Below, in pieces: positions 1-64,000 of a stretch of DNA of 64,000 bases; positions within the stretch are counted from its first letter, which is position 1; each line of letters starts with the position of its first letter. The notes beneath the pieces were generated by a model that saw only the letters and a list, made by a program, of their open reading frames with translations, was not told the origin of the DNA and made no database searches. The position numbers and the translations under genes are program-made. Origin of the DNA: Pseudomonas xantholysinigenes (lineage in GTDB: Bacteria > Pseudomonadota > Gammaproteobacteria > Pseudomonadales > Pseudomonadaceae); the NCBI RefSeq assembly GCF_014268885.2, contig NZ_CP077095.1, positions 5,284,001-5,348,000 of the forward strand, given 5' to 3'.

Positions 1-158
1 AAACGCCATGTTGATTGCCAATAGCGACACGCCGTTATTCCATAAACGACTATGCAAATTCCTTTTGGGTATAAATTCGTTTGTTTTCAGGCTGTTAGCA
101 TTTCCGTTCGTAATCGCTCACAGAGGCGATGCCTCTTCCGCCTTCAACTGGAGCTTCA

Positions 159-1550
159 ATGAACCTGCCCCTGTCACTCAACCTGCTGGCGTTCCTGGCC
201 CTGCTGCTGGGCCTGGCGCAAACCCGCCGCACCGACTGGAGCCTGGCCAAGAAGGTCCTGCTCGGCCTGGTGCTGGGCGTGCTCTTCGGCCTGGCCCTGC
301 ATACGCTCTATGGCGCCGGCCATCCGGTGCTCAAGGCCACCCTGGCCTGGCTCGACCTGGTCGGCAACGGCTACGTCGGCCTGCTGCAGATGATCGTCAT
401 GCCGCTGATCTTCGCCTCGATCCTCAGCGCCGTGGCCCGCTTGCACAATGCCTCGTCCCTGGGCCGGATCAGCGTGCTGAGCATCGGCACACTGCTGCTG
501 ACCACCGCCATCGCCGCATTGATCGGCATCGCCCTGACCAACCTGTTCGGCCTCAGCGCCGAGGGCCTGGTGGCCGGCGTCCAGGAAAGCGCGCGCCTGC
601 AAGCCATCCACAGCGACTACGCGGGCAAGGTCGCCGACCTCAACATCCCACAGCTGCTGCTGTCGTTCATCCCCAGCAACCCCGTGGGCGACCTGGCCCG
701 GGCCAAGCCGACCTCGATCATCAGCGTGGTGATCTTCGCCGTGTTCCTCGGCCTTGCCGCCTTGCAGTTGATCAAGGACGACAAGGACAAGGGTGAACGC
801 GCGCTGTCGGCCATCGACGTGCTGCAGGCCTGGGTGATGCGCCTGGTGCGCCTGGTGATGAAGCTCACGCCCTACGGCGTGCTGGCGCTGATGACCAAGG
901 TGGTGGCCAGCTCCAACCTGGAAGACATCCTCAAGCTGGGCAGCTTCGTGGTGGTCTCGTACATCGGCCTGGGCCTGATGTTCGTGGTCCATGGGCTGAT
1001 CCTGGCGCTGACCGGCGTCAGCCCGCTGCGCTTCTTCCGCAAGGTATGGCCGGTGCTGACCTTCGCCTTCACCAGCCGCTCCAGCGCCGCCAGCATCCCG
1101 CTGAACATCGAGGCGCAGACCCAGCGCCTGGGCGTGCCGCAGTCGATCGCCAGCTTCAGCGCCTCGTTCGGCGCCACCATCGGCCAGAACGGCTGCGCCG
1201 GGCTGTACCCAGCCATGTTGGCGGTGATGGTCGCCCCAGCGGTGGGCATCGATACCTTCGACCCGCTGTGGATCGCCACCCTGGTGGCCATCGTCACCCT
1301 GAGCTCGGCCGGTGTCGCCGGCGTGGGTGGCGGCGCCACCTTCGCCGCGCTGATCGTGCTGCCGGCCATGGGCCTGCCGGTTGAACTGGTGGCACTGCTG
1401 ATTTCGGTGGAGCCGTTGATCGACATGGGCCGCACGGCCTTGAACGTGAATGGCTCGATGACCGCGGGCGTGGTCACCAGCCAACTGCTCAAGCAGACCG
1501 ACCAGCAGGTGCTGGGCGGGGATGAGCATGCCGAGTTGAGTCATTCCTGA
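159..1550 (+). CDS. tcyP: L-cystine:cation symporter TcyP
   Basis: Secondary transporter of the dicarboxylate/amino acid:cation symporter family, inner membrane, predicted to import L-cystine. The 463-residue product has the same length as E. coli TcyP (YdjN) and matches it closely as I recall it, including the [10 protein letters not shown] segment near residue 305 and the following [16 protein letters not shown] segment. The ATG at 159 is preceded by GGAG at 8-9 bases; an in-frame ATG at 129 lacks this. It is a single-gene unit ending at a GC-rich hairpin terminator (1561-1580). TTATTCC at 35-41 resembles motifs upstream of metQ further right, which would fit sulfur-starvation control (inference). 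Confidence 0.93.
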
Positions 1551-1560
1551 TAAATCGCCG

Positions 1561-1580
1561 GGGGCGCTTTGCGCCCCTTT
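1561..1580 (+). terminator. rho-independent terminator of tcyP
   Basis: GGGGCGC-TTT-GCGCCCC followed by TTT begins 10 bases after the tcyP stop. It forms a perfect 7-bp GC stem. Confidence 0.75.
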
Positions 1581-1589
1581 CGCGGCACG

Positions 1590-1650
1590 AGGCCGCTCCT
1601 ACAAGGGTTATGCGATCCCTGTAGGAGCGGCCTTGCCGAGGCGTCGGACC
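1590..1650. repeat. REP-type inverted pair (family 2, GGCCGCTCCTACA)
   Basis: GGCCGCTCCTACA at 1591-1603 faces TGTAGGAGCGGCC at 1620-1632 between the convergent genes tcyP and the TonB receptor. The same family recurs near 9.8, 22.2, 48.0 and 53.3 kb of the window. Confidence 0.7.
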
Positions 1651-1656
1651 GGCCGG

Positions 1657-1676
1657 AAAGGGCTGCAAAGCAGCCC
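1657..1676 (-). terminator. terminator of the TonB-dependent receptor gene
   Basis: Read on the minus strand this is GGGCTGC-TTT-GCAGCCC followed by TTT, starting 14 bases beyond the receptor stop codon. It is a perfect 7-bp stem. Confidence 0.7.
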
Positions 1677-1689
1677 CGGCGATTCAGGC

Positions 1690-4077
1690 TCAGTACGTCG
1701 CCCGCAGCTTCAACGTCAGGTTGCGCGGCTCGCCGTAGAAGTTCGAGCCCCAGGCACTGTCCACCCGCTCGTAGTACACCCGGTCGAACAGGTTGTTGGC
1801 GGTCAGCGTCGCCGACAGATGCTTGTTGAAGCGATACCCCACCTGGGCCGTGGCCACGCTGTAGCCGCCCTGGACGAAGTCCACCTGGTTGCGCGTGTAG
1901 TAGGTGGAACTGACCACCCGCACGCCCCCGCCCACACTGAACCCTTCCAGCGGCCCATCGGCAAACGCATAGCGCGTCCACACATTGAAGTTGTGCTTGG
2001 GCGTGATGCTGATGCCCTGGTAGTCGGCCTGGCTTCCCGACTCCAGGCGGGTGAAGGCATAGCCGGTGCTGAGGCTCCAGTTGTCGGTCAGGTTGCCCGA
2101 CAGCTCGGTCTCCCAGCCTTGGCTGCGCACCTTGGCCTGGGCCTCGTAGAACGGCGTCTGGCCGATCTGCTGGGCACGGTTTTCGTCGTAGATGCGAAAC
2201 ACCGACAGGCTACCGTTCAGGCGGCCATCGAAGAACTCGCGCTTCAAGCCCAGCTCATACTGCTTGCCCTCGCGCGGATCCACCGTGCTGTTGCCACCGG
2301 CCATTTGCGTCTGCGGTTTGTACACCGTCGTGTAACTGGCATATGCCGACAGCTCGGGGGTGAGCTTGGCAACCAGCGCACCGTAGGGGATCACCTTGCG
2401 GCGCACGCTGCTGTGCGGGTCGGAGAACTCGTTGAAGAATGGGTTGGCGTTATGCCCATCGCTGTCGAACCAGATCACCCGGCTGCCGAGGATCACGTCC
2501 AGCCAGTCGTTGGCGCTGATCTTGGTGCGGCCATATACCCCGTACTGGTTGGATTTCGACGAGTTGCCGTTGTCCATCGCGTAGTCGACCTTGGGAATGT
2601 TGATACTGCCCGGATCGAACACATTGATATCGAAGTACTCGCGGCCACCGTAGCGAAAGTCCTTGTCCACATGCTGGTAGTCGGCCCCCAGCGTCAGCTC
2701 ATGGGTACGCCCGAACGCCTCGAAAGGCCGCGTCACGAAGCTGTCCAGGCCCAGGGTCTTGATATGGGTGTAGTAGTTGTAGGCCACCGCCGAACTGGCG
2801 CCGGTCTCGGGGTTCACCGAGCCGTCGGTCCAGGTGAAGTTGCGCGTCGGTGCCTCGGCATCGCGGTAGGTCAGCGAGGTCTTGAACTGGCCGCCATCGT
2901 CCAGCGCATGGTCGACCTCGAAGAAGCTCTCCCATACACGCTCGTCCAGCTCGTTCCACTTGGCGTCGACGAAGGTCGAACGCTTGACGTCGAGCAACTT
3001 GCCGCTGTCATACGCCGGCAAGCCGAACGCCGGCACCGACTTGTTGCGCTGGTAGGCACCGCCCAGGGTCAAGGTGGTGGCTGGCGACAGGTCGTACTCC
3101 AGGCGCCCGTACATCATCGGGCGCTCGTTCTGGGCGTAGTCGACGAACGCCTGGTTGTTCTCGTAGGCGGTGACGAAACGCCCACGCAAGCTGCCGTCGC
3201 TGTTCAACGGGCCAGTGACATCCACTGTGGAGTGGTAGCGATCATAGGTGCCGGCCGACAGCTCGCCAGACAACGCGAACTGCCCCAGCGCCCGCTTGCG
3301 CACCAGGTTGATGGTGCCGCCAGGCTCGCCCGCGCCCTGGTACAGGCCGGATGGCCCGCGCAGCACTTCGACACGGTCGTACATGGCCAGGTCGAACGCC
3401 GTGGCCATGTCGCCCTGCCCGGTGGGCTGGGTGACGCCATCGACCTGCACCATGTCGACCGGGAAACCACGCATGTACACGTCGTTGAGGTTGGAGCCGG
3501 TGTTGTAGCTCTTGATCGTGGTGCCGGTCACCTGCCGCATGGCGTCCTGAAGGCTGTTCATGTTCTGGTCATCCAAACGCTGGCGGGTCACCACCGAGAC
3601 CGACTGAGGAATGTCCTTGAGTTTCTGCTCGCCCTTGCCCAGGGTCAGCGAACCCGTGGTGTAGGAGCCGGTGCCTTCGGTGGTGGTACCCAACTGGCTG
3701 CTGTCGATCTTGACCGCGCCCAGTTGCAGGGCACTGTCATTGACGCCGCGCTGGCGCTCCAGGGTGACGCTGTCGCCGTCGATGTAGGCGGCGCGCAGGC
3801 CGGTGCCCTGGAGCAGGCGAGCCAACGCCTGGTCCTGTGGATAACTGCCGCTCAGGCCCGACGAACGCAAGCCCTGGGTGAACTCGCCCGGCACCAGCAC
3901 CTGAACCCGGGTCACCGCACTGAAGGCCGCCAGGGCCGCGTCCAATGGCTGCGCCGGAATATCGAAACGGTAGACCTGCGCCTGGGCGGCGGCCAGGGCG
4001 TGCCCAGGCCCGGCCAGCGCCGTGCTGCCCAGCGCAATGGCCAGGCCCAGCACGGCCCGAGTGGCAGTGGTTTTCAT
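1690..4077 (-). CDS. TonB-dependent siderophore receptor with signalling domain (FpvA/FoxA type)
   Basis: Outer-membrane receptor of 795 residues, predicted to import a ferric siderophore using TonB energy. It has a signal peptide (about 1-30), an N-terminal secretin/TonB STN signalling domain (about 45-95, FDIPAQPLDAALAAFS), a plug (about 140-245, DIPQSVSVVTRQRL and VEVLRGPSGLYQGAGEPGG) and a beta-barrel ending in the aromatic residue Tyr. The STN domain marks it as a transducing receptor, which contacts a FecR-type anti-sigma factor. That protein and an ECF sigma factor lie immediately upstream on the same strand, so sigma, FecR and receptor form one cell-surface signalling set. The ligand cannot be told from sequence. 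Confidence 0.92.
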   Translation of the reverse strand: MKTTATRAVLGLAIALGSTALAGPGHALAAAQAQVYRFDIPAQPLDAALAAFSAVTRVQVLVPGEFTQGLRSSGLSGSYPQDQALARLLQGTGLRAAYIDGDSVTLERQRGVNDSALQLGAVKIDSSQLGTTTEGTGSYTTGSLTLGKGEQKLKDIPQSVSVVTRQRLDDQNMNSLQDAMRQVTGTTIKSYNTGSNLNDVYMRGFPVDMVQVDGVTQPTGQGDMATAFDLAMYDRVEVLRGPSGLYQGAGEPGGTINLVRKRALGQFALSGELSAGTYDRYHSTVDVTGPLNSDGSLRGRFVTAYENNQAFVDYAQNERPMMYGRLEYDLSPATTLTLGGAYQRNKSVPAFGLPAYDSGKLLDVKRSTFVDAKWNELDERVWESFFEVDHALDDGGQFKTSLTYRDAEAPTRNFTWTDGSVNPETGASSAVAYNYYTHIKTLGLDSFVTRPFEAFGRTHELTLGADYQHVDKDFRYGGREYFDINVFDPGSINIPKVDYAMDNGNSSKSNQYGVYGRTKISANDWLDVILGSRVIWFDSDGHNANPFFNEFSDPHSSVRRKVIPYGALVAKLTPELSAYASYTTVYKPQTQMAGGNSTVDPREGKQYELGLKREFFDGRLNGSLSVFRIYDENRAQQIGQTPFYEAQAKVRSQGWETELSGNLTDNWSLSTGYAFTRLESGSQADYQGISITPKHNFNVWTRYAFADGPLEGFSVGGGVRVVSSTYYTRNQVDFVQGGYSVATAQVGYRFNKHLSATLTANNLFDRVYYERVDSAWGSNFYGEPRNLTLKLRATY

Positions 4078-4196
4078 CAGTGGAACTCCCCGAGTTCAGC
4101 CAAGTGATAGAGCGGCGCGGCACTATCTGAGAGTGCTTATTATTTGCGCCTACTCAATCAAGGACGTCGTACCCGTGGCAATCCCCGAAACTTTTT

Positions 4197-5180
4197 TCAA
4201 CTTTCGCGCAGGATGCGCAGGTAGGGGGTGTATTGCTCGGTGCGCACGCCCAGGATGCGGGTCAGGGCCTTGAGCACGGCCTCGGGCTTGTCGATGTCGA
4301 ACACCCCGGACACCTTGCGCTGGCGCAGCGTGTCGCCCAGCACCAGGGTCTGCCCGGGCCAGTAGCGGTTGAGCTCGGCGACCACTTCGGCCAAGGGTTG
4401 CTGGCTGAACACCAGTTGCCGCTCGCGCCAGGCAAAGGCGCGACCCGGGTCGAACGGGTGAATGGCCCCCGTGCCGCTGGCGGCGTACTCCACGGCCTGC
4501 CCCGGCTCGAGCATGACCGGCGCCGCGCTGCCCACGCCTACCTCGACCTTGCCCTGGGCCAGGCGTACATGGGTCTGCCCCTCTGCCTGGGCAACGCTGA
4601 AGCGCGTGCCGATCACCCGCACCCAGCCATCGCCGGAGCGGACCACGAATGGCCGCCCTGGGTCACGGGTCACTTCGAACCAGGCTTCACCCCGCAACAG
4701 ATGGATGCGCCGCTCGTCTGCCCTCAGCTCGACCTGCAGGGCGCTGTCGGTATTGAGCTGGATCCGCGAACCGTCCTCGAGCTGCACGCTGCGCGACTCG
4801 CCGGTAGCGGTGGCGTAGTCGGCGCGCCAGCGATCGAGCCAAGGCGTCTGGCTGACCAGCACGCCCATCAGCAACACCGCGGCGGCGGCACTCGCCATCC
4901 GGCCCCAGGGCCGGCGTTTGCGGGCACGCCAGGCCGCCTGCTGTTGCTCACGCAGCTGGCGGGCGGGGCCCTGCAAGGCGCCGAGCAAGCTGAGTACTTC
5001 GTCCCAGGCCTGCGCCTGGCCTGGCCCCTGGGCCCGCCACACGGCGAAGGCCTGGCGCTCGTCCAGGGTGACGTCCTCTGCGTGCAGGCGGTAGTACCAG
5101 GCCGTGGCTTCGGCGAACAACTGCTCGTGGTCGGGCGTGTCACTCATCGACGTGGTCCTGTCCTCGGGTACACGGCTCAT
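4197..5180 (-). CDS. FecR-family anti-sigma regulator
   Basis: Inner-membrane sigma-factor regulator of 327 residues for cell-surface signalling. The cytoplasmic N-terminal part (about 10-60) has the DUF4880 pattern, followed by one membrane segment near residues 95-115 (AAAAVLLMGVLVS), a periplasmic FecR domain with SVQLEDGSRIQLNTDS, and a C-terminal STN-like region that should meet the receptor. The ATG at 5180 overlaps the sigma-factor stop codon as ATGA, implying translational coupling. A second ATG (MSDTPDH) lies 11 codons in. The longer open frame upstream runs inside the sigma gene and is not used. Confidence 0.9.
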   Translation of the reverse strand: MSRVPEDRTTSMSDTPDHEQLFAEATAWYYRLHAEDVTLDERQAFAVWRAQGPGQAQAWDEVLSLLGALQGPARQLREQQQAAWRARKRRPWGRMASAAAAVLLMGVLVSQTPWLDRWRADYATATGESRSVQLEDGSRIQLNTDSALQVELRADERRIHLLRGEAWFEVTRDPGRPFVVRSGDGWVRVIGTRFSVAQAEGQTHVRLAQGKVEVGVGSAAPVMLEPGQAVEYAASGTGAIHPFDPGRAFAWRERQLVFSQQPLAEVVAELNRYWPGQTLVLGDTLRQRKVSGVFDIDKPEAVLKALTRILGVRTEQYTPYLRILRES

Positions 5181-5710
5181 TGGCGTTGCGTCCTTGCGCT
5201 GCCGTCCAGTTGCGCCTTGATGAACGCACGGCAGTCGAGCAGCGCGCGGCGCAACTGGTATTCGACGCTGCGCGGGGTGATCTTCAGGCGCTCGCCAATG
5301 TCGCGGTAGGTGCAACCGTCGACATGATAGAGCAGGAAGATCTGCCGGGTCGCCTCGGGCAAAGCCTGGATGGCGGCCTGCATCAGCGCCTGTTCCTGCA
5401 GGGCGGCCAGTTGTTCGTCGGCCGCAGGTGCCTCGCAGGCCAGCTCGTCACTGGGTTCGCCGCCGTCCAGGCGCTCGCGGCGAATGGCCTGGCGCTGGTG
5501 ATCGCGCACCAGGTTGCTGGCGATGGTGAAGAGAAACGCCGGCAGGTTGTCGATCTGCTTGTCGGCAGGCAGCCGCGCCAGGCGCAGGAATGATTCCTGG
5601 GTCAGGTCGGCGGCCACCTGGGCGTTACCGGTGCGGCGGGCGACAAAGGCTTCGAGGGCTTTCTTGTGTTCGGCGAACAACCGGGCGATCTGCTGGTTCC
5701 ACGAAGACAC
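5177..5710 (-). CDS. ECF sigma factor, FecI type (iron starvation sigma factor)
   Basis: RNA polymerase sigma factor of 177 residues with sigma-70 region 2 (about 15-80, including DLTQESFLRLARL and FLFTIASNLVRDHQR) and region 4 (about 115-165, LPEATRQIFLLYHVDGCTYRDIGERL). It should direct the adjacent receptor gene when the siderophore is bound. The start is GTG at 5710, preceded by AGGA with 6-base spacing. It heads the sigma-fecR-receptor set. Iron (Fur) control is normal for this family, but the upstream 75 bases contain no convincing Fur box. Confidence 0.92.
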   Translation of the reverse strand: MSSWNQQIARLFAEHKKALEAFVARRTGNAQVAADLTQESFLRLARLPADKQIDNLPAFLFTIASNLVRDHQRQAIRRERLDGGEPSDELACEAPAADEQLAALQEQALMQAAIQALPEATRQIFLLYHVDGCTYRDIGERLKITPRSVEYQLRRALLDCRAFIKAQLDGSARTQRQ

Positions 5711-5784
5711 GGCACGTCCTGGCTCTAGGTCTCAAGAGGTGCGCACGCTAGCAGAAGATGAGATGAATTCGCAATTGCTGCCAA

Positions 5785-6303
5785 TCAGCGTTTATCCCAG
5801 ACCTCGAAATGGTAGGCCGGGCCATCGCCTTCGGCAGCCTGGGCCTGACTCGACGCCAACTGCCACTGCCCCGGGTCGTACTCGGGGAACCAGGCGTCGC
5901 CCTGGGGCGACAGCTCGACCCGGGTCAGGTACATGCGGCTCACCAGCCCTTTTTCCAGCGCCTGGCCGTAAAGCTGCGCGCCGCCGATCAGCATCAGCTC
6001 CTCGACGCCCTGCTCTTGGGCCCACTGCTCGGCGCGTACCAGCGCAGCTTCCAGCGAGGCGAACACCTCGGCACCGGCCAGTTGCAGCCCAGGCTGGCGG
6101 CTGACGACGATGTTCAATCGCCCCGGCAATGGCCGGCCCAGCGAATCCCAGGTCTTGCGCCCCATGATGATCGGCTTGCCCAGGGTGGTGGCCTTGAAGT
6201 ACTTGAAGTCCCCCGGCAGGTGCCAGGGCATGGTGTTGTCGATGCCGATCACACGGTTCTCGGCGAGCGCCGCGATCAGGCTGAGGGGGAGAGATGTGTT
6301 CAT
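5785..6303 (-). CDS. folA: dihydrofolate reductase
   Basis: Reduces dihydrofolate to tetrahydrofolate with NADPH in the cytosol, supporting the thymidylate cycle together with ThyA encoded at 18.7 kb. The 172-residue product shows the family landmarks: LIAALAENRVIG at the N-terminus, MPWHLPGDFKYFK (substrate/NADPH site), IIMGRKTWDSLGRPLPGR, and LMLIGGAQLYGQAL near residue 105. The ATG at 6303 is set by homology; there is no good ribosome binding site. The much longer open frame reading into it from the right is the antisense of the DUF2868 gene. Confidence 0.95.
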   Translation of the reverse strand: MNTSLPLSLIAALAENRVIGIDNTMPWHLPGDFKYFKATTLGKPIIMGRKTWDSLGRPLPGRLNIVVSRQPGLQLAGAEVFASLEAALVRAEQWAQEQGVEELMLIGGAQLYGQALEKGLVSRMYLTRVELSPQGDAWFPEYDPGQWQLASSQAQAAEGDGPAYHFEVWDKR

Positions 6304-6369
6304 GCCGGCGAGGATAGCACCGGGCACGTGGGTTATGCTTGCGCCCTGACCTGTGCAATGGAAGAGCTT

Positions 6370-7749
6370 GTGACGGCACTGACTCCACTCGACAAACGCT
6401 GGCTCACCGAAGCGGTGCGCCTGCGCGAGGAACACGCCGGCCCCCTGGAGGACCAGGAGGCCAACCGTCGCGCCCGCCAGCAAGGCGGCGACCTGGCCAC
6501 GCGCATTGAGGCTCGTGCCCTGTGGCTGGCCGAGCGCGACGGCATGACCACGGCGCTGCGCCACTGGAAGCAAGGTGCGCGCCTGGCGCTGCTGGCACTG
6601 GCCCTGCTGGCCGTGCTCAGCGGTGCCGGCCTGGGGCTGGCCGCGCTGGGCGACGGCCAGCGCCCGGTGAATGTGTTCTGGGCCCTGGGCAGCCTGCTTG
6701 GGCTCAACCTGCTGTTGCTGCTCGGCTGGGCGGTCGGTTTCTTTTTCGCCGGTGAGCAAGGCGCGACCCTGGGCCGCCTGTGGCTGTGGCTCAGCGAGCG
6801 TTTCGCCCGCGACGCCAAGGCCGCGCAACTGGCCCCCGCGCTGCTGGTACTGCTGCAGCGCCAGCGCCTGAACCGCTGGCTGCTCGGCCTGCTGGTGCAT
6901 GGCTTGTGGCTGCTGGCGATGCTCGCCGCCCTGGGCATGCTGCTGGCACTGCTGGCGACCCGGCGCTACGGCTTCGTCTGGGAAACCACGCTGCTCGCCG
7001 CCGAACCTTTCATCAATCTCACCCAGGCCTTGGGCGCCCTGCCCTCGCTGCTCGGATTCGGCGTGCCGGACGAAACCATGATCCGCGCCAGCGGCGCCAC
7101 CCTGCCGGCCCTCGATCTGGCGCGCCAGGCCTGGGCCAGTTGGCTGCTCGGCGTGGTGCTGGTCTATGGCCTGCTGCCACGCCTGGTACTGGCGGTGCTG
7201 TGCCTGTGGCACTGGCGCCAGGGCCGCACCCGCCTGGCCCTGGACCTCAATCTGCCCGGCTATGCCGCGTTGCGCGACGCCTTGATGCCCCGCAGCGAGC
7301 GTATCGGTGTGCAGGACGCCGCGCCCGAGGCACTGCCGCGCTTCGAAGCCGGCCAGCTGGAAAGTGGCAGCAGCGGCGCCCTGCTGGTGGGCCTGGAACT
7401 GGATGACCAACGGCCCTGGCCCCCGCTGTTGCCGCAGGGCGTGACCAACGCCGGTGTGCTCGACAGCCGCGAATCACGCAACAAGTTGCTCGAGCAACTT
7501 GGCCGCTTTCCCCCGGCGCGCCTGGCCATCGCCTGCGATCCGCACCGCTCGCCGGATCGCGGCAGCTTGGCGTTGCTCGCGGAGCTGGCGCGCAATGCCG
7601 GCGCCACGCGTATCTGGCTGCTCCAGGCCCAACCCGGTGAGGCCCTGGACGCCGCGCGCCTGGGCGACTGGCACGAGGCCCTCGACCGCCTCGGCCTGGC
7701 CCATGCCGACACCTCGCCCCTGACCTGGCTGGAGCATGGCCATGACTGA
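6370..7749 (+). CDS. DUF2868 membrane protein, partner of the downstream GTPase
   Basis: Uncharacterised inner-membrane protein of about 459 residues. At least four hydrophobic segments are visible (for example LALLALALLAVLSGAGLGLAAL, LLGLNLLLLLGWAVGFFF, LLVHGLWLLAMLAALGMLLALLA and ASWLLGVVLVYGLLPRLVLAVL), followed by a soluble C-terminal region from about residue 290. I assign it to DUF2868 from the N-terminal LTEAVRLREEHAGPLEDQEANRRA pattern and the context. GTG at 6370 after GGAAGAG is preferred; ATG at 6358 is the alternative. The last codons overlap the GTPase start, so the two proteins are probably made together. Function unknown. Confidence 0.75.
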   Translation: MTALTPLDKRWLTEAVRLREEHAGPLEDQEANRRARQQGGDLATRIEARALWLAERDGMTTALRHWKQGARLALLALALLAVLSGAGLGLAALGDGQRPVNVFWALGSLLGLNLLLLLGWAVGFFFAGEQGATLGRLWLWLSERFARDAKAAQLAPALLVLLQRQRLNRWLLGLLVHGLWLLAMLAALGMLLALLATRRYGFVWETTLLAAEPFINLTQALGALPSLLGFGVPDETMIRASGATLPALDLARQAWASWLLGVVLVYGLLPRLVLAVLCLWHWRQGRTRLALDLNLPGYAALRDALMPRSERIGVQDAAPEALPRFEAGQLESGSSGALLVGLELDDQRPWPPLLPQGVTNAGVLDSRESRNKLLEQLGRFPPARLAIACDPHRSPDRGSLALLAELARNAGATRIWLLQAQPGEALDAARLGDWHEALDRLGLAHADTSPLTWLEHGHD

Positions 7750-9106
7750 GCCGCTGAAACTGGCCGTGGTCGGCCACACCAACGTCGGCAAGACTTCGCT
7801 GCTGCGCACCCTGACCCGCGATGTCGGCTTCGGCGAGGTCTCGCACCGCCCCAGCACCACCCGCCATGTCGAAGGCGCGCGCCTGTCGGTCGACGGCGAG
7901 CCACTGCTGGAGCTGTACGACACCCCAGGCCTGGAGGACGCCATCGCCCTGCTCGACTACCTCGAACGCCTGGAGCGTCCGGGCGAGCGCCTGGACGGCC
8001 CGGCCCGCCTCGAGCGCTTTCTCCAGGGCAGCGAGGCGCGCCAGCGCTTCGAGCAGGAGGCCAAGGTGCTGCGCCAGTTGCTGGCGAGCAATGCCGGCCT
8101 GTACGTGATCGACGCCCGCGAACCGGTGCTGGCCAAGTACCGCGACGAGCTGAAGGTACTGGCTGGCTGCGGCAAGCCGCTGCTGCCGGTGCTCAACTTC
8201 GTCGCCAGCAGCCAGCACCGCGAGCCGGAGTGGCGCGAAGCCCTTGCCCGGCTAGGGCTTCACGCGCTGGTGCGGTTCGACAGCGTGGCCCCGCCTGAAG
8301 ACGGCGAGCGTCGCCTGTACGAAAGTCTCGCCCTGCTCCTGGAAGACGCCCGCCCGGCCCTGCAACGGCTGATCGACGACCAGCAGGCCCAGCGCCTGGC
8401 CCGCCAGCACAGCGGCAAGCGCCTGATTGCCGAGCTGTTGCTCGACTGTGCCGCCTGCCGGCGCAGCGTCGAGACCGAGCCCGCCGCCGAGGCGCGGGCC
8501 ATCGAAGCCCTGCGCCAAGACGTGCGCCAGCGCGAGCAGCGTTGTGTCGAGGCGCTGCTCAAGCTGTATGCCTTCCGCCGCGAGGACGCCAATGCCGGCG
8601 ACCTGCCATTGCTGGACGGGCGCTGGGGCGATGACCTGTTCAATCCGGAAACCTTGAAACTGCTGGGTGTACGCCTGGGCAGCGGCGTGGCGGCCGGGGC
8701 CGCGGCGGGCGCGGGCGTGGACCTGCTGGTGGGCGGCCTGACCCTGGGTGCGGCAGCACTGGCTGGGGCAATCGCTGGCGGTGCGCTGCAAACCGCGCGC
8801 AACTATGGCTCGCGGCTGATGGGCAAGTTCAAGGGACTACGCGAGCTGACCGTGGACGACAGCGTGTTGCGCCTGTTGGCGCTGCGCCAGCAGCAGTTGA
8901 TGGTGGCGCTGGAAGGCCGCGGACATGCGGCGCAGGACAGCATTCGCCTGGGCGCACTGGACGAAAAGGCCTGGCGCGAAGGCAAACTGCCCGAGGCGCT
9001 GAACAAGGCGCGCGCGCATCCGCAGTGGTCGACGCTCAATCCGGGGGCCAAGGTGAATCAGCCGGAGCGCCAGGAGCAGTTGGAAGCGTTGCTCTCTCAG
9101 CTTTGA
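7742..9106 (+). CDS. GTPase with DUF3482 C-terminal domain
   Basis: P-loop GTPase of the TrmE/Era class, 454 residues. G1 is GHTNVGKTS (residues 11-19) and G3 is DTPG (60-63). The G4 position reads LNFVAS near residue 152 rather than NKxD, so base specificity may be altered. After the G domain comes a charged helical region, then a glycine/alanine-rich hydrophobic stretch (about 325-370, GSGVAAGAAAGAG and LVGGLTLGAAALAGAIAGG) that could insert into membrane. The ATG at 7742 follows GGAG by 7 bases and overlaps the DUF2868 stop; ATG 7736 has worse spacing. The pairing with a membrane protein suggests a membrane-linked GTPase module; the role is unknown. Confidence 0.82.
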   Translation: MTEPLKLAVVGHTNVGKTSLLRTLTRDVGFGEVSHRPSTTRHVEGARLSVDGEPLLELYDTPGLEDAIALLDYLERLERPGERLDGPARLERFLQGSEARQRFEQEAKVLRQLLASNAGLYVIDAREPVLAKYRDELKVLAGCGKPLLPVLNFVASSQHREPEWREALARLGLHALVRFDSVAPPEDGERRLYESLALLLEDARPALQRLIDDQQAQRLARQHSGKRLIAELLLDCAACRRSVETEPAAEARAIEALRQDVRQREQRCVEALLKLYAFRREDANAGDLPLLDGRWGDDLFNPETLKLLGVRLGSGVAAGAAAGAGVDLLVGGLTLGAAALAGAIAGGALQTARNYGSRLMGKFKGLRELTVDDSVLRLLALRQQQLMVALEGRGHAAQDSIRLGALDEKAWREGKLPEALNKARAHPQWSTLNPGAKVNQPERQEQLEALLSQL

Positions 9107-9121
9107 GAACAGGTTCGGCCT

Positions 9122-9187
9122 CTTCGCGGGTAAACCCGCTCCCACAGTGCCTGCACATGACCTGTGGGAGCGGGTTTACCCGCGAAG
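9122..9187. repeat. REP inverted pair (family 1), bidirectional terminator candidate
   Basis: Two 26-base arms (9122-9147 and 9162-9187), each containing GCGGGTAAACCCGC plus TCCCACAG, are perfect inverse copies separated by 14 bases. They lie between the convergent DUF3482 and HD-domain genes. Confidence 0.85.
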
Positions 9188-9211
9188 GGGCCGGTGCAGG
9201 CCATCAAAGTC

Positions 9212-9763
9212 TCAGAGCAATGCCAAGGCCTTCTGCCTCAGCACCATCAGGTCCATCACCTCCACTCCAACTTCCTTGGCCAGCTCATCCCACTCCCGCA
9301 TCCGCAGGCTTACCGCAAACAACGGATCCCCCTCGAACGCATCCGCCTCGACCTCGCTCATCACCCCGCCCTGATACCCCAGCGTGCGCCGGCTGGCCTC
9401 GCTCAGCCGTTCGTAATACCCGGGCTGGCGCAGGGTCAGGTAGCGCTTGGCCTCGACGTGATACTGCACCAGCCGCGCCATGCGCTCGCTGAAACCGGCC
9501 TGACGCAGGTAGTCCGCGCCTAGGCGTTCGTGGCTGACCACGCCATAGCCGCCCATGCTGGCCTGGCCTTCGGCGCACAGGTGGCCGATGTCGTGGAAGA
9601 ACGCAGCCAGCACCACCTCATCGTCGTAGCCCTCGGCCATGGCCAGTTGCGCGGCCTGGGACATGTGCTCGAGCTGGGTGATGGCTTCGCCGATGTAGTC
9701 GGCGCTGCCGTGGCGTTGGTAGAGAGTAAAGATCTGCTCGATGGTCTGGTCGCTTGTCGTCAT
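9212..9763 (-). CDS. PhnZ-like HD-domain oxygenase (phosphonate-operon HDIG protein)
   Basis: Predicted di-iron mixed-valent oxygenase of 183 residues. PhnZ cleaves the C-P bond of 2-amino-1-hydroxyethylphosphonate to glycine and phosphate. Residues expected for that fold are present in matching spacing: Tyr23, Glu26, His33 (QLEH), His57-Asp58 (FFHDIGH), His78 (SHER), His102 (YHVEAKRYL) and Asp159. The match to the phosphonate-associated HD family is strong, and the next genes upstream encode a 2-aminoethylphosphonate-type importer. The hydroxylating partner PhnY is not in the window, so the true substrate is inferred. The ATG at 9763 has only a weak ribosome binding site. Confidence 0.82.
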   Translation of the reverse strand: MTTSDQTIEQIFTLYQRHGSADYIGEAITQLEHMSQAAQLAMAEGYDDEVVLAAFFHDIGHLCAEGQASMGGYGVVSHERLGADYLRQAGFSERMARLVQYHVEAKRYLTLRQPGYYERLSEASRRTLGYQGGVMSEVEADAFEGDPLFAVSLRMREWDELAKEVGVEVMDLMVLRQKALALL

Positions 9764-9789
9764 TCAAATATTCACAGGTTCGATGGCCA

Positions 9790-9890
9790 AGGGGGCCGCT
9801 GCGCGGCCCATCGCGACACAAGGCCGCTCCCACAGAACCGAGTGGAGCCTGTGGGAGCAGCCTTGTGTCGCGATCGAGGCCAACGGCCTC
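9790..9890. repeat. REP-type inverted pair (family 2) with flanking hairpins
   Basis: TCGCGACACAAGGC...CCCACAG at 9811-9835 is inverted at 9849-9873. Small hairpins GGGCCGC-TGC-GCGGCCC (left) and GAGGCC-AAC-GGCCTC (right) flank it. It lies between the HD gene and the upstream binding-protein gene, so it may terminate the transporter message before the HD gene. Confidence 0.7.
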
Positions 9891-9897
9891 GCCGCTC

Positions 9898-10920
9898 TTA
9901 TTGCTGCGCTACCTTCTCGGACTTGCCGTCATAGCGCTTGCGCCATTCGCTGAGAATCTCGTCGCGGTTCTTCGAGGCCCAGGCGAAGTCGTTCTTGATC
10001 AGGCGCTGCTCGTAGTCGGCCGGCAGCTCGGTCTGCGGCTTGGCGATACCCGGCGCGGCGAGTACGGCAAAGTTTTCCTTGTACAGCTCCATCGCCGCCG
10101 GGCTGGCCGAGAAGTCGGCCAGGCGCTTGGCCGCATCGGCCTTGGGCGAGCCCTTGATCACCGCCGTGGCTTCGATCTCCCAGCCCAGGCCTTCCTTCGG
10201 CAGCACGATGTCCAGCGGTGCGCCCTGGCGCTTGAGCTGCACCGCCGGGTACTCGAACGAGATACCGATCGGGAACTCGCCGGCCGCCGCCAGCTTGCAC
10301 GGTTTGGAGCCGGAATGAACGTACTGGCCGATGTTCTGGTGCAGCGCATCCATGTAGGCCCAGCCCTGCGGCTCGCCGAAGGTCTGCAGCCAGGCGCTCA
10401 CATCGAGGAAGCCGGTGCCGGACGAGGCCGGGTTGGGCATGACGATCTTGCCCTTGTACTCAGGCTTGGTCAGGTCCTGCCAGCTCACCGGTTTGCTCAG
10501 GCCTTGTTTCTCGGCTTCAACGGTGTTGAAGCAGATGGTCGCAGCCCAGACATCCATGCCTACCCAGGCCGGCGGGTTGGCGGCGTCGCGGTAGTTTGCC
10601 GAGATCTTGCCCAGGTCTTTCGGTGCGTAGGCTTCAAGCATGCCGTTCTGGTCGAGGATGGCCAGGCTGGAAGCCGCCAGGCCCCATACCGCGTCGGCCT
10701 GCGGGCGGTCTTTTTCGGCCAGCAGCTTGGCGGTGATGATACCGGTGGAATCGCGAACCCATTTGATCTCGATGTCCGGGTTGGCCTTCTCGAAGGCCTG
10801 CTTGTAGCTCTTGAGCTGTTCGGCCTCCAGGGCGGTGTAGACGGTCAGCTGGGTGGCGGCCGAAGCGTGCAGGGTGAAGACGGCGGATACGGCAGCGGCA
10901 AGTGCAAAGGGCTTGAACAT
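9898..10920 (-). CDS. 2-aminoethylphosphonate ABC transporter, periplasmic binding protein
   Basis: Secreted solute-binding protein of 340 residues with a type-I signal peptide (about 1-22, ending ASA-ATQ) and the iron/AEP-binding-protein fold (LTVYTALEAEQLKSYKQAFE at the N-terminus). Together with the fused permease and the ATPase directly upstream, and a PhnZ-like enzyme downstream, it fits the putative aminoethylphosphonate-binding family (PhnS2 type). It should bind 2-aminoethylphosphonate or a close analogue in the periplasm. AGGAAACGCATC precedes the ATG. A ferric-ion role is the alternative for this fold, but the neighbours argue for phosphonate. Confidence 0.85.
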   Translation of the reverse strand: MFKPFALAAAVSAVFTLHASAATQLTVYTALEAEQLKSYKQAFEKANPDIEIKWVRDSTGIITAKLLAEKDRPQADAVWGLAASSLAILDQNGMLEAYAPKDLGKISANYRDAANPPAWVGMDVWAATICFNTVEAEKQGLSKPVSWQDLTKPEYKGKIVMPNPASSGTGFLDVSAWLQTFGEPQGWAYMDALHQNIGQYVHSGSKPCKLAAAGEFPIGISFEYPAVQLKRQGAPLDIVLPKEGLGWEIEATAVIKGSPKADAAKRLADFSASPAAMELYKENFAVLAAPGIAKPQTELPADYEQRLIKNDFAWASKNRDEILSEWRKRYDGKSEKVAQQ

Positions 10921-10950
10921 GATGCGTTTCCTATGGGTATGGGCAGTCGG

Positions 10951-12675
10951 TCAGTGGCCAGGCGCACGCTGGCGCCAGGCCTGGGAGCGGCGCAGCAGGC
11001 CGCGTGAGGCGCCAGCCAGGAGCAGGGAAGCGGCAGCGCTGGTGAGCAGGATCAGGGTGGACATGGCGGCGGCGCCGCCCACATTGCCGGCGTCGTCCAT
11101 GTTCAACACGGCGACGGCGGCGAGGATGGTATCGGGGCTGTAGAGGAAGATCGCCGCCGACACCGTGGTCATCGCCGAGACGAACAGGTAGCGGATGATG
11201 TCCAGCAGCGCCGGTAGGCAGATCGGCACGGTCACGCGCAGGAAGTGCTTGTACAGCGGCGCCTTGAGCGACAGCGCGGCGGCCTCGAACTCACCGTCGA
11301 GCTGGCGCAGGGCGGTGGTGGCGGTCATCTGCGCGGTGGTCAGGTAGTGGACGATGGTGCACAGCACCAGCAGCGTCATGCTGCCGTAGAACACATGCAG
11401 CGGGTTGCCGGCCAGGTTGAAGAAGAACACGTAGCCCAGGCCCAGCACCAAGCCCGGCACCGCCATGGGGATGAAGCTGAGCAGGCGCAGTAGTTGGTTG
11501 AGCGAACGCTGGCCCTGGGTCTTCTCCATCAGGTAGGCACCGGTGAAGATCACCACGCTGCCGATCAAGGCGGTGTACAGGGCCATGGTCACGCTGTTGC
11601 GGTAGGCCAGCCAGCCGCCGCCGGCGGTGTCGTCGAACATGTAGTGCTTGAGCGACAGCGACAGGTTGTAGGGCCAGAACTTGACCAGTGACGAGTACAC
11701 CGCCATGCCGATCACCGCCAGCAGCGCCGCGCACACCAGCAGCACGATGGCCAGGTAGCAGCCATCGCGCAGCTTCGACGGCTTGGGCTCGAACACCTGC
11801 GCGCGGCCACTCATGCCCTGGCCCTGGCGCCGACGCAGCCAGGCGTCGACGGCAAAACTGAGCAGTGCTGGCAGCAACAGCACCATGCCGATCAACGCAC
11901 CCCGGCCAAACTGTTGCTGGCCGACCACCGCCTTGTAGGCCTCCAGCGCCAGCACCTGGTAATCACCACCCACCACCACCGGCACACCGAAGTCGGTGAT
12001 GGTCAGGGTGAACACCAGGCAGAAGGCGGCGAACACCGCCTGACGCGTGGCCGGCCAGGTAATGCTGAAGAATGCCCGGGCAGCTCCGGCGCCCATGCTC
12101 GCCGCCGCGTCGAACAGCCGCGCATCGGCCAGCGACAGCGCAGAGAGCAGGATCATCAGGGCATGGGGGAAGGTGTAGATGGCCTCGCCGAGGACAATGC
12201 CCCAGAAGCCGTAGATGTTGTCGCTGAGCAGCCCGCGCAGCAGGCCCTGGTTGCCGAACAGGTAGACCAGGGCGATCGCCGGCAGCATCGACGGCGCCAG
12301 CAGCGGCAGCAACGAAATACCGCGCCACAGGCCCTTGGCCGGGATCAGCGTGCGTTGCAGGGCGTAGGCGAACAGGTACGCCAGCGGCACGACGATCAGC
12401 GCCACGGTGAAGGCCACCGTCAGGCTATTGCCGAGCAGCCAGTGGAAGTTCGCGCTGGCGAACAGTTCACGGGCGGCCAGCAGCCCACCGCCCTGGCCTG
12501 GCTCACCGCTGAAGCCTTTCCAGAAGATCGCCAGCAGCGGCAGCAGCACCGCCAGCACCAGCAGGATCAGCAGCAGGCTCTTGCCACCGACGACGAACAG
12601 GCGGTCACCCAGGGCGACACTGTTGCGCGGCGCGGCCTTGGCGTGGATGAGCGGCTGGGTCATGGACACGGCCAT
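10951..12675 (-). CDS. 2-aminoethylphosphonate ABC transporter permease (fused two-domain)
   Basis: Inner-membrane permease of about 574 residues, twice the usual length because it carries two binding-protein-dependent permease domains. Each has an EAA-like loop (DARLFDAAASMGAGAARAFFSITWP near residue 190; GEFEAAALSLKAPLYKHFLRVTVP near 470). It has about 12 transmembrane segments, as in FbpB/PhnU-type transporters. The ATG at 12675 begins one base beyond the ATPase stop codon; an in-frame ATG at 12663 (MTQPLIH) is equally plausible. It forms one operon with the upstream ATPase and downstream binding protein. Confidence 0.86.
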   Translation of the reverse strand: MAVSMTQPLIHAKAAPRNSVALGDRLFVVGGKSLLLILLVLAVLLPLLAIFWKGFSGEPGQGGGLLAARELFASANFHWLLGNSLTVAFTVALIVVPLAYLFAYALQRTLIPAKGLWRGISLLPLLAPSMLPAIALVYLFGNQGLLRGLLSDNIYGFWGIVLGEAIYTFPHALMILLSALSLADARLFDAAASMGAGAARAFFSITWPATRQAVFAAFCLVFTLTITDFGVPVVVGGDYQVLALEAYKAVVGQQQFGRGALIGMVLLLPALLSFAVDAWLRRRQGQGMSGRAQVFEPKPSKLRDGCYLAIVLLVCAALLAVIGMAVYSSLVKFWPYNLSLSLKHYMFDDTAGGGWLAYRNSVTMALYTALIGSVVIFTGAYLMEKTQGQRSLNQLLRLLSFIPMAVPGLVLGLGYVFFFNLAGNPLHVFYGSMTLLVLCTIVHYLTTAQMTATTALRQLDGEFEAAALSLKAPLYKHFLRVTVPICLPALLDIIRYLFVSAMTTVSAAIFLYSPDTILAAVAVLNMDDAGNVGGAAAMSTLILLTSAAASLLLAGASRGLLRRSQAWRQRAPGH

Positions 12676-12676
12676 C

Positions 12677-13735
12677 TCAGGCGAACACCTGCAGGCTCTG
12701 CGGCGGCAGCGCCACCCAGATGTCCTGCGAGCCCAGGCGTGGCATGGCGTCCGGCGCCAGCTCGGCAAGCAGCGCGTGGCCTGGCAGGGCCATGAGTTCG
12801 AAGCTCATGCGGCAGCGGTTGCCGAGGAAGGTGATTTCGCGGACTTTGGCCGGGAACAGGTTTTCCTCGTGCACCACCGGGTTGACGGTGATCGCCTCGG
12901 GTCGGCAGAACAGGCGGCCACTGCGGGCGCTTCCGGCGTTGCTGGCCAGGCGCATGTGCATGCCGCCGACCTGGGCATGGCTGTCGCCGCTGCGCTGGAA
13001 GGGCAGCCAGTTGCCCTGGCCGACGAATTCGGCGACGAACGGCGTGGCCGGTTGGTCGTAGATGTCCTGGGGCGTGGCGTACTGCTCGACCTGGCCGTTG
13101 TTCATCACGGCGATGCGGTCGGCCATGAGCATGGCTTCGTCCTGGTTGTGGGTGACCATCAGGGTGGTGATGCCGAGCTGGCGTTGCAGCTGGCGCAGTT
13201 CGGTGCACAGGTGCTCGCGCACACGGGCGTCGAGTGCCGACATGGGTTCGTCGAGCAGCAGCAATGACGGCGCTGGTGCCAATGCGCGGGCGAGGGCCAC
13301 GCGCTGTTGCTGGCCGCCGGACAGTTGGCCGGGGTATTTCTTTTCGCTGCCTGAGAGGCCGACCAGTTCGAGCATTTCGGCGACCCGTTGGCGCGCGGCG
13401 TCGCGGTTGCCGGTGGCCAGGCCGTAGGCGATGTTGGCCTCGACGGTGAGGTTGGGGAACAGTGCGTAGGACTGGAACAGGATGCCGTAGTCGCGGGCCT
13501 GGGGCGGCAGTTCGGAGATGTCGCGGTCACCGATGTGGAGGGTGCCGCGGTCCTGGCGTTCGAGGCCGGCGATGCAACGCAGCAGGGTGGTCTTGCCACA
13601 GCCCGAGGGGCCGAGCAGGCAGACCAGCTCGCCGGCGGCGATGTCGAGGGACACGTCGTTGAGCGCGGTGAAGGCGCCGAAGCGTTTGTGGATACCGCGC
13701 ACCTTCATCTGCGCGCCTGGGGTGACGTTGTTCAT
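12677..13735 (-). CDS. 2-aminoethylphosphonate ABC transporter ATPase (PhnT type)
   Basis: Cytoplasmic ABC ATPase of 352 residues. It has Walker [10 protein letters not shown] (near 42), signature LSGGQQQRVALARAL (near 140), Walker B LLLLDEPMSALDA and the H-loop THNQDEA, followed by a TOBE-type C-terminal extension from about 245. It powers the fused permease encoded next. GAGGACCGGCC precedes the ATG at 13735. It is the first gene of the transport operon; the roughly 1 kb upstream is repeat DNA separating it from the LysR regulator on the same strand. Putrescine/iron-type ATPases look similar, so the substrate call rests on the neighbours. Confidence 0.87.
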   Translation of the reverse strand: MNNVTPGAQMKVRGIHKRFGAFTALNDVSLDIAAGELVCLLGPSGCGKTTLLRCIAGLERQDRGTLHIGDRDISELPPQARDYGILFQSYALFPNLTVEANIAYGLATGNRDAARQRVAEMLELVGLSGSEKKYPGQLSGGQQQRVALARALAPAPSLLLLDEPMSALDARVREHLCTELRQLQRQLGITTLMVTHNQDEAMLMADRIAVMNNGQVEQYATPQDIYDQPATPFVAEFVGQGNWLPFQRSGDSHAQVGGMHMRLASNAGSARSGRLFCRPEAITVNPVVHEENLFPAKVREITFLGNRCRMSFELMALPGHALLAELAPDAMPRLGSQDIWVALPPQSLQVFA

Positions 13736-13863
13736 GGCCGGTCCTCATCGAAGCGATGGAGGCCATGCTAGGAAGGCTATGAGACGGTTGTATGGCGGTG
13801 AGGCCAAAGCGGCTGATAGTGGTATTGGTGGATTTTGTACTAGCCATGCAAGTGTTAGCTGTT
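13736..13863. other. probable promoter region of the aminoethylphosphonate transport operon
   Basis: This 128-bp non-coding stretch lies between the ATPase start and the first hexanucleotide array. It must contain or adjoin the operon promoter, since the DNA beyond it is repetitive. I see no confident -35/-10 pair or LysR box. Confidence 0.35.
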
Positions 13864-13932
13864 GGCTTTGGCTTTGGCTTTGGCTTTGGCTTTGGCTTTG
13901 GCTTTGGCTTTGGCTTTGGCTTTGGCTTTGGC
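13864..13932. repeat. hexanucleotide array (GGCTTT), 11.5 copies
   Basis: Eleven perfect tandem GGCTTT units plus GGC run without interruption. The array marks the left edge of the composite inverted-repeat element. It translates into Ala-Leu or Ala-Lys repeats in open frames that are artefacts of a hexamer containing no stop. Confidence 0.97.
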
Positions 13933-13977
13933 GATCATAAGGTTATCCACAGCACTCGCTAGCGACAGCTGCGCCAG

Positions 13978-14246
13978 CCCAGGCGCCGCCCGTACCTTCG
14001 CGACTTCAGGAGGCCGAACGCAGGCCTTGCGGAGGGAGGTGACGGGCATGGATGCCCGTCAAGCGCTGCGCCCCAGGATGGGGCGTTCAGCGCGGTCCTC
14101 CCGGGAGCAAGGCCGGAGTGAGGGAACCCGGAGCGCAGCGGAGGGCCGGATGAATGGAGCGCAGCGTTTTTTGGTTACTTTTTGTCGCGTTTGACAAAAA
14201 GTGACTCGCCGTAAAGGCGAAAAGGTGATTATGCGTAGATATATCA
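13978..14246 (+). repeat. structured inverted-repeat module, copy A
   Basis: Left arm of an imperfect inverted repeat whose mate is at 14373-14640. The 86 bases at 14026-14111 are identical to the reverse complement of 14508-14593. Hairpins in order: GACGGGCAT-GG-ATGCCCGTC (14041-14060), GCGCTG-CGCCCC with GGGGCG-tt-CAGCGC (14063-14093), CTCCCGGGAG, ACTTTTTGTC with GACAAAAAGT (14177-14202), and TCGCC with GGCGA (14206-14220). A short frame at 14048-14194 starts inside the first hairpin after GGAGGTGACGGGC, but its downstream reading is not kept in copy B. Confidence 0.9.
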
Positions 14247-14284
14247 AATGAATGCGCTTAAAACTATAAAAACCGACACCGATT

Positions 14285-14332
14285 GACTTTGACTTTGACT
14301 TTGACTTTGACTTTGACTTTGACTTTGACTTT
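14285..14332. repeat. hexanucleotide array (GACTTT), 8 copies
   Basis: Eight perfect GACTTT units sit in the AT-rich centre between the two inverted modules. The hexamer differs from the left array by one base (TTTGGC versus TTTGAC). Confidence 0.97.
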
Positions 14333-14372
14333 GAATTGCAAAGCGTGGGTCTTGAAAGTTATATGCTCATTC

Positions 14373-14640
14373 ATTTCCCATGTCGACGCATAGTCACCTT
14401 TCCGCCTTTACGGCGGCCTACTTTTGCACGCGGGCAAAAGTAGGCAAAAACCGCTCGCTCCATTCATCCGGCCCCTACGCTTCGCTCCGGGGTCCCCTCG
14501 CTACGTTCTTGCTCCCGGGAGGACCGCGCTGAACGCCCCATCCTGGGGCGCAGCGCTTGACGGGCATCCATGCCCGTCACCTCCCTCCGCAAGAACTCCG
14601 CTCGGCCTCCTGAAGTCGCAATTGGCGGTGCCTGAACTAT
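14373..14640 (-). repeat. structured inverted-repeat module, copy B
   Basis: Inverse mate of 13978-14246. The first three hairpins are identical in sequence. The fourth is GCCTACTTTTGC (14416-14427) with GCAAAAGTAGGC (14434-14445), and the fifth is CCGCC (14402-14406) with GGCGG (14412-14416). The last two differ from copy A at several stem positions but still pair perfectly. Confidence 0.9.
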
Positions 14641-14654
14641 CGCGCGCTTAGAAG

Positions 14655-14718
14655 CAAGATCAAGATCAAGATCAAGATCAAGATCAAGATCAAGATCAAG
14701 ATCAAGATCAAGATCAAG
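14655..14718. repeat. hexanucleotide array (CAAGAT), 10 copies
   Basis: Ten perfect CAAGAT units plus CAAG form the right edge of the composite element. Read in the orientation of module B this is (CTTGAT)n, again of NTTGRN type like the other two arrays. It ends 46 bases before the 3' end of the LysR gene. Confidence 0.97.
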
Positions 14719-14764
14719 GGATATATCTGATTGCGACCTGAAAGAGGATAGGCCATCTGTAGAA

Positions 14765-15634
14765 TCAGAACTGCGATCCGGCAACTTCCTGCGCTACCCC
14801 CATAAACGCCGCCGGCAACCGCGCCTGACGCCGCTCTTTCAGGCAATACAAATATTCATGCATCACGGGCGCATTTTCCAACACCAACACCCGTAATTCC
14901 GAGTTATGCGGCACTTCATGCCGCGCAATGATGCTGATACCAATATTACGCAGGACCGCCTCACGAATAGACTCTCGACTACCAATCTCCAACAGAGCCC
15001 CAGCCTTGACCCCTGCAGCCTGCATCATCTGCTCAGTCAGCTTGCGCGTGGTCGAACCCGCTTCGCGCATCAACAGGCAATGCCCGGCCACCGCCTCGAT
15101 CGACACCACCTGGCGCTGGGCCAACGGATGGCTACGGTGCACCGCCAGCACCAACGGGTCTGCCCCCAGCACCCGGCGCACTAGCCGCGCATCCTCGAGC
15201 AACTGCGACGAGGCGGCGATGTCCACCCGGTAGTCCTCGAGCATCTCCAGCACCTGCTGCGAGTTGCCGATTTCCACCGCCACCTCCACCTGAGGCAAAC
15301 GTTCGCGAAAAACCTTCACCAAATCGAGGATGTAGTACGGCGCCGTGGCGGCGATACGCAGGCTACCCTGGGCCTGGCCGCTGTTGCGCAGCTCGAACTC
15401 GATGTCGGCTTCCTGCTGCAACAACGCCTTGACCAGTGGCAACAAGCGCACACCCTCCTCGCTCAGCACCAGGCGCCGACCACCACGGTAGAACAGCTCG
15501 ACGTTGTACTGGCTTTCGAGGTTGCGAATCTGCGTGGTCACCGTCGGCTGGCTGAGCCCGAGCTTCTTTGCCGCCAGGGTGACACTGCCCTGGCGGGCCA
15601 CCATGTAGAAGGCTTTGAGCTCGGCGCTCAGCAT
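14765..15634 (-). CDS. LysR-family regulator of aminoethylphosphonate genes
   Basis: DNA-binding regulator of 289 residues. It has an N-terminal winged helix-turn-helix (about 3-60, FYMVARQGSVTLAAKKLGLSQPTVTTQIRNLE) and a LysR substrate-binding domain (about 90-285). It matches the LysR group associated with aminoethylphosphonate catabolism, and the importer and PhnZ-like genes lie directly downstream on the same strand, although separated by about 1 kb of repeat element. The ATG at 15634 follows GGAG by 8 bases; the upstream in-frame ATG (7 codons earlier) does not. Control of the transporter operon is inferred from position. Confidence 0.86.
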   Translation of the reverse strand: MLSAELKAFYMVARQGSVTLAAKKLGLSQPTVTTQIRNLESQYNVELFYRGGRRLVLSEEGVRLLPLVKALLQQEADIEFELRNSGQAQGSLRIAATAPYYILDLVKVFRERLPQVEVAVEIGNSQQVLEMLEDYRVDIAASSQLLEDARLVRRVLGADPLVLAVHRSHPLAQRQVVSIEAVAGHCLLMREAGSTTRKLTEQMMQAAGVKAGALLEIGSRESIREAVLRNIGISIIARHEVPHNSELRVLVLENAPVMHEYLYCLKERRQARLPAAFMGVAQEVAGSQF

Positions 15635-15651
15635 CGCCGGGCTCCACAGCC

Positions 15652-15750
15652 ACAAGCTTCAAGCTGCAAGCCACAAGAAAAAGCCAGGCCGTATCGTTTC
15701 ACTAATCTCACGTTCACCTCGATCAGCTTGCCGCTTGCCGCTTGAAGCTC
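15652..15750. repeat. REP-like inverted pair (family 3, AGCTTCAAGCTGCAAG)
   Basis: CAAGCTTCAAGCTGCAAGC at about 15653-15671 faces GCTTGCCGCTTGCCGCTTGAAGC at 15726-15748, immediately beyond the cadA stop codon. This is a third REP type, distinct from the GCGGG and GGCCGCTCC families, and may end cadA transcription. Confidence 0.6.
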
Positions 15751-17981
15751 TACTTCCGCAGCAGGCGCAGACCGTTGAACACCACCAGCAGGCTCACCCC
15801 CATGTCGGCGAACACCGCCATCCACATGGTCGCCATGCCGGCGAAGGTGATCGCCAGGAAAATCGCCTTGATCCCCAGGGCCAGCACGATGTTCTGGGTG
15901 AGGATCGCCGCGCATTGGCGCGACAGCCTGACGAACGCCGGGATTTTGCGCAAGTCGTCATCCATCAACGCGACGTCGGCGGTCTCGATGGCCGTGTCGG
16001 TACCGGCGGCGGCCATGGCGAAGCCGATCTCGGCACGGGCCAGGGCCGGGGCGTCGTTGATGCCGTCACCGACCATGCCGACCCGGTGCTGCTGGGCATA
16101 CAGGCTCTCGATGGTGGCCAGCTTGTCCGCCGGCAACAGGTTGCCCTCGGCACGGTCGATCCCCACCTGGGCGGCGATAGCCTGCGCAGTGTGCGGATTG
16201 TCGCCGGTCAGCATGACGGTCTTGATACCCAGCTCATGCAACTCGGCGATGGCCTGGCGGCTGCTGTCCTTGACCGTGTCGGCCACGGCGAACAACGCCA
16301 GCGGGCCGTTGCGGTCGAGCAGCAGCACCACGGTCTTGCCCTGGCGCTCCAGCACGTCCAGCTGCGCCTCCAGCTGCGGCGAGCACAAGCCGAGCTCCTC
16401 CACCAGGCGATGGTTGCCCAAGTGGTAGGTCTGGCCTTCGATCTCACCGCGCACGCCACGGCCGGCCAGGGCGGCGAACGCAGTGACCTCGCTCAGGACC
16501 AGGCCCTGGTCCTTGGCGAACAATGCAATGGCACCGGACACCGGGTGGTCGGAACGCGCCGCCAGGCTGGCGGCCAAGGCCTGGGCCCGGCCTTCGAACA
16601 GCGGTTCGAGCACCAGGCTGTCGGTCTGCACCGGCTTGCCGTGGGTGATGGTGCCAGTCTTGTCCAGGGCCAGAAAGTCCAGCTTGCGCCCGCCCTCCAA
16701 ATACACCCCGCCCTTGATCAGGATCCCCTTGCGCGCCGCCGCGGCCAGGCCGCTGACGATGGTCACCGGGGTGGAAATCACCAGTGCGCATGGGCAGGCC
16801 ACCACCAGCAGCACCAGGGCCCGGTAGATCCAGTCGAACCAGGCACCGGCCATGAACAACGGCGGGATCACCGCCATGGCCAGGGCCACGGCAAACACCA
16901 CGGGGGTGTAGATGCGCGAGAACTGATCGACGAAACGCTGGGTCGGGGCACGGGCGCCCTGGGCTTCCTCGACGGCCTTGATGATCCGCGCCAGGGTCGA
17001 TTGGCCGGCGGCGGCGCTGACGCGGTATTCCAAGGCGCCGGTCTGGTTGATGGTGCCGGCGAACAGCTTGTCGCCAACAGCCTTCTCAACCGGCAGGCTT
17101 TCGCCGGTGATCGGCGCCTGGTCGACGCTGGACTGGCCACTGACCACCTCGCCATCCAGGCCTATACGTTCGCCTGGGCGCACCCGTACCAGGGCACCGA
17201 TGGCCACCTCGCGCACCTCGACTTCACGCCACTGGCCATCGGCCTGCTGCACGGTGGCCAGGTCCGGTGCCAGCTGCATCAGCCCGCCGATGGCATTGCG
17301 CGCGCGGTCCAGCGAGCGCGCCTCGATCAGCTCGGCGACAGTGAACAACACCATCACCATCGCCGCTTCCGGCCACTGGCCGATCAGCACGGCGCCGGTC
17401 ACGGCGATGCTCATCAAGGCGTTGATGTTGAGGTTGCGGTTCTTCAGGGCGATCCAGCCTTTCTTGTAGGTGCCCAAACCACAACCGAGGATCGCGGCCA
17501 GGGCCAGCGCAGCCACCAGCCACTCCGGTGCCTTGCCGGAAAAGTGCGCAAGTTCCGCGCCGATTGCCGCGATACCCGACAATGCCAACGGCCACCAGCG
17601 AGTCTTGGCCGCCTGCGGCGCCACCGCGCTGCCGTCGTCCTCGGCGACCAGCGGCTCGGCCTTCATGCCCAGGCTGTCGATGGCCCGCTCGATCTCGGCG
17701 GTATCGCCCAGGGTATGGCGCACGCCAAGCACCCGGTTGATCAGGTTGAACTCCAGTTGCTCGATGCCGGTCAGCTTGCCCAGCTTGTCCTGGATCAGGG
17801 TCTGCTCGGTGGGGCAGTCCATGGCCTCGATGCGGAAACGGCTGAGCTGCGCCTGGGCGCTGGCCTTTTCGCTCAGCTGCACCAGGGCCGGGGCGGCCTT
17901 GCTGGCACAGCAGCTGTGGGCATGGGGCTCATGACCATGCGCGTGGTCATGCTTGTGGTCGGGGCTGACAGGCTGGTTCAT
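15750..17981 (-). CDS. cadA: Cd2+/Zn2+/Pb2+-exporting P1B-type ATPase
   Basis: Inner-membrane heavy-metal efflux pump of 743 residues. It has a histidine-rich N-terminus ([17 protein letters not shown]), a metal-binding domain with MDCPTEQ near residue 55, the CPC metal-channel motif ([11 protein letters not shown], about 395), the phosphorylation motif [11 protein letters not shown] (about 440), SDHPVSG, and [11 protein letters not shown] (about 638). The DCxxE-type metal site and CPC indicate divalent Cd/Zn/Pb. The ATG at 17981 follows AGGA by 7 bases. It is divergent from cadR across a shared operator, so induction by CadR on metal is expected. Confidence 0.94.
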
Positions 17982-18007
17982 GGAATCATCCTTAACTGAG
18001 CACAGGC

Positions 18008-18027
18008 CTCTGCGGATATCCGCAGAG
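18008..18027. promoter_or_regulatory. 20-bp perfect palindrome in the cadA leader
   Basis: CTCTGCGGAT followed by its exact reverse complement lies 26 bases upstream of the cadA ATG, downstream of the CadR operator. It may be a second operator or an RNA hairpin. Confidence 0.5.
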
Positions 18028-18047
18028 TGGGTTGTTGCCAAGTGAAC

Positions 18048-18071
18048 ACCCTGTAGCCACTATAGGGTCAA
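18048..18071. promoter_or_regulatory. CadR operator / cadA promoter
   Basis: The dyad ACCCTGTAG-CCA-CTATAGGGT (9-bp arms, one mismatch) matches the MerR-family CadR site I recall from P. putida. On the minus strand TTGACC (18071-18066) can serve as the cadA -35 with about 19 bases to a weak TTCACT -10, the long spacing typical of MerR-controlled promoters. Confidence 0.8.
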
Positions 18072-18095
18072 GCCCCTTGCTGGAGATTTGCCATC

Positions 18096-18539
18096 ATGAA
18101 GATCGGAGAACTGGCCAAAGCCACCGACTGCGCCGTGGAAACCATCCGCTATTACGAGCGTGAGCAACTGCTGCCAGAGCCGGCGCGCAGCGACGGCAAC
18201 TACCGGCTGTACACCCAGGCCCACGTCGAGCGGCTGACCTTCATCCGCAACTGCCGCACCCTGGACATGACCCTGGACGAAATCCGCAGCCTGCTGAACC
18301 TGCGCGACAGCCCGGACGGCTCATGCGGCAGCGTCAATGCGCTGATCGACGAGCACATCGAGCATGTACAGGCACGGATAGATGGTTTGATGGCGTTGCA
18401 GCGGCAACTGGTGGAATTACGCCGGCAATGCAATGCGCAGGGCGCGGAGTGCGCGATATTGCAGCAGTTGGAAACCAATGGGGCGGTGACGGTGCCAGAG
18501 ACCGAGCATTCCCATGTTGGGCGCAGCCACGGGCATTGA
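18096..18539 (+). CDS. cadR: MerR-family cadmium-responsive regulator
   Basis: Metal-sensing activator of 147 residues. It has an N-terminal MerR helix-turn-helix (MKIGELAKATDCAVETIRYYE), a dimerisation helix (about 80-110), and the CadR metal ligands Cys77, Cys112 and Cys119. The C-terminal histidine-rich tail (HSHVGRSHGH) is typical of Pseudomonas CadR, where it forms a second site for Zn or Cd. It is divergent from cadA across the shared operator. GGAG lies 10 bases before the ATG. It is expected to repress without metal and activate the cadA promoter with Cd(II). Confidence 0.95.
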   Translation: MKIGELAKATDCAVETIRYYEREQLLPEPARSDGNYRLYTQAHVERLTFIRNCRTLDMTLDEIRSLLNLRDSPDGSCGSVNALIDEHIEHVQARIDGLMALQRQLVELRRQCNAQGAECAILQQLETNGAVTVPETEHSHVGRSHGH

Positions 18540-18554
18540 TGGCGTCTGTACCTA

Positions 18555-18643
18555 CGCATTCGCGGGCAAGCCCGCTCCCACAGTTCACCGCTACCTTCAG
18601 GGCCTACGGTGTGCCTGTGGGAGCGGGCTTGCCCGCGAATGCG
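18555..18643. repeat. REP inverted pair (family 1)
   Basis: Two 29-base arms with GCGGGCAAGCCCGC-TCCCACAG (18555-18583 and 18615-18643) are perfect inverse copies between convergent cadR and thyA, probably serving both as terminator. Confidence 0.85.
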
Positions 18644-18666
18644 TCAGTTCAGGCGATAAAACGCTG

Positions 18667-19638
18667 TCAGACCGCCATCGGCGCGGTCATTGGCGCATGG
18701 TGCTCATAGCCTTCCAGCCAGAAATCACTTGGTTCGATCTTCTCCAGCCACTCCGGCTCGTACTTGCCGGTCTCGGCAAACGCCGGCACGCGGTCGCTGA
18801 TCACCAGCTTCGGCGCCGCCAGCGGCTCGCGCTTGAGCTGCTCGCCCAGCATGTCCAGGTGGTTCTCGTACACATGGGCATCGCCAATGAAGTAGGTGAA
18901 CCAGCGCGGGGTGTAGCCGGTCAGGCGGCCGAACAGCGACAGCAGCGCCGCGCCTTCGGTGAGGTTGAACGGCGTGCCCAGGCCCAGGTCGTTGGAGCGG
19001 ATGTAGAGGGTCAGGGAAATTTCCCGGGTCTCGACATTCGGGTGGAACTGGTACAGCAGGTGGCACGGCGGCAGGGCCATCTCGTCGAGCTGGGCGCAGT
19101 TCCAGCCGTGGAACAGGATACGCCGGCTGCCGGGGTCGTTGGCGATGGTATCCAGGCACTGGCGCACCTGGTCGATGGCTTTGTACAGGATGACGAACGC
19201 CTGGCCGTCCTCCTCGTCCCGGGCGATCTGACGGAAGCCCGCCTTTTCGGCCATTTCGATGGCCGCCGAATTGTTCAGGGGGATGCGCTTGTAGCCCGGC
19301 CACTGGCGCCATTGCACGCCGTAGATCTCGCCGAGGTCGTCATGCCCCTGGCGGAACGGATTGGCCAGCCACTGGGCGTTTTCATTGGCGTTCTGGTCCC
19401 AGACCTTGCAGCCCAGGTCGCGGAATTGGCCGGCGTTCTTCACCCCGCGCAAAAAACCCACCATCTCGCCGATCGCCGACTTGAACGCCAGCTTGCGCGT
19501 GGTGATGGCCGGGAAGCCTTTTTGCAGGTCGAACTTGAGCATGGCGCCCGGCAAGCTGATGGTGCCGATACCGGTGCGGTTCTGCTGCAGCGTGCCGTTG
19601 TCGATGATGTCACGGACCAGGTCTAGATACTGTTTCAT
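18667..19638 (-). CDS. thyA: thymidylate synthase
   Basis: Methylates dUMP to dTMP using methylenetetrahydrofolate. At 323 residues it is about 60 longer than E. coli ThyA (264), mainly through an insertion after WRQWPGYK (around residues 115-150) that is a natural variant in pseudomonads. The catalytic Cys sits in [10 protein letters not shown], with the phosphate-binding SRR motif upstream ([13 protein letters not shown]) and the dUMP-binding [18 protein letters not shown]. The ATG at 19638 follows AGG. It lies 46 bases downstream of lgt on the same strand. Confidence 0.95.
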
Positions 19639-19684
19639 GGCTTACCTGTAGCAAGAACGGCAGGGGATCGCCCTGCCGTGGAAA

Positions 19685-20494
19685 TCAAACGGTGGCCTTG
19701 GCCGTCGGTTTGCGGTTGTAGGCCCACCAGATCAGGAACAGGCCGCCGACGATCATCGGCACGCACAGCAACTGACCCATGGTCAGCCAGCCGAAGGCGA
19801 TATAGCCCAGTTGCGCGTCGGGTACCCGCACGAACTCCACGATGAAGCGGAAGATGCCATAGAACAGCGCGAACATGCCGGAAACCGCCATGGTCGGACG
19901 CGGCTTGCGCGAGTACAGCCAAAGGATGACGAATAATGCCACACCTTCGAGGGCGAACTGGTACAGCTGCGACGGGTGACGCGGCAGTTGCGCCGGGTCG
20001 CTGAACGGCGGGAACACCATCGCCCAGGGCACATCGGTGGCCTTGCCCCAGAGTTCGGCGTTGATGAAGTTGCCAATGCGCCCGGCGCCCAGGCCAATCG
20101 GCACCAGCGGTGCGACGAAGTCCATCAGCTCGAAGAACGACTTGTTGTTGCGCTTGCCGAACCACAGCGCCGCCAGCATCACCCCGATGAATCCACCGTG
20201 GAACGACATGCCGCCTTTCCACACCTCGAAGATCAGCGTCGGGTTGGCCAGGTACTGGTGCAGGTCATAGAACAGCACATAGCCCAGGCGGCCACCGACG
20301 ATCACCCCCATCGACAACCAGAACACCAGGTCGGAGAGTTTCTCGCGGCTCCAGGTCGGGTCGAAACGGTTGAGCCGACGCGAGGCCAGCAGCCAGGCGC
20401 CGCCGATGCCGATCAGGTACATCAGGCCGTACCAGTGGATTTTCAGCGGCCCGAGGGCCACGGCCACGGGGTCGATCTGCGGGTAAGGCAGCAT
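19685..20494 (-). CDS. lgt: prolipoprotein diacylglyceryl transferase
   Basis: Inner-membrane enzyme of 269 residues that transfers diacylglycerol from phosphatidylglycerol to the lipobox cysteine, the first step in lipoprotein maturation. The Lgt signature [13 protein letters not shown] is present near residue 140, with HGGFIGV upstream and about seven transmembrane segments. AGAGGAAAATCC precedes the ATG at 20494. The order TauE-type permease, lgt, thyA on one strand with small gaps (16 and 46 bases) suggests a shared transcript. Confidence 0.96.
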
Positions 20495-20510
20495 GGATTT
20501 TCCTCTTGGT

Positions 20511-21293
20511 TCAAATAAGGAAGCTGAGGCCGACGCAGAACAGCAACGCGGCGAACAGGCGCTTGAGCAGGCGCGGCGACAATTTGTGCGCCAGGCGCGC
20601 GCCGAAGCGGGCGAAGAACATGCTGGTCACGGCAATGCCGACCAGCGCGGGGAGGTAGACGTAACCGAGGCTATGGGCCGGCAGGCGTGTCTCGTGCCAG
20701 CCCAGCCACATGAAGCTCAGGGCGCTGGCCAGGGCAATCGGCAGGCCGCACGCCGACGAGGTCGCCACCGCCTGCTGCATGGGCAGGCTGCGCCAGGTCA
20801 GGAACGGCACGGTCAGCGAGCCGCCGCCGATGCCGAAGATCGCCGAGGCCCAGCCGATCACCCCGCCGGCGGCGGTCAGGCCCGGTTTGCCGGGGATGCC
20901 GCGGCTGGCCTTGGGCTTGAGGTCCAGGGCCATCTGCGCGGCGATCACCAGGGCGAATACGCCGATGATCTTCTGCAGCATCGGCCCCTGGATCAGCGAC
21001 GCGGTCTTGGCCCCGACCAGCGCGCCGAGCAGGATGCCCACGGTCATCCAGGCGAAGATCGGCCACTGCACCGCGCCCTTGCGCTGGTGCTCGAGCACGG
21101 CGTTGATCGAGGTGAAGACGATGGTCGCCAGCGACGTGCCCACGGCCAGGTGGGTCAGCACCGAGGGTTCGAAACCCTGCAAGGTGAAACTGAACACCAG
21201 CACCGGCACGATGATGATGCCGCCACCGACGCCGAACAGCCCGGCCAGCACGCCGGCGCAGGCGCCCAACAGCAGATAGAGTACGAATTCCAT
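20511..21293 (-). CDS. TauE/SafE-family sulfite-exporter-like permease
   Basis: Inner-membrane protein of 260 residues with about eight transmembrane helices and the paired TauE/SafE repeats ([18 protein letters not shown] near residue 15; [20 protein letters not shown] near 160). The family transports anions such as sulfite or sulfoacetate; the substrate here is unknown. The ATG at 21293 is preceded by AGGGG with 6 bases; the longer frame has no such signal. It lies 16 bases upstream of lgt. Confidence 0.88.
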
Positions 21294-21424
21294 TCGCCGC
21301 CCCTGTGGAAAACAATCCGGCATGGTAACGGATGCCAAGCCCGGCGCTCTAGTGAACTCTGTGTCAGATGATGGATAGCGACCAGCAGCGCGGGTAGAGT
21401 GGCCGAAAACACAGGGGACAACCT

Positions 21425-22171
21425 ATGTGCCTGATCGTATTCGCCTGGCGGCCGGGGCACGCCCTGCCGCTGATCGTCGCGGCCAACCGCGACGAGTTCT
21501 ACGCCCGGCCGACCCAAGCCCTGGCCGCCTGGGCGGACGCCCCCGGGGTGCATGCCGGGCGCGACCTGGAGGCCGGCGGCACCTGGCTGGGCGTCGGCCC
21601 GGGCGGGCGCTTCGCGGCGCTGACCAACATTCGCGATCCGGGCCAGCCGGTGGGGCCTCGCTCACGGGGCGAGCTGGTGGCGGCGTACCTGCAGGGCACG
21701 CTGGGGGTGGAGGCCTACCTGGACCAGGTGGCCAGCCGCAGCAAGCACTATTCAGGGTTCAACCTGCTGGTGGGCGACGGCGAGCGGCTGGGTTACCTGC
21801 ATGCCCGCGACGCCGCTCCGCGCCTGCTGGAGCCTGGGGTCTACGGGCTGTCGAATGCAGGGCTGGATACGCCGTGGCCAAAGCTGGTGAAGGCGCGCAA
21901 CGGGCTTGAGGGATTGCTTGAGAGCGCCGATCCACAGCAGCTATTGGCGCTGCTGGGCGATACACAGCCTGCGTTGGACGGCGACTTGCCTGAGACCGGC
22001 GTGGGGCTGGCCACCGAGCGGCTGCTGTCGAGCGTGTTCATTGCCAGCCAGAACTACGGGACGCGGGCGAGCACGGTGTTGATCGTCGATGACCAGGGGC
22101 GGCGGCGGATGGTCGAGCGCAGTTTCGGGCCGTTTGGTGGACACTTGGGCGAAGTAGAGCTTTTGCCTTGA
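21425..22171 (+). CDS. NRDE-family (DUF833) protein
   Basis: Uncharacterised cytosolic protein of 248 residues in the NRDE family, named for the motif seen here as VAANRDEFYARPT near residue 20. The start MCLIVFAW, with Cys2, is typical; after Met removal this Cys would be an N-terminal nucleophile (Ntn-like), as in related hydrolases (inference). AGGGGACAACCT precedes the ATG. It is transcribed divergently from the TauE-lgt-thyA set and convergently with ptsP. Confidence 0.85.
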   Translation: MCLIVFAWRPGHALPLIVAANRDEFYARPTQALAAWADAPGVHAGRDLEAGGTWLGVGPGGRFAALTNIRDPGQPVGPRSRGELVAAYLQGTLGVEAYLDQVASRSKHYSGFNLLVGDGERLGYLHARDAAPRLLEPGVYGLSNAGLDTPWPKLVKARNGLEGLLESADPQQLLALLGDTQPALDGDLPETGVGLATERLLSSVFIASQNYGTRASTVLIVDDQGRRRMVERSFGPFGGHLGEVELLP

Positions 22172-22194
22172 ATGCCGTGGGGCTGCCATGCAGC

Positions 22195-22272
22195 CCATCG
22201 CGGCACAAGGCCGCTCCTACAGGGGTATGCGATCTCCTGGAGAACCGGCCGGAAAGGCCCGCAAAGCGGGCC
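22195..22272. repeat. REP-family-2 copy and terminator hairpin between NRDE gene and ptsP
   Basis: CATCGCGGCACAAGGCCGCTCCTACAGG is a single family-2 REP arm. GGCCCGC-AAA-GCGGGCC (22256-22272), read on the minus strand and followed by TTT, is a good ptsP terminator. Confidence 0.65.
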
Positions 22273-22279
22273 CAGGATC

Positions 22280-24553
22280 TCAAAGGGTCTTGTTCGGCCC
22301 GATCATCCGCGCCAGGCCAAGGTTCTTCAGCGCCAACTGCAACGAGCTGTGGATAACTTGCGGATTGTCGTGACTCATGGCGTCGGCCAGCAATTCACGC
22401 GCCTTGCCAAGATTGACCTGGCGCAGCATCCACTTGACCTTCGGCAGGTTGGTGGCGTTCATCGACAAGCTGTCGAAGCCCATGGCCATCAACAAGATCG
22501 CCGCCGCCGGGTCACCGGCCATCTCGCCACAGATGCTCACCGGCTTGCCTTCCTCGTGGGCCACGCTGACCACCGTCTGCAAGGCTTGCAGCACCGCCGG
22601 GTGCAGGTAGTCGTAAAGGTCGGCGACCCGTGGGTTGTTGCGATCCACCGCCAACAGGTACTGGGTCAGGTCGTTGGAGCCGACCGACAGGAAGTCGACC
22701 TGGCGCGCCAGTTCGCGGGTCTGGTACACCGCAGCCGGGATCTCCACCATCACCCCCACCGGCGGCATCGGTACATCGGTGCCTTCGTCACGCACCTCGC
22801 CCCAGGCGCGGTGGATCAGGTGCAGGGCTTCTTCCAGCTCGTGGATGCCGGAAATCATCGGCAACAGGATGCGCAGGTTGTTCAGGCCTTCGCTGGCCTT
22901 GAGCATGGCGCGGGTCTGCACCAGGAAGATTTCCGGGTGGTCGAGGGTGACGCGGATGCCGCGCCAGCCGAGGAACGGGTTCTCTTCCTTGATCGGGAAG
23001 TACGACAGCGACTTGTCGCCGCCGATGTCGAGGCTGCGCATGGTCACCGGCAGCGGGTGGAAGGCCTGCAGCTGCTCGCGGTAGATCGCCAGCTGCTCCT
23101 TTTCGCTGGGGAAGCGCTGGTTGATCATGAACGGCACTTCGGTGCGGTACAGGCCAACGCCCTCGGCACCGCGCTGCTGGGCGCGGGCGACATCGGCGAG
23201 CAGGCCGGTGTTGACCCACAGCGGCATGCGATGGCCATCGGGGGTGATGCATGGCAGCTCGCGCAGGGCGTCGAGGCCCTGGGCCAGCTGGCGTTCTTCC
23301 TCGACCACGTCGCTGTACTGCTTGCGCAGCACCTCGCCGGGGTTGGTGAACACCTCGCCCTTGTAGCCGTCGACGATCATCTCGATGCCGTCGACTTTCG
23401 AATACGGCAGGTCGACCAGGCCCATGACGGTGGGGATGCCCATCGCCCGGGCCAGGATCGCCACATGGGAGTTGCCCGAGCCCAGCACCGACACCAGGCC
23501 CACCAGCTTGCCTTCCGGCACTTCGCCGAGCATGGCCGGGGTCAGCTCCTCGCTGACCAGGATAGTGTTGTCCTGGTACACCAGCGACTGCGAGCGGGCT
23601 TCCTGCAGGTAGGCGAGCAGGCGCCGGCCGAGGTCCTTGACGTCGGAGGCGCGCTCGCGCAGGTAGTCGTCGTCCATCAGCTCGAAGCGGTTGACGTGCT
23701 CGCCAACCACCTGGCGCAGGGCGCCCTGGGCCCACTGGCCGGTCTTAATGACCTCGATCACCTCGCCACCGAGGGCGGCGTCCTCGAGCATCATCAGGTA
23801 CACATCGAACAGCGCGCGCTCCTCGGGACGCAGCTGGGTAGCCAGCTTGGTCGACAGCTTGCGCATGTCCTCGCGCACGCCTTCGAGGGCGTTGTTGAAC
23901 AGTTTCAGTTCGTTGTCGATATCTTCGACGGTCTTGTCCGGCACCACTTCAAGGTCGGCGGGGGGCAGCATCACCACGGCGCGGCCGACCGCCGCGCCGG
24001 GCGACCCCGGCACGCCGACGAAGCGCGCCTCCTGGATACCCTTGCCCTGGCGGCCCAGGCCACGGATCGAACCGGTGGCCTCGGCATGGGCGATCACCCC
24101 GGCGAGCTGGGCGCTCATGGTGACCAGGAAGGCTTCCTCGCCTTCGTCGAACTGGCGGCGCTCCTTCTGCTGGATGACCAGCACACCGACCACGCGCCGG
24201 TGGTGGATGATCGGCGCGCCGAGGAACGAGGCGAATTTCTCTTCGCCGGTCTCGGCGAAGTAGCGGTAGCGCGGGTGATCGGCGGCATTCTCGAGGTTGA
24301 GCGGCTCCTCGCGAGTGCCGACCAGACCGACCAGGCCCTCGTTGGGGGCCATGCTGACCTTGCCGATGGAACGCTTGTTCAGGCCTTCGGTGGCCATCAG
24401 CACGAAGCGGTTGCTGTCCGGGTCGAGCAGGTACACCGAGCAGACCTGGCTGCCCATGGCCTCCTTGACGCGCAAGACAATGATACCCAACGCCGTCTTG
24501 AGATCTTTGGCGGAGTTCACTTCCTGGACGATCTTGCGCAGCGTATTGAGCAT
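22280..24553 (-). CDS. ptsP: PEP-protein phosphotransferase EI-Ntr
   Basis: First kinase of the nitrogen-related PTS, 757 residues: it autophosphorylates from PEP and passes phosphate to NPr. An N-terminal GAF domain (about 18-160, binds glutamine or 2-oxoglutarate in homologues) precedes the PTS EI domains. The phospho-accepting His is in GNSHVAILARAMGIP near residue 363, and the PEP-binding barrel includes RSLDIGGDK, NPFLGWRGIR and the C-terminal MAGDP region. It lies 22 bases downstream of rppH on the same strand, the usual gammaproteobacterial pairing. Confidence 0.95.
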   Translation of the reverse strand: MLNTLRKIVQEVNSAKDLKTALGIIVLRVKEAMGSQVCSVYLLDPDSNRFVLMATEGLNKRSIGKVSMAPNEGLVGLVGTREEPLNLENAADHPRYRYFAETGEEKFASFLGAPIIHHRRVVGVLVIQQKERRQFDEGEEAFLVTMSAQLAGVIAHAEATGSIRGLGRQGKGIQEARFVGVPGSPGAAVGRAVVMLPPADLEVVPDKTVEDIDNELKLFNNALEGVREDMRKLSTKLATQLRPEERALFDVYLMMLEDAALGGEVIEVIKTGQWAQGALRQVVGEHVNRFELMDDDYLRERASDVKDLGRRLLAYLQEARSQSLVYQDNTILVSEELTPAMLGEVPEGKLVGLVSVLGSGNSHVAILARAMGIPTVMGLVDLPYSKVDGIEMIVDGYKGEVFTNPGEVLRKQYSDVVEEERQLAQGLDALRELPCITPDGHRMPLWVNTGLLADVARAQQRGAEGVGLYRTEVPFMINQRFPSEKEQLAIYREQLQAFHPLPVTMRSLDIGGDKSLSYFPIKEENPFLGWRGIRVTLDHPEIFLVQTRAMLKASEGLNNLRILLPMISGIHELEEALHLIHRAWGEVRDEGTDVPMPPVGVMVEIPAAVYQTRELARQVDFLSVGSNDLTQYLLAVDRNNPRVADLYDYLHPAVLQALQTVVSVAHEEGKPVSICGEMAGDPAAAILLMAMGFDSLSMNATNLPKVKWMLRQVNLGKARELLADAMSHDNPQVIHSSLQLALKNLGLARMIGPNKTL

Positions 24554-24575
24554 GGCTCGGGGTCGGACTCCGTCG

Positions 24576-25055
24576 TCAGTCGCGCGTCAGCAGGCGCGGG
24601 GCTAGCTCTTTCAGGGCGCGGCGGTACACCTCGCGCTTGAATGTCACCACCTGGCCCAGCGGATACCAGTAGCTGACCCAGCGCCAGCCGTCGAATTCCG
24701 GTTTGCCGGTGAGGTCCATGCGCACCCGTTGCTCGTTGCTCACCAGACGCAGCAGGAACCACTTCTGTTTCTGGCCGATGCACAGCGGCTGGCTGTGGGT
24801 GCGCACCAGGCGCTGGGGTAAACGATAACGCAACCAGCCACGGGTGCAGGCAAGAATTTCCACGTCCTGGCGTTCCAGGCCCACTTCTTCGTTCAGCTCG
24901 CGGTACAGGGCGTCTTCCGGCGTTTCATCAGGGTTGATGCCACCCTGGGGAAACTGCCAGGCATCCTGGTTGATCCGCCGAGCCCATAGCACCTGCCCGG
25001 CATCATTCGTAAGAATGATCCCGACATTGGGGCGAAAACCATCCGGGTCGATCAC
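24576..25055 (-). CDS. rppH: RNA pyrophosphohydrolase
   Basis: Nudix hydrolase of 159 residues that removes pyrophosphate from the 5' end of mRNA, triggering RNase E decay. The Nudix box lies near residues 38-60 ([13 protein letters not shown] then RELNEEVGL). Start [13 protein letters not shown] is the conserved family N-terminus and uses GTG at 25055 with GAGG 8 bases upstream; the longer open frame adds 38 residues without homology. Probably cotranscribed with ptsP. Confidence 0.95.
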
Positions 25056-25207
25056 GGCAGCAACCTCGCAAACGCATGTCGCCGCATTGTTCCACAAAGC
25101 CCGAGCGCGCAGCAACGCGCCCGCCAAGCTTATCTGCGGCGCGGTGAAAACGCCGTGTGCGCCTGGCATCGCCAGCCAGGCTGACGCCTACCGCTGGGAG
25201 CAGGCCT

Positions 25208-25633
25208 CTAGACCGGCTTGGCGCCCATCAAGCCGGCGATGGACAGGAAGCACACGCCACTGAACAGTGCCAACGCCAGGGTGAGCTTGAGGCCCACCGT
25301 CTCGGCCCTGCGCAGACGGTTCAGGCGCACCAGCAACCACCACACGGCGAACGCGCCAACGGTGTAGATGATGCTGGAGGCCAGCACCCAGGTCTGCCCC
25401 AGCGGCCAACCGACCAGGTGCACCAGCCACCAACCGGTGAATGGCATGCTCACCAGGCACAGGCCCATCAGCAGCCAGACGAACAGCAGCGGCCGGCGCA
25501 GCAGCTTGGCATAGGCTTCGGTGTCACCCTTGCGCCGGGCGAGCACGGTCCAGATCGCCAGGCCCAGGGCGCCAAGCAGCAACAGGGCGGTGGCGAGGAT
25601 ATGCAGGGTCTTGAGGGTGGTCAGGTGTTCCAT
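25208..25633 (-). CDS. DUF2269 membrane protein
   Basis: Small integral membrane protein of 141 residues with four predicted helices (about 7-28, 47-67, 76-98, 115-138). N-terminal LKTLHILATALLLLGALG and a conserved Trp/His pattern (TGWWLVHLVGWPLG) suit DUF2269. Function unknown; heme/copper redox proteins have similar topology, but no clear ligand set is visible. The ATG at 25633 follows AAGGA by 9 bases; the upstream extension would translate a REP sequence. Confidence 0.78.
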   Translation of the reverse strand: MEHLTTLKTLHILATALLLLGALGLAIWTVLARRKGDTEAYAKLLRRPLLFVWLLMGLCLVSMPFTGWWLVHLVGWPLGQTWVLASSIIYTVGAFAVWWLLVRLNRLRRAETVGLKLTLALALFSGVCFLSIAGLMGAKPV

Positions 25634-25672
25634 GTCTTCATCGTCCTTCAGCAGGGTAATTCGCGCCCGTCT

Positions 25673-25736
25673 CTTCGCGGGTAAACCCGCTCCCACAGGG
25701 AACGCGCGCGCCTGTGAGGCGGGGTGACCCGCGAAG
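25673..25736. repeat. REP inverted pair (family 1), right arm degenerate
   Basis: TTCGCGGGTAAACCCGCTCCCACAGG is followed, after 12 bases, by CCTGTGAGGCGGGGTGACCCGCGAA. It lies between ilvA and the DUF2269 gene. Confidence 0.75.
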
Positions 25737-25759
25737 GACCATACGCCCAGCTTAGTCAG

Positions 25760-27274
25760 TTAACCCAAGAACAGCCGGTAAGCCGGGTTCTCGGTCTCAT
25801 CCCAGTACGGGTAGCCGATCTTGGCCAGCGCCGCCGGCACCAGGTGGCGCTCTTCTTCCGGCACCTGCAGGCCCGCGACCACACGCCCATCGGCGGCACC
25901 GTGGTTGCGGTAGTGGAACATCGAGATGTTCCAGCGCCCGCCCAGCTTGTTGAGGAAGTTGAACAGCGCCCCTGGTCGCTCGGGGAACTCGAAGCGCAAC
26001 ACCATCTCGTCGCGGGCCCCGGCCGAATGGCCACCCACCATGTGGCGGATATGCAGCTTGGCCAGTTCGTTGTCGGTCAGGTCGGTGACCGGGAAGCCCT
26101 GCTCGCTCAACTGCTGCACCAAGGCCGCGCGCGGGTCGGTTTCCGGGTGAGTCTGCACGCCGACAAAGATATGCGCCTCGTCGGAGGTGTGCTTACGGTA
26201 GTTGAATTCGGTGATCTGGCGCTTGCCAATGGCCTCGCAGAAGGCCTTGAAGCTGCCTGGACGCTCGGGAATGGTCACGGCGATGATCGCCTCGCGCTTC
26301 TCGCCCAGTTCGGCACGCTCGGCCACATGGCGCAGGCGGTCGAAGTTGACGTTGGCGCCGGAGTCGATGGCCACCAGGGTCTGGCCTGTCACGCCCTTGA
26401 GCTCGACGTACTTCTTGATCCCGGCAACGCCAAGTGCGCCGGCAGGTTCGGTGATCGAGCGGGTATCGTCGTAGATATCCTTGATGGCTGCACAGATTTC
26501 ATCGGTGCTGACGGTGATCACCTCATCGACGTGGTGACGACAGATATCGAAGGTGTGCTGGCCGATCTGCGCCACCGCCACGCCGTCGGCGAACAGCCCG
26601 ACCTGGGGCAGCACCACGCGCTCACCAGCGGCCATGGCGGCTTGCAGGCAGTTGGAGTCGTCCGGCTCGACGCCAATCACCTTGATCTCAGGGCGCAGGT
26701 ACTTCACATAGGCGGCGATGCCGGCGATCAAGCCGCCGCCGCCGACCGGCACGAAGATAGCGTCCAGCTGGCCCGGGTGCTGGCGCAGGATTTCCATGGC
26801 CACGGTGCCTTGGCCGGCGATGGTGTGCGGATCGTCGTATGGATGGATATAAACGAAGCCCTTTTCCTCGACCAGCTTGAGCGAATAGGCCAGCGCCTCA
26901 GGGAACGAGTCGCCATGCAGCACCACCTTGCCGCCCCGCGAGCGCACGCCTTCGACCTTGATTTCCGGGGTGGTCTTGGGCATCACGATGGTCGCCTTGA
27001 TGCCCAGCTCGCGGGCCGCCAGGGCCACGCCCTGGGCATGGTTACCGGCCGAGGCGGTGACCACGCCCCGGGCCAGTTCCTCGGCACTGAGCTGCGCCAA
27101 CTTGTTGTAGGCCCCACGGATCTTGAACGAGAACACCGGCTGCAGGTCCTCGCGCTTGAGCAGCACCGTGTTGCCCAGGCGCTTGCTCAGCTGCCCGGCA
27201 CCGTGCAACGGGGTTTCGACGGCAACGTCGTAGACGCGCGAGGTGAGGATCTTCTTGACGTACTGTTCGAGCAT
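25760..27274 (-). CDS. ilvA: threonine ammonia-lyase, biosynthetic
   Basis: PLP enzyme of 504 residues converting L-threonine to 2-oxobutanoate, the entry to isoleucine synthesis. Lys51 in SFKIRGAYNK should hold PLP, and PVGGGGLIAG near 185 is the phosphate-binding loop. The C-terminal third carries two ACT-like regulatory repeats (PERPGSFKAFCEAIGKRQ near 335; PERPGALFNFLNKLGGR near 430), consistent with isoleucine inhibition. Full length like E. coli IlvA. Divergent from rpiA. The ATG at 27274 lacks a strong ribosome binding site. Confidence 0.95.
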   Translation of the reverse strand: MLEQYVKKILTSRVYDVAVETPLHGAGQLSKRLGNTVLLKREDLQPVFSFKIRGAYNKLAQLSAEELARGVVTASAGNHAQGVALAARELGIKATIVMPKTTPEIKVEGVRSRGGKVVLHGDSFPEALAYSLKLVEEKGFVYIHPYDDPHTIAGQGTVAMEILRQHPGQLDAIFVPVGGGGLIAGIAAYVKYLRPEIKVIGVEPDDSNCLQAAMAAGERVVLPQVGLFADGVAVAQIGQHTFDICRHHVDEVITVSTDEICAAIKDIYDDTRSITEPAGALGVAGIKKYVELKGVTGQTLVAIDSGANVNFDRLRHVAERAELGEKREAIIAVTIPERPGSFKAFCEAIGKRQITEFNYRKHTSDEAHIFVGVQTHPETDPRAALVQQLSEQGFPVTDLTDNELAKLHIRHMVGGHSAGARDEMVLRFEFPERPGALFNFLNKLGGRWNISMFHYRNHGAADGRVVAGLQVPEEERHLVPAALAKIGYPYWDETENPAYRLFLG

Positions 27275-27402
27275 CGGAAAGCATCACTGGGCCGCGGGAC
27301 AAGGGCTGGGAGTCTACCGCAGCGCTACGTCGGGCGACCACAGCAAAGCCACGGGAGCCGTTATACTAGGCCATTTCCCGCCCTGCCCCTCCCGGAGCCC
27401 GC

Positions 27403-28077
27403 ATGACCCAGGACCAACTCAAACAGGCCGTCGCCCAGGCCGCCGTCGACCTCATCCTGCCGAAACTGGATGAGAAAAGCGTCGTCGGCGTCGGTACCGG
27501 TTCGACCGCCAACTTCTTCATCGACGCCCTGGCCCAGCACAAGACCGCCTTCGACGGCGCCGTCGCCAGCTCCGAGGCTACCGCCCAGCGCCTGAAGGGC
27601 CATGGCATCCCGGTATACGAGCTGAACAGCGTCAGCGAGCTGGAGTTCTACGTGGACGGCGCCGACGAGAGCGACGCCCACCTCAACCTGATCAAGGGCG
27701 GCGGCGCAGCCCTGACCCGCGAGAAGATCGTCGCGGCGGTGGCCAAGACCTTCATCTGCATCGCCGACGCCAGCAAGCTGGTGCCGGTGCTGGGCGCCTT
27801 CCCGCTGCCGGTCGAGGTGATCCCGATGGCCCGCAGCCACGTGGCGCGCCAGCTGGTCAAGCTGGGCGGCGACCCGGTCTACCGCGAAGGAGTGGTGACC
27901 GACAACGGCAACGTCATCCTCGATGTGCACAACCTGCAGATCACCGACCCGGTGGCCCTCGAAAGCCAGATCAACGCCATCGTCGGCGTGGTCACCAATG
28001 GCCTGTTCGCCGCGCGCCCGGCCGATGTGCTGCTGCTGGGCACCAGCGAAGGCGTGAAGACCCTCAAGGCCGAGTGA
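27403..28077 (+). CDS. rpiA: ribose-5-phosphate isomerase A
   Basis: Interconverts ribose 5-phosphate and ribulose 5-phosphate in the pentose phosphate pathway. The 224-residue protein has [13 protein letters not shown] (phosphate loop, about residue 28), [20 protein letters not shown] with catalytic Asp/Lys residues (about 85), and REKIVA. GGAGCCCGC precedes the ATG. The stop codon is followed after 13 bases by the 119-bp REP tandem array. Confidence 0.97.
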
Positions 28078-28090
28078 CAGGCACCGCGCC

Positions 28091-28957
28091 GCCTGCTTCG
28101 CGGGTAAACCCGCTCCCACAGGCGTAGCGCATGGCTTGAGGTCAGCGCGGTCGCTGTGGGAGCGGCTTCAGCCGCGAACACCGGCGCAGCCGGTGCCAAA
28201 CACCGCGTCGCCTGCTTCGCGGGTAAACCCGCTCCCACAGGTGTGGTGCATGCCCTGAGGTCAGCGCGATCCCTGTGGGAGCGGCTTCAGCCGCGAACAC
28301 CGGCGCAGCCGGTGCCAAACACCGCGTCGCCTGCCTCGCGGGCAAGCCCGCTCCCACAGGCGTAGCGCATGGCTTGAGGTCAGCGCGGTCGCTGTGGGAG
28401 CGGCTTCAGCCGCGAACACCGGCGCAGCCGGTGCCAAACACCGCGTCGCCTGCTTCGCGGGTAAACCCGCTCCCACAGGTGTGGTGCATGCCCTGAGGTC
28501 AGCGCGATCCCTGTGGGAGCGGCTTCAGCCGCGAACACCGGCGCAGCCGGTGCCAAACACCGCGTCGCCTGCCTCGCGGGCAAGCCCGCTCCCACAGGCG
28601 TAGCGCATGGCTTGAGGTCAGCGCGGTCGCTGTGGGAGCGGCTTCAGCCGCGAACACCGGCGCAGCCGGTGCCAAACACCGCGTCGCCTGCTTCGCGGGT
28701 AAACCCGCTCCCACAGGTGTGGTGCATGCCCTGAGGTCAGCGCGGTCGCTGTGGGAGCGGCTTCAGCCGCGAACACCGGCGCAGCCGGTGCCAAACACCG
28801 CGTCGCCTGCTTCGCGGGCAAGCCCGCTCCCACAGGCGTAGCGCATGGCTTGAGGTCAGCGCGGTCCCTGTGGGAGCGGCTTTAGCCGCGAACACCGGCG
28901 CAGCCGGTGCCAGACGCCGCGCTGCTAGTTTCTCGGGCAAGCCCGCCCACAGGTCCA
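28091..28957. repeat. 119-bp tandem array, 7 full units plus a degenerate eighth, each with two REP half-hairpins
   Basis: Units begin with GCCTGC at 28091, 28210, 28329, 28448, 28567, 28686 and 28805. Each unit holds a GCGGGTAAACCCGC-TCCCACAGG arm, a facing CTGTGGGAGCGGCTTCAGCCGC arm and an ACCGGC-GCA-GCCGGT-type hairpin. Two unit variants alternate (CGTAGCGCATGGCTTG and TGTGGTGCATGCCCTG). Units 2+3 and 4+5 are identical 238-bp blocks, so the array also grew by dimers. The remainder from 28924 is decayed. No gene is visible inside; the 71-73 codon open frames repeat with the unit and are artefacts. Confidence 0.97.
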
Positions 28958-29857
28958 TCAAGGCTGCCTGAAGACATAGAACAGGTTCGGCTCACTGACC
29001 AGGTAGATAGTCCCCGCGTCATCCATCGCAATGCCCTCCGCCTGCGGCACGTTGCGCTGCAACCCCTGGAAGCCCTTGCGCAACGACAAGGTGCTCAACG
29101 GCCGGCCTTGCACATCCAGCTCCAGCACCAGCCGCGACTCGTCCGACAGCGCCATCAGGTGCCCGCTGCGCTCGTCGAACTGCAGGCTGGACAGGTCACG
29201 CACGAACAGCCGACGGTCACGCTTGCGGTCCTGCAGCACATGCACGGCATAGGGTTTGTCAGGGTTGTCGTGGGGGAAGCCGTGCACTTCGTAGATCATC
29301 ATCGGGTCGCGTTCCTTGGCCACGAACAGGCGCTTGCCGACCGAGTCGTAGGCCAGCCCCTCGAAGCCCTTGTTGCCGTTCAGGCCAATGCCCAGGGACA
29401 GTTGCTCGGCATCGTTGGCGTCGAGGAACGGCGTGTCGTCGTCCAGGCGCACGCGTATCAGCCGCTGCTCCCGCTCGTCGGTGATCACGTAGCTGTTGGG
29501 GCCTACATATTCCACGGCTTCGGGGTCGCCGAAACCGGTCAACGGCACCCGGCGCAGGATGCGCCCATCCAGCGACAGCTCGATCAGCTCCGACTTGGCG
29601 TTGGTGACGGTGAACAGGCTCTTGCGGTCAGGGTCGTAGGTCAGCGCCGAGATATCGTCGTCCAGGCCTTCGATGGGCTGCGCCTCAATCGCCACCTGGT
29701 AACGGTCCAGGCCAATGCTCTGCTCGGCCGGTTGCCACCAGGTCTTGAGGTTGAACCAACCGCGCTCGAACAGGCGGAACTCATGCCCGGCCACGCCCAG
29801 CACGAGCAACGGGACCAACACGATGAAGACAAAGAACAGGCGATGGGAACGGCGCAT
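28958..29857 (-). CDS. SdiA-regulated-domain protein (YjiK-like), copy 1
   Basis: Predicted exported, membrane-anchored beta-propeller protein of 299 residues. An N-terminal hydrophobic segment (about 5-25) precedes an SdiA-regulated domain with repeated motifs such as DPEAVEYVG, GNKGFEGLAYDS and QAEGIAMDDAGTIYLVSEPNLFYVF. The family binds calcium in some homologues; its role is unknown. It is paralogous to the next gene upstream on the same strand and shares the same C-terminal signature. Start ATG 29857 chosen so the protein begins with basic residues before the membrane segment; ATG 29887 is possible. Confidence 0.83.
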   Translation of the reverse strand: MRRSHRLFFVFIVLVPLLVLGVAGHEFRLFERGWFNLKTWWQPAEQSIGLDRYQVAIEAQPIEGLDDDISALTYDPDRKSLFTVTNAKSELIELSLDGRILRRVPLTGFGDPEAVEYVGPNSYVITDEREQRLIRVRLDDDTPFLDANDAEQLSLGIGLNGNKGFEGLAYDSVGKRLFVAKERDPMMIYEVHGFPHDNPDKPYAVHVLQDRKRDRRLFVRDLSSLQFDERSGHLMALSDESRLVLELDVQGRPLSTLSLRKGFQGLQRNVPQAEGIAMDDAGTIYLVSEPNLFYVFRQP

Positions 29858-29947
29858 GGTGGCAGACTCGGCTTGAGGAGCACGCATCTAACCACTATCA
29901 ACTGAAGCAAAGCTTAATGCCATCATCCGAAATGGCTGAGGGCATTG

Positions 29948-30868
29948 TCAGTGCTTTCTGAAGCGATAGAACAGATTCGGCTCGCTGACGATGTACAGGG
30001 TGCCCTGCTCGTCCATGGCCACGCCTTCGGCCCGCGGGATAGTGTCGGCCAGGCCATTGAACCCGCCCAGCAGGGTCATGAAACTGACCTGCTCGCCCTG
30101 CTCGTCCAGCTCCAGCAGCAAGTTGGAGTCGGCCGACAGCACCAGCAGGTGGCCGGTGCGCGGATCGACCCCCAGGGCCGAGAGATTGCGCAGGTCGAGC
30201 TCATCGTTGGGCAGCGGCTGCTTTTCGCCCTGCAGTGGGCTGTGGCCGTCGGTGTTCCAGGTGTACAGCTTCGGCGGACGCTCTTCGCCAATGATCAGGC
30301 GCTGGCGCGGCACGTCCCAGGCGATGGCCTCGAAGCCCTTGTTGCCATTACCGGCATCGCCCAGGTCGTGGCTGAGGTAGTCGGCGCGGTTGAGCGAGGT
30401 AGTGCCGGCGTCTACCTTGACCACCGTCAAGTCGTGGTTGCGCTCATCGACAATGGCGATCTGCCCGTCCTCGAGCACCGCCACGCCTTCGGGGTTGGCC
30501 CATCCGACCAGGGGCATCTTGCGCAGGACGTCGCCATCGAGGGTCAACTCGACCAGGAACGGGTGCTTGCCCATCACCGAGAACAGCGTGCGAGTGTGCG
30601 GGTTGTAAGCCAGGTCGGAGGCTTCGTCGCGTTCCATGCCCGGCAACGGTTTGGCGTCGATGTCCGCCACATAGTCCGGCAACCAGATGCTTTCCTGGCG
30701 CTCGGCCGGGCTTTCGAAGCCTTCCTTTATCCACAGCAGGCCACGGTCATCCCAATGCATGGCCACCACCACGCCATAGCCGATCAGCGCGGCCACGGCC
30801 AGGCAGAACGGCCAGCGCAGGTAAAAACGGCGCTTGGAAGGTACGGAGGCGCTGGCGGGAGACGGCAT
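29948..30868 (-). CDS. SdiA-regulated-domain protein (YjiK-like), copy 2
   Basis: Second member of the tandem pair, 306 residues, with an N-terminal membrane anchor (about 15-37, FCLAVAALIGYGVVVAM) and the same propeller landmarks (NPEGVAVLEDGQIAIVDER, GNGNKGFEAIAWDV, RAEGVAMDEQGTLYIVSEPNLFYRF). AGGACCCTTGC precedes the ATG at 30868. The close spacing (about 90 bases) and shared layout indicate a tandem duplication that has since diverged. Confidence 0.84.
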   Translation of the reverse strand: MPSPASASVPSKRRFYLRWPFCLAVAALIGYGVVVAMHWDDRGLLWIKEGFESPAERQESIWLPDYVADIDAKPLPGMERDEASDLAYNPHTRTLFSVMGKHPFLVELTLDGDVLRKMPLVGWANPEGVAVLEDGQIAIVDERNHDLTVVKVDAGTTSLNRADYLSHDLGDAGNGNKGFEAIAWDVPRQRLIIGEERPPKLYTWNTDGHSPLQGEKQPLPNDELDLRNLSALGVDPRTGHLLVLSADSNLLLELDEQGEQVSFMTLLGGFNGLADTIPRAEGVAMDEQGTLYIVSEPNLFYRFRKH

Positions 30869-30951
30869 GCAAGGGTCCTGGGAAAATGGGCGGAGTTTCG
30901 CGCATTATCCGCATGAGGTGTGAAAAAACGGTAAAAGCGAAGGTATCAACC

Positions 30952-30985
30952 ATGCCGGTGTTCGCCGGCAAGGCCGGCGTCTACC
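30952..30985. repeat. short GCCGGC hairpin repeat
   Basis: GTTCGCCGGCAAGGCCGGCGTC can fold through GCCGGC arms. A relative (GGCCTTGTCGGCGAACACCGGC) lies near 41.87 kb. Probably a small dispersed REP-like sequence between genes. Confidence 0.5.
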
Positions 30986-30995
30986 CAGGCTTGGG

Positions 30996-31661
30996 TCAGA
31001 GCACCCGGCCTTCGAAGCGGCTGGCGCCGGGAAGCTCGAGCACCAGCTCATCGCCAACATTGAACGGCCCCACGCCGGCCGGGGTGCCGGTGAGAATCAC
31101 ATCGCCCGGTTGCAGCGCGAAGTGCCCTGCGATGTGTTGGATCATCGGCACGATGGGGTTGAGCATCAGCGCGCTGTTGCCATCCTGGCGCACTTCACCG
31201 TTGATGGTCAGGCGGATACCGATATCGGTCAGATCCTCGAAAGTCCCCGCCGAAACGAACGGTGGCAGCACACAGGCGCCATCGAAGCTCTTGGCCAGCT
31301 CCCACGGCAGGCCCTTTTCCTTCAGCTTTGCCTGCACCTCGCGCAGGGTGAGGTCGAGCGCCGGGGCATAGCCGGAAATCGCGTCGAGCACCTCTTCCTC
31401 GGTCGGATGGGTGGACAGCGGCTTGCCCAGCAGCACGGCGATCTCCGCCTCGTAATGCACCGAGCCGCGGTCGGTCGGGATCTTGAAACCACCTTCCAGG
31501 GGCACCACGCAGCTGCCCGGCTTGATGAACAGCAGCGGCTCGCTGGGGATGGGGTTGTCCAGTTCCTTGGCATGCTCGGCATAGTTGCGGCCGATGCACA
31601 CCACCTTGCCCAGCGGGAAGTGGATACGGGTGCCATCTACATACTGGTGCTGGTAACTCAT
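30996..31661 (-). CDS. fumarylacetoacetate hydrolase (FAH) family protein
   Basis: Cytosolic metal-dependent hydrolase/decarboxylase of 221 residues with the FAH fold: CIGRNYAEHAKEL near residue 22, the metal ligands in HYEAEIAVLLG (about 69-75), and GDVILTGTPAGVGP near the C-terminus. It is closest in layout to acylpyruvate hydrolase/oxaloacetate decarboxylase (FAHD1-like) proteins; the substrate is not identifiable. AGGAGTCGGCC precedes the ATG. It lies just downstream of the D-2-hydroxyglutarate dehydrogenase gene (21 bases), so they may be cotranscribed. Confidence 0.88.
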   Translation of the reverse strand: MSYQHQYVDGTRIHFPLGKVVCIGRNYAEHAKELDNPIPSEPLLFIKPGSCVVPLEGGFKIPTDRGSVHYEAEIAVLLGKPLSTHPTEEEVLDAISGYAPALDLTLREVQAKLKEKGLPWELAKSFDGACVLPPFVSAGTFEDLTDIGIRLTINGEVRQDGNSALMLNPIVPMIQHIAGHFALQPGDVILTGTPAGVGPFNVGDELVLELPGASRFEGRVL

Positions 31662-31685
31662 GGCCGACTCCTGTGAATACTGCTT

Positions 31686-33083
31686 TTATTCGGGAGCGAA
31701 GATCTTACCCGGATTCATGATGCCGTTAGGGTCGAACACGGCCTTGATCGCCTTCATGCAAGCGATTTCATCCGCCGAGCGGCTGTAGCCGAGGTAGTCG
31801 CGCTTGGTCATGCCCACGCCATGCTCGGCGGAGATCGAGCCGTTGTAGCGCTCGACGATCTCGAACACCCATTTGTTGACCTTGGCACACGAGGCGAAGA
31901 AGTCGTCCTTGCTCATGGCGTCGGGCTTGAGAATGTTCAGGTGCAGGTTGCCGTCGCCGATGTGGCCGTACCAGACCACTTCGTAATCCGGGTAGTGCTC
32001 GGCGACGATGGCATCGATGTCGCGCAGGAACGCCGGCACCTTGGATACGGTGACGGAGATGTCGTTCTTGTACGGCGTCCAGTGGGAGATGGTCTCGGAC
32101 AGGTACTCGCGCAGCTTCCACAGGTTCTTCAGCTGGGTTTCGCTCTGGCTCATCACCCCATCCAGCACCCAGCCCTGTTCGACGCAGTGCTCGAAGGTGG
32201 CCAGCGCTTGGTTGGCCACCTCTTCGGTGCTGGCTTCGAACTCCAGCAGGGCGTAGAACGGGCACTCGGTCTCGAAGGGCGCGGGCACATCGCCACGGGC
32301 GAGGATCTTGGCCAGGCCCTTGTCGGAGAAGAACTCGAAGGCTGTCAGGTCGAGCTTACCCTGGAAGGCATGCAGCACCGGCATGATCGCGTCGAAGTCC
32401 GGCGTGCCCAGCACCATTGCCGTCAGGTTGCGCGGCGCGCGGTCCAGGCGCATGGTCGCCTCGACCACGAAGCCCAGGGTGCCTTCGGCGCCGATGAACA
32501 GCTGGCGCAGGTCGTAGCCGGTGGCGTTCTTGATCAGGTCCTTGTTCAGCTCGAGCAGCTCGCCCTTGCCAGTGACCACTTTCAACCCGGCGACCCAGTT
32601 GCGGGTCATGCCGTAGCGAATCACCTTGATGCCGCCGGCGTTGGTGCCAATGTTGCCGCCAATCTGGCTGGAGCCACTGGAGGCGAAGTCCACCGGGTAG
32701 TACAGGCCCTGGTCTTCGGCGAACTGCTGCAGCTGGCGAGTGATCACGCCTGGCTGGCAGACCACGGTGCGGTCGAATTCGTTGAACGCGAGGATCTGGC
32801 TCATGTAGTCGAAGGCCACCACCACCTCGCCGTGAGCGGCGACCGCGCCTCCCGACAGGCCGGTACGCCCACCGGACGGCACCAGGGCGACCTTGTGCCG
32901 GTTGGCCCAAAGCACGACGGCCTGGACCTGCTCGATGGACTTGGGGAAGACAATGGCGCTGGGCGCGGGCGGGTAGTGCTTGGTCCAGTCCTTGCCATAA
33001 GCCTCGAGCGAGGCGGGATCGGTGAGGACCTTGCCAGGGTCGACCAGGGTCATCAGCTCATCAATTACCGCAGACTGGGTCAT
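31686..33083 (-). CDS. FAD-dependent D-2-hydroxyglutarate dehydrogenase
   Basis: FAD-binding oxidase of about 465 residues, VAO/PCMH type. The FAD domain includes LVPSGGRTGLSGGAV and SSQIGGNIGTNAGG; the C-terminal oxidase domain has GHIGDGNLHLNIL and EHGVGMTKRDYLG, which carry the metal/substrate histidines. Its divergent position next to serA matches the D2HGDH-SerA pair studied in P. stutzeri, where this enzyme reoxidises D-2-hydroxyglutarate made by SerA and drives serine synthesis. Glycolate- or lactate-oxidase-type activity is the alternative. Start MTQSAV (33083, GAG 8 bases upstream); ATG 33107 with AGGG is also possible. Confidence 0.88.
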   Translation of the reverse strand: MTQSAVIDELMTLVDPGKVLTDPASLEAYGKDWTKHYPPAPSAIVFPKSIEQVQAVVLWANRHKVALVPSGGRTGLSGGAVAAHGEVVVAFDYMSQILAFNEFDRTVVCQPGVITRQLQQFAEDQGLYYPVDFASSGSSQIGGNIGTNAGGIKVIRYGMTRNWVAGLKVVTGKGELLELNKDLIKNATGYDLRQLFIGAEGTLGFVVEATMRLDRAPRNLTAMVLGTPDFDAIMPVLHAFQGKLDLTAFEFFSDKGLAKILARGDVPAPFETECPFYALLEFEASTEEVANQALATFEHCVEQGWVLDGVMSQSETQLKNLWKLREYLSETISHWTPYKNDISVTVSKVPAFLRDIDAIVAEHYPDYEVVWYGHIGDGNLHLNILKPDAMSKDDFFASCAKVNKWVFEIVERYNGSISAEHGVGMTKRDYLGYSRSADEIACMKAIKAVFDPNGIMNPGKIFAPE

Positions 33084-33253
33084 CGCAGGAACTCTCGACT
33101 TATTCATAGTCACCCTGAGCACGCTTCACCTGTCGGGATAAGCTCAGATCAGGTCGCGTATGCTAGCATAGCCCTCCCGTCGTTCGTGCTAAGGCCGACG
33201 CCGCGCCGCTTCACCCCCCTCGCCATTTTTCTCCGGGATACAGGTTTACGCAG

Positions 33254-34483
33254 ATGAGCAAGACTTCTCTCGACAAGAGCAAGATCAGGTTCCTTCTTCT
33301 TGAAGGCGTCCACCAGAACGCGGTGGATACCCTGAAGGCTGCCGGGTACACCAATATCGAGTACCTCACCGGTTCGCTGCCAGACGCCGAACTGAAGGAA
33401 AAGATCGCCGATGCCCACTTCATCGGCATCCGCTCGCGCACCCAGCTGACCGAAGAGGTCTTCGACTGTGCGAAGAAACTGGTCGCGGTCGGCTGCTTCT
33501 GCATCGGCACCAACCAGGTCGACCTGGGCGCGGCCCGCGAGCGCGGCATCGCGGTGTTCAACGCCCCGTACTCCAACACCCGTTCGGTGGCCGAGCTGGT
33601 GCTGGCCGAAGCCATCCTGCTGCTGCGCGGCATCCCTGAGAAAAACGCCTCCTGCCACCGTGGCGGCTGGATCAAGAGCGCAGCCAACTCGTTCGAGATC
33701 CGGGGCAAGAAACTGGGCATCGTCGGCTACGGCTCGATCGGTACCCAGCTGTCGGTCCTGGCCGAAAGCCTGGGCATGCAGGTGTACTTCTACGACCCGC
33801 TGACCAAGCTGCCGCTGGGCAACGCCACCCAGGTCACCAGCCTGAACGAACTGCTGGGCCTGGCCGACATCGTCTCGCTGCACGTGCCTGAGCTGCCGTC
33901 CACCCAGTGGATGATCGGCGAGAAGGAAATCCGCGCGATGAAGAAGGGCGCGATCCTGATCAACGCCGCCCGTGGCACCGTGGTCGAGCTCGACCACCTG
34001 GCCGCCGCGATCAAGGACAAGCACCTGATCGGCGCCGCCATCGACGTGTTCCCGGTGGAGCCGCGTTCCAACGACGAAGAGTTCGAAAGCCCGCTGCGCG
34101 GCCTGGACAACGTGATCCTGACCCCGCACATCGGTGGTTCCACCGCCGAGGCCCAGGCCAACATCGGCCTGGAAGTGGCCGAGAAGCTGGTCAAGTACAG
34201 CGACAACGGTACTTCCGTGTCGTCGGTCAACTTCCCGGAAGTGGCCCTGCCGGCCCACCCTGGCAAACACCGCCTGCTGCACATCCACGAAAACATTCCG
34301 GGCGTGCTCAGCGAGATCAACAAGGTGTTCGCCGAGAACGGCATCAACATCTCCGGCCAGTTCCTGCAGACCGACGAGAAAGTCGGCTATGTGGTGATCG
34401 ACGTCGACGCCGAGTACTCGGACCTGGCCCAGGAGAAACTGCAGCACGTGAAGGGCACCATCCGCTCGCGCGTCCTGTTCTGA
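33254..34483 (+). CDS. serA: D-3-phosphoglycerate dehydrogenase
   Basis: First enzyme of the phosphorylated serine pathway, 409 residues as in E. coli. It has the NAD-binding GIVGYGSIGTQL (about 156), catalytic Arg in NAARGTVVELD (about 240) and His in TPHIGGSTAEAQ (about 292), and a C-terminal ACT domain (about 335-409, HENIPGVLSEINKVFAENG) for serine feedback. E. coli-type SerA also reduces 2-oxoglutarate, linking it to the divergent D-2-hydroxyglutarate dehydrogenase. A strong terminator follows at 34501. Confidence 0.97.
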   Translation: MSKTSLDKSKIRFLLLEGVHQNAVDTLKAAGYTNIEYLTGSLPDAELKEKIADAHFIGIRSRTQLTEEVFDCAKKLVAVGCFCIGTNQVDLGAARERGIAVFNAPYSNTRSVAELVLAEAILLLRGIPEKNASCHRGGWIKSAANSFEIRGKKLGIVGYGSIGTQLSVLAESLGMQVYFYDPLTKLPLGNATQVTSLNELLGLADIVSLHVPELPSTQWMIGEKEIRAMKKGAILINAARGTVVELDHLAAAIKDKHLIGAAIDVFPVEPRSNDEEFESPLRGLDNVILTPHIGGSTAEAQANIGLEVAEKLVKYSDNGTSVSSVNFPEVALPAHPGKHRLLHIHENIPGVLSEINKVFAENGINISGQFLQTDEKVGYVVIDVDAEYSDLAQEKLQHVKGTIRSRVLF

Positions 34484-34500
34484 TTTTTCCTGCGACATGA

Positions 34501-34532
34501 AAAAGGGAGGCCCTGGTGGCCTCCCTTTTTTT
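34501..34532 (+). terminator. rho-independent terminator of serA
   Basis: AAAAGGGAGGCC-CTGGT-GGCCTCCCTTTT followed by TTT is a perfect 12-bp stem, 17 bases after the serA stop. It is symmetrical enough to stop the opposing DUF4399 transcript too. Confidence 0.92.
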
Positions 34533-34580
34533 CGCCCTCGGGCCGGCATGCCCCTGTGTAGGAGCCCGGATGCGTGCGGT

Positions 34581-35057
34581 TTACTTCACGGTGACCGTGA
34601 TCTTCTGCGACTCGACACTCGGTTTGAACGGCACGTGGTACTGGTCACCCAGCACCAGTTGCAGGGTGTGCTTGCCCGGGGTCAGGGTGATGGTCGCCTC
34701 GGTCTGCGCCTTGCCAAAGTGCAGCACTTGCGGGCCGGCCGGCAGCGGCGCGTTGTTCTCCGGCATCAGGCTGGTGGGCAGCGGCTGGTCGGCCAGCGGC
34801 GCCTTGTCGACATCCACCAGCAAATGATGGTGGCCGGTGTGCGGAGTCTGGTCACCGGCGGGCTTCAGGCCCATGCCTTCGATGCCGAACTTGACGGTGA
34901 AGGTCTTGTCGACCGTGGCCCCATCGGCCGGGGAAACGATGAAGACCTTGGCGCCTTCCGGTGGCTGCTGGCTCTTCAGGGCATCCGCGGCGCTGGCGAA
35001 CACCGACACCCCCATCAGCAGACCGGCGACGGCAGCACGCGAAAATAGGCTTTTCAT
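34581..35057 (-). CDS. DUF4399 exported protein
   Basis: Periplasmic protein of 158 residues with a clear signal peptide (about 1-23, ending ASA-AD) and a DUF4399 domain: a Greek-key-like region with VSPADGATVDKTFTVKFGIEGM and HTGHHHLLVD. The histidine cluster near residue 75 could bind metal; no function is known. AGGAGAAGTGA precedes the ATG. It is convergent with serA and divergent from the mini binding-protein gene. Confidence 0.85.
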   Translation of the reverse strand: MKSLFSRAAVAGLLMGVSVFASAADALKSQQPPEGAKVFIVSPADGATVDKTFTVKFGIEGMGLKPAGDQTPHTGHHHLLVDVDKAPLADQPLPTSLMPENNAPLPAGPQVLHFGKAQTEATITLTPGKHTLQLVLGDQYHVPFKPSVESQKITVTVK

Positions 35058-35283
35058 TCACTTCTCCTGTGATTCACTTCAATTGACCGCTATCACTCAA
35101 ACCCAGTGCGGCGGTACTTCACCATAGTCCACCTGAACCTCGAGTGGTTCAAAAACGCTGCACAAATATTTCAGGAGCAGGGCAAACATAAGGCCTGCGC
35201 CGAGGTCATAGGCTGCGTTCGACCGGCGCATGAACAAAGCGCCGGCGGCTGACACTCTTCTGCCAAACAAGAAAGGGGCTCCC

Positions 35284-35745
35284 ATGCGTTTGACCATTGG
35301 CGTACTGCTGGCTGTACTGTTCACCCCGTTGGCCCAGGCCGAACTGATCGACGAGATCAACGATCGGGGTGAACTGCGTATCGCGGTACAAAGCGACGCC
35401 GCGCCCTATGCATTCAAGCAGGACGAACACCTGACCGGTTTCGATATCGAGCTTGGCCAGGCATTGGCCAAGGAATTGGACCTGCGCGCCGAATTTATCG
35501 AAACGCCCGCCGCGCAAGTGCTACCGGGAGTGGAGAGCGGCAAGTTCGACATTACGGTCGACAAGCCAGACGAGGAAAACAAACTCGCACCCGCGTTGAG
35601 CGCCAGCCAGCCGTTTGGCGAGCAGCACCTGGTGATTCCATTCCAGAAGGATAATCCGGCGTTCGAGAGCGCCGTGAACAACGCCTTGCAACGGCTCAAG
35701 GACAATGGACGCCTGGCCGAACTGGAACAGAAATGGTTCCCGTAG
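35284..35745 (+). CDS. short periplasmic binding protein-like protein (SBP_bac_3, one lobe missing)
   Basis: Secreted protein of 153 residues (signal peptide about 1-19, AQA-ELI) related to polar amino acid binding proteins. Residues 20-90 match the first lobe (LIDEINDRGELRIAVQSDAAPYAF, FDIELGQALAKELDL, ESGKFDI), then the sequence jumps to family C-terminal features (AVNNALQRLKDNGRLAELEQKWFP). About 80-90 residues of the second lobe are absent compared with the usual 240-270-residue family. No frameshift or stop is visible and AAAGGGGCTCCC precedes the ATG, so it looks like an intact mini-protein. It probably cannot clamp a ligand in the usual way. Confidence 0.78.
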   Translation: MRLTIGVLLAVLFTPLAQAELIDEINDRGELRIAVQSDAAPYAFKQDEHLTGFDIELGQALAKELDLRAEFIETPAAQVLPGVESGKFDITVDKPDEENKLAPALSASQPFGEQHLVIPFQKDNPAFESAVNNALQRLKDNGRLAELEQKWFP

Positions 35746-35763
35746 GCACCAGCTCGCGGGCTT

Positions 35764-36267
35764 CTACGGGCCCGCGAGATTCAAGGCCTGCGCGGCCTGT
35801 TCCAGCTCCAGTTCGCTGAACACCAGCACCCCTTCGCGCCGCAGCGATGCCGTGGTCACCCCCTCCCCCGACACCTTCACACCGGTGAAGCTACCGTCAT
35901 AGGTCAGGCGGTTTCCACACGAAGGGCTGCCGGATTTGAGCACCGCCACGCGGATCCCGTGCCGCCGCACCAGGGCCAAGGCTTGCCGGGCGCCAGCGAG
36001 AAATGCCGCGCTGACATCCTCGCCGGACACCGTCACGACCTGCGCCAGCCCATCCAGCACCTCGCCGCCCTGCCCGCCCGGAATCTCCGCGGGCGGGCGC
36101 GGCGTCGGCAAGCCACCGGCTACCTCCGGACACAACGGCACCACCCGGCCTTCGGCCTGCCAGCGTTGCAACAGGTCGGGATGGCCACTGGCGCGCCCGT
36201 CGTAGCGCACCGGCTGGCCCAGCAGGCAGGCGCTGACCAGGACCTTGGGCAACTCAGAACGGGTCAT
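35764..36267 (-). CDS. DUF523 family protein
   Basis: Cytosolic protein of 167 residues with the conserved DUF523 cysteine motifs: VSACLLGQPVRYDG at the N-terminus, LCPEVAGGLPTPRPPAEI near residue 47, and LKSGSPSCG near 112. The three cysteines suggest a metal or iron-sulfur site; function unknown. Its start overlaps the end of the prolyl-hydroxylase gene by 14 bases on the same strand, so the two are translated together. ATG 36273 (MAMTRS) is an alternative start. Confidence 0.87.
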   Translation of the reverse strand: MTRSELPKVLVSACLLGQPVRYDGRASGHPDLLQRWQAEGRVVPLCPEVAGGLPTPRPPAEIPGGQGGEVLDGLAQVVTVSGEDVSAAFLAGARQALALVRRHGIRVAVLKSGSPSCGNRLTYDGSFTGVKVSGEGVTTASLRREGVLVFSELELEQAAQALNLAGP

Positions 36268-36877
36268 TGCCACGACGCCGGAACCAGCCCGTCAACGACA
36301 GGCGCTCGCGCCCGGCCGGCAGGACTTCGTGGGGCACATCGCCCGAGAGGAACACCACCAGGGTGCCGGCGCGCGGTTGCACATCATGCTCGCGGTCGCC
36401 GTCCAGGAACATGCGCAGCTGCCCACCATCCTCCGGTTGCCAGCCTTCATTGAGATAGAGCACGGCGGAAACCATGCGCCGGTCATCGTCGCGGAAGCGA
36501 TCGAGGTGGCGTTTGTAGAACGCACCCGGCGGGTACAGGGCGAAGTGGCATTCGAAATCCTCCAACCCCAGGAACAACCCTTGGTTGATGGCCTGACGCA
36601 ACCCATCCATCTCGTCCAGGTAGCCGTCGCAGGCGTCCGACTCCCCAGGATCGATCCACTGGATCTGGTCACCACGAATCGCTTCGCGGATCTCCTGCCC
36701 GGCGCCGCGCCCGACCCCGGCGGGGTTGAGTTCGCCCTCGGCGTAACGGCGCCGACACTCGGCCGCGAGCGCGCGCGACAGCTCGTCGGGCAGGAATAGG
36801 GATTGCTGCGACCAGCCACGGGTGGCCAGGTCGTCGACGATGGCCGACAGCAGCGGATGTTCGGAAGGATTGTGCAT
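36254..36877 (-). CDS. 2-OG/Fe(II) prolyl hydroxylase (PPHD, EF-Tu hydroxylase homologue)
   Basis: Non-heme iron dioxygenase of 207 residues, P4Hc/SM-20 type. Iron ligands are His124 and Asp126 (KRHLDRF) and His183 (VPHEVL), and Arg192 (ERLSLTGWF) should bind 2-oxoglutarate. Length and these positions agree with the P. putida PPHD protein as I recall it, which hydroxylates a switch-I proline of EF-Tu and is an ancestor-like relative of human HIF prolyl hydroxylases; the P. aeruginosa homologue affects pigment production. It is translationally coupled to the DUF523 gene. The role in oxygen sensing is established knowledge for homologues, not shown here. Confidence 0.88.
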   Translation of the reverse strand: MHNPSEHPLLSAIVDDLATRGWSQQSLFLPDELSRALAAECRRRYAEGELNPAGVGRGAGQEIREAIRGDQIQWIDPGESDACDGYLDEMDGLRQAINQGLFLGLEDFECHFALYPPGAFYKRHLDRFRDDDRRMVSAVLYLNEGWQPEDGGQLRMFLDGDREHDVQPRAGTLVVFLSGDVPHEVLPAGRERLSLTGWFRRRGNDPF

Positions 36878-36998
36878 GGCGCATCATATCCATTCGCCCG
36901 GCGCTCGCACAGCGCCACTTGGTCAGGAAGCGCCACGGGCGTCTCGACAAAGGCCCGCCACGCCAAGGACAATAGCGGCCTGCCGACAGGAGTCCTGA

Positions 36999-37751
36999 AT
37001 GCGCCGTTTGTTTTCCCTGCTAGTGCTGCTGACCTGCACCATGCCTGTCTGGGCAGACAGCCTCGATCAACTGTACAAGGCCGCCGGCTGGCCCGACCAG
37101 CGCGCCCACTTCAACGATGCCGTGAGTGCCGCCCAGCAGCGCTACCGCAACAGCCTGCCGCCGGCCGTCTACCAGGCGCTGGTGAACAACAGCAACCAGC
37201 GCTTCCAGGCCCAGGCCATGGACCGCCGCGCCCAGGCACAGCTGCGTGCCAACCTGGGCAACCCGACACCGGCCCTGGCGTTCTTCCAGTCGCCCGTGGG
37301 GCGCAAGGTGGTGGCCGCCGAGCTGCTGGCCACGCGCAAGGACCAGCTGGCGAAGAACGCCAAGGGCCTGCCGAAGATCCAGGCCAGCGACACCCGCCTG
37401 CTGATCATCGGCCACCTGGCCCAGGCCCTGCCTGCCCGCGAAGCCGGTGCCGAAGTCAGCCTCGCCATCGCCGGGGTCGCGGCCGACAGCCTAAGCTCGA
37501 TGCTGCCCGGCCTGTTCGGTGGCGGCCAGGCCCAGAGCCTGCTCGACGGCCAGCGCCAGCGGCTGATGAACCAGGTGGGCGAAGACCTGAACAACACCCT
37601 GTTGTACGTCTACCGCGACCTCTCGGATACCGAACTCGAGGCGTTCGCCACCTTCGCCGAATCCGCCGACGGCCAGGCCTACTACAAGGCCGCGGTGACC
37701 GCGGTGCGCGCCGCCTTGGCCGTCGGCCAGAACGCCGCCGACCTGAACTGA
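36999..37751 (+). CDS. DUF2059 exported protein
   Basis: Secreted protein of 250 residues with a signal peptide (about 1-19, VWA-DS) and a helical DUF2059-type C-terminal region (about 170-235, containing LSDTELEAFATFAESADGQAYYKA). Function unknown. AGGAGTCCTGA precedes the ATG. It is convergent with the alpha/beta hydrolase gene, whose stop is directly adjacent (no gap), so 3' ends must overlap. Confidence 0.83.
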   Translation: MRRLFSLLVLLTCTMPVWADSLDQLYKAAGWPDQRAHFNDAVSAAQQRYRNSLPPAVYQALVNNSNQRFQAQAMDRRAQAQLRANLGNPTPALAFFQSPVGRKVVAAELLATRKDQLAKNAKGLPKIQASDTRLLIIGHLAQALPAREAGAEVSLAIAGVAADSLSSMLPGLFGGGQAQSLLDGQRQRLMNQVGEDLNNTLLYVYRDLSDTELEAFATFAESADGQAYYKAAVTAVRAALAVGQNAADLN

Positions 37752-38678
37752 TCAGCCCAGGCGCTGGCCGATGAAGTCGAAGTAGCGCTGGCGGATACCA
37801 GGCAATTCATTGGCCAGGTGATGGCGCGCTTCGGGCAGCATGAGGATCTGCGGTTCGGCGAACTTGGCCTTGAGCACCTGCAGGTTGTAGGGCCAGTCCA
37901 CCGTGCCGTCCGCCTCGCCCTGCACGATCAAGGGCCGCCGTGCGCTGCGCGGCGCCGCCTCGATCCGCTTGACCCAACGCAGCAGCGCCCCGACCCAGGC
38001 GGTCGGCAGGCGGCGCGGCTGCAGCGGATCGGCCTCGAGAAACGCCAGGAAGTTCGGGTCGTTGGTGTTCTCGCTGAAGCGCCGCTCGATGCCGTTGACG
38101 AAATGGCGCAGCACGCAATAGCTCAGCTTGGACCAGTGCCAGGCACGCGGGCGTACCAGCGGCGCCAGCAGGATCACCTCGCCATCCGCCGGGCTGTGCT
38201 CACCTTGGTGCAACAGGTGGTCGACCACGATCGCCCCACCGGTGCTTTGCCCGCACAGATGCCAGGGGCGCGGCAGATCGAGCTGGCGCGCCTGTTCGAA
38301 CAAGGTGTCGAGCACCTGCTGGTATCGCCCGAAATCGTCGATGCTGGCCCGTTCGCCGCTGGACAACCCATGCCCGGGCAGGTCGCAGGCGATCACCGCA
38401 TAGCCCTGTTGCAGGGCCCAGGCGATCACATGGCGGTACAGGCCCATGTGGTCGTAGTAGCCATGCAGCAGGAACAGCGTGGCCTGGGGCTGCTCGGGCA
38501 ACCAGGCCTGGCCGACCAGGTCGAAGCCGGCCGCCTGGAAACCGCCCAGCCAACTGCGTACCGGCAGGTCCAAGCCATAGAAATGCTGGTAGGCCTGGCC
38601 CTGGCTGGATAACGGCTGGCGAGCGGTGAGAGGCGACAGGCTGGCGCGCAGCACGTCGGCTTGGAAACTGGCGGTCAT
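37752..38678 (-). CDS. alpha/beta hydrolase (monoacylglycerol lipase/serine aminopeptidase type)
   Basis: Cytosolic hydrolase of 308 residues with an oxyanion segment FLLHGYYDHMG (about 89), nucleophile elbow GQSTGG (Ser about residue 165), and C-terminal acid/His region (GEADGTVDW; PEARHHLANE). The Hydrolase_4 pattern fits lipid or small-ester hydrolysis; substrate unknown. Start MTASFQADVL (38678) is chosen because the upstream 47 codons of open frame read through the divergent gene's promoter region. Confidence 0.85.
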   Translation of the reverse strand: MTASFQADVLRASLSPLTARQPLSSQGQAYQHFYGLDLPVRSWLGGFQAAGFDLVGQAWLPEQPQATLFLLHGYYDHMGLYRHVIAWALQQGYAVIACDLPGHGLSSGERASIDDFGRYQQVLDTLFEQARQLDLPRPWHLCGQSTGGAIVVDHLLHQGEHSPADGEVILLAPLVRPRAWHWSKLSYCVLRHFVNGIERRFSENTNDPNFLAFLEADPLQPRRLPTAWVGALLRWVKRIEAAPRSARRPLIVQGEADGTVDWPYNLQVLKAKFAEPQILMLPEARHHLANELPGIRQRYFDFIGQRLG

Positions 38679-38799
38679 GGGGTGAATCCGAAGTGCAGCG
38701 AGTATTGATCTGCGATATTCAGCTCTGGGCCGCGCCATGGCAAGCTTGGCCCCTTTTCCAACCAACCACGCGACCCAGCGGGCGCGGGCCAGGGCACCT

Positions 38800-39357
38800 A
38801 TGGCAAAGCGACTCTTCACCCTCCTTGCACTGCTACTCGGCGCCGCCGCCCTGTGGTGGGCCTACGACAGCTTCCAGAGCCGCTACCTGCGCCCGTTCGA
38901 CAACCAGGCCACCCTGTTCGACGGCAACCAACTGCGCCTGCCGCCAGAACTGGCCGGCCCCGGCCCGATCCGCGTGGTGCATTTCTGGGACCCGGCCTGC
39001 CCCTGCAACGTCGGCAACCAGCAGCACCTGGGTGAGCTGGTCGAGCGCTTCGCGCCCCTGGGCGTGAGTTTCCATGTACTGCAAAAGCCCGGCAGCCATG
39101 GCCAGCTGCCGGCCAACCTCGGCGCGCTCAAGCCCCTGGCCAACCTGCCCGGCAGCGAACAGTTGCCGGCCAGCCCTGCGGTGGCAATCTGGGACCGCGA
39201 TGGCCAGCTTGCCTATTTTGGGCCATACAGCGAAGGCGCGGTGTGCAACGCGAGCAACAGCTTCATCGAGCCGATCCTCAGGGCATTGCACGAGGGGCGT
39301 CGGGTTCAGGCCTCCAATACCCTGGCGGTAGGCTGCTACTGCCCCTGGGCCGGTTGA
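38800..39357 (+). CDS. DUF6436 thioredoxin-like membrane-anchored protein
   Basis: Protein of 185 residues with one N-terminal membrane segment (about 5-22) and a thioredoxin-like periplasmic domain. The redox-type motif is DPACPCN (near residue 68), and the C-terminus carries another Cys pair (GCYCPWAG). The fold suggests a periplasmic thiol or peroxide role; no partner is visible. CAGGG lies upstream of the ATG. It is 128 bases before the acylase gene on the same strand. Confidence 0.75.
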   Translation: MAKRLFTLLALLLGAAALWWAYDSFQSRYLRPFDNQATLFDGNQLRLPPELAGPGPIRVVHFWDPACPCNVGNQQHLGELVERFAPLGVSFHVLQKPGSHGQLPANLGALKPLANLPGSEQLPASPAVAIWDRDGQLAYFGPYSEGAVCNASNSFIEPILRALHEGRRVQASNTLAVGCYCPWAG

Positions 39358-39485
39358 CGATAACGCTGGCCAGCGCCAGCGGTTGTTCATCGAGGGGCAT
39401 GGAAACGCCCTCAGGGACTATGCTCAGGTCGCGATTGCGCCGATGATCGGCCCACAGCCAACCCTCGAATGCACAAGGAGTCTCG

Positions 39486-41852
39486 ATGAAGCGCAGCCTG
39501 ACCCTGCTGGCGGTGGTGATCACCATCGCAGCCGCTGGCACCGGTTACTGGTACGTGCAAGGCAAGCAGCCGCAACGTGAGGGCGAGCTCGCCATCGCCG
39601 GGTTGCAGGCGCCAGTCAGCGTGCGCTATGACGCCCGTGGCGTACCGCACCTGCAGGCGCAGAACGAACAGGACCTCTATCGCGCGCTCGGCTACGTGCA
39701 CGCCCAGGACCGCTTGTTCCAGATGGAAATCATGCGCCGCCTGGCCCGCGGCGAACTGGCCGAAGTGCTGGGCGACAAGCTGCTGGCCACCGATACCCTG
39801 TTCCGCAGCCTGCGCATCCGCGACCAGGCCGCGTTGATGGTACAGCGACAAGACCAGCAATCCCCCGCCTGGCAGGCGCTGCAGGCGTACCTGGACGGCA
39901 TCAATCAATGGCAGGCCGGCCACCCGAAACCCATGGAGTTCGACCTGCTCGGCATCCCATCCCGGCCCTTCACCGCCGAGGACACCCTGAGCATCGCCGG
40001 CTACCTGGCCTACAGTTTCGCCGCGGCGTTTCGCACCGAGCCGGCACTGACCTACATCCGCGACCAGCTCGGCCCCGACTACCTGAAGATCTTCGACCTC
40101 GACTGGCAGCCGGACGGGGCCCTGGCCACGCCGCTGGCCGCCGCCGACTGGCGCAGCCTGGAGCAGCTCGCCCAGCTCAGCCAGGAGGCCCTAGGCGACG
40201 CTGGCATCCCGCAGTTCGAAGGCAGCAACGCCTGGGCCGTGGCCGGCCGCCATACCCGCAGTGGCCGCCCGCTGCTGGCCGGCGACCCGCATATCAGCTT
40301 CGCCGTGCCGGCAGTCTGGTACGAGGCCGAGCTGTCGGCACCGGGCTTCAACCTGTATGGCTATTTCCTGGCCCTCAACCCGTTCGCCCTGCTTGGCCAC
40401 AACCGCGACTTCGGCTGGAGCCTGACCATGTTCCAGAATGACGATGTCGACCTGATCGCCGAAAAAACCAACCCGGACAATCCCGAGCAGGTCATGGCCG
40501 ATGGCCGCTGGCAGGCCCTGGAGAAAACCGAGCAGCGCGTTGCCGTCAAGGGCGAGGAAGCCACCACCCTCACCCTGCGTCGCTCACCCCATGGCCCGAT
40601 CGTCAACAACGTGCTGGGCGACACCGCCGGCCCCACGCCGATCGCCCTGTGGTGGGCGTTCCTCGAAACCGAGAACCCGATCCTCGAAGGCCTCTACCAA
40701 CTCAACCGTGCCGACACCCTGGACAAGATGCGCGAGGCCGCGGCCCAGATCCAGGCGCCGGGGCTCAACCTGGTCTGGGCCAATGCCCGCGGCGATATCG
40801 GCTGGTGGGCGGCGGCGCGCCTGCCGATCCGCCCGGACGGGGTCAATCCAACGTTCATCCTCGATGGCAGCAGCCACCAGGCCGACAAGCTCGGCTTCTA
40901 CCCGTTCAGCGTCAACCCGCAGCAGGAGAACCCGGCCAGCGGCTACATCGTCTCGGCCAACTACCAGCCGCCGTCGGCAGTACCGGTGCCCGGCTACTAC
41001 AACCTGGCCGACCGCGGCCGCCAGCTGGACCGCCTGCTGCGCAACTCTGACAGCCAATGGGACACCCAGAACAGCCAGGCGCTGCAGTTGGACACCAGCA
41101 GTGACTACGGCCCACGGACCCTGGCACCGCTGCTGGGCACCCTGCGCGAAGTGGCCCAGGGCGATGAGGAAAAAGAGCTGGTCGAGCAACTGGCCGCCTG
41201 GCGTGGCGACTACCCCGTGGACTCCACCAGCGCCACGCTGTTCAACCAGTTTCTCTACGAGCTGGCCTACGCCGCCCTGCACGACGAGCTCGGCGATACC
41301 TGGTTCCCGGTGCTGCTCGGCACCCGCGCCATCGACGCCGCCCTGCCGCGCCTGGCGGCCGACCCAAGCTCACCGTGGTGGAACCTGCGTGGCGGCAACC
41401 AGCACAGCGACCGTACCGCCGTGGTGCGCCAAGCCTGGCAACACAGCCTCGCGCACCTGCGCCAGACCTTCGGCCAGGACCCGGCCAGTTGGCAATGGGG
41501 CAAGGCTCACACCCTCACCCACAACCACCCGCTGGGGGTGAAGAAGCCGCTGAACCTGCTGTTCAATGTCGGCCCGTTCGCCGCGCCCGGCACCCACGAG
41601 GTGCCCAACAACCTCTCGGCGAAGATCGGCCCAGCACCTTGGCCGGTCACCTATGGCCCCTCGACCCGGCGCCTGATCGACTTCGCCGACGCCGGCGCGG
41701 CGCTGACCATCAACCCGGTCGGGCAGAGTGGCGTGCCGTTCGATCGACATTATGGCGACCAGGCGCAGGACTATATCGAGGGCCGCTACCACAAGGCACG
41801 GATGGGGGTGATTCCAGCGCAGAGCACATTGCGCCTGGTGCCCGCTCAGTAA
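39486..41852 (+). CDS. penicillin acylase family protein (Ntn amidase)
   Basis: Exported amidase precursor of 788 residues. After a signal or anchor segment (about 5-24) comes the alpha chain; Ser247 in EGSNAWAVAG is the N-terminal nucleophile exposed by autocleavage after Gly246. The beta chain shows AGDPHISFAVPAVWYEAEL, HSPHG-like RRSPHGPIVNN and TSDYGP-type motifs. Relatives include beta-lactam acylases and N-acyl-homoserine-lactone acylases (PvdQ, QuiP); this sequence is not clearly either, so quorum quenching is only a possibility. AAGGAG precedes the ATG at 39486. Confidence 0.9.
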   Translation: MKRSLTLLAVVITIAAAGTGYWYVQGKQPQREGELAIAGLQAPVSVRYDARGVPHLQAQNEQDLYRALGYVHAQDRLFQMEIMRRLARGELAEVLGDKLLATDTLFRSLRIRDQAALMVQRQDQQSPAWQALQAYLDGINQWQAGHPKPMEFDLLGIPSRPFTAEDTLSIAGYLAYSFAAAFRTEPALTYIRDQLGPDYLKIFDLDWQPDGALATPLAAADWRSLEQLAQLSQEALGDAGIPQFEGSNAWAVAGRHTRSGRPLLAGDPHISFAVPAVWYEAELSAPGFNLYGYFLALNPFALLGHNRDFGWSLTMFQNDDVDLIAEKTNPDNPEQVMADGRWQALEKTEQRVAVKGEEATTLTLRRSPHGPIVNNVLGDTAGPTPIALWWAFLETENPILEGLYQLNRADTLDKMREAAAQIQAPGLNLVWANARGDIGWWAAARLPIRPDGVNPTFILDGSSHQADKLGFYPFSVNPQQENPASGYIVSANYQPPSAVPVPGYYNLADRGRQLDRLLRNSDSQWDTQNSQALQLDTSSDYGPRTLAPLLGTLREVAQGDEEKELVEQLAAWRGDYPVDSTSATLFNQFLYELAYAALHDELGDTWFPVLLGTRAIDAALPRLAADPSSPWWNLRGGNQHSDRTAVVRQAWQHSLAHLRQTFGQDPASWQWGKAHTLTHNHPLGVKKPLNLLFNVGPFAAPGTHEVPNNLSAKIGPAPWPVTYGPSTRRLIDFADAGAALTINPVGQSGVPFDRHYGDQAQDYIEGRYHKARMGVIPAQSTLRLVPAQ

Positions 41853-41918
41853 CAGTGGGCGCCGGCCTTGTCGGCGAACACCGGCGTGGCCGGTGCCAGC
41901 CGCCATGGCCGGGAGTGC

Positions 41919-42791
41919 TCAACCCTGCCACTTGCCCCCTTCGACGATCACGCTCTCAGGCTTGGTGTCGTCGCTCAGCTCCTTGCGCACGTACTGGTCG
42001 TACAGCTTGAGCAGGTACTTCTCCTCGCCCAGCTTGGCCAGCTCGGCGTTCACCCAGTCACGCAGCTCGGTGTTGCCCTTCTTCACCGCCGGCGCAATCG
42101 GCGCTTCATCGCCCAACAGGTCAGGCAGCACACGGTAGCCCGGGTTCTGCTTGGCCCAGCTGAACAGGATCAGGTTGTCCTGGGCGTAGGCGTCGCCACG
42201 GCCATTGGCCAGGGCCGCCAGCGACTCGGTGTTCTTCTCGAACTTGAGCAGCTTCCACTGCGGATGGGTCTTGGTCAGCCAGATATCGGCCGTGGTGCCG
42301 GTGGTGACGATGATGGTCTTGTCGGCCAGGTCGTCGAGCTTCTGCACCGGGCTGCCGTCGGCGACGATGGCCTGTACCGCCACGCGCAGGTTCGGGTTGG
42401 TGAAGTCCACCACCTCCTTGCGCTCCGGGGTGACGGTCATGTTGGCCAGGATCAGATCGACCTTGTCGCTCTGCAGGAATGGAATGCGACTGGCGGGCTC
42501 GACGGCGACGAACTCGACCTTGTTCTCGTCGCCCAGCAGGTCCTTGGCGAAACGCCGGCCAATGTCGGTGTCGAAGCCGACATAGCGGCCGCTTTCATCG
42601 ACGAAGCCGAATGGCGGCTTGTCGGTGAACACGCCGACGATCAGCTTGTCGCGGGCCTTGATGGTTTCCAGGTAGCTGCTGGCCGGCGAAGCGGCAGCGG
42701 GCTTGGCCGTCTCTTCGGACTTGTTGCAGCCGGCCAGCAAGGCCAGGCCAAGCAGGGGGGCGAGCAGTTTGGCGAACGGTGCGGTCTTCAT
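41919..42791 (-). CDS. polar amino acid ABC transporter, binding lipoprotein
   Basis: Solute-binding protein of 290 residues with a lipobox LAGC (Cys22), so anchored in the periplasm. The SBP_bac_3 domain (about 48-270) has VGVFTDKPPFGFVDESGRYVGFDTDIG and NMTVTPERKEVVDFTNPNLR. The ATG overlaps the ATPase stop as ATGA, placing it last in a permease-permease-ATPase-binding protein operon. The ligand is a polar amino acid; cystine or glutamate/aspartate are candidates, and the sulfur-gene surroundings favour cystine (inference). Confidence 0.88.
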   Translation of the reverse strand: MKTAPFAKLLAPLLGLALLAGCNKSEETAKPAAASPASSYLETIKARDKLIVGVFTDKPPFGFVDESGRYVGFDTDIGRRFAKDLLGDENKVEFVAVEPASRIPFLQSDKVDLILANMTVTPERKEVVDFTNPNLRVAVQAIVADGSPVQKLDDLADKTIIVTTGTTADIWLTKTHPQWKLLKFEKNTESLAALANGRGDAYAQDNLILFSWAKQNPGYRVLPDLLGDEAPIAPAVKKGNTELRDWVNAELAKLGEEKYLLKLYDQYVRKELSDDTKPESVIVEGGKWQG

Positions 42792-43561
42792 GACAGTTCC
42801 TTGTGCAATGACATGGGCAGGCTTTCGACGAACGAGAATTTCTCCAGGAACTGCTGCGCGCGTGCGGTCCGCGGTCGGGTGAAGAAAGGCTCGGGGTGAC
42901 TCTGTTCAAGGATCCTGCCGGCCTCCATGAACACGATGCGGTCGGCCACCGCGCGGGCGAAGGCCATTTCGTGGGTGACGATCAGCAGGGTCATGCCGTC
43001 GCGGGCCAGGCCCTGGATCACCTGCAGCACCTCCTTGACCATTTCCGGGTCGAGGGCCGCGGTGACCTCGTCGAACAGCATCACCTGGGGGTTCATGCAC
43101 AGCGAGCGGACGATGGCGATGCGCTGCTGCTGGCCACCGGAGAGCTGGCGCGGGAAGGCATCGCGCTTGTCCAGCAAGCCCACCCGGGCCAGCAACGCCT
43201 CGGCCTGGGCCAAAGCCTCGGCGCGTTCGCGCTTCTGCACCTTGAGTGGGCCGAGCAACAAGTTGTCGATCACGCTCATGTGGCCAAACAGGTGGTAGCT
43301 CTGGAACACCATGCCGACCCGCTGACGCACCTGGCGCCAGTCGGTATCCGGCCTGAGCAGCTGCTCCCCGGCCAGGGTCAGGCTGCCGCCCTGGGCCGCC
43401 TCCAGGCCGTTGAGGCAGCGCAGCAGCGTGCTCTTGCCGCAGCCGCTGGGGCCGAGGATCACCACCACCTCACCGGCGTTTACCTGCAGGTCGATGTCCG
43501 CCAGCACCTGGTGCTGGCCGAAGAATTTGTTGAAGCCTTGGAATTCGATCAGTGGATTCAT
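42788..43561 (-). CDS. polar amino acid ABC transporter, ATPase
   Basis: Cytoplasmic ABC ATPase of 257 residues (GlnQ/TcyN type). It has Walker A GPSGCGKST, signature LSGGQQQRIAIVRSL, Walker B VMLFDEVTAALDPE and THEMAFARAVAD. The ATG at 43561 overlaps the upstream permease stop codon (ATGA), and its own stop overlaps the binding-protein start, so the four genes are tightly coupled. The longer open frame to 43945 reads across the permease gene and is not used. Confidence 0.92.
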   Translation of the reverse strand: MNPLIEFQGFNKFFGQHQVLADIDLQVNAGEVVVILGPSGCGKSTLLRCLNGLEAAQGGSLTLAGEQLLRPDTDWRQVRQRVGMVFQSYHLFGHMSVIDNLLLGPLKVQKRERAEALAQAEALLARVGLLDKRDAFPRQLSGGQQQRIAIVRSLCMNPQVMLFDEVTAALDPEMVKEVLQVIQGLARDGMTLLIVTHEMAFARAVADRIVFMEAGRILEQSHPEPFFTRPRTARAQQFLEKFSFVESLPMSLHKELS

Positions 43562-44217
43562 GCATGGGCCCAGCGCCGCTCCAGCACACGCGAGGCGGCG
43601 GACAGCGGATAGCAGACGAAGAAGAAGAACAGGAACAACACGCCATAGATCAGCACCGACTCGTAGGTGCGCTCGATGATTTGCTGGCCGGCCTTGATCA
43701 CCTCGACCACGCCGATCAGCACTGCCAGCGAGCTGGTCTTGACGATGCGCGTGTAGATGTTGATGGTCGGTGGAGTCATGCGCTTGAGCGCCTGGGGCAG
43801 CAGCACGTAGCCATACAGCTGCCAGCCGGACAGGCCGATCGACAGCCCGGCTTCGCGCTGGCCCCGGGGCAGCGAGCGTAACGCGCCGCGCACCACCTCG
43901 CCGACCTCGCTGGCGCCCCATAGCCCCAGCACCAGCACCGCGCACCAGAAGCTGGGGATGCTCAGGCCAAAGAAGATCGGCAGGCCGAAGAACACCAGGT
44001 ACAGCCAGACCAGCACCGGGATAGCCCGGAACAGCTCCAGGTACACCTGCAACAAGACATTCAGCAGTCGGTTGCCAAGGCTCGCCAGCACCCCGTAGAG
44101 CACGCCGCCCAGGGTCGCGAAGACGATGCCCAGGGCCGAGATCGCCAGGGTCTGCGCGGCGCCGGCCGCCAGTTGTGGCAGCGACACCTGCAACAGCTCA
44201 AATGCCGAACTGGCCAT
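43558..44217 (-). CDS. polar amino acid ABC transporter permease 2
   Basis: HisM/GlnP-type inner-membrane permease of 219 residues. Features are ISALGIVFATLGGVLYG, LELFRAIPVLVWLYLVFFGLP, the EAA loop GQREAGLSIGLSGWQLYGYVLLPQALK (split here by no break) near residue 130, and a C-terminal helix. Starts 20 bases inside the end of permease 1, so overlapping genes encode the heterodimeric channel. Confidence 0.9.
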   Translation of the reverse strand: MASSAFELLQVSLPQLAAGAAQTLAISALGIVFATLGGVLYGVLASLGNRLLNVLLQVYLELFRAIPVLVWLYLVFFGLPIFFGLSIPSFWCAVLVLGLWGASEVGEVVRGALRSLPRGQREAGLSIGLSGWQLYGYVLLPQALKRMTPPTINIYTRIVKTSSLAVLIGVVEVIKAGQQIIERTYESVLIYGVLFLFFFFVCYPLSAASRVLERRWAHA

Positions 44218-44863
44218 GTTGCAGCCTCCGTTCCAGGTAGCGCAGCAGCAGCGACAGCGGCAGGAAGATCAGCACGCACAGCAGGGTCAGCACGGCGAGC
44301 ATCTCGTAGGTCTTGTAGTACAGGGCGATGTAGTTCTTGGTGGTGTAGAGGATCTCCGGCACCGCCACCGCCGAGACCACGGTGGTCTCCTTGAGCAGGA
44401 ACACGAAATTGGCGAACAGCGCCGGCAGGCTGAGGATCCCTGCCTGGGGCAGGATCACATGGCGCAGCAACTGGCCTTCGGACAGGCCGATGGAACGCCC
44501 CGACTCCAGTTGCGCCCGTGGCACCGCCTCGACCCCGGCGCGCAGCACCTCGGTGAGGTAAGCACCGCCCATGAAAGTCATGGTGATGATCGCGGCGCTG
44601 AAACCTGAGACTTTCAGCCCCAGGCTCGGTAGAGCGAAATAGACGAAGAACAGCTGGATCAGCAACGGCGTGTTGCGCGCCAGCTCCACATAGCCTTTGA
44701 CCAGCCGCCACAGGTACGGGATGCGCAGCACCAGCAAGGTGGCGTTGACCAGGGCCACCAGCAGCGAAGTGGCAATGGCGATCAGCCCGACCTGCAGGGT
44801 CACGCCCACGGCCTTGAGGAAGGCCGGTAGGGTGCTGAGCATGAAAGCGGTGTCGAAGCTCAT
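44198..44863 (-). CDS. polar amino acid ABC transporter permease 1
   Basis: HisQ/GlnP-type permease of 221 residues with VTLQVGLIAIATSLLVALVN, ELARNTPLLIQLFFVYFALP and the EAA loop LESGRSIGLSEGQLLRHVILP near residue 140. It is first in the four-gene importer operon. The 290 bases upstream, up to the oppositely oriented small ORF, hold an AT-rich dyad (44991-45018) that may control it. Confidence 0.9.
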   Translation of the reverse strand: MSFDTAFMLSTLPAFLKAVGVTLQVGLIAIATSLLVALVNATLLVLRIPYLWRLVKGYVELARNTPLLIQLFFVYFALPSLGLKVSGFSAAIITMTFMGGAYLTEVLRAGVEAVPRAQLESGRSIGLSEGQLLRHVILPQAGILSLPALFANFVFLLKETTVVSAVAVPEILYTTKNYIALYYKTYEMLAVLTLLCVLIFLPLSLLLRYLERRLQHGQFGI

Positions 44864-44990
44864 GCTGGGCGCCTCGACAGAAGATTACGGGGGTACGGCA
44901 TTGGGGTACGTCCAGGGTCGGCACGAGGGTCGCTCGGCGTCTGTCAGAAGAGATGGCGTTGTGCCGGTAAGCACGTAGCGCTGACTTTAC

Positions 44991-45018
44991 GGGTATAAAA
45001 AACTTTTTATAAATACCC
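44991..45018. promoter_or_regulatory. AT-rich dyad between importer operon and small ORF
   Basis: GGGTATAAAAA-AC-TTTTTATAAATACCC-type symmetry (outer arms GGGTAT/ATACCC, inner TATAAAAA/TTTTTATA) sits about 130 bases upstream of the importer and 136 bases upstream of the small ORF. It is followed by ATATCG/CGATAT repeats. Candidate operator for a sulfur or amino acid regulator; no factor can be named from sequence. Confidence 0.45.
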
Positions 45019-45153
45019 ATATCGCATATCGATATCCCTGGCGGGGCTAACGGTAAAAATCGCTCATCGTGTCGGGATCTTTCAGCAGGATTGCCCCTCA
45101 AAAGGGCTTCACCTCCTGTCTTGCATGGCCATTCCCCTACAAGGACGACAACG

Positions 45154-45234
45154 ATGAACAGCCCTTGCTCGCCGACCTCGAACGAACAGCTTCTCTGGCT
45201 CCTGGCCCTGCGCCGGGCGCTGGCCAACGCGTAG
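45154..45234 (+). CDS. putative 26-residue small protein or leader peptide
   Basis: A small ORF starting MNSPCSPTSNEQ and ending LLALRRALANA, too short for usual gene calling. Support: AAGGA 8 bases before the ATG, an immediately following hairpin (45235-45253) and a strong terminator (45258-45289), and its own upstream AT-rich region. The second half is a Leu-rich amphipathic segment. It contains one Cys and no Cys or Met run, so a simple attenuation leader is not obvious. It may be a functional small protein in a sulfur-related locus; function unknown. Confidence 0.5.
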   Translation: MNSPCSPTSNEQLLWLLALRRALANA

Positions 45235-45253
45235 GCGCCAGGCTTTCTGGCGC
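45235..45253 (+). other. hairpin abutting the small ORF stop codon
   Basis: GCGCCAG-GCTTT-CTGGCGC is a perfect 7-bp stem starting at the base after the TAG stop. Confidence 0.6.
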
Positions 45254-45257
45254 AAAC

Positions 45258-45289
45258 GAAAACGCCGACGCAAATGCGTCGGCGTTTTC
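45258..45289. terminator. bidirectional rho-independent terminator
   Basis: GAAAACGCCGACGC-AAAT-GCGTCGGCGTTTTC is a perfect 14-bp stem with A and T tracts on both sides, between the small ORF (plus) and metQ (minus). Confidence 0.9.
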
Positions 45290-45315
45290 ATGTCAGGTCT
45301 GGCCAGTGCCGCGTA

Positions 45316-46101
45316 TCAGAACGCCGGCAATACCGCGCCTTGGTATTTCTTCTCGATGAATGCCTTCACTTCCGGGCTGGTCAGGGCCTTGGCCAGTTTC
45401 TGGATGGCGTCGCTGTCCTTGTTGTCCGGGCGGGCCACCAGGAAGTTCACATACGGCGAATCGCTGCCTTCGATCACCAGGGCGTCCTTGGCTGGGTTCA
45501 GGCCGGCTTCCAGGGCGTAGTTGGTGTTGATCATGTCCAGGTCGACCTGGTCCAGCACGCGCGGCAGCATGGCCGACTCGAGCTCCTTGAACTTGAGCTT
45601 CTTCGGGTTCTCGGCGATGTCCTTGGGCGTGGCCAGGGCGTTCTTCGGATCTTTCAGGGTGATCAGCCCAGCCTTTTGCAGCAGGAGCAGCGCGCGGCCG
45701 CTGTTGCTGCCTTCGTTGGGGATGGCGACGGTGGCGCCGTCCTTCAGCTCGCTCAGGTTCTTCACCTTCTTCGAGTAGCCGCCGAAGGGTTCGACATGCA
45801 CACCGACCACGGTCTCCAGGTGCGTGCCCTTGCCTTCGTTGAAGTTCTTCAGGTACGGCAGGGTCTGGAAGTAGTTGGCGTCCAGACGCTTCTGGTCGAC
45901 CTGCACGTTGGGCTGGACATAGTCGGTGAAGACCTTGATCTGCAGGTCCACGCCTTCCTTGGCCAGGGTCGGCTTGATCAGTTCGAGGATTTCAGCGTGC
46001 GGTACAGGTGTGGCGGCGACCACCAGTTTCTCGGCGGCATTGGCCAGGCCGGCGAACGACAGGGCGGCGGCCAGGGCGGTGGTCAGCAGGGTCTTTTTCA
46101 T
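45316..46101 (-). CDS. metQ: D-methionine-type ABC transporter binding protein (MetQ/NlpA family)
   Basis: Periplasmic binding protein of 261 residues. A signal peptide (about 1-22, ANA-AEK) without a lipobox precedes the NlpA domain with VAATPVPHAEILELIKP, VFTDYVQPN and ELESAMLPRVLDQVDLDMINTNYALEAGL. It should bind methionine or a related sulfur compound. No metN/metI genes accompany it in this window, so it must work with a system elsewhere. The ATG at 46101 opens a typical Lys-Lys signal peptide. Upstream lie two TTATTCC copies 32 bases apart. Confidence 0.88.
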   Translation of the reverse strand: MKKTLLTTALAAALSFAGLANAAEKLVVAATPVPHAEILELIKPTLAKEGVDLQIKVFTDYVQPNVQVDQKRLDANYFQTLPYLKNFNEGKGTHLETVVGVHVEPFGGYSKKVKNLSELKDGATVAIPNEGSNSGRALLLLQKAGLITLKDPKNALATPKDIAENPKKLKFKELESAMLPRVLDQVDLDMINTNYALEAGLNPAKDALVIEGSDSPYVNFLVARPDNKDSDAIQKLAKALTSPEVKAFIEKKYQGAVLPAF

Positions 46102-46193
46102 GGTGATCCTTGTTATCAAGCTGGGCCATCGCAGATGGCGAGTCGGATGCCCATCCGTTCGGGTGGGCGTGAGGCCGACGATACCGGGATTTT

Positions 46194-46232
46194 TTATTCC
46201 GTAACAATATCTTTTGATTAGCTTCTTATTCC
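46194..46232 (-). promoter_or_regulatory. candidate sulfur-control region upstream of metQ
   Basis: TTATTCC occurs at 46194-46200 and 46226-46232. The second is part of TAGCTTCTTATTCC (46219-46232), whose exact reverse complement is found upstream of the hydrolase gene at 47939-47952. The AT-rich context suits a LysR-type (CysB-like) or sigma-54 related site; the factor is unknown. Confidence 0.45.
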
Positions 46233-46282
46233 AAAAACAAATGGCCATTACGGCCTTTGGTCATGAGCGCCTGTCCACTGCT

Positions 46283-47230
46283 CTAGACCGTGGCTTGGCC
46301 AAGTTTCGCCAGGTTTTGCGCAAGCAACTGGCGCAGGGTATCGAGGGTCTGCACCTCGCCACTGCTGCCCAGTTGCGCCAGTTGGCGGGCCAGACTGGCC
46401 AAGGGCGTGACATCCGGCAGGTCGAGGTGCTCGGGGAGGATTTCCTCACCGTCACTGACCAGCAGGGCAAAGTGAATGACGTTCTCCAGTTCACGGGTGT
46501 TGCCAGGCCAGGCATGGGCCTCGAGCGCCTGCTGGGCGGCCTCGCTGATCAGCGCCACGGGGCGGTCCAGGCGCAGGCTGTAGATGCCGACGAAGTATTC
46601 GGCCAGGGGCAGGATGTCACCGATACGTTCGCGCAACGCTGGCAGGGCCAGCTCACCTTCGTGCAGGTAGTGGTAAAGCCGCTCGTTGAAGCGCCCGGCT
46701 TGTACCGCCCTGGCCAGGTCGATGCTGGAGGCGGCCACCAGGCGCACGTCCACCGGCTGCGGGTGCGCGGCCCCCACCCGGGTGACCTCGCGGTTTTCCA
46801 GCGCGGCCAGCAGCTTGGCCTGGATCGCCAGTGGTAAATCAGCGATCTCGTCCAGGTACAGCGTGCCGCCATTGGCCGAGCCGAACCAGCCGGCCCGGCT
46901 GCTGGCGGTGCCGCCCTGGCTGCCGGCGCTGTAGCCGAACAGTTCGGCATCGGCATAGGTCGGGCTGATCGCCGCGCAGTTGACCGAGACGAACAACCCG
47001 CCACGGTCGCTGGCACGGTGGATCTGCCGCGCCAGCAACTCCTTGCCGGTACCGGTCTCGCCACGGATCAGCACCGGCAGCGCCTGCGGCGCCAGGCGCT
47101 CGAGGGCCCGGCGCAACGCCTGCGAACGCGGGTCGACGAACACCAAGGCCTTGGCGCGGATGCTCAGCGGGCTCTTGTCCAGTTCGGGGAAGGTCAGCAG
47201 CGGCTGGCCGAAGGGGCTGTGAAAAGTCAT
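46283..47230 (-). CDS. sigma-54-activator-like AAA+ protein, degenerate (SfnR-like)
   Basis: AAA+ domain protein of 315 residues resembling sigma-54 enhancer-binding proteins such as SfnR. Walker A GETGTGKE (57-64) and Walker B LYLDE (124-128) are intact and WPGNTRELEN (sensor II) is present. However, the sigma-54-contact GAFTGA loop reads GSQGGT (103-108), the two arginine-finger positions read Asn182 and Tyr188 (FNERLYHYL), and no Fis-type helix-turn-helix follows residue 270. It lacks a receiver domain too. It lies between metQ and a hydrolase gene on the same strand. It may no longer activate sigma-54 and could act as a partner or antagonist (inference). Confidence 0.82.
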   Translation of the reverse strand: MTFHSPFGQPLLTFPELDKSPLSIRAKALVFVDPRSQALRRALERLAPQALPVLIRGETGTGKELLARQIHRASDRGGLFVSVNCAAISPTYADAELFGYSAGSQGGTASSRAGWFGSANGGTLYLDEIADLPLAIQAKLLAALENREVTRVGAAHPQPVDVRLVAASSIDLARAVQAGRFNERLYHYLHEGELALPALRERIGDILPLAEYFVGIYSLRLDRPVALISEAAQQALEAHAWPGNTRELENVIHFALLVSDGEEILPEHLDLPDVTPLASLARQLAQLGSSGEVQTLDTLRQLLAQNLAKLGQATV

Positions 47231-47293
47231 GCAATGCTCCCGCCCCGGCCATGGCGTGCCGGGGAATCAGCTGGTTCGAAAAACACCGGCGAC

Positions 47294-47875
47294 TCAGGCG
47301 CGGCGCAGGGCGCGCTGGTCGACTCGGGCCTGCAGGCGATAGAGGTAGGCAAAGCCTTGCTCCCAGCGCTCATGGCCGGACTTGACGTTGATATGCCCGG
47401 CGTTGGCCAGCAGCCCGGCCTCGGCGCCCCAGGCGCGAGCCAGGTACAGGGCGCGTGGCACGCTCACCGCTGGGTCGTTGTCGGAGCTGACCACCTGGCT
47501 GGGGAACGGCAAGGCCTGCAACGGGATCGGCGCGAAGTTGCGCAAGGCCGGCGCGCAGGTCGGCCGCTCAACATCCGCCGGCGCCACCAGCAGAGCGCCA
47601 CGCACCTGGCGCAGCCGTTGCGGGCTGGCCTGGGCGGCCCAGTGGGCGACGGTGATGCAGCCCAGGCTATGGGCGATGAGAATCACCGGCGAGCGCTCGG
47701 CGGCAATGGCCTGCTCCAGCGCCTGCACCCAGTCGCGGCGCTGCGGGGTCAACCAGTCTTGCTGCTCGACCCGGGCGCTGTTGGGCAGGCTGCGTTGCCA
47801 GTGACTCTGCCAATGGTTGTCTGGCGATCCTTGCCAGCCCGGCACAATCAGGTAACGAATCGACTCATTGCGCAT
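47294..47875 (-). CDS. RBBP9/YdeN-family alpha/beta hydrolase
   Basis: Small serine hydrolase of 193 residues. It has YLIVPGWQGSPDNHWQSHW at the N-terminus, the nucleophile motif AHSLGC (Ser near residue 70), an Asp in VSSDNDPAVS and the catalytic His in NAGHINVKSGH. The natural substrate is unknown. GGAGG lies 7 bases before the ATG at 47875. It is the first gene of a same-strand run with the degenerate activator and metQ; a 14-mer shared with the metQ upstream region occurs about 64 bases upstream. Confidence 0.88.
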   Translation of the reverse strand: MRNESIRYLIVPGWQGSPDNHWQSHWQRSLPNSARVEQQDWLTPQRRDWVQALEQAIAAERSPVILIAHSLGCITVAHWAAQASPQRLRQVRGALLVAPADVERPTCAPALRNFAPIPLQALPFPSQVVSSDNDPAVSVPRALYLARAWGAEAGLLANAGHINVKSGHERWEQGFAYLYRLQARVDQRALRRA

Positions 47876-47938
47876 GGGGACGCCTCCGGAAGTTTGCGTG
47901 CTTGGCTGCAAGTATAGGGAGGGGGTTATATTCGTAAA

Positions 47939-47952
47939 GGAATAAGAAGCTA
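47939..47952 (+). promoter_or_regulatory. 14-mer shared with metQ upstream region
   Basis: GGAATAAGAAGCTA is the exact reverse complement of 46219-46232, within an AT-rich stretch ahead of the hydrolase gene. Confidence 0.45.
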
Positions 47953-48016
47953 TTTATTAATAACCAAAATCATATTAAAGCAACTGTCTTGCACAGTGTT
48001 AAGCCCCACGCTTCCC

Positions 48017-48137
48017 CCTGTAGGAGCGGCCTCGTGTCGCGAAAGGGCTGCGAAGCGGCCCCGGCGATCTGTGCATAAACACTGAAATCCTGGGGCTGCT
48101 CCGCAGCCCTTTCGCGACACGAGGCCGCTCCTACAGG
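48017..48137. repeat. long REP inverted pair (family 2)
   Basis: The left arm (48017-about 48062, CCTGTAGGAGCGGCC then TCGTGTCGCGAAAGGGCTGCG) is inverted in the right arm (about 48090-48137). This fills most of the gap of about 350 bases between exbD and the hydrolase gene; the rest (47953-48016) shows nothing recognisable. Confidence 0.85.
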
Positions 48138-48229
48138 AGAGAGGGGATTCCTGATCATTGATAAAAAAAGGGCCATCCCCTGCCAAGGAAAATGGCCCCT
48201 AAGCACTTGCCTGAAGAGGGTATCGCCGG

Positions 48230-48631
48230 TCAGCGCGCGGTGATCACCGCCAGCTTGCTGATCCCGGCCCGTTCGATGGCCGCCATCGCCCGCGCGACCT
48301 CGCCGTAGTTCACACCATCATCGGCCTGCAGCTGCACCCGCAGCTCGGCGTCCCTGTCCTTGGCAGCCTTGAGATTGCTCTCCAGCAGGTCCGGCTGGAT
48401 TTCGTCCTTGTTGATGAACAGCTTGCCGCTGCCATCGATGCTCACCACCAACGGATCCTTCTGCTCGACCGGGGCCACGGCCTCGGTCTTGGGCAGGTTG
48501 ATGGGAATGGCGTTGGTCAGCAGCGGCGCGGTGACGATGAACACCACCAGCAGCACCAGCATGACGTCCACCAAGGGCGTGACGTTGATTTCACTCAACA
48601 CTTCGTCGCTGTCCTGGGTCGAGAAAGCCAT
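48230..48631 (-). CDS. exbD: TonB-system biopolymer transport protein ExbD
   Basis: Inner-membrane protein of 133 residues with one transmembrane helix (about 20-40) carrying the proton-path Asp22 in PLVDVMLVLLVVF, and a periplasmic domain. Works with ExbB to energise TonB. It starts 1 base after exbB ends, with GGAGG at the junction. The protein is last in a tonB-exbB-exbD operon. Confidence 0.95.
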   Translation of the reverse strand: MAFSTQDSDEVLSEINVTPLVDVMLVLLVVFIVTAPLLTNAIPINLPKTEAVAPVEQKDPLVVSIDGSGKLFINKDEIQPDLLESNLKAAKDRDAELRVQLQADDGVNYGEVARAMAAIERAGISKLAVITAR

Positions 48632-48632
48632 G

Positions 48633-49355
48633 TCAGGAGGCCTCCTTCACCGGCTGGGTGAAACCGGCCTGGGCCTTGTGCGCCGTCGGGTGCACCAGCA
48701 CGCGGAAGGCACTCTTCTGCGCCAGGCTGTAGAAGTCGTGGGCGAAGTCGTCGAGGTCGGCGGCGGTCAGCTTGAGGCGCCGCAGGAAGTAGTTGTAGAC
48801 CAGCACCGCCGGCACCGCGACGGCGATCCCCACGCCAGTGGCGACCAACGCCGCGCCGATCGGCCCGGCCACGGTTTCCAGGCTCGCCGAGCCGGCCGCG
48901 CTGATGCCCTTGAGCGCTTCCATGATGCCCCACACCGTGCCGAACAGGCCGATGAAAGGGGAAGTGCTGCCGATACTGGCGACCACCGCCAGGCCAGTTT
49001 CCAGCGAGCGCCGCTCGCGCACGATCTGCTGGCGCAGGGCGCGCTCCAGGCGGTCTTGGTGATTGATCGCATGGCTCAGGTCATTGGCCTGGCCCGGTTC
49101 GCCCACGGCAATGGCGGCATAACCAGCCTGGGCGACGCGGGCGGCCGGGCCGGGGCGTTCGTGGCTGAGCTCGGCGGCCGAGTCCAGGCTCGAGGCTGCC
49201 CAGAACTGTTGGTGGAAGCGCTTGTCCTGATTCTTCAAGCGCACGAACTGCACGACCTTGACCAGGGCCAGGGCCCAGGTGGCGACGGAAAAACCAACCA
49301 GCAGCCAGATGACTGCGCTTTCTACGGATTCGAGGGGGGATGCCAGCAGGCTCAT
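48633..49355 (-). CDS. exbB: TonB-system biopolymer transport protein ExbB
   Basis: MotA/TolQ/ExbB-family proton channel of 240 residues with three transmembrane helices (about 12-32, 130-155, 172-195), including FIGLFGTVWGIMEALKGIS and the third helix VGIAVAVPAVLVYNYF. AGGAAGACATCACC precedes the ATG. It lies 30 bases downstream of tonB. Confidence 0.95.
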   Translation of the reverse strand: MSLLASPLESVESAVIWLLVGFSVATWALALVKVVQFVRLKNQDKRFHQQFWAASSLDSAAELSHERPGPAARVAQAGYAAIAVGEPGQANDLSHAINHQDRLERALRQQIVRERRSLETGLAVVASIGSTSPFIGLFGTVWGIMEALKGISAAGSASLETVAGPIGAALVATGVGIAVAVPAVLVYNYFLRRLKLTAADLDDFAHDFYSLAQKSAFRVLVHPTAHKAQAGFTQPVKEAS

Positions 49356-49385
49356 GGTGATGTCTTCCTGTGTTCTGCGAAAAAG

Positions 49386-50171
49386 TTAGCGAAGCTTGAA
49401 ATCGATCGGCACGCTGACCCAGCCCGCCTGGGCCACGTCGCCCTGCTTGGCGGGGACGAAGCTCCAGCGCTTGACCGCGGCCAGCGCGGCCTCGTCCAGG
49501 GCCGGGCGGCCACTGCTCTGCTGGATCTGGATCTGCCCCGGCTTGCCGCTGGGCAGCACCTCGACACGCAGCAGCACGGTGCCTTCCCAACCCCGGCGCA
49601 GGGCCATCTGCGGGTATTCCGGTGCCGGGTTCTTCAGGTACGCGGCATTGGCCGACGGCGGCGTCACTGGCGCCGGCGCGGGTGGCGCCGCTGCGGCCAC
49701 TGGTGGCGCGGGCGGCGCCGGGGCCGGCTTGGGCTCGGGCTTGGGTTCTGGCTTGGGCCTGGCCACCGGTTTGGGTAGCGGTTTGGGCTTGGGCTTGGGT
49801 TTGGCGGCCAGTTCATCGATCACCGGCGGTGGCGGTTCGACCACCGGTGGTGCCGGGGCGGGTGGCGGCGGCTCGACCACTGGTGGCGCGGGTGCGGCGA
49901 ATTCGATGGTCATCGGTGGGATCTGCGGCGGCACCACCGGCAGCGCCGGGGTCGGTGCCTGGCTGACCCAGTAGGCCGCGGCGCCATGCAAGGCCAGCAC
50001 CAGCAGGCCCAGGGCCAGCTTGTCGCGGCGCTTGAGGCCACTGACCGGGGTGCGCTGCAGGCGCAGTTGGCCAAGCGGCAGGCGCAGCGTGCGTCCGAGC
50101 TCGACCAGGTCGCCCGCTGCCGGACGCCATGGCTGGTCGTAGGCCCTGACGGCCGTCTGGACATTACCCAT
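49386..50171 (-). CDS. tonB: energy transducer TonB (TonB2-like)
   Basis: TonB of 261 residues. It has an unusually long cytoplasmic N-terminus (about 48 residues), a membrane helix (about 50-68, LALGLLVLALHGAAAYWVS), a Pro-rich periplasmic linker (about 75-165 with PKPKPKP runs), and the C-terminal TonB domain (about 180-261, PEYPQMALRRGWEGTVLLRVEV). The order tonB-exbB-exbD is as in P. aeruginosa tonB2-exbB1-exbD1 rather than exbB-exbD-tonB. It could energise the siderophore receptor encoded at 1.7 kb. CAGGAG precedes the ATG. Confidence 0.94.
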   Translation of the reverse strand: MGNVQTAVRAYDQPWRPAAGDLVELGRTLRLPLGQLRLQRTPVSGLKRRDKLALGLLVLALHGAAAYWVSQAPTPALPVVPPQIPPMTIEFAAPAPPVVEPPPPAPAPPVVEPPPPVIDELAAKPKPKPKPLPKPVARPKPEPKPEPKPAPAPPAPPVAAAAPPAPAPVTPPSANAAYLKNPAPEYPQMALRRGWEGTVLLRVEVLPSGKPGQIQIQQSSGRPALDEAALAAVKRWSFVPAKQGDVAQAGWVSVPIDFKLR

Positions 50172-50407
50172 TGCTCAAACTCCTGGGGTCTCGATTCAGG
50201 TGTGTGGCTGAATCATCGGGGCCAGAGACTTAGGTCATAAAGTAATGTTTGAAGTTAAAGTTAGATCCTTTGGGAATATTTGATTTGAGCGCTTGGCTCT
50301 AGGCCGCAGGTTTCGCGGGGTGTGGCGTCAGAGCGTTTGGATGATGCTTTACCGGCATATTAAATATTCGCGCAAGGCATCAAATTCTCGCGAGGACGGC
50401 GCCCTTG
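50172..50407. other. tonB upstream region
   Basis: AT-rich non-coding DNA (for example GTTTGAAGTTAAAGTTAGATC and ATATTAAATATTCGC) that must contain the tonB promoter. I see no convincing Fur box. Confidence 0.3.
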
Positions 50408-50477
50408 TTCGCGGGTAAACCCGCTCCCACAGGTGTGGTGCCGGCGCGTTCCCTGTGGGAGCGGGTTTACCCGCGAA
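50408..50477. repeat. REP inverted pair (family 1)
   Basis: Perfect 26-base arms, TTCGCGGGTAAACCCG...CACAGG (50408-50433) and its inverse (50452-50477). Confidence 0.88.
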
Positions 50478-50497
50478 GACGATGGCGCAGGCAATAA

Positions 50498-50523
50498 AAA
50501 ACCCGGGACCATGCCCGGGTTTT
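50498..50523 (-). terminator. rho-independent terminator of the cysA operon
   Basis: AAAACCCGGG-ACCATG-CCCGGGTTTT, a perfect 10-bp stem, 16 bases beyond the cysA stop. Confidence 0.85.
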
Positions 50524-50539
50524 CATCACAAGCGGCGGC

Positions 50540-51529
50540 TCAGATATCCGCCACCTTCTGCCACACCTTCGGCCGGAAGAACAAGGTCTCCCCGCGCGCC
50601 AGCCCGGTCAGGCTATCGTGGTCCTTGACCACCTCGGCCTCGATCAGCTCGCTCTGCCCTGCCACCTTCAAGGTGACCCGCGTGGTCGCGCCCAGCGGGC
50701 GGATATCGCGCACTTCGGCGGCATGGTGCCCCTCGGTCTCATGGCGCGACAGCGACACCTCGTGCGGGCGGAACAACACATGCTGCCCTTCGGCCAGCGC
50801 CAGGCGGTTGGAATCGCCAAGGAAGTGGTAGACGAAATCGTTGGCCGGCTGCTCGTACACCTCGCCGGGCGAACCGATCTGCTCGATCACGCCCTTGTTC
50901 ATCACCACGATGCGATCGGCCACTTCCATTGCCTCTTCCTGGTCGTGGGTGACGAACACCGAGGTCAGGTTGATGTCTTCGTGCAGCCGCGCCAGCCAGC
51001 GGCGCAGCTCCTTGCGCACCTTGGCATCCAGCGCCCCGAACGGTTCGTCGAGCAACAGCACCTTGGGCTCCACCGCCAGGGCGCGGGCCAGGGCGATACG
51101 CTGGCGCTGGCCACCGGACAGCTGCTCGGGGTAGCGATCCGACAGCCAGTCGAGTTGGACCATGTTCAGCAGCTCATGGACTTTCTCGGCGATCTTGCTC
51201 TCGCTCGGGCGCTCGCCCTTGGGCTTCATGCGCAGGCCGAAAGCGACGTTGTCGAACACGCTCATGTGACGGAACAACGCGTAGTGCTGGAACACGAAGC
51301 CGACGTTGCGATCGCGCACGTCGTGGCCGGACACATCCTCGCCATGGAACACGATGCTGCCGTTGTCCGGGGTCTCGAGGCCGGCGATGATGCGCAGCAG
51401 GGTGGTCTTGCCGCAGCCGGAAGGGCCAAGCAGGGCCACCAGCTCGCCGCTGTGGATGTCCAGGTTGATGTTGTCCAGGGCCTGGAAGCTGTTGAAGCGC
51501 TTGCTGACGTTACGTACTTCGATCGACAT
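50540..51529 (-). CDS. cysA: sulfate/thiosulfate ABC transporter ATPase
   Basis: ABC ATPase of 329 residues with Walker [10 protein letters not shown], signature [15 protein letters not shown], Walker [15 protein letters not shown] and THDQEEA, and a C-terminal TOBE-like region (about 245-329). Energises CysTW sulfate import. GGAGGAATGATTC precedes the ATG, 3 bases after cysW. It is last in the oscA-sbp-cysT-cysW-cysA set, whose expression is expected under sulfur limitation. Confidence 0.96.
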
Positions 51530-51532
51530 GAA

Positions 51533-52405
51533 TCATTCCTCCGCGGCGCTGTGGCGCAGGCGGTTAATACGGTTCTCGCTCCACTGCTTGAGCAGCAGGA
51601 TGAAGAGCGCCAGGATCAGCAACAGGCTGGCCACACTGAAGGCCGCGACATGGTTGTACTCGTTGTAGAGGATCTCCACGTGCAGCGGCAAGGTGTTGGT
51701 GACGCCGCGGATGTGCCCGGACACCACCGACACCGCGCCGAACTCACCCATGGCCCGGGCGGTACACAGCACCACGCCGTAGATCAGGCCCCACTTGATG
51801 TTCGGCAAGGTCACGTGCCAGAACATCTGCCAGCCGTTGGCGCCGAGCAAGCGCGCGGCTTCCTCTTCCTGGGTACCTTGCTCCTGCATCAGCGGGATCA
51901 GCTCGCGGGCCACGAACGGCACGGTGACGAAGATGGTCGCCAGGACGATGCCTGGCAGGGCAAAGACGATCTGGATGTCATGGTCCTGCAGCCATGGGCC
52001 GAACAGCCCCTGGGCGCCGAACATCAGCACGTAGACCAGGCCGGCGATCACCGGCGACACCGAGAACGGCAGGTCGATCAGGGTCACCAGTACGCTCTTG
52101 CCACGGAAGCTGTACTTGCTCACGCACCAGGCGGCGGACACCCCGAACACCAGGTTCAACGGCACCGAGATGGCCACCGCCAACAACGTGAGCTTGAGCG
52201 CGGACAGCGCGTCGGGCTCGAAGATCGCCTCGAAGAAGGTGCCGAAACCGTTCTTCAGGGCCTGCGACACCACGATCACCAGCGGCAGCGCCAGGAACAG
52301 CGCGAAGACGATCCAGGCCAGGGTGATCAGCACGCGGCGCGAGGTCGCGCTGCCACGCCGGGCGGCGTTTGCGGCGGCGGTTGCAGCGAGGGTTTGACTA
52401 GACAT
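51533..52405 (-). CDS. cysW: sulfate ABC transporter permease CysW
   Basis: Inner-membrane permease of 290 residues with six helices. Landmarks are the EAA loop [27 protein letters not shown] (near residue 170) and [15 protein letters not shown], typical of CysW. AAGGAGGCC precedes the ATG. It follows cysT by 12 bases. Confidence 0.95.
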
Positions 52406-52417
52406 TGCCGGCCTCCT

Positions 52418-53236
52418 TCAAGGGGTTTCGATGCGCCGCTGCAGCAGGTTGATCAGCAGCAGCAGGATGAAGGAAACCACCAGCATCAACACGCCGATGG
52501 CGGTGGCGCCGGTGTAGTCGTACTGGTCGAGCTTGACCATGATCAGCAGCGGCAGGATCTCGGTCTTCATCGGCATGTTGCCGGCGATGAAGATCACCGA
52601 ACCGTACTCGCCGACACCCCGGGCGAAGGCCAGGGCGAAACCGGTGAGCCAGGCCGGCAGCAGCGCTGGCGCCAGCACATGGCGGAACACCTGCAAGGGT
52701 TTCGCGCCCAGGCAGGCTGCGGCTTCTTCCACTTCACGCGGGATATCGGCCAGCACTGGCTGCACGGTACGCACCACGAACGGCAGGGTGACGAAGGTCA
52801 GCGCCAGGGTGATGCCCAGCGGGGTGTAGGCGATCTTGAAGCCCAGCTCGGTGGCGAACTGGCCGACCCAGCCCGCCGGGGCGTACAAGGCGGTCAGGGC
52901 GATGCCGGCGACGGCGGTGGGCAGGGCGAACGGCAGGTCGATCATGGCGTCGATGACCTTGCGCCCAGGGAAGGTATAACGCACCAGTACCCAGGCCAGC
53001 AGGGTGCCGATCACCCCGTTGATGATGGCGGCGAACAGGGCGGTGCCGAAACTCAGCTTCAGCGCGGCGATGACCCTTGGCGCGCTGATGATGTTCCAGA
53101 ACTGCTCCCAGGTCAGCTGCGCGGCATGGATGAACATGGCCGCCAGCGGTATCAGCACGATCAGGCTGAGGTACACCAAGGTGTAGCCCAGCGTCAGCCC
53201 GAAGCCGGGTATGACGGGGGAAATGCGACGTGACAT
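52418..53236 (-). CDS. cysT: sulfate ABC transporter permease CysT
   Basis: Inner-membrane permease of 272 residues with six helices, containing IPGFGLTLGYTLVYLSLIVLIP, the EAA loop EVEEAAACLGAKPLQVFRHVLAPAL and RGVGEYGSVIFIAGNMP. Heterodimer partner of CysW. Start ATG 53236 follows AGGGA; the longer frame reads through the REP pair upstream. Confidence 0.95.
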   Translation of the reverse strand: MSRRISPVIPGFGLTLGYTLVYLSLIVLIPLAAMFIHAAQLTWEQFWNIISAPRVIAALKLSFGTALFAAIINGVIGTLLAWVLVRYTFPGRKVIDAMIDLPFALPTAVAGIALTALYAPAGWVGQFATELGFKIAYTPLGITLALTFVTLPFVVRTVQPVLADIPREVEEAAACLGAKPLQVFRHVLAPALLPAWLTGFALAFARGVGEYGSVIFIAGNMPMKTEILPLLIMVKLDQYDYTGATAIGVLMLVVSFILLLLINLLQRRIETP

Positions 53237-53302
53237 AAAGGTCCCTGGTTGAACGCACGAAGCCCGGAAACGATCCCGGGCTGGTGCTAGCTTCTGAATC
53301 CC

Positions 53303-53404
53303 GGGGCTGCTTTGCAGCCCATCGCGACACAAGGCCGCTCCTACAGGGGATCGCGCTTTTCTGTAGGAGCGGCCTTGTGTCGCGAAAGGGCCGCAAAGCG
53401 GCCC
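53303..53404. repeat. REP inverted pair (family 2) between sbp and cysT
   Basis: TCGCGACACAAGGCCGC...CTACAG at 53322-53346 is perfectly inverted at 53361-53385. Outer hairpins GGGCTGC-TTT-GCAGCCC and GGGCCGC-AAA-GCGGCCC flank it. It sits inside the sbp-cysT gap and may lower readthrough, making more Sbp than membrane components. Confidence 0.85.
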
Positions 53405-53423
53405 CCGCTCTTTCCATTGCCGA

Positions 53424-54431
53424 TCACTGTGCCTGATAAATCTGGTCGAACACCCCACCGTCATTGAAGAACTTGGGTTGTGCAGTCTTCCAGCCACCGA
53501 AGTCCTTGTCGATGGTCACCAGGTCCAGTTGCGGGAACTGCTTGCCGAATTCGGCGGCGACCTTCGCGTCACGCGGCCGGTAGAAGTTCTCCGCGGCGAT
53601 CTTCTGGCCCGCCGGGCTGTACAGGTGCTTGAGGTATTCCTCGGCGATCTGCTCGTTGCCCTTCTTCTCGGCGTTCTTGTCGACCACGGCCACCGGTGGC
53701 TCGGCCAGGATCGACAGCGACGGCACGACGATCTCGAACTTGTCGGCGCCGCCGTCTTCCTTCAGCGCCAGGAAGGCCTCGTTCTCCCAGGCCAGCAGCA
53801 CATCGCCCTGGCCGTTGTTGACGAAGGTGATGGTCGAGCCACGGGCACCGGTATCGAGCACCGGCACATGCTTGAACAGCGTCTGCACGTATTCCTTGGC
53901 CTTCTCTTCGCTGCCACCGGTCTTCAGGCCATAGGCCCAGGCAGCGAGGAAGTTCCAGCGGGCGCCACCGGAGGTTTTCGGGTTCGGGGTGATGACCGAG
54001 ACGTCCTGCTTGATCAGGTCGCCCCAATCCTTGATGCCTTTCGGGTTGCCCTTGCGCACCAGGAACACGATGGTCGAGGTATACGGCGTGCTGGCGTCCG
54101 GCAGGCGCTTCTGCCAGTCCTCCGGCAGGGTCTTGCCGAGCTTGGCGATCTCGTCGATGTCGCCGGCCAGGGCCAGGGTCACCACGTCGGCGCGCAGGCC
54201 GTCGATGACCGCCCGCCCCTGCTTGCCCGAACCACCGTGGGACTGCTGGATCTTCACCTTGTCGCCCGGGTGGGCGGCTTGCCAGTGCTTGATGAACTCG
54301 GCGTTGTACTGCTGGTACAGCTCGCGAGTCGGGTCATAGGACACGTTCAGCAGTTCGTAGTCCTTGGCGATCGCGGAACCGGCAAAAACGGCACTGGCCA
54401 GGGCGGCAAGCGCATAACGGCGGATGGACAT
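53424..54431 (-). CDS. sbp: periplasmic sulfate-binding protein
   Basis: Binding protein of 335 residues with a signal peptide (about 1-22, AIA-KDY) and the prokaryotic sulfate/thiosulfate-binding signature ([22 protein letters not shown] and [16 protein letters not shown]). Supplies sulfate to CysTWA. GGGAG precedes the ATG at 54431. It lies 47 bases downstream of oscA. Confidence 0.96.
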
Positions 54432-54478
54432 GGTGAAGCTCCCGATTGGCATTTTTCTAGTTTTGAAGTGATGCGGGG

Positions 54479-54661
54479 TCAGCCGGACTTGTTGCCGGGC
54501 TGCTGCAGGCGGAACTTCTCCTTGCGTTCGATCTGCACCACCTGAGCGTTGTGCACGGTGATCTCCACTGCGCCGAAGCGCAGGTCGCGCAGGGCGCTCT
54601 GGATTTCACGCAGAATGGTGGTTTCGTCCTGACCGTCGATGCTGCGCAGAGATGCACTCAT
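54479..54661 (-). CDS. oscA: sulfur-starvation small protein OscA (DUF2292)
   Basis: Protein of 60 residues (start [21 protein letters not shown]) matching OscA, known from P. corrugata as required for organosulfur use and chromate tolerance and transcribed with sbp. It contains an (RF)[20 protein letters not shown] strand region typical of DUF2292. CAGGAG precedes the ATG. A 9-bp-arm dyad lies about 90 bases upstream. The molecular role is unknown. Confidence 0.92.
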
Positions 54662-54748
54662 GCTCGTTCTCCTGTGAGTAAGGGTGCCGGGCAGAGGTTT
54701 GAAGGGGATTTGCGCCTGGCGTGAGAGCCATACTAGTGAGGCGCGGAT

Positions 54749-54773
54749 ATTCTTAAAAATACTGTTTAAGAAT
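54749..54773. promoter_or_regulatory. dyad upstream of oscA
   Basis: ATTCTTAAA-AATACTG-TTTAAGAAT is a perfect 9-bp inverted repeat in the oscA promoter area, a candidate site for a sulfur-limitation regulator such as CysB (inference). Confidence 0.5.
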
Positions 54774-54810
54774 GTTTATATAACCGAATTTCAAGCGCTG
54801 GATAGATAAC

Positions 54811-54884
54811 CTGTGGGAGCGGGTTTACCCGCGAATGCGGCAGTGGCTGCACCCTCGCATTCGCGGGTAAACCCGCTCCCACAG
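54811..54884. repeat. REP inverted pair (family 1)
   Basis: Perfect 29-base arms (54811-54839 and 54856-54884) with GCGGGTAAACCCGC-TCCCACAG cores, between the RND gene end and the oscA promoter. It probably terminates the efflux operon. Confidence 0.88.
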
Positions 54885-54888
54885 CACC

Positions 54889-57800
54889 TCAATGGGCCTT
54901 CGGGGTTTTGTTCTGCGGCTCGCGAATCCTGTACCAGGCCACATACAGCGCCGGCAGGAACAGCAGCGTCAGCAGCGTTGCGCTGATGATGCCGCCGATC
55001 ATGGCGTAGGCCATCGGCCCCCAGAACACTTCCCGGGCAATCGGGATCATGCCAAGGCTCGCCGCCGCGGCCGTCAGCAGGATCGGCCGGCGCCGGTGGT
55101 TGGTCGCCTCCACCACCGCATCCCAGGGCGCCAGGCCCTGCTCCTCGAACTCATCGATCTGGGTCACCAGGATCACCGAGTTGCGGATGATGATCCCGAC
55201 CAGGGCGAGGATCCCGAGGATCGCCACGAAGCCCATCGGCGTGCCCGTGGGCACCAGCGCCAGGACCACGCCAATCAGGCCCAGGGGCGCGACACTGACC
55301 ACCAGGAACAGCTTCTGCACGCTGTGCAGCTGGATCATCAGGAAGGTCGCCATCAGAAACAGCATCAGCGGGATCACGTCGGCAATCGGCCCCTGGGCCT
55401 TGCCACTCTCCTCCACCGTGCCGCCGGTGGCCACTTCGTAGCCCGGTGGCAGCTGGCTGGCGAACGCGTCGATCTTCGGCTTGAGCTGCTCGACCAGGTT
55501 GGTGGGCTGGATATCGCCGACCACCGAGGCCTTGATGGTGATGGTCGGCTTGCGGTCGCGCCGCCACACCAGTGGCTGCTCCAGCTCGTAGCGCACGGTG
55601 GCGAAGGCCAGCAGTGGGATCGAGGTGCCGTTGGGGCTGACGATCTGCAGGTTCTGCAGGGTGTCGGGCGAGCCGCGCTCGCTGTCCTCGGCACGGGCCA
55701 CCACATTGACCAGGTAGATGTTGTCGTTGACCTGGGTGATCGGCACGCCGGTGACGATGCTGTTCATCACATTGGCCACATCCTCGGACGACAGCCCGAG
55801 CTGGCGCGCCTTGTCCTGGGCGATCTCGACCCGCAGCACCTTACCGGGCTCGTTCCAGTCGTAGATCATCTCGCCGATGTGTTCGTTCTGGTCGAGCAGC
55901 GTGGCCAGGTCGATGGCGTGCTTGCGCACCTGGTCGATGTCCTTGCCGCTGACCCGGTACTGGATCGGCCGGCCCACCGGCGGGCCCATTTCCAGCGACT
56001 GGACGTTGGTGCCGATACCGACGAAGTCCTTGGTCAGGCGCTCCTGCAGGCGCTGCATCAGTCCACCGCGCTCCTCCAGGCCCTTGCTGACGATGACGAA
56101 CTGCGCGTAGTACGGGTTCTGCAGTTGCTGGTCCAGGGGCAGGTAGAAGCGGATCGCGCCCTGGCCAATGTAGGTGCTCCAGCTGACGATGTCCGGGTCG
56201 CCCTTGAAGGTCGCCTCGAAGCGGTCGACCACCTTGCGCGTTTCCTCGATCGAGGCATTCTGCGGCAGGTTGAGGTCGACGAGGATTTCCGGGCGGTCCG
56301 ACGAGGGGAAGAACTGGTTCTGCACGAAGCGCATGCCCAGCACCGACAGCACGAACAGCACGATGGTGCCGATCACCGTCACCCAACGGTGGCGCAGGCA
56401 CCACAGCAGGCTGTGCTCGAAGGCGCGCCCCACCCGGCCTGGCTCGGACTCGTGGGGCTTGAGCTTCTTGCTGTCGAGAATGTGCACGCCCAGCACCGGG
56501 GCGAAGAACACCGCGACGATCCATGACACCAGCAGGGCCACGGCGATCACCGCGAACAGGGTGAAGGTGTACTCGCCCGCCGAGCTGGCGTTGAGGCCGA
56601 TCGGCACGAAGCCGGCCACCGTCACCAAGGTGCCGGTGAGCATGGGGAAGGCGGTGGAGGTGTAGGCGAAGGTCGCCGCCTGCTCCTTGGTCTCGCCCAT
56701 TTCCAGGCGCGTGACCATGACTTCCACGGTGATCATCGCGTCGTCCACCAGCAAGCCCAGGGCGATGATCAACGCGCCGAGGGAAATCCGCTGCATGGTG
56801 ATGTCGCTGTACTCCATGAACACGAACACCATGGCCAGCACCAACGGGATCGAGCAAGCCACCACCAGCCCGGCGCGAACCCCGAGGCTGACGAAACTCA
56901 CCACCAGCACGATCACCACGGCCTCGAACAGCGCGCTGGTGAAGCCACCGACGGCCTGCTTGACCACCACCGCCTGGTCGGAGACGGTATGCACCTCCAC
57001 GCCCACCGGCAGGTCGTGGGTGATCTGGTCCATGCGCTCGCGCAGCAGTTTGCCGAATACCTGCATGTTGCCGCCGGCCTTCATGCCGATGGCCAGGCCA
57101 ATGGCGGTCTGGCCGTTGTAGCGGAACATCGGTGAAGGCGGATCGACGTAGCCACGCTCGATGTCGGCCAGGTCGGCGAGGCGGAAGAAACGGTCGTTGA
57201 TGCGCAGGTTGACGGTTTCCAGGTCCTTCTCCGAGGCGAACTGCCCGGTGGTACGCACCGAAATACGCTCGGGCCCGGCCTCGATCACCCCGGCGGGGGT
57301 CACCGCGTTCTGCGCCTGCAAGGCCTGCATCACCTGGCTCTGGTCGATGCCGAACGAGGCCAGCTTGCGGGTCGAAAAGTTGAGGTAGAGCACTTCGTCC
57401 TGGGTACCGATAAGCTCGATCTTGCCGATATTGGGCACATCGCGGACCTCGGCACGCACCTGCTCCACATAGTCGCGCAATTGGCGCAAGGTCAGGCCAT
57501 CGGTGGTGAAGCCGTAGATCGAGCCATAGACGTCGCCGAATTCGTCGTTGAAGCCCGGGCCCTGGATCCCCTTGGGGAACTGGCCGCTGATGTCCTGGAT
57601 CTTCTTGCGTACCTGGTACCAGATCTCGGGGATGTCCTTGCCCTTGGTGGTGTCGCGCAGATAGACATAGACCGTGGACTCGCCGGGGCGGGTGTAGCTT
57701 TTCACATAATCGAGCGAATCCAGTTCCTCGAGCTTCTTCTCGATACGGTCGGTGATCTGCAGCAGGGTTTCGTCCTGGGTCGCGCCGGGCCAGCGGGTCT

Positions 57801-57954
57801 GGATCACCATGGTCTTGATGGTGAACGACGGGTCTTCCTCGCGGCCCAGGTTGAGGTAGGAGAACACCCCCATCACCAGGCTGACGGCCATCAGGTACCA
57901 GACGAACGACTGGTGCCGCAACGCCCACTCGGACAGGTTGAAGCTTCCTTTCAT
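54889..57954 (-). CDS. RND efflux transporter (TriC-like)
   Basis: Inner-membrane resistance-nodulation-division pump of 1021 residues, 12 helices with two large periplasmic loops (about 40-335 and 560-860). N-terminal FSYLNLGREEDPSFTIKTMVIQTRWPG (split here by reading) and GLLVDDAMITVE near residue 405 carry the proton-relay Asp pair. The arrangement of two adaptors plus one pump matches TriABC of P. aeruginosa, which exports triclosan with a separate OpmH channel; no outer-membrane partner is encoded here. Substrates unknown. Its start overlaps the second adaptor gene (ATGA). Confidence 0.88.
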   Translation of the reverse strand: MKGSFNLSEWALRHQSFVWYLMAVSLVMGVFSYLNLGREEDPSFTIKTMVIQTRWPGATQDETLLQITDRIEKKLEELDSLDYVKSYTRPGESTVYVYLRDTTKGKDIPEIWYQVRKKIQDISGQFPKGIQGPGFNDEFGDVYGSIYGFTTDGLTLRQLRDYVEQVRAEVRDVPNIGKIELIGTQDEVLYLNFSTRKLASFGIDQSQVMQALQAQNAVTPAGVIEAGPERISVRTTGQFASEKDLETVNLRINDRFFRLADLADIERGYVDPPSPMFRYNGQTAIGLAIGMKAGGNMQVFGKLLRERMDQITHDLPVGVEVHTVSDQAVVVKQAVGGFTSALFEAVVIVLVVSFVSLGVRAGLVVACSIPLVLAMVFVFMEYSDITMQRISLGALIIALGLLVDDAMITVEVMVTRLEMGETKEQAATFAYTSTAFPMLTGTLVTVAGFVPIGLNASSAGEYTFTLFAVIAVALLVSWIVAVFFAPVLGVHILDSKKLKPHESEPGRVGRAFEHSLLWCLRHRWVTVIGTIVLFVLSVLGMRFVQNQFFPSSDRPEILVDLNLPQNASIEETRKVVDRFEATFKGDPDIVSWSTYIGQGAIRFYLPLDQQLQNPYYAQFVIVSKGLEERGGLMQRLQERLTKDFVGIGTNVQSLEMGPPVGRPIQYRVSGKDIDQVRKHAIDLATLLDQNEHIGEMIYDWNEPGKVLRVEIAQDKARQLGLSSEDVANVMNSIVTGVPITQVNDNIYLVNVVARAEDSERGSPDTLQNLQIVSPNGTSIPLLAFATVRYELEQPLVWRRDRKPTITIKASVVGDIQPTNLVEQLKPKIDAFASQLPPGYEVATGGTVEESGKAQGPIADVIPLMLFLMATFLMIQLHSVQKLFLVVSVAPLGLIGVVLALVPTGTPMGFVAILGILALVGIIIRNSVILVTQIDEFEEQGLAPWDAVVEATNHRRRPILLTAAAASLGMIPIAREVFWGPMAYAMIGGIISATLLTLLFLPALYVAWYRIREPQNKTPKAH

Positions 57955-59018
57955 CGTGCGTCCTCGTCGAAGGTGACCTTCTGGCCGGGCTTGAGGATGT
58001 TGACGCCTGCGGTGACCACGCGCTCGCCGGGCTGCACGCCACTGGCCAGCACGATGCGCTGCGGGTCGCGCTCGAGCAGTTGCACATCACGGGTGGCGAC
58101 TGTCTTCTGCTGCGGGTCGACCACCCACACCTGGGTCTTGCCGTCCCGTTCGAGCAGGGCGCTGCGCGGCAACTCGCTGCGCGGGCTGACCGCCGAGCTC
58201 AGGGTCACGCTGACGGCGGTGCCGAGGTGGAAGGTGTCCGGGGTGCTGACCAGGGTCAACCGGGCGCGCCGGGTGCGGGTGGTGGCGTCGGCCTGGGGCT
58301 CAAGCTCGCGCAGGGTGGCGGTGGTGCTGATGCTCGGCTCCAGTTGCAGGGCGACGGTGAAGGTCAGGTCCTTGCTCAATTGCTCGGCCAGATAGGTGGG
58401 CAGGTCGATCACCGCCTCCTTCACGTCCGGGCGGGCCAGGGTGACTACGGCCTGGCCGGCACTGACGGTCTGCCCGGCCTCGGCCTGCCAGGCGGTGACC
58501 ACGGCCGCGTGGTCGGTACGCAGTGTGCTGTAGTCGAGCTGGTCACGGGCCTGGCTGACCGCCGAACGCGCCTGCTCCAGGGCGGCGCCGGTGGTCTTCA
58601 GGTTGGTCTGGGCGATATCCAGCTGGGCCTGGGCGCCCACGCCGCGGTCGTACAGCTGCTGCTGGCGGCGGGCATCCGCCTGGGCGTTGATCCACTGTGC
58701 CTGCACCTTGGCCAAGTCGCCCTCGGCGGCGCGCAACTGGTTCTGCTGGTCGGTCGGGTCAAGGGTGGCGAGGGTATCGCCGGGTTTCACCTGGGCACCG
58801 ACATCGAGCCAGCGCCGGGCGATGCGCCCCGAGACGCGAAAGCCCAGGGTGCTCTCGAAGCGCGCCTGGATGCTCCCGGCAAAGCGCCCCAGTTGTGCCT
58901 GCACCTGGGGCTCGACCAGGGTGGAGAGCACTGGCCGGACCGGCTCGGCCTGCTCCTTGTCACTGCCGCAGGCGCTCAGCAGCAGCGCAACCGGCAACAC
59001 GATCATCAGGCGGTTCAT
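57951..59018 (-). CDS. RND efflux membrane-fusion (adaptor) protein 2
   Basis: Periplasmic adaptor of 355 residues with a lipobox (LLLSACGS, Cys17), a biotinyl-lipoyl-like domain (GRIARRWLDVGAQVKPGDTLATLD), a coiled-coil hairpin (about 90-160, GVGAQAQLDIAQTNLKTTGAALEQAR) and a beta-barrel. The ATG at 59018 overlaps the stop of adaptor 1 as ATGA. Middle gene of the three-gene efflux operon. Confidence 0.9.
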   Translation of the reverse strand: MNRLMIVLPVALLLSACGSDKEQAEPVRPVLSTLVEPQVQAQLGRFAGSIQARFESTLGFRVSGRIARRWLDVGAQVKPGDTLATLDPTDQQNQLRAAEGDLAKVQAQWINAQADARRQQQLYDRGVGAQAQLDIAQTNLKTTGAALEQARSAVSQARDQLDYSTLRTDHAAVVTAWQAEAGQTVSAGQAVVTLARPDVKEAVIDLPTYLAEQLSKDLTFTVALQLEPSISTTATLRELEPQADATTRTRRARLTLVSTPDTFHLGTAVSVTLSSAVSPRSELPRSALLERDGKTQVWVVDPQQKTVATRDVQLLERDPQRIVLASGVQPGERVVTAGVNILKPGQKVTFDEDAR

Positions 59019-60103
59019 TGCGCACCTCCGGCATCCCGGACGTCGATCTTCTGCACCTGCATGCCCGGGTGCAGCAATTGAGCGCCGCCGACCACCACGG
59101 TCTCGCCGCCCTTCACCCCATCGGCGATCACTATCTTGCCGGTGAGGTAACGCCCCACCCGGACCTTGCGCAGTTCGACCTTGTCGCCCTCGCCCACCAC
59201 CCACACCGCCGGCTCGTGCAGCGCCTTGGTCAGCGCCGCCCATGGCAGCTCGATGCTGGGCCGGCCCTGGGCATTGGTCGCGGCGGTGACCGGCGAACCA
59301 AGCTGCATGCCCGCGGGCACATCGCGCAGGGCCACCTTGACCTGTACCGTGCCGCTCTGCGCCGAGACGGTCGGGGTGATTTCACGCACCCGGCCCTTGG
59401 CCTGGATCTGCGGATCGTCGAGCAGGCTGACCGTCACCCCCTCATCGCTGGGCCCGCCCACCAGCAAGGACTCATACACGTTGAACACCGCGTCACGGTC
59501 GCCGTCCACGGCCAGGCTGAAGATCGGCATGGTTGCCTGCACCACTTGGCCGACCTCGGCCTGGCGCGCGGTGATCACTCCGTCGGCTTCCGACACCAGG
59601 GCCGTGTAGCCCAACTGTTCGTTGGCGTTGGCCAGTTGTGCCTGAGCGGCCTTGAGCGCGCTCTGGCTGCTGCGCAGCGCCGCTTCGGCGGAATCGTACT
59701 CGCTCTGGCTGGTGTAGCCCTTGGGCAGGAGCTTCTGCTGGCGCACGAACGCGGCGCTGGTCTGGGTGACCCGGGCCTGTTCGGCGAACACCTCGGCCTT
59801 GGCCGAGTCGACGTTGTTCTGCAGGTCTTTCGGGTCCAGGCGCGCCAGCACCTGGTTGGCCTTGACGTGGTCGCCGACATCGACGCTGCGGGCGATGATC
59901 TTGCCGCCCACGCGGAACGACAGGTCGGTCTGCACCCGTGCCTGCACGTCCCCGGTCAGGGTGACCCGGGCGGCGAAGTCGGTGGGCTGCACCTGTTGCA
60001 CCACGACCCGGGGCAACACCTGGACGACCTCCTCCTTGCCACAACCCGAAAGCATGAACAGCAGCCCCAGGCAAACGACCGACGATGGACGTGTCAACGT
60101 CAT
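59015..60103 (-). CDS. RND efflux membrane-fusion (adaptor) protein 1
   Basis: Periplasmic adaptor of 362 residues with a lipobox-like MLSGCGKE (Cys21), a lipoyl-like domain (GGKIIARSVDVGDHVKANQVLARLDPKD), a helical hairpin (about 90-150) and C-terminal domains. First gene of the efflux operon. Two distinct adaptors with one pump suggest a heteromeric adaptor ring as in TriAB. Start ATG 60103 gives a good signal peptide. Confidence 0.9.
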   Translation of the reverse strand: MTLTRPSSVVCLGLLFMLSGCGKEEVVQVLPRVVVQQVQPTDFAARVTLTGDVQARVQTDLSFRVGGKIIARSVDVGDHVKANQVLARLDPKDLQNNVDSAKAEVFAEQARVTQTSAAFVRQQKLLPKGYTSQSEYDSAEAALRSSQSALKAAQAQLANANEQLGYTALVSEADGVITARQAEVGQVVQATMPIFSLAVDGDRDAVFNVYESLLVGGPSDEGVTVSLLDDPQIQAKGRVREITPTVSAQSGTVQVKVALRDVPAGMQLGSPVTAATNAQGRPSIELPWAALTKALHEPAVWVVGEGDKVELRKVRVGRYLTGKIVIADGVKGGETVVVGGAQLLHPGMQVQKIDVRDAGGAQ

Positions 60104-60205
60104 TCGGGCTCCTTGCTTGCGCGCAGATGATTCGTGGGATGCGACTGTTAGCGTAGATCAGGGATGGGAAAAGGGTACTGGGTTGGAATTTGTGGTGGCT
60201 GCAGA

Positions 60206-60288
60206 GGCCTCTTCGTGGGCAAGCCCGTTCCCTCAGGGGCCGAGGGACACACAGCGCCTGTGGGAGCGGGTTTACCCGCGAAGAGGCC
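60206..60288. repeat. REP inverted pair (family 1), left flank of RAYT gene
   Basis: The left arm (60206-60237) is decayed (CGTGGGCAAGCCCGTTCCCTCAGG); the right arm (60257-60288) is canonical (CCTGTGGGAGCGGGTTTACCCGCGAAG). It lies about 96 bases before the transposase gene. Confidence 0.8.
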
Positions 60289-60383
60289 ATCACCCTTGCC
60301 ACATGCAGAAACCATCTGCAGCCAAGTCACTTCACTCCAACCGCTACCGTTCAGAAGAGATGTGTTCTCAAGGAATGACTCGA

Positions 60384-60839
60384 ATGCCTGTCGCTCAATC
60401 CCATCTGCTGCGTCGTGGCCGCTTTTCCGAGCCAGGGAGGCTCTACCTGCTGACCAGCATCACCCACCAACGCAAACCTTTCTTCGGGGATTTCCATAAC
60501 GCGCGCCTGGTCGTACAGCAACTGCGTCGGTCAGATCAGGAACAAGCCTGCCGATCACTGGCTTGGGTGGTGATGCCGGATCATCTGCATTGGTTGGTCG
60601 AGTTGAAGTCGGTAACGCTTGGAACGCTGATGCGCAGGTTCAAGTCGCGCTCCAGTCTTGAATTACACAAGGCTGGTGTCAGGCATCATCCGATCTGGCA
60701 GAGCGGATATCAGGACCATGCATTGCGCCGGGTAGAGAATGTGGTCCATGTCGCCAGGTACATCGTTGCCAATCCGTTGCGGGCAGGACTGGTCAGCAGT
60801 GTCAGGGACTATCCGCATTGGGACGCGGTCTGGCTTTGA
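60384..60839 (+). CDS. REP-associated tyrosine transposase (RAYT)
   Basis: Single-strand nuclease/transposase homologue of 151 residues in the RAYT (TnpA-REP, Y1) family, related to IS200/IS605 transposases. The HUH metal motif is HLHW in VVMPDHLHWLVEL (about 64-72), and the catalytic Tyr candidate is in HVARYIVANPLRAGLV (Tyr126). AAGGA lies 9 bases before ATG 60384. REP inverted pairs flank the gene on both sides, as expected for a RAYT and its cognate REPs. It is thought to spread or cut REP/REPIN sequences without moving itself. Confidence 0.9.
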   Translation: MPVAQSHLLRRGRFSEPGRLYLLTSITHQRKPFFGDFHNARLVVQQLRRSDQEQACRSLAWVVMPDHLHWLVELKSVTLGTLMRRFKSRSSLELHKAGVRHHPIWQSGYQDHALRRVENVVHVARYIVANPLRAGLVSSVRDYPHWDAVWL

Positions 60840-60855
60840 TTCGGTGTGGGGAGCA

Positions 60856-60926
60856 TTCGCGGGTAAACCCGCTCCCACAGGGGCTGTGATGCACACATGC
60901 CCTGTGGGAGCGGGTTTACCCGCGAA
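60856..60926. repeat. REP inverted pair (family 1), right flank of RAYT gene
   Basis: Perfect 26-base arms (60856-60881 and 60901-60926) starting 16 bases after the RAYT stop. It also separates RAYT from the convergent potI gene. Confidence 0.88.
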
Positions 60927-60930
60927 AGGC

Positions 60931-61824
60931 TCAGGCCTGCGCGGTGGCCTGGGCTGGACGGCGTACTTGCGGCTGCGAGACGTTCGCCGCGGCGCCCTCT
61001 TCGATGGCCTGCTGGATCGCCCGGCGGCGACGCTCTTCGGCCTGGCGGCTGAAGTACCAGACCAGGAAGGTCACCAGCGACACCGACAGCAGGATCAAAC
61101 TGGCAATGGCGTTGATGTCCGGCTTCACGCCCAGGCGCACTGCCGAGAACACTTCCATCGGCAGAGTGGTCGAGCCGGGGCCGGAGACGAAGCTCGCCAG
61201 CACCAGGTCATCCAGCGACAGGGCGAACGACATCATCCCGCCCGCCGCCAGCGACGGCGCGATCATCGGGATGGTGATCAGGAAGAACACCTTCCACGGC
61301 TTGGCGCCCAGGTCCATGGCGGCTTCTTCGATGGACAGGTCCAGCTCACGCAGGCGCGCCGACACCACCACCGCCACATAGGCGGCGCAGAACGTGGTGT
61401 GGGCGATCCAGATGGTGACGATGCCACGCTCCTGGGGCCAGCCGATCATCTGTGCCATGGCCACGAACAGCAGCAACAGCGACAGACCGGTGATCACCTC
61501 GGGCATTACCAGCGGCGCGGTGACCAGGCCACCGAACAGGGTGCGGCCCTTGAAGCGGGTGACCCGGGTCAGCACGAAGGCCGCCAGGGTGCCCAGCGCC
61601 ACCGCCGCGACCGCCGTGTAGCAGGCGATCTCCAGCGAGCGCATCACCGAACCCATCAGCTGGGTGTTGTCGAGCAGGCCGACGTACCACTTCACCGACC
61701 AGCCACCCCACACCGTCACCAGCTTCGAGGCGTTGAACGAGTAGATCACCAGGATCAGCATCGGCAGGTAGATGAACAGCAAGCCGAGCACCAGCATCAG
61801 CTTGGAGAAACTGAAGCGTTTCAT
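60931..61824 (-). CDS. potI: putrescine ABC transporter permease PotI
   Basis: Inner-membrane permease of 297 residues with six helices (LMLVLGLLFIYLPMLILVIYSF, and so on) and the EAA loop SIEEAAMDLGAKPWKVFFLITIP near residue 187. The C-terminal tail is Ala/Arg rich. The start overlaps the end of potH (ATGA). Equivalent to SpuH of P. aeruginosa; the putrescine/spermidine call is by family and gene order. Confidence 0.92.
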   Translation of the reverse strand: MKRFSFSKLMLVLGLLFIYLPMLILVIYSFNASKLVTVWGGWSVKWYVGLLDNTQLMGSVMRSLEIACYTAVAAVALGTLAAFVLTRVTRFKGRTLFGGLVTAPLVMPEVITGLSLLLLFVAMAQMIGWPQERGIVTIWIAHTTFCAAYVAVVVSARLRELDLSIEEAAMDLGAKPWKVFFLITIPMIAPSLAAGGMMSFALSLDDLVLASFVSGPGSTTLPMEVFSAVRLGVKPDINAIASLILLSVSLVTFLVWYFSRQAEERRRRAIQQAIEEGAAANVSQPQVRRPAQATAQA

Positions 61825-62741
61825 GCGCGGCCCTCCATCTCTTTGGCCTGACTACGGTTGAACAGCAGGATCGGCACGATCAGGATCGCCAGCATCACCA
61901 CCGCCAGGGCGGACGCCACCGGCCAGTCGCGGTTGTTGAAGAACTCCTGCCACAGCACCTTACCGATCATCAGGGTTTCCGGGCCGCCGAGCAGCTCAGG
62001 GATGACGAACTCGCCCACCACCGGGATGAACACCAGCATGCAGCCGGCGATGATGCCGTTCTTCGACAGCGGCACGGTGATCTTCCAGAAGCTGTTGAAG
62101 GTGCTCGAACCCAGGTCCGAAGCGGCCTCGAGCAGGCTCTCGTCGTGCTTCACCAGGTTGGCGTACAGCGGCAGGATCATGAACGGCAGGTACGAATAGA
62201 CCACGCCGATGTACACCGCCAGGTTGGTGTTGAGGATCTGCAACGGCTGGTCGATCAGCCCCAGCCACATCAGGAAGCTGTTGAGCAGGCCGTTGTTGCT
62301 GAGGATGCCCATCCAGGCATAGACGCGGATCAGGATCGCGGTCCAGGTCGGCATCATGATCAGCAGCAGCAGGACGGTCTGCGACTCCTTCTTGGCCTTG
62401 GAGATGGCATAGGCCATCGGGTAGCCGATCAGCAGGCAGAGCAAGGTGCTGAAGAAGGCCACTTTCAACGAGCCAAGGTAGGCCGCGATGTACAGTTCAT
62501 CCTCGGTGAGCAGGCCGTAGTTGGCCAGGTTCAGCACCAGCTGGACCTTGCCTTCGAGATAGGTGTAGATCTCGGTGTACGGCGGAATCGCCACGTCGGC
62601 TTCGGCAAAGCTGATCTTCAGGACGATGAAGAACGGCAGCATGAAGAACAGGAACAGCCAGATGAACGGCACGCCGATCACCATGTGCCGTCCTTCGGGG
62701 ATCAAGCGCTGGAGGGCTCGTTTGAGCTTTCGTGGTTTCAT
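61821..62741 (-). CDS. potH: putrescine ABC transporter permease PotH
   Basis: Inner-membrane permease of 306 residues with GVPFIWLFLFFMLPFFIVLKISFAE at the N-terminus and the EAA-like loop ESLLEAASDLGSSTFNSFWKITVP near residue 212. Partner of PotI. The ATG at 62741 overlaps the potG stop; the longer frame starting at 62777 is inside potG. Confidence 0.92.
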   Translation of the reverse strand: MKPRKLKRALQRLIPEGRHMVIGVPFIWLFLFFMLPFFIVLKISFAEADVAIPPYTEIYTYLEGKVQLVLNLANYGLLTEDELYIAAYLGSLKVAFFSTLLCLLIGYPMAYAISKAKKESQTVLLLLIMMPTWTAILIRVYAWMGILSNNGLLNSFLMWLGLIDQPLQILNTNLAVYIGVVYSYLPFMILPLYANLVKHDESLLEAASDLGSSTFNSFWKITVPLSKNGIIAGCMLVFIPVVGEFVIPELLGGPETLMIGKVLWQEFFNNRDWPVASALAVVMLAILIVPILLFNRSQAKEMEGRA

Positions 62742-63880
62742 GAGCGCAGTACCACGCCACTGTCGTCTTCCCACCACACGTAGACTTCGTCATCCCAGGT
62801 CGGCCGAGTGCCCTGACGCTCGGCGTTGGCGACGAACGACTGGACGATCTTGCCGCCGGGCAGCTCGACGTAGAACACCGAATGACCACCAAGGTAGGCG
62901 ATGTCGTGGACCTTGCCGCGCGACCAGTTGTGCTCGCAGGTCGGCTGCTCGGTGGTGACCAGCAGCTTCTCCGGGCGCAGGGCGTAGGTGATGTGCTTGT
63001 CCTCGACCGAGGTGGTGACGCCGTGGCCGACGTAGATCTTGCGCTCCAGTTCCGGGCTGGCAATGATCGCGTGGCCTTCGGCGTCGTCGACCACTTCACC
63101 TTCGAACAGGTTGACGTTGCCGATGAACTCGCAGACCAGGCGGCTGGTCGGGGTCTCGTAGACGTCGATCGGGCTGCCGATCTGGGCGATCCAGCCCAGG
63201 TGCATGATGGCGATGCGCTGGGCCATGGTCATGGCCTCTTCCTGGTCGTGGGTCACCATCACGCAGGTCACGCCCACGCGCTCGATGATCTCCACCAGCT
63301 CCAGCTGCATCTGCGAGCGCAGCTTCTTGTCCAGCGCGCCCATTGGCTCGTCGAGCAGCAGCAGCTTCGGGCGCTTGGCCAGCGAGCGGGCCAGGGCCAC
63401 GCGCTGGCGCTGGCCACCGGACAGCTGGTGCGGCTTGCGCTTGGCGTACTGGGTCATGTGCACCAGCTTGAGCATCTCGGCCACGCGGGCTTCGATCTCG
63501 GCCTTGGGCATCTTGTCCTGCTGCAGGCCGAAGGCGATGTTCTGCGCCACGGTCATGTGCGGGAACAGCGCGTAGGACTGGAACATCATGTTGATCGGCC
63601 GCTCGTAGGGCGGCATGTCGGTGATGTCGACGCCATCGAGGAAGATCCGCCCTTCGGTCGGACGCTCGAAACCGGCCAGCATGCGCAGCAAGGTGGACTT
63701 GCCGGAACCGGAGCCGCCCAGCAGGGCGAAGATCTCGCCCTTGCGGATTTCCAGGGACACATCGTCCACGGCTACCGTTTCGTCGAACTTTTTCGTGACC
63801 CGGTCGATCTTGACCAGCACCTGCTTGGGTTGCTGGCCACCCTCGAGGGCTTTCTTATAGGCACCGGAGGCAACTGCCAT
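62738..63880 (-). CDS. potG: putrescine ABC transporter ATPase PotG
   Basis: ABC ATPase of 380 residues with Walker A GGSGSGKST, signature [15 protein letters not shown], Walker [28 protein letters not shown] and a TOBE domain (about 295-375). Energises PotHI. MAVASGAYKKALEG is the usual Pseudomonas N-terminus, so ATG 63880 rather than the upstream ATG 63913. It lies 57 bases downstream of the binding-protein gene. Confidence 0.94.
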   Translation of the reverse strand: MAVASGAYKKALEGGQQPKQVLVKIDRVTKKFDETVAVDDVSLEIRKGEIFALLGGSGSGKSTLLRMLAGFERPTEGRIFLDGVDITDMPPYERPINMMFQSYALFPHMTVAQNIAFGLQQDKMPKAEIEARVAEMLKLVHMTQYAKRKPHQLSGGQRQRVALARSLAKRPKLLLLDEPMGALDKKLRSQMQLELVEIIERVGVTCVMVTHDQEEAMTMAQRIAIMHLGWIAQIGSPIDVYETPTSRLVCEFIGNVNLFEGEVVDDAEGHAIIASPELERKIYVGHGVTTSVEDKHITYALRPEKLLVTTEQPTCEHNWSRGKVHDIAYLGGHSVFYVELPGGKIVQSFVANAERQGTRPTWDDEVYVWWEDDSGVVLRS

Positions 63881-63937
63881 GAGTGAAACTCCCAACAAGA
63901 TTTGTGTGCCCACCGCTGCGCTGGCGGGCCTGGATTG

Positions 63938-64000
63938 TTACTTGCCCGACTTGACCTTGGTCCAGCTGCGGGTCATCAAACGTTGCACCTTGGGTGGCAA
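63938..64000 (-). CDS. potF: polyamine ABC transporter binding protein, C-terminal end (partial)
   Basis: The last 20 codons of a gene that continues beyond the window: LPPKVQRLMTRSWTKVKSGK then stop. This matches the C-terminal end of PotF/SpuD/SpuE-type putrescine or spermidine binding proteins. It is on the same strand as and directly upstream of potG-potH-potI, completing the importer. Confidence 0.8.
   Translation of the reverse strand: MPPKVQRLMTRSWTKVKSGK

Follow-up and report, generated by a model that had tools for sequence, protein, structure and literature searches.

The window analysed here is a stretch of 64,000 nucleotides of Pseudomonas xantholysinigenes (contig NZ_CP077095.1, positions 5,284,001 to 5,348,000), whose P. 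putida-like genome (G000 in the following) comprises 5.61 Mb in one contig. In the intergenic region that separates the stop of a LysR-type regulator gene from the start of a gene for an ABC-transporter ATPase, this window harbours a noncoding element that consists of two modules in inverse orientation, A and B, and of three perfect hexamer arrays with 11.8, 8.7 and 10.7 copies. The features are, in positions of the window:

12677..13735, minus strand: ABC transporter ATPase gene, flanking, given for context only
13862..13932, plus strand: (TTGGCT)11.8, perfect, the outer array that borders module A on its 5' side; the orthologous locus in genome G102 (L142) has (TGGCTT)8.7
13933..14282, plus strand: module A, 5'-3' reading away from dif, towards ori
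14038..14097, plus strand: match to Rfam RF01731 (TwoAYGGAY) in module A, 40.6 bits, gathering 43
14040..14061, plus strand: hairpin 1 of module A, loop CATGGATG
14063..14093, plus strand: hairpin 2 of module A, loop CCAGGATGG
14174..14205, plus strand: long A/T-rich hairpin of module A; in the alignment an 11-pair helix with double changes in 7 pairs
14207..14219, plus strand: terminal hairpin of module A, CGCCGTAAAGGCG; the window copy has no IS here
14283..14334, plus strand: (TTGACT)8.7, perfect, the central array, which separates the 3' ends of modules A and B
14345..14655, minus strand: module B, inverted, 5'-3' reading towards dif
14522..14581, minus strand: TwoAYGGAY match in module B, 40.6 bits, gathering 43
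14655..14718, plus strand: (CAAGAT)10.7, perfect, the outer array that borders module B on its 5' side, (ATCTTG)n on the strand of B; L142 in G102 has (AGAGCA)6.3
14765..15655, minus strand: LysR-type regulator gene, flanking, given for context only

The inverted arms of the two modules (14000-14129 and 14490-14619) are 93% complementary, and their longest exact inverted match extends over 86 nt (14026-14111 against 14508-14593). An earlier note on this DNA had described two inverted modules that share 86 identical bases and are bounded by three hexanucleotide arrays, and both observations are borne out, as is its claim that the element separates the LysR gene from the ABC genes: in all 23 relatives with the LysR gene (57 genomes searched, the window's own included) the site is empty and the two lie adjacent. 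For the operon, which the earlier note connects with phosphonate, Pfam recognises an ABC ATPase and a solute-binding protein of generic type only. The window has no period-6 run longer than 17 nt apart from the element, and in 20 mononucleotide shuffles such runs do not exceed 19 nt, so that the three arrays are beyond chance; TRF detects three strong arrays with units of at most 12 inside the element and none in the remainder of the window. A long transposase ORF was looked for in the window copy and none was found, and a sigma-70 scan of the region returned one weak site, not above shuffles. Elsewhere in the window, at 28082-28921, a 119-bp unit of REP-like appearance stands in tandem with 7.1 copies.

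Copies, arrangements and turnover of the element

A search of the window's own genome with module A gave at least 57 matches (40 of 74 candidates scored), which, taken with their flanks, form 27 loci. Every locus combines a single A-type module with a single B-type module that is inverted relative to it. Two arrangements occur: in type I (17 loci) A faces B with an array between them, and in type II (10 loci) B and A are placed back to back. A pattern for hairpin 1 matches at 53 sites here, and in G102 and G089 the numbers of sites are 40 and 34; all of them fall, as judged by eye, in the 27, 20 and 19 known loci of the three genomes; such enumerating patterns detect only modules that possess hairpin 1. 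At 7 of the 93 loci in the orientation survey the B module stands alone. One locus of G213 (L193) shows the tandem order A-B-A-B, a possible intermediate between types I and II.

Related modules are present in 261 of 298 Pseudomonas genomes (with no more than two candidates scored in each), and the exact 38-base core occurs in at least 120 stretches. Among the 80 core matches listed nearly all are from Pseudomonas, several of them from P. putida-group species by name, and a few of the records listed are titled Pantoea or Stenotrophomonas; the plasmid and phage sequences compared had no match to the element. The module appears to be an older structured unit present across the genus, and A and B would be its diverged inverted copies. 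It may in part have been catalogued already, as TwoAYGGAY and possibly as R178 and R200, and our searches of the open-licence literature turned up neither the paired element nor an account of its arrays or polarity. R178 (101 bp) and R200 (320 bp) are intergenic repeats of P. fluorescens with 18/28/9 and 47/-/8 copies, respectively, in SBW25/Pf0-1/Pf-5 (PMC2718517). Compared by description, they resemble the modules in size, copy number and intergenic position, and R178 has internal inverted repeats; the available part of that account is, however, silent on arrays and polarity. REPINs and BIMEs are also paired, inverted, intergenic, non-autonomous and hairpin-forming repeats that serve as IS targets, and the available part of one account describes a mirrored orientation for some REP arrays (PMC3116915). 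REPs are, however, 20-40 bp long, with a consensus of their own and a RAYT partner, whereas the element described here has a multi-helix fold, microsatellite edges and modules of about 300 bp, whose sequence differs from that of paired 20-40 bp REP palindromes. A duplication in P. syringae known from the literature was considered and rejected as unrelated, since it is driven by IS.

Elements are gained and lost at single sites, and copies recombine. Besides the window site, a second locus (L050) varies, with the element in G166 and G170, a B remnant in G102 and neither in G186. Hybrid flanks, as expected from recombination between copies, were found at L150 (left flank as in L040, right flank as the left of L042), at L152 (left as in L043, right as in L044) and also at L190, and copies at such hybrid junctions are likely substrates of chromosome rearrangement.

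In addition, an IS3-family IS of 1446 bp (ends TGAACTG...CAGTTCA) resides in the loop of the terminal hairpin of module A at 11 of the 27 loci (L034, L036, L040, L041, L045, L046, L049, L050, L051, L054 and L055). It is flanked by CGT on both sides in ten of them (L046 is one base off) and directed with A in nine and against it in two (L034 and L050). This IS has entered the same spot repeatedly, and the terminal hairpin is a target of several mobile elements. As a mobiliser of the element the IS was rejected: its copies lie within a single hairpin of A, in either direction, and the IS is thus an invader. No transposase and no target duplication of the element's own were found, and at the sites compared the edge arrays obscure duplication. 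The B modules of L034, L040, L042, L049 and L051 carry in their terminal hairpin an insertion of about 160-200 bp that starts with CAGCCCTTTC.

Short-repeat arrays at the module edges

In 99 loci from seven genomes, TRF (unit of at most 12, score of at least 60) located 198 arrays within 150 bp of elements (138 kb), as opposed to a single array at the same threshold in the 311 kb of flanks of those loci. If an edge is counted as occupied where an array with a TRF score of at least 30 lies within 35 bp of the module end (99 loci, seven genomes), arrays occupy 86 of 95 5' edges of B, 61 of 66 3' edges of A, 66 of 79 3' edges of B and 55 of 93 5' edges of A, compared with 137 of 2847 control positions in the flanks. 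The 5' edges of A that have no array belong mostly to type II elements. The units at module edges range from 3 to 12 bases. The proposal of the earlier note, a non-autonomous structured element whose edge promotes hexamer amplification, stands with respect to the association of arrays with edges and is too restrictive in naming the hexamer.

The unit at a given junction is for the most part uniform within a genome. A central array with 3.0-10.8 copies is present in 16 of the 17 type I loci of G000, and the unit TTGACT accounts for 16 of the 17 in G000 and for 10 of 11 in G102, while all 15 complete pairs of G089 have the heptamer AAACTTN. In type II elements AGCAAG forms the central array at 8 of the 10 G000 loci, the 11-mer ATCAAGAGCAG in 8 of 9 loci of G102 and the 12-mer AGCCAGATCAAS in 12 of 13 annotated loci of G251. 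At L032, L144 and L196, which are one locus in three genomes (both flanks match), the unit differs from genome to genome. Since the unit depends less on the locus than on the genome, the copies within a genome are evidently homogenised.

The simplest source of the arrays would be slippage at structured edges. Edge arrays are absent from the loci inspected in G110 (six locus ids, two of which are one place), so that arrays do not arise automatically beside a module and are tied to the paired form. Copies of the module that lack arrays had been named by the earlier note as a sign that the association is due to chance; such copies do exist, in G110, but the paired form has its edge arrays. Two further arrays were recorded: (TTTGGC)23.5 in G005 (L093, 2142-2282), at a distance of about 0.5 kb from a sequence more remotely related to the module, and, at G000:C1:401373-401396, the sole TTKRN-type pattern array of the window's genome away from module loci.

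Folding of the modules and the GGA loops

The pairing of the modules is maintained through compensatory changes. RNAalifold on 27 diverse cores predicts 46 pairs, both sides of which have changed in 27, a count that none of 500 shuffles reached; of the cells, 97.4% are paired, compared with 82.6% in shuffled and 36-48% in slid controls. Part of this margin is to be expected, because the consensus structure was derived from the same alignment and because the motifs used to pick the cores lie in hairpin 1 and in the terminal hairpin, which fixes part of both. A false hit in coding sequence (L035:1426) was dropped before the fold and G-U analyses, and before the core alignment the module A copy of L031 was replaced by the window copy and the shorter L078 duplicate was removed.

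Which strand folds is less clear from these data. The consensus fold amounts to -53.1 kcal/mol with 46 pairs on the module strand and to -40.4 kcal/mol with 36 pairs on the opposite strand; the single-sequence z-scores of the window's module A are -5.3 and -6.7, respectively. In the one-strand prediction G-U outnumbers A-C by 92:2 in A and 100:4 in B, whereas the 29 pairs that the predictions for the two strands share yield 3:0 in A and 24:3 in B, and the antisense alignment, folded alone, favours its own G-U (106:6). The notion that the own strand of each module is the folded one was therefore not upheld, since the G-U excess arises from the one-strand prediction, with a small lean left on the shared pairs.

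The loops are more uniform than the stems. Among 188 modules picked by HMM regardless of loop, CATGGATG is found in 183 and a GGA-form loop 2 in 181 (a previous count of 167 in 171 was made on cores selected by loop motif and is not independent). Four of the misses are A modules of G186, and in the four A modules of this genome that were tested (L113-L116) both GGA hairpins are replaced and the 3' part is retained. Modules may exchange hairpin cassettes. In module A of L113 unrelated GC-rich hairpins occupy the place of the GGA hairpins.

Two adjacent hairpins with AYGGAY-type loops are also what characterises the family TwoAYGGAY, which the window copies match at 40.6 bits, under the gathering value of 43. 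All 12 loci scanned have a match at E<=0.05, and 7 of the 12 attain gathering at least once, with 43.6-55 bits. This family is listed as a candidate RNA from the human gut, gamma-Proteobacteria and Clostridiales (PMC2864571) and has been proposed to bind CsrA (PMC4333381); the available part of the former account is silent on pairing, arrays and polarity.

The modules hold several GGA motifs in hairpin loops (here CAUGGAUG), as do RsmX/Y/Z and CsrB, which carry several such motifs per RNA. The decoys RsmX/Y/Z and CsrB are, however, dedicated sRNA genes, whereas the copies here are scattered and known from sequence alone. RsmX/Y/Z-type sRNA genes are controlled by Gac, and the CsrA consensus is quoted as RUACARGGAUGU (both PMC7937890). 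In P. putida KT2440 all three Rsm proteins (RsmA, RsmE and RsmI) enriched intergenic RNA beside ISPpu8 copies, in a library that was not strand-specific, and one bound region was described as a 'long palindromic region' and taken as a putative ISPpu8 site (PMC7937890). By their description these regions are, like the element, intergenic and IS-associated, and one of them is palindromic; the available part of the account treats the IS and no repeat family. By analogy, they would fit an IS-targeted inverted element with GGA loops and constitute the strongest outside hint of transcription and Rsm binding.

Replication polarity and candidate explanations

In the window's genome, which has dnaA at base 1 and dif at 2,791,167, all 10 loci below dif carry module A on the minus strand, and all 17 above dif carry it on the plus strand. 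Pattern enumeration in six genomes yields 123 loci, and at 122 of them module A is directed away from dif and module B in the opposite direction (G000 27/27, G102 20/20, G089 19/19, G196 10/10, G186 7/7 and G251 39/40). The 123 loci form 65 flank-sharing groups; in the first three genomes every one of the 43 groups obeys the rule, for which chance would account with a probability of about 2e-13 under independence. The lone exception (L358, G251:C1:3586300-3588800) is a full pair in opposite orientation, for which local inversion and insertion the wrong way are candidate readings. In G102 the window locus itself (L142) belongs to the opposite replichore and still obeys the rule.

The position of dnaA at base 1 rests on Pfam for G000 and on protein letters only for G251, G196, G186, G256 and G110; the sequences of G102 and G089 begin elsewhere, so that for these two genomes dif was the sole reference for the rule. 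G213, with no dif match, was left out of the count, and 4 of 199 module hits that break the rule in the orientation survey were set aside as IS-split tail fragments whose A/B type is ambiguous or wrong. Outside the six genomes, G256 leans partially (31 of 40 modules, with 40 of 172 candidates scored) and G110 has no polarity (17 of 40, with 40 of 201 scored), both tallied by eye. Since the G110 modules scored lack polarity and the G110 loci inspected lack edge arrays, the two go with the paired form. The direction of neighbouring genes was rejected as a cause of the polarity, because all four flanking arrangements occur, a result that is indicative only, the codon-based gene caller being rough and missing the ABC ATPase gene of the window. 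In G000 the surroundings of dnaA are free of elements over about 0.31 Mb in one direction and 0.58 Mb in the other, and an ori-proximal depletion of elements may be general.

What has been shown is thus a dispersed, replication-polar, pairing-conserved and array-edged paired element in the P. putida-like lineage. As to its nature, we lean tentatively, and at somewhat less than even confidence, towards a dispersed non-autonomous intergenic element that encodes decoy RNAs of the RsmA/CsrA type and whose arrays are made by slippage. Each module would be transcribed into a folded RNA, the two GGA-loop hairpins of each RNA would bind Rsm (CsrA-family) proteins, and the scattered copies together would act as a set of Rsm decoys. 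Arrays would be born of slippage where replication crosses the structured modules, recombination between copies would even out their units within a genome, and polarity would stem from fork-coupled insertion or from selection on direction, B running with the fork. In its fullest form this proposal describes a bipartite noncoding element, the halves of which take their strands, A and B opposite ones, from the direction of replication (L358 being the one exception among 123 loci) and the junctions of which generate species-homogenised tandem repeats, and which would be both a genome-wide Rsm decoy system and a replication-oriented recombination site; taken as a whole, we consider this rather unlikely. 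The exception at L358 and the dependence of the G-U ratios on one-strand prediction have lowered our confidence in the decoy reading and in its fullest form and raised that in a mobile element acting on single-stranded DNA.

Such an element, comparable to REPINs moved by RAYT or by IS200/IS605-type enzymes, is a somewhat unlikely explanation. If the hairpins were recognised single-stranded at the fork, the insertion strand would be fixed, in keeping with the near-strict polarity, and the arrays would be products of slippage or by-products of the insertion chemistry. The pairing constraint is one on a single strand, with a preference for either strand that varies between measures; orthologous sites differ in the presence of the element; and, in the available part of the account by Bertels and Rainey (PMC3116915), tandem REP arrays of SBW25 are mirrored at about 2 and 4 Mbp. 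The modules of about 300 bp are, however, far from the 20-40 bp plan of REPs, the copies scored in G110 are without polarity, and the letters of the GGA loops are kept while the stems vary, which suggests a factor that binds the loops.

Orientation along the ori-ter axis is also a property of KOPS, Ter and Chi, which are short protein sites. That the element serves as a one-direction chromosomal signal of this kind, in segregation, fork control or repair, is improbable in our view: the 122 polar loci in six genomes and the polarity kept after the change of replichore in G102 would suit it, but such signals have no comparable structure or arrays and are far exceeded in length, merely 7 to 40 loci exist per enumerated genome, the window's orthologous site is empty in 23 of 23 relatives, and the G110 modules scored lack polarity. 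The phase-variable spacer suggested by the earlier note, in which array length would tune the promoter of the LysR gene and ABC operon, could draw on the long perfect hexamer arrays between both genes; as a main role it is very improbable and was not upheld, the locus being one of 27 scattered sites, with mixed flanking gene directions at the 26 others (by the rough caller) and no element at this site in the 23 relatives. Equally slight is the probability of inert repeat debris, with arrays and orientation that have no common cause: elements are indeed gained, truncated and struck by IS copies, but compensatory changes in 27 of 46 pairs, 198 arrays in or near elements against one in the flanks, and polarity at 122 of 123 loci all speak against it.

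Whatever its function, a near-perfect polarity in a dispersed noncoding repeat demands an insertion route tied to the replication fork or strong selection. The element places long perfect microsatellites, which are otherwise almost absent from the DNA examined, at fixed junctions, and the rise, replacement and homogenisation of bacterial microsatellites can be observed in it directly. Should the modules prove to be RNAs that bind Rsm proteins, a large and hitherto unrecognised set of targets would be added to the Gac/Rsm network.
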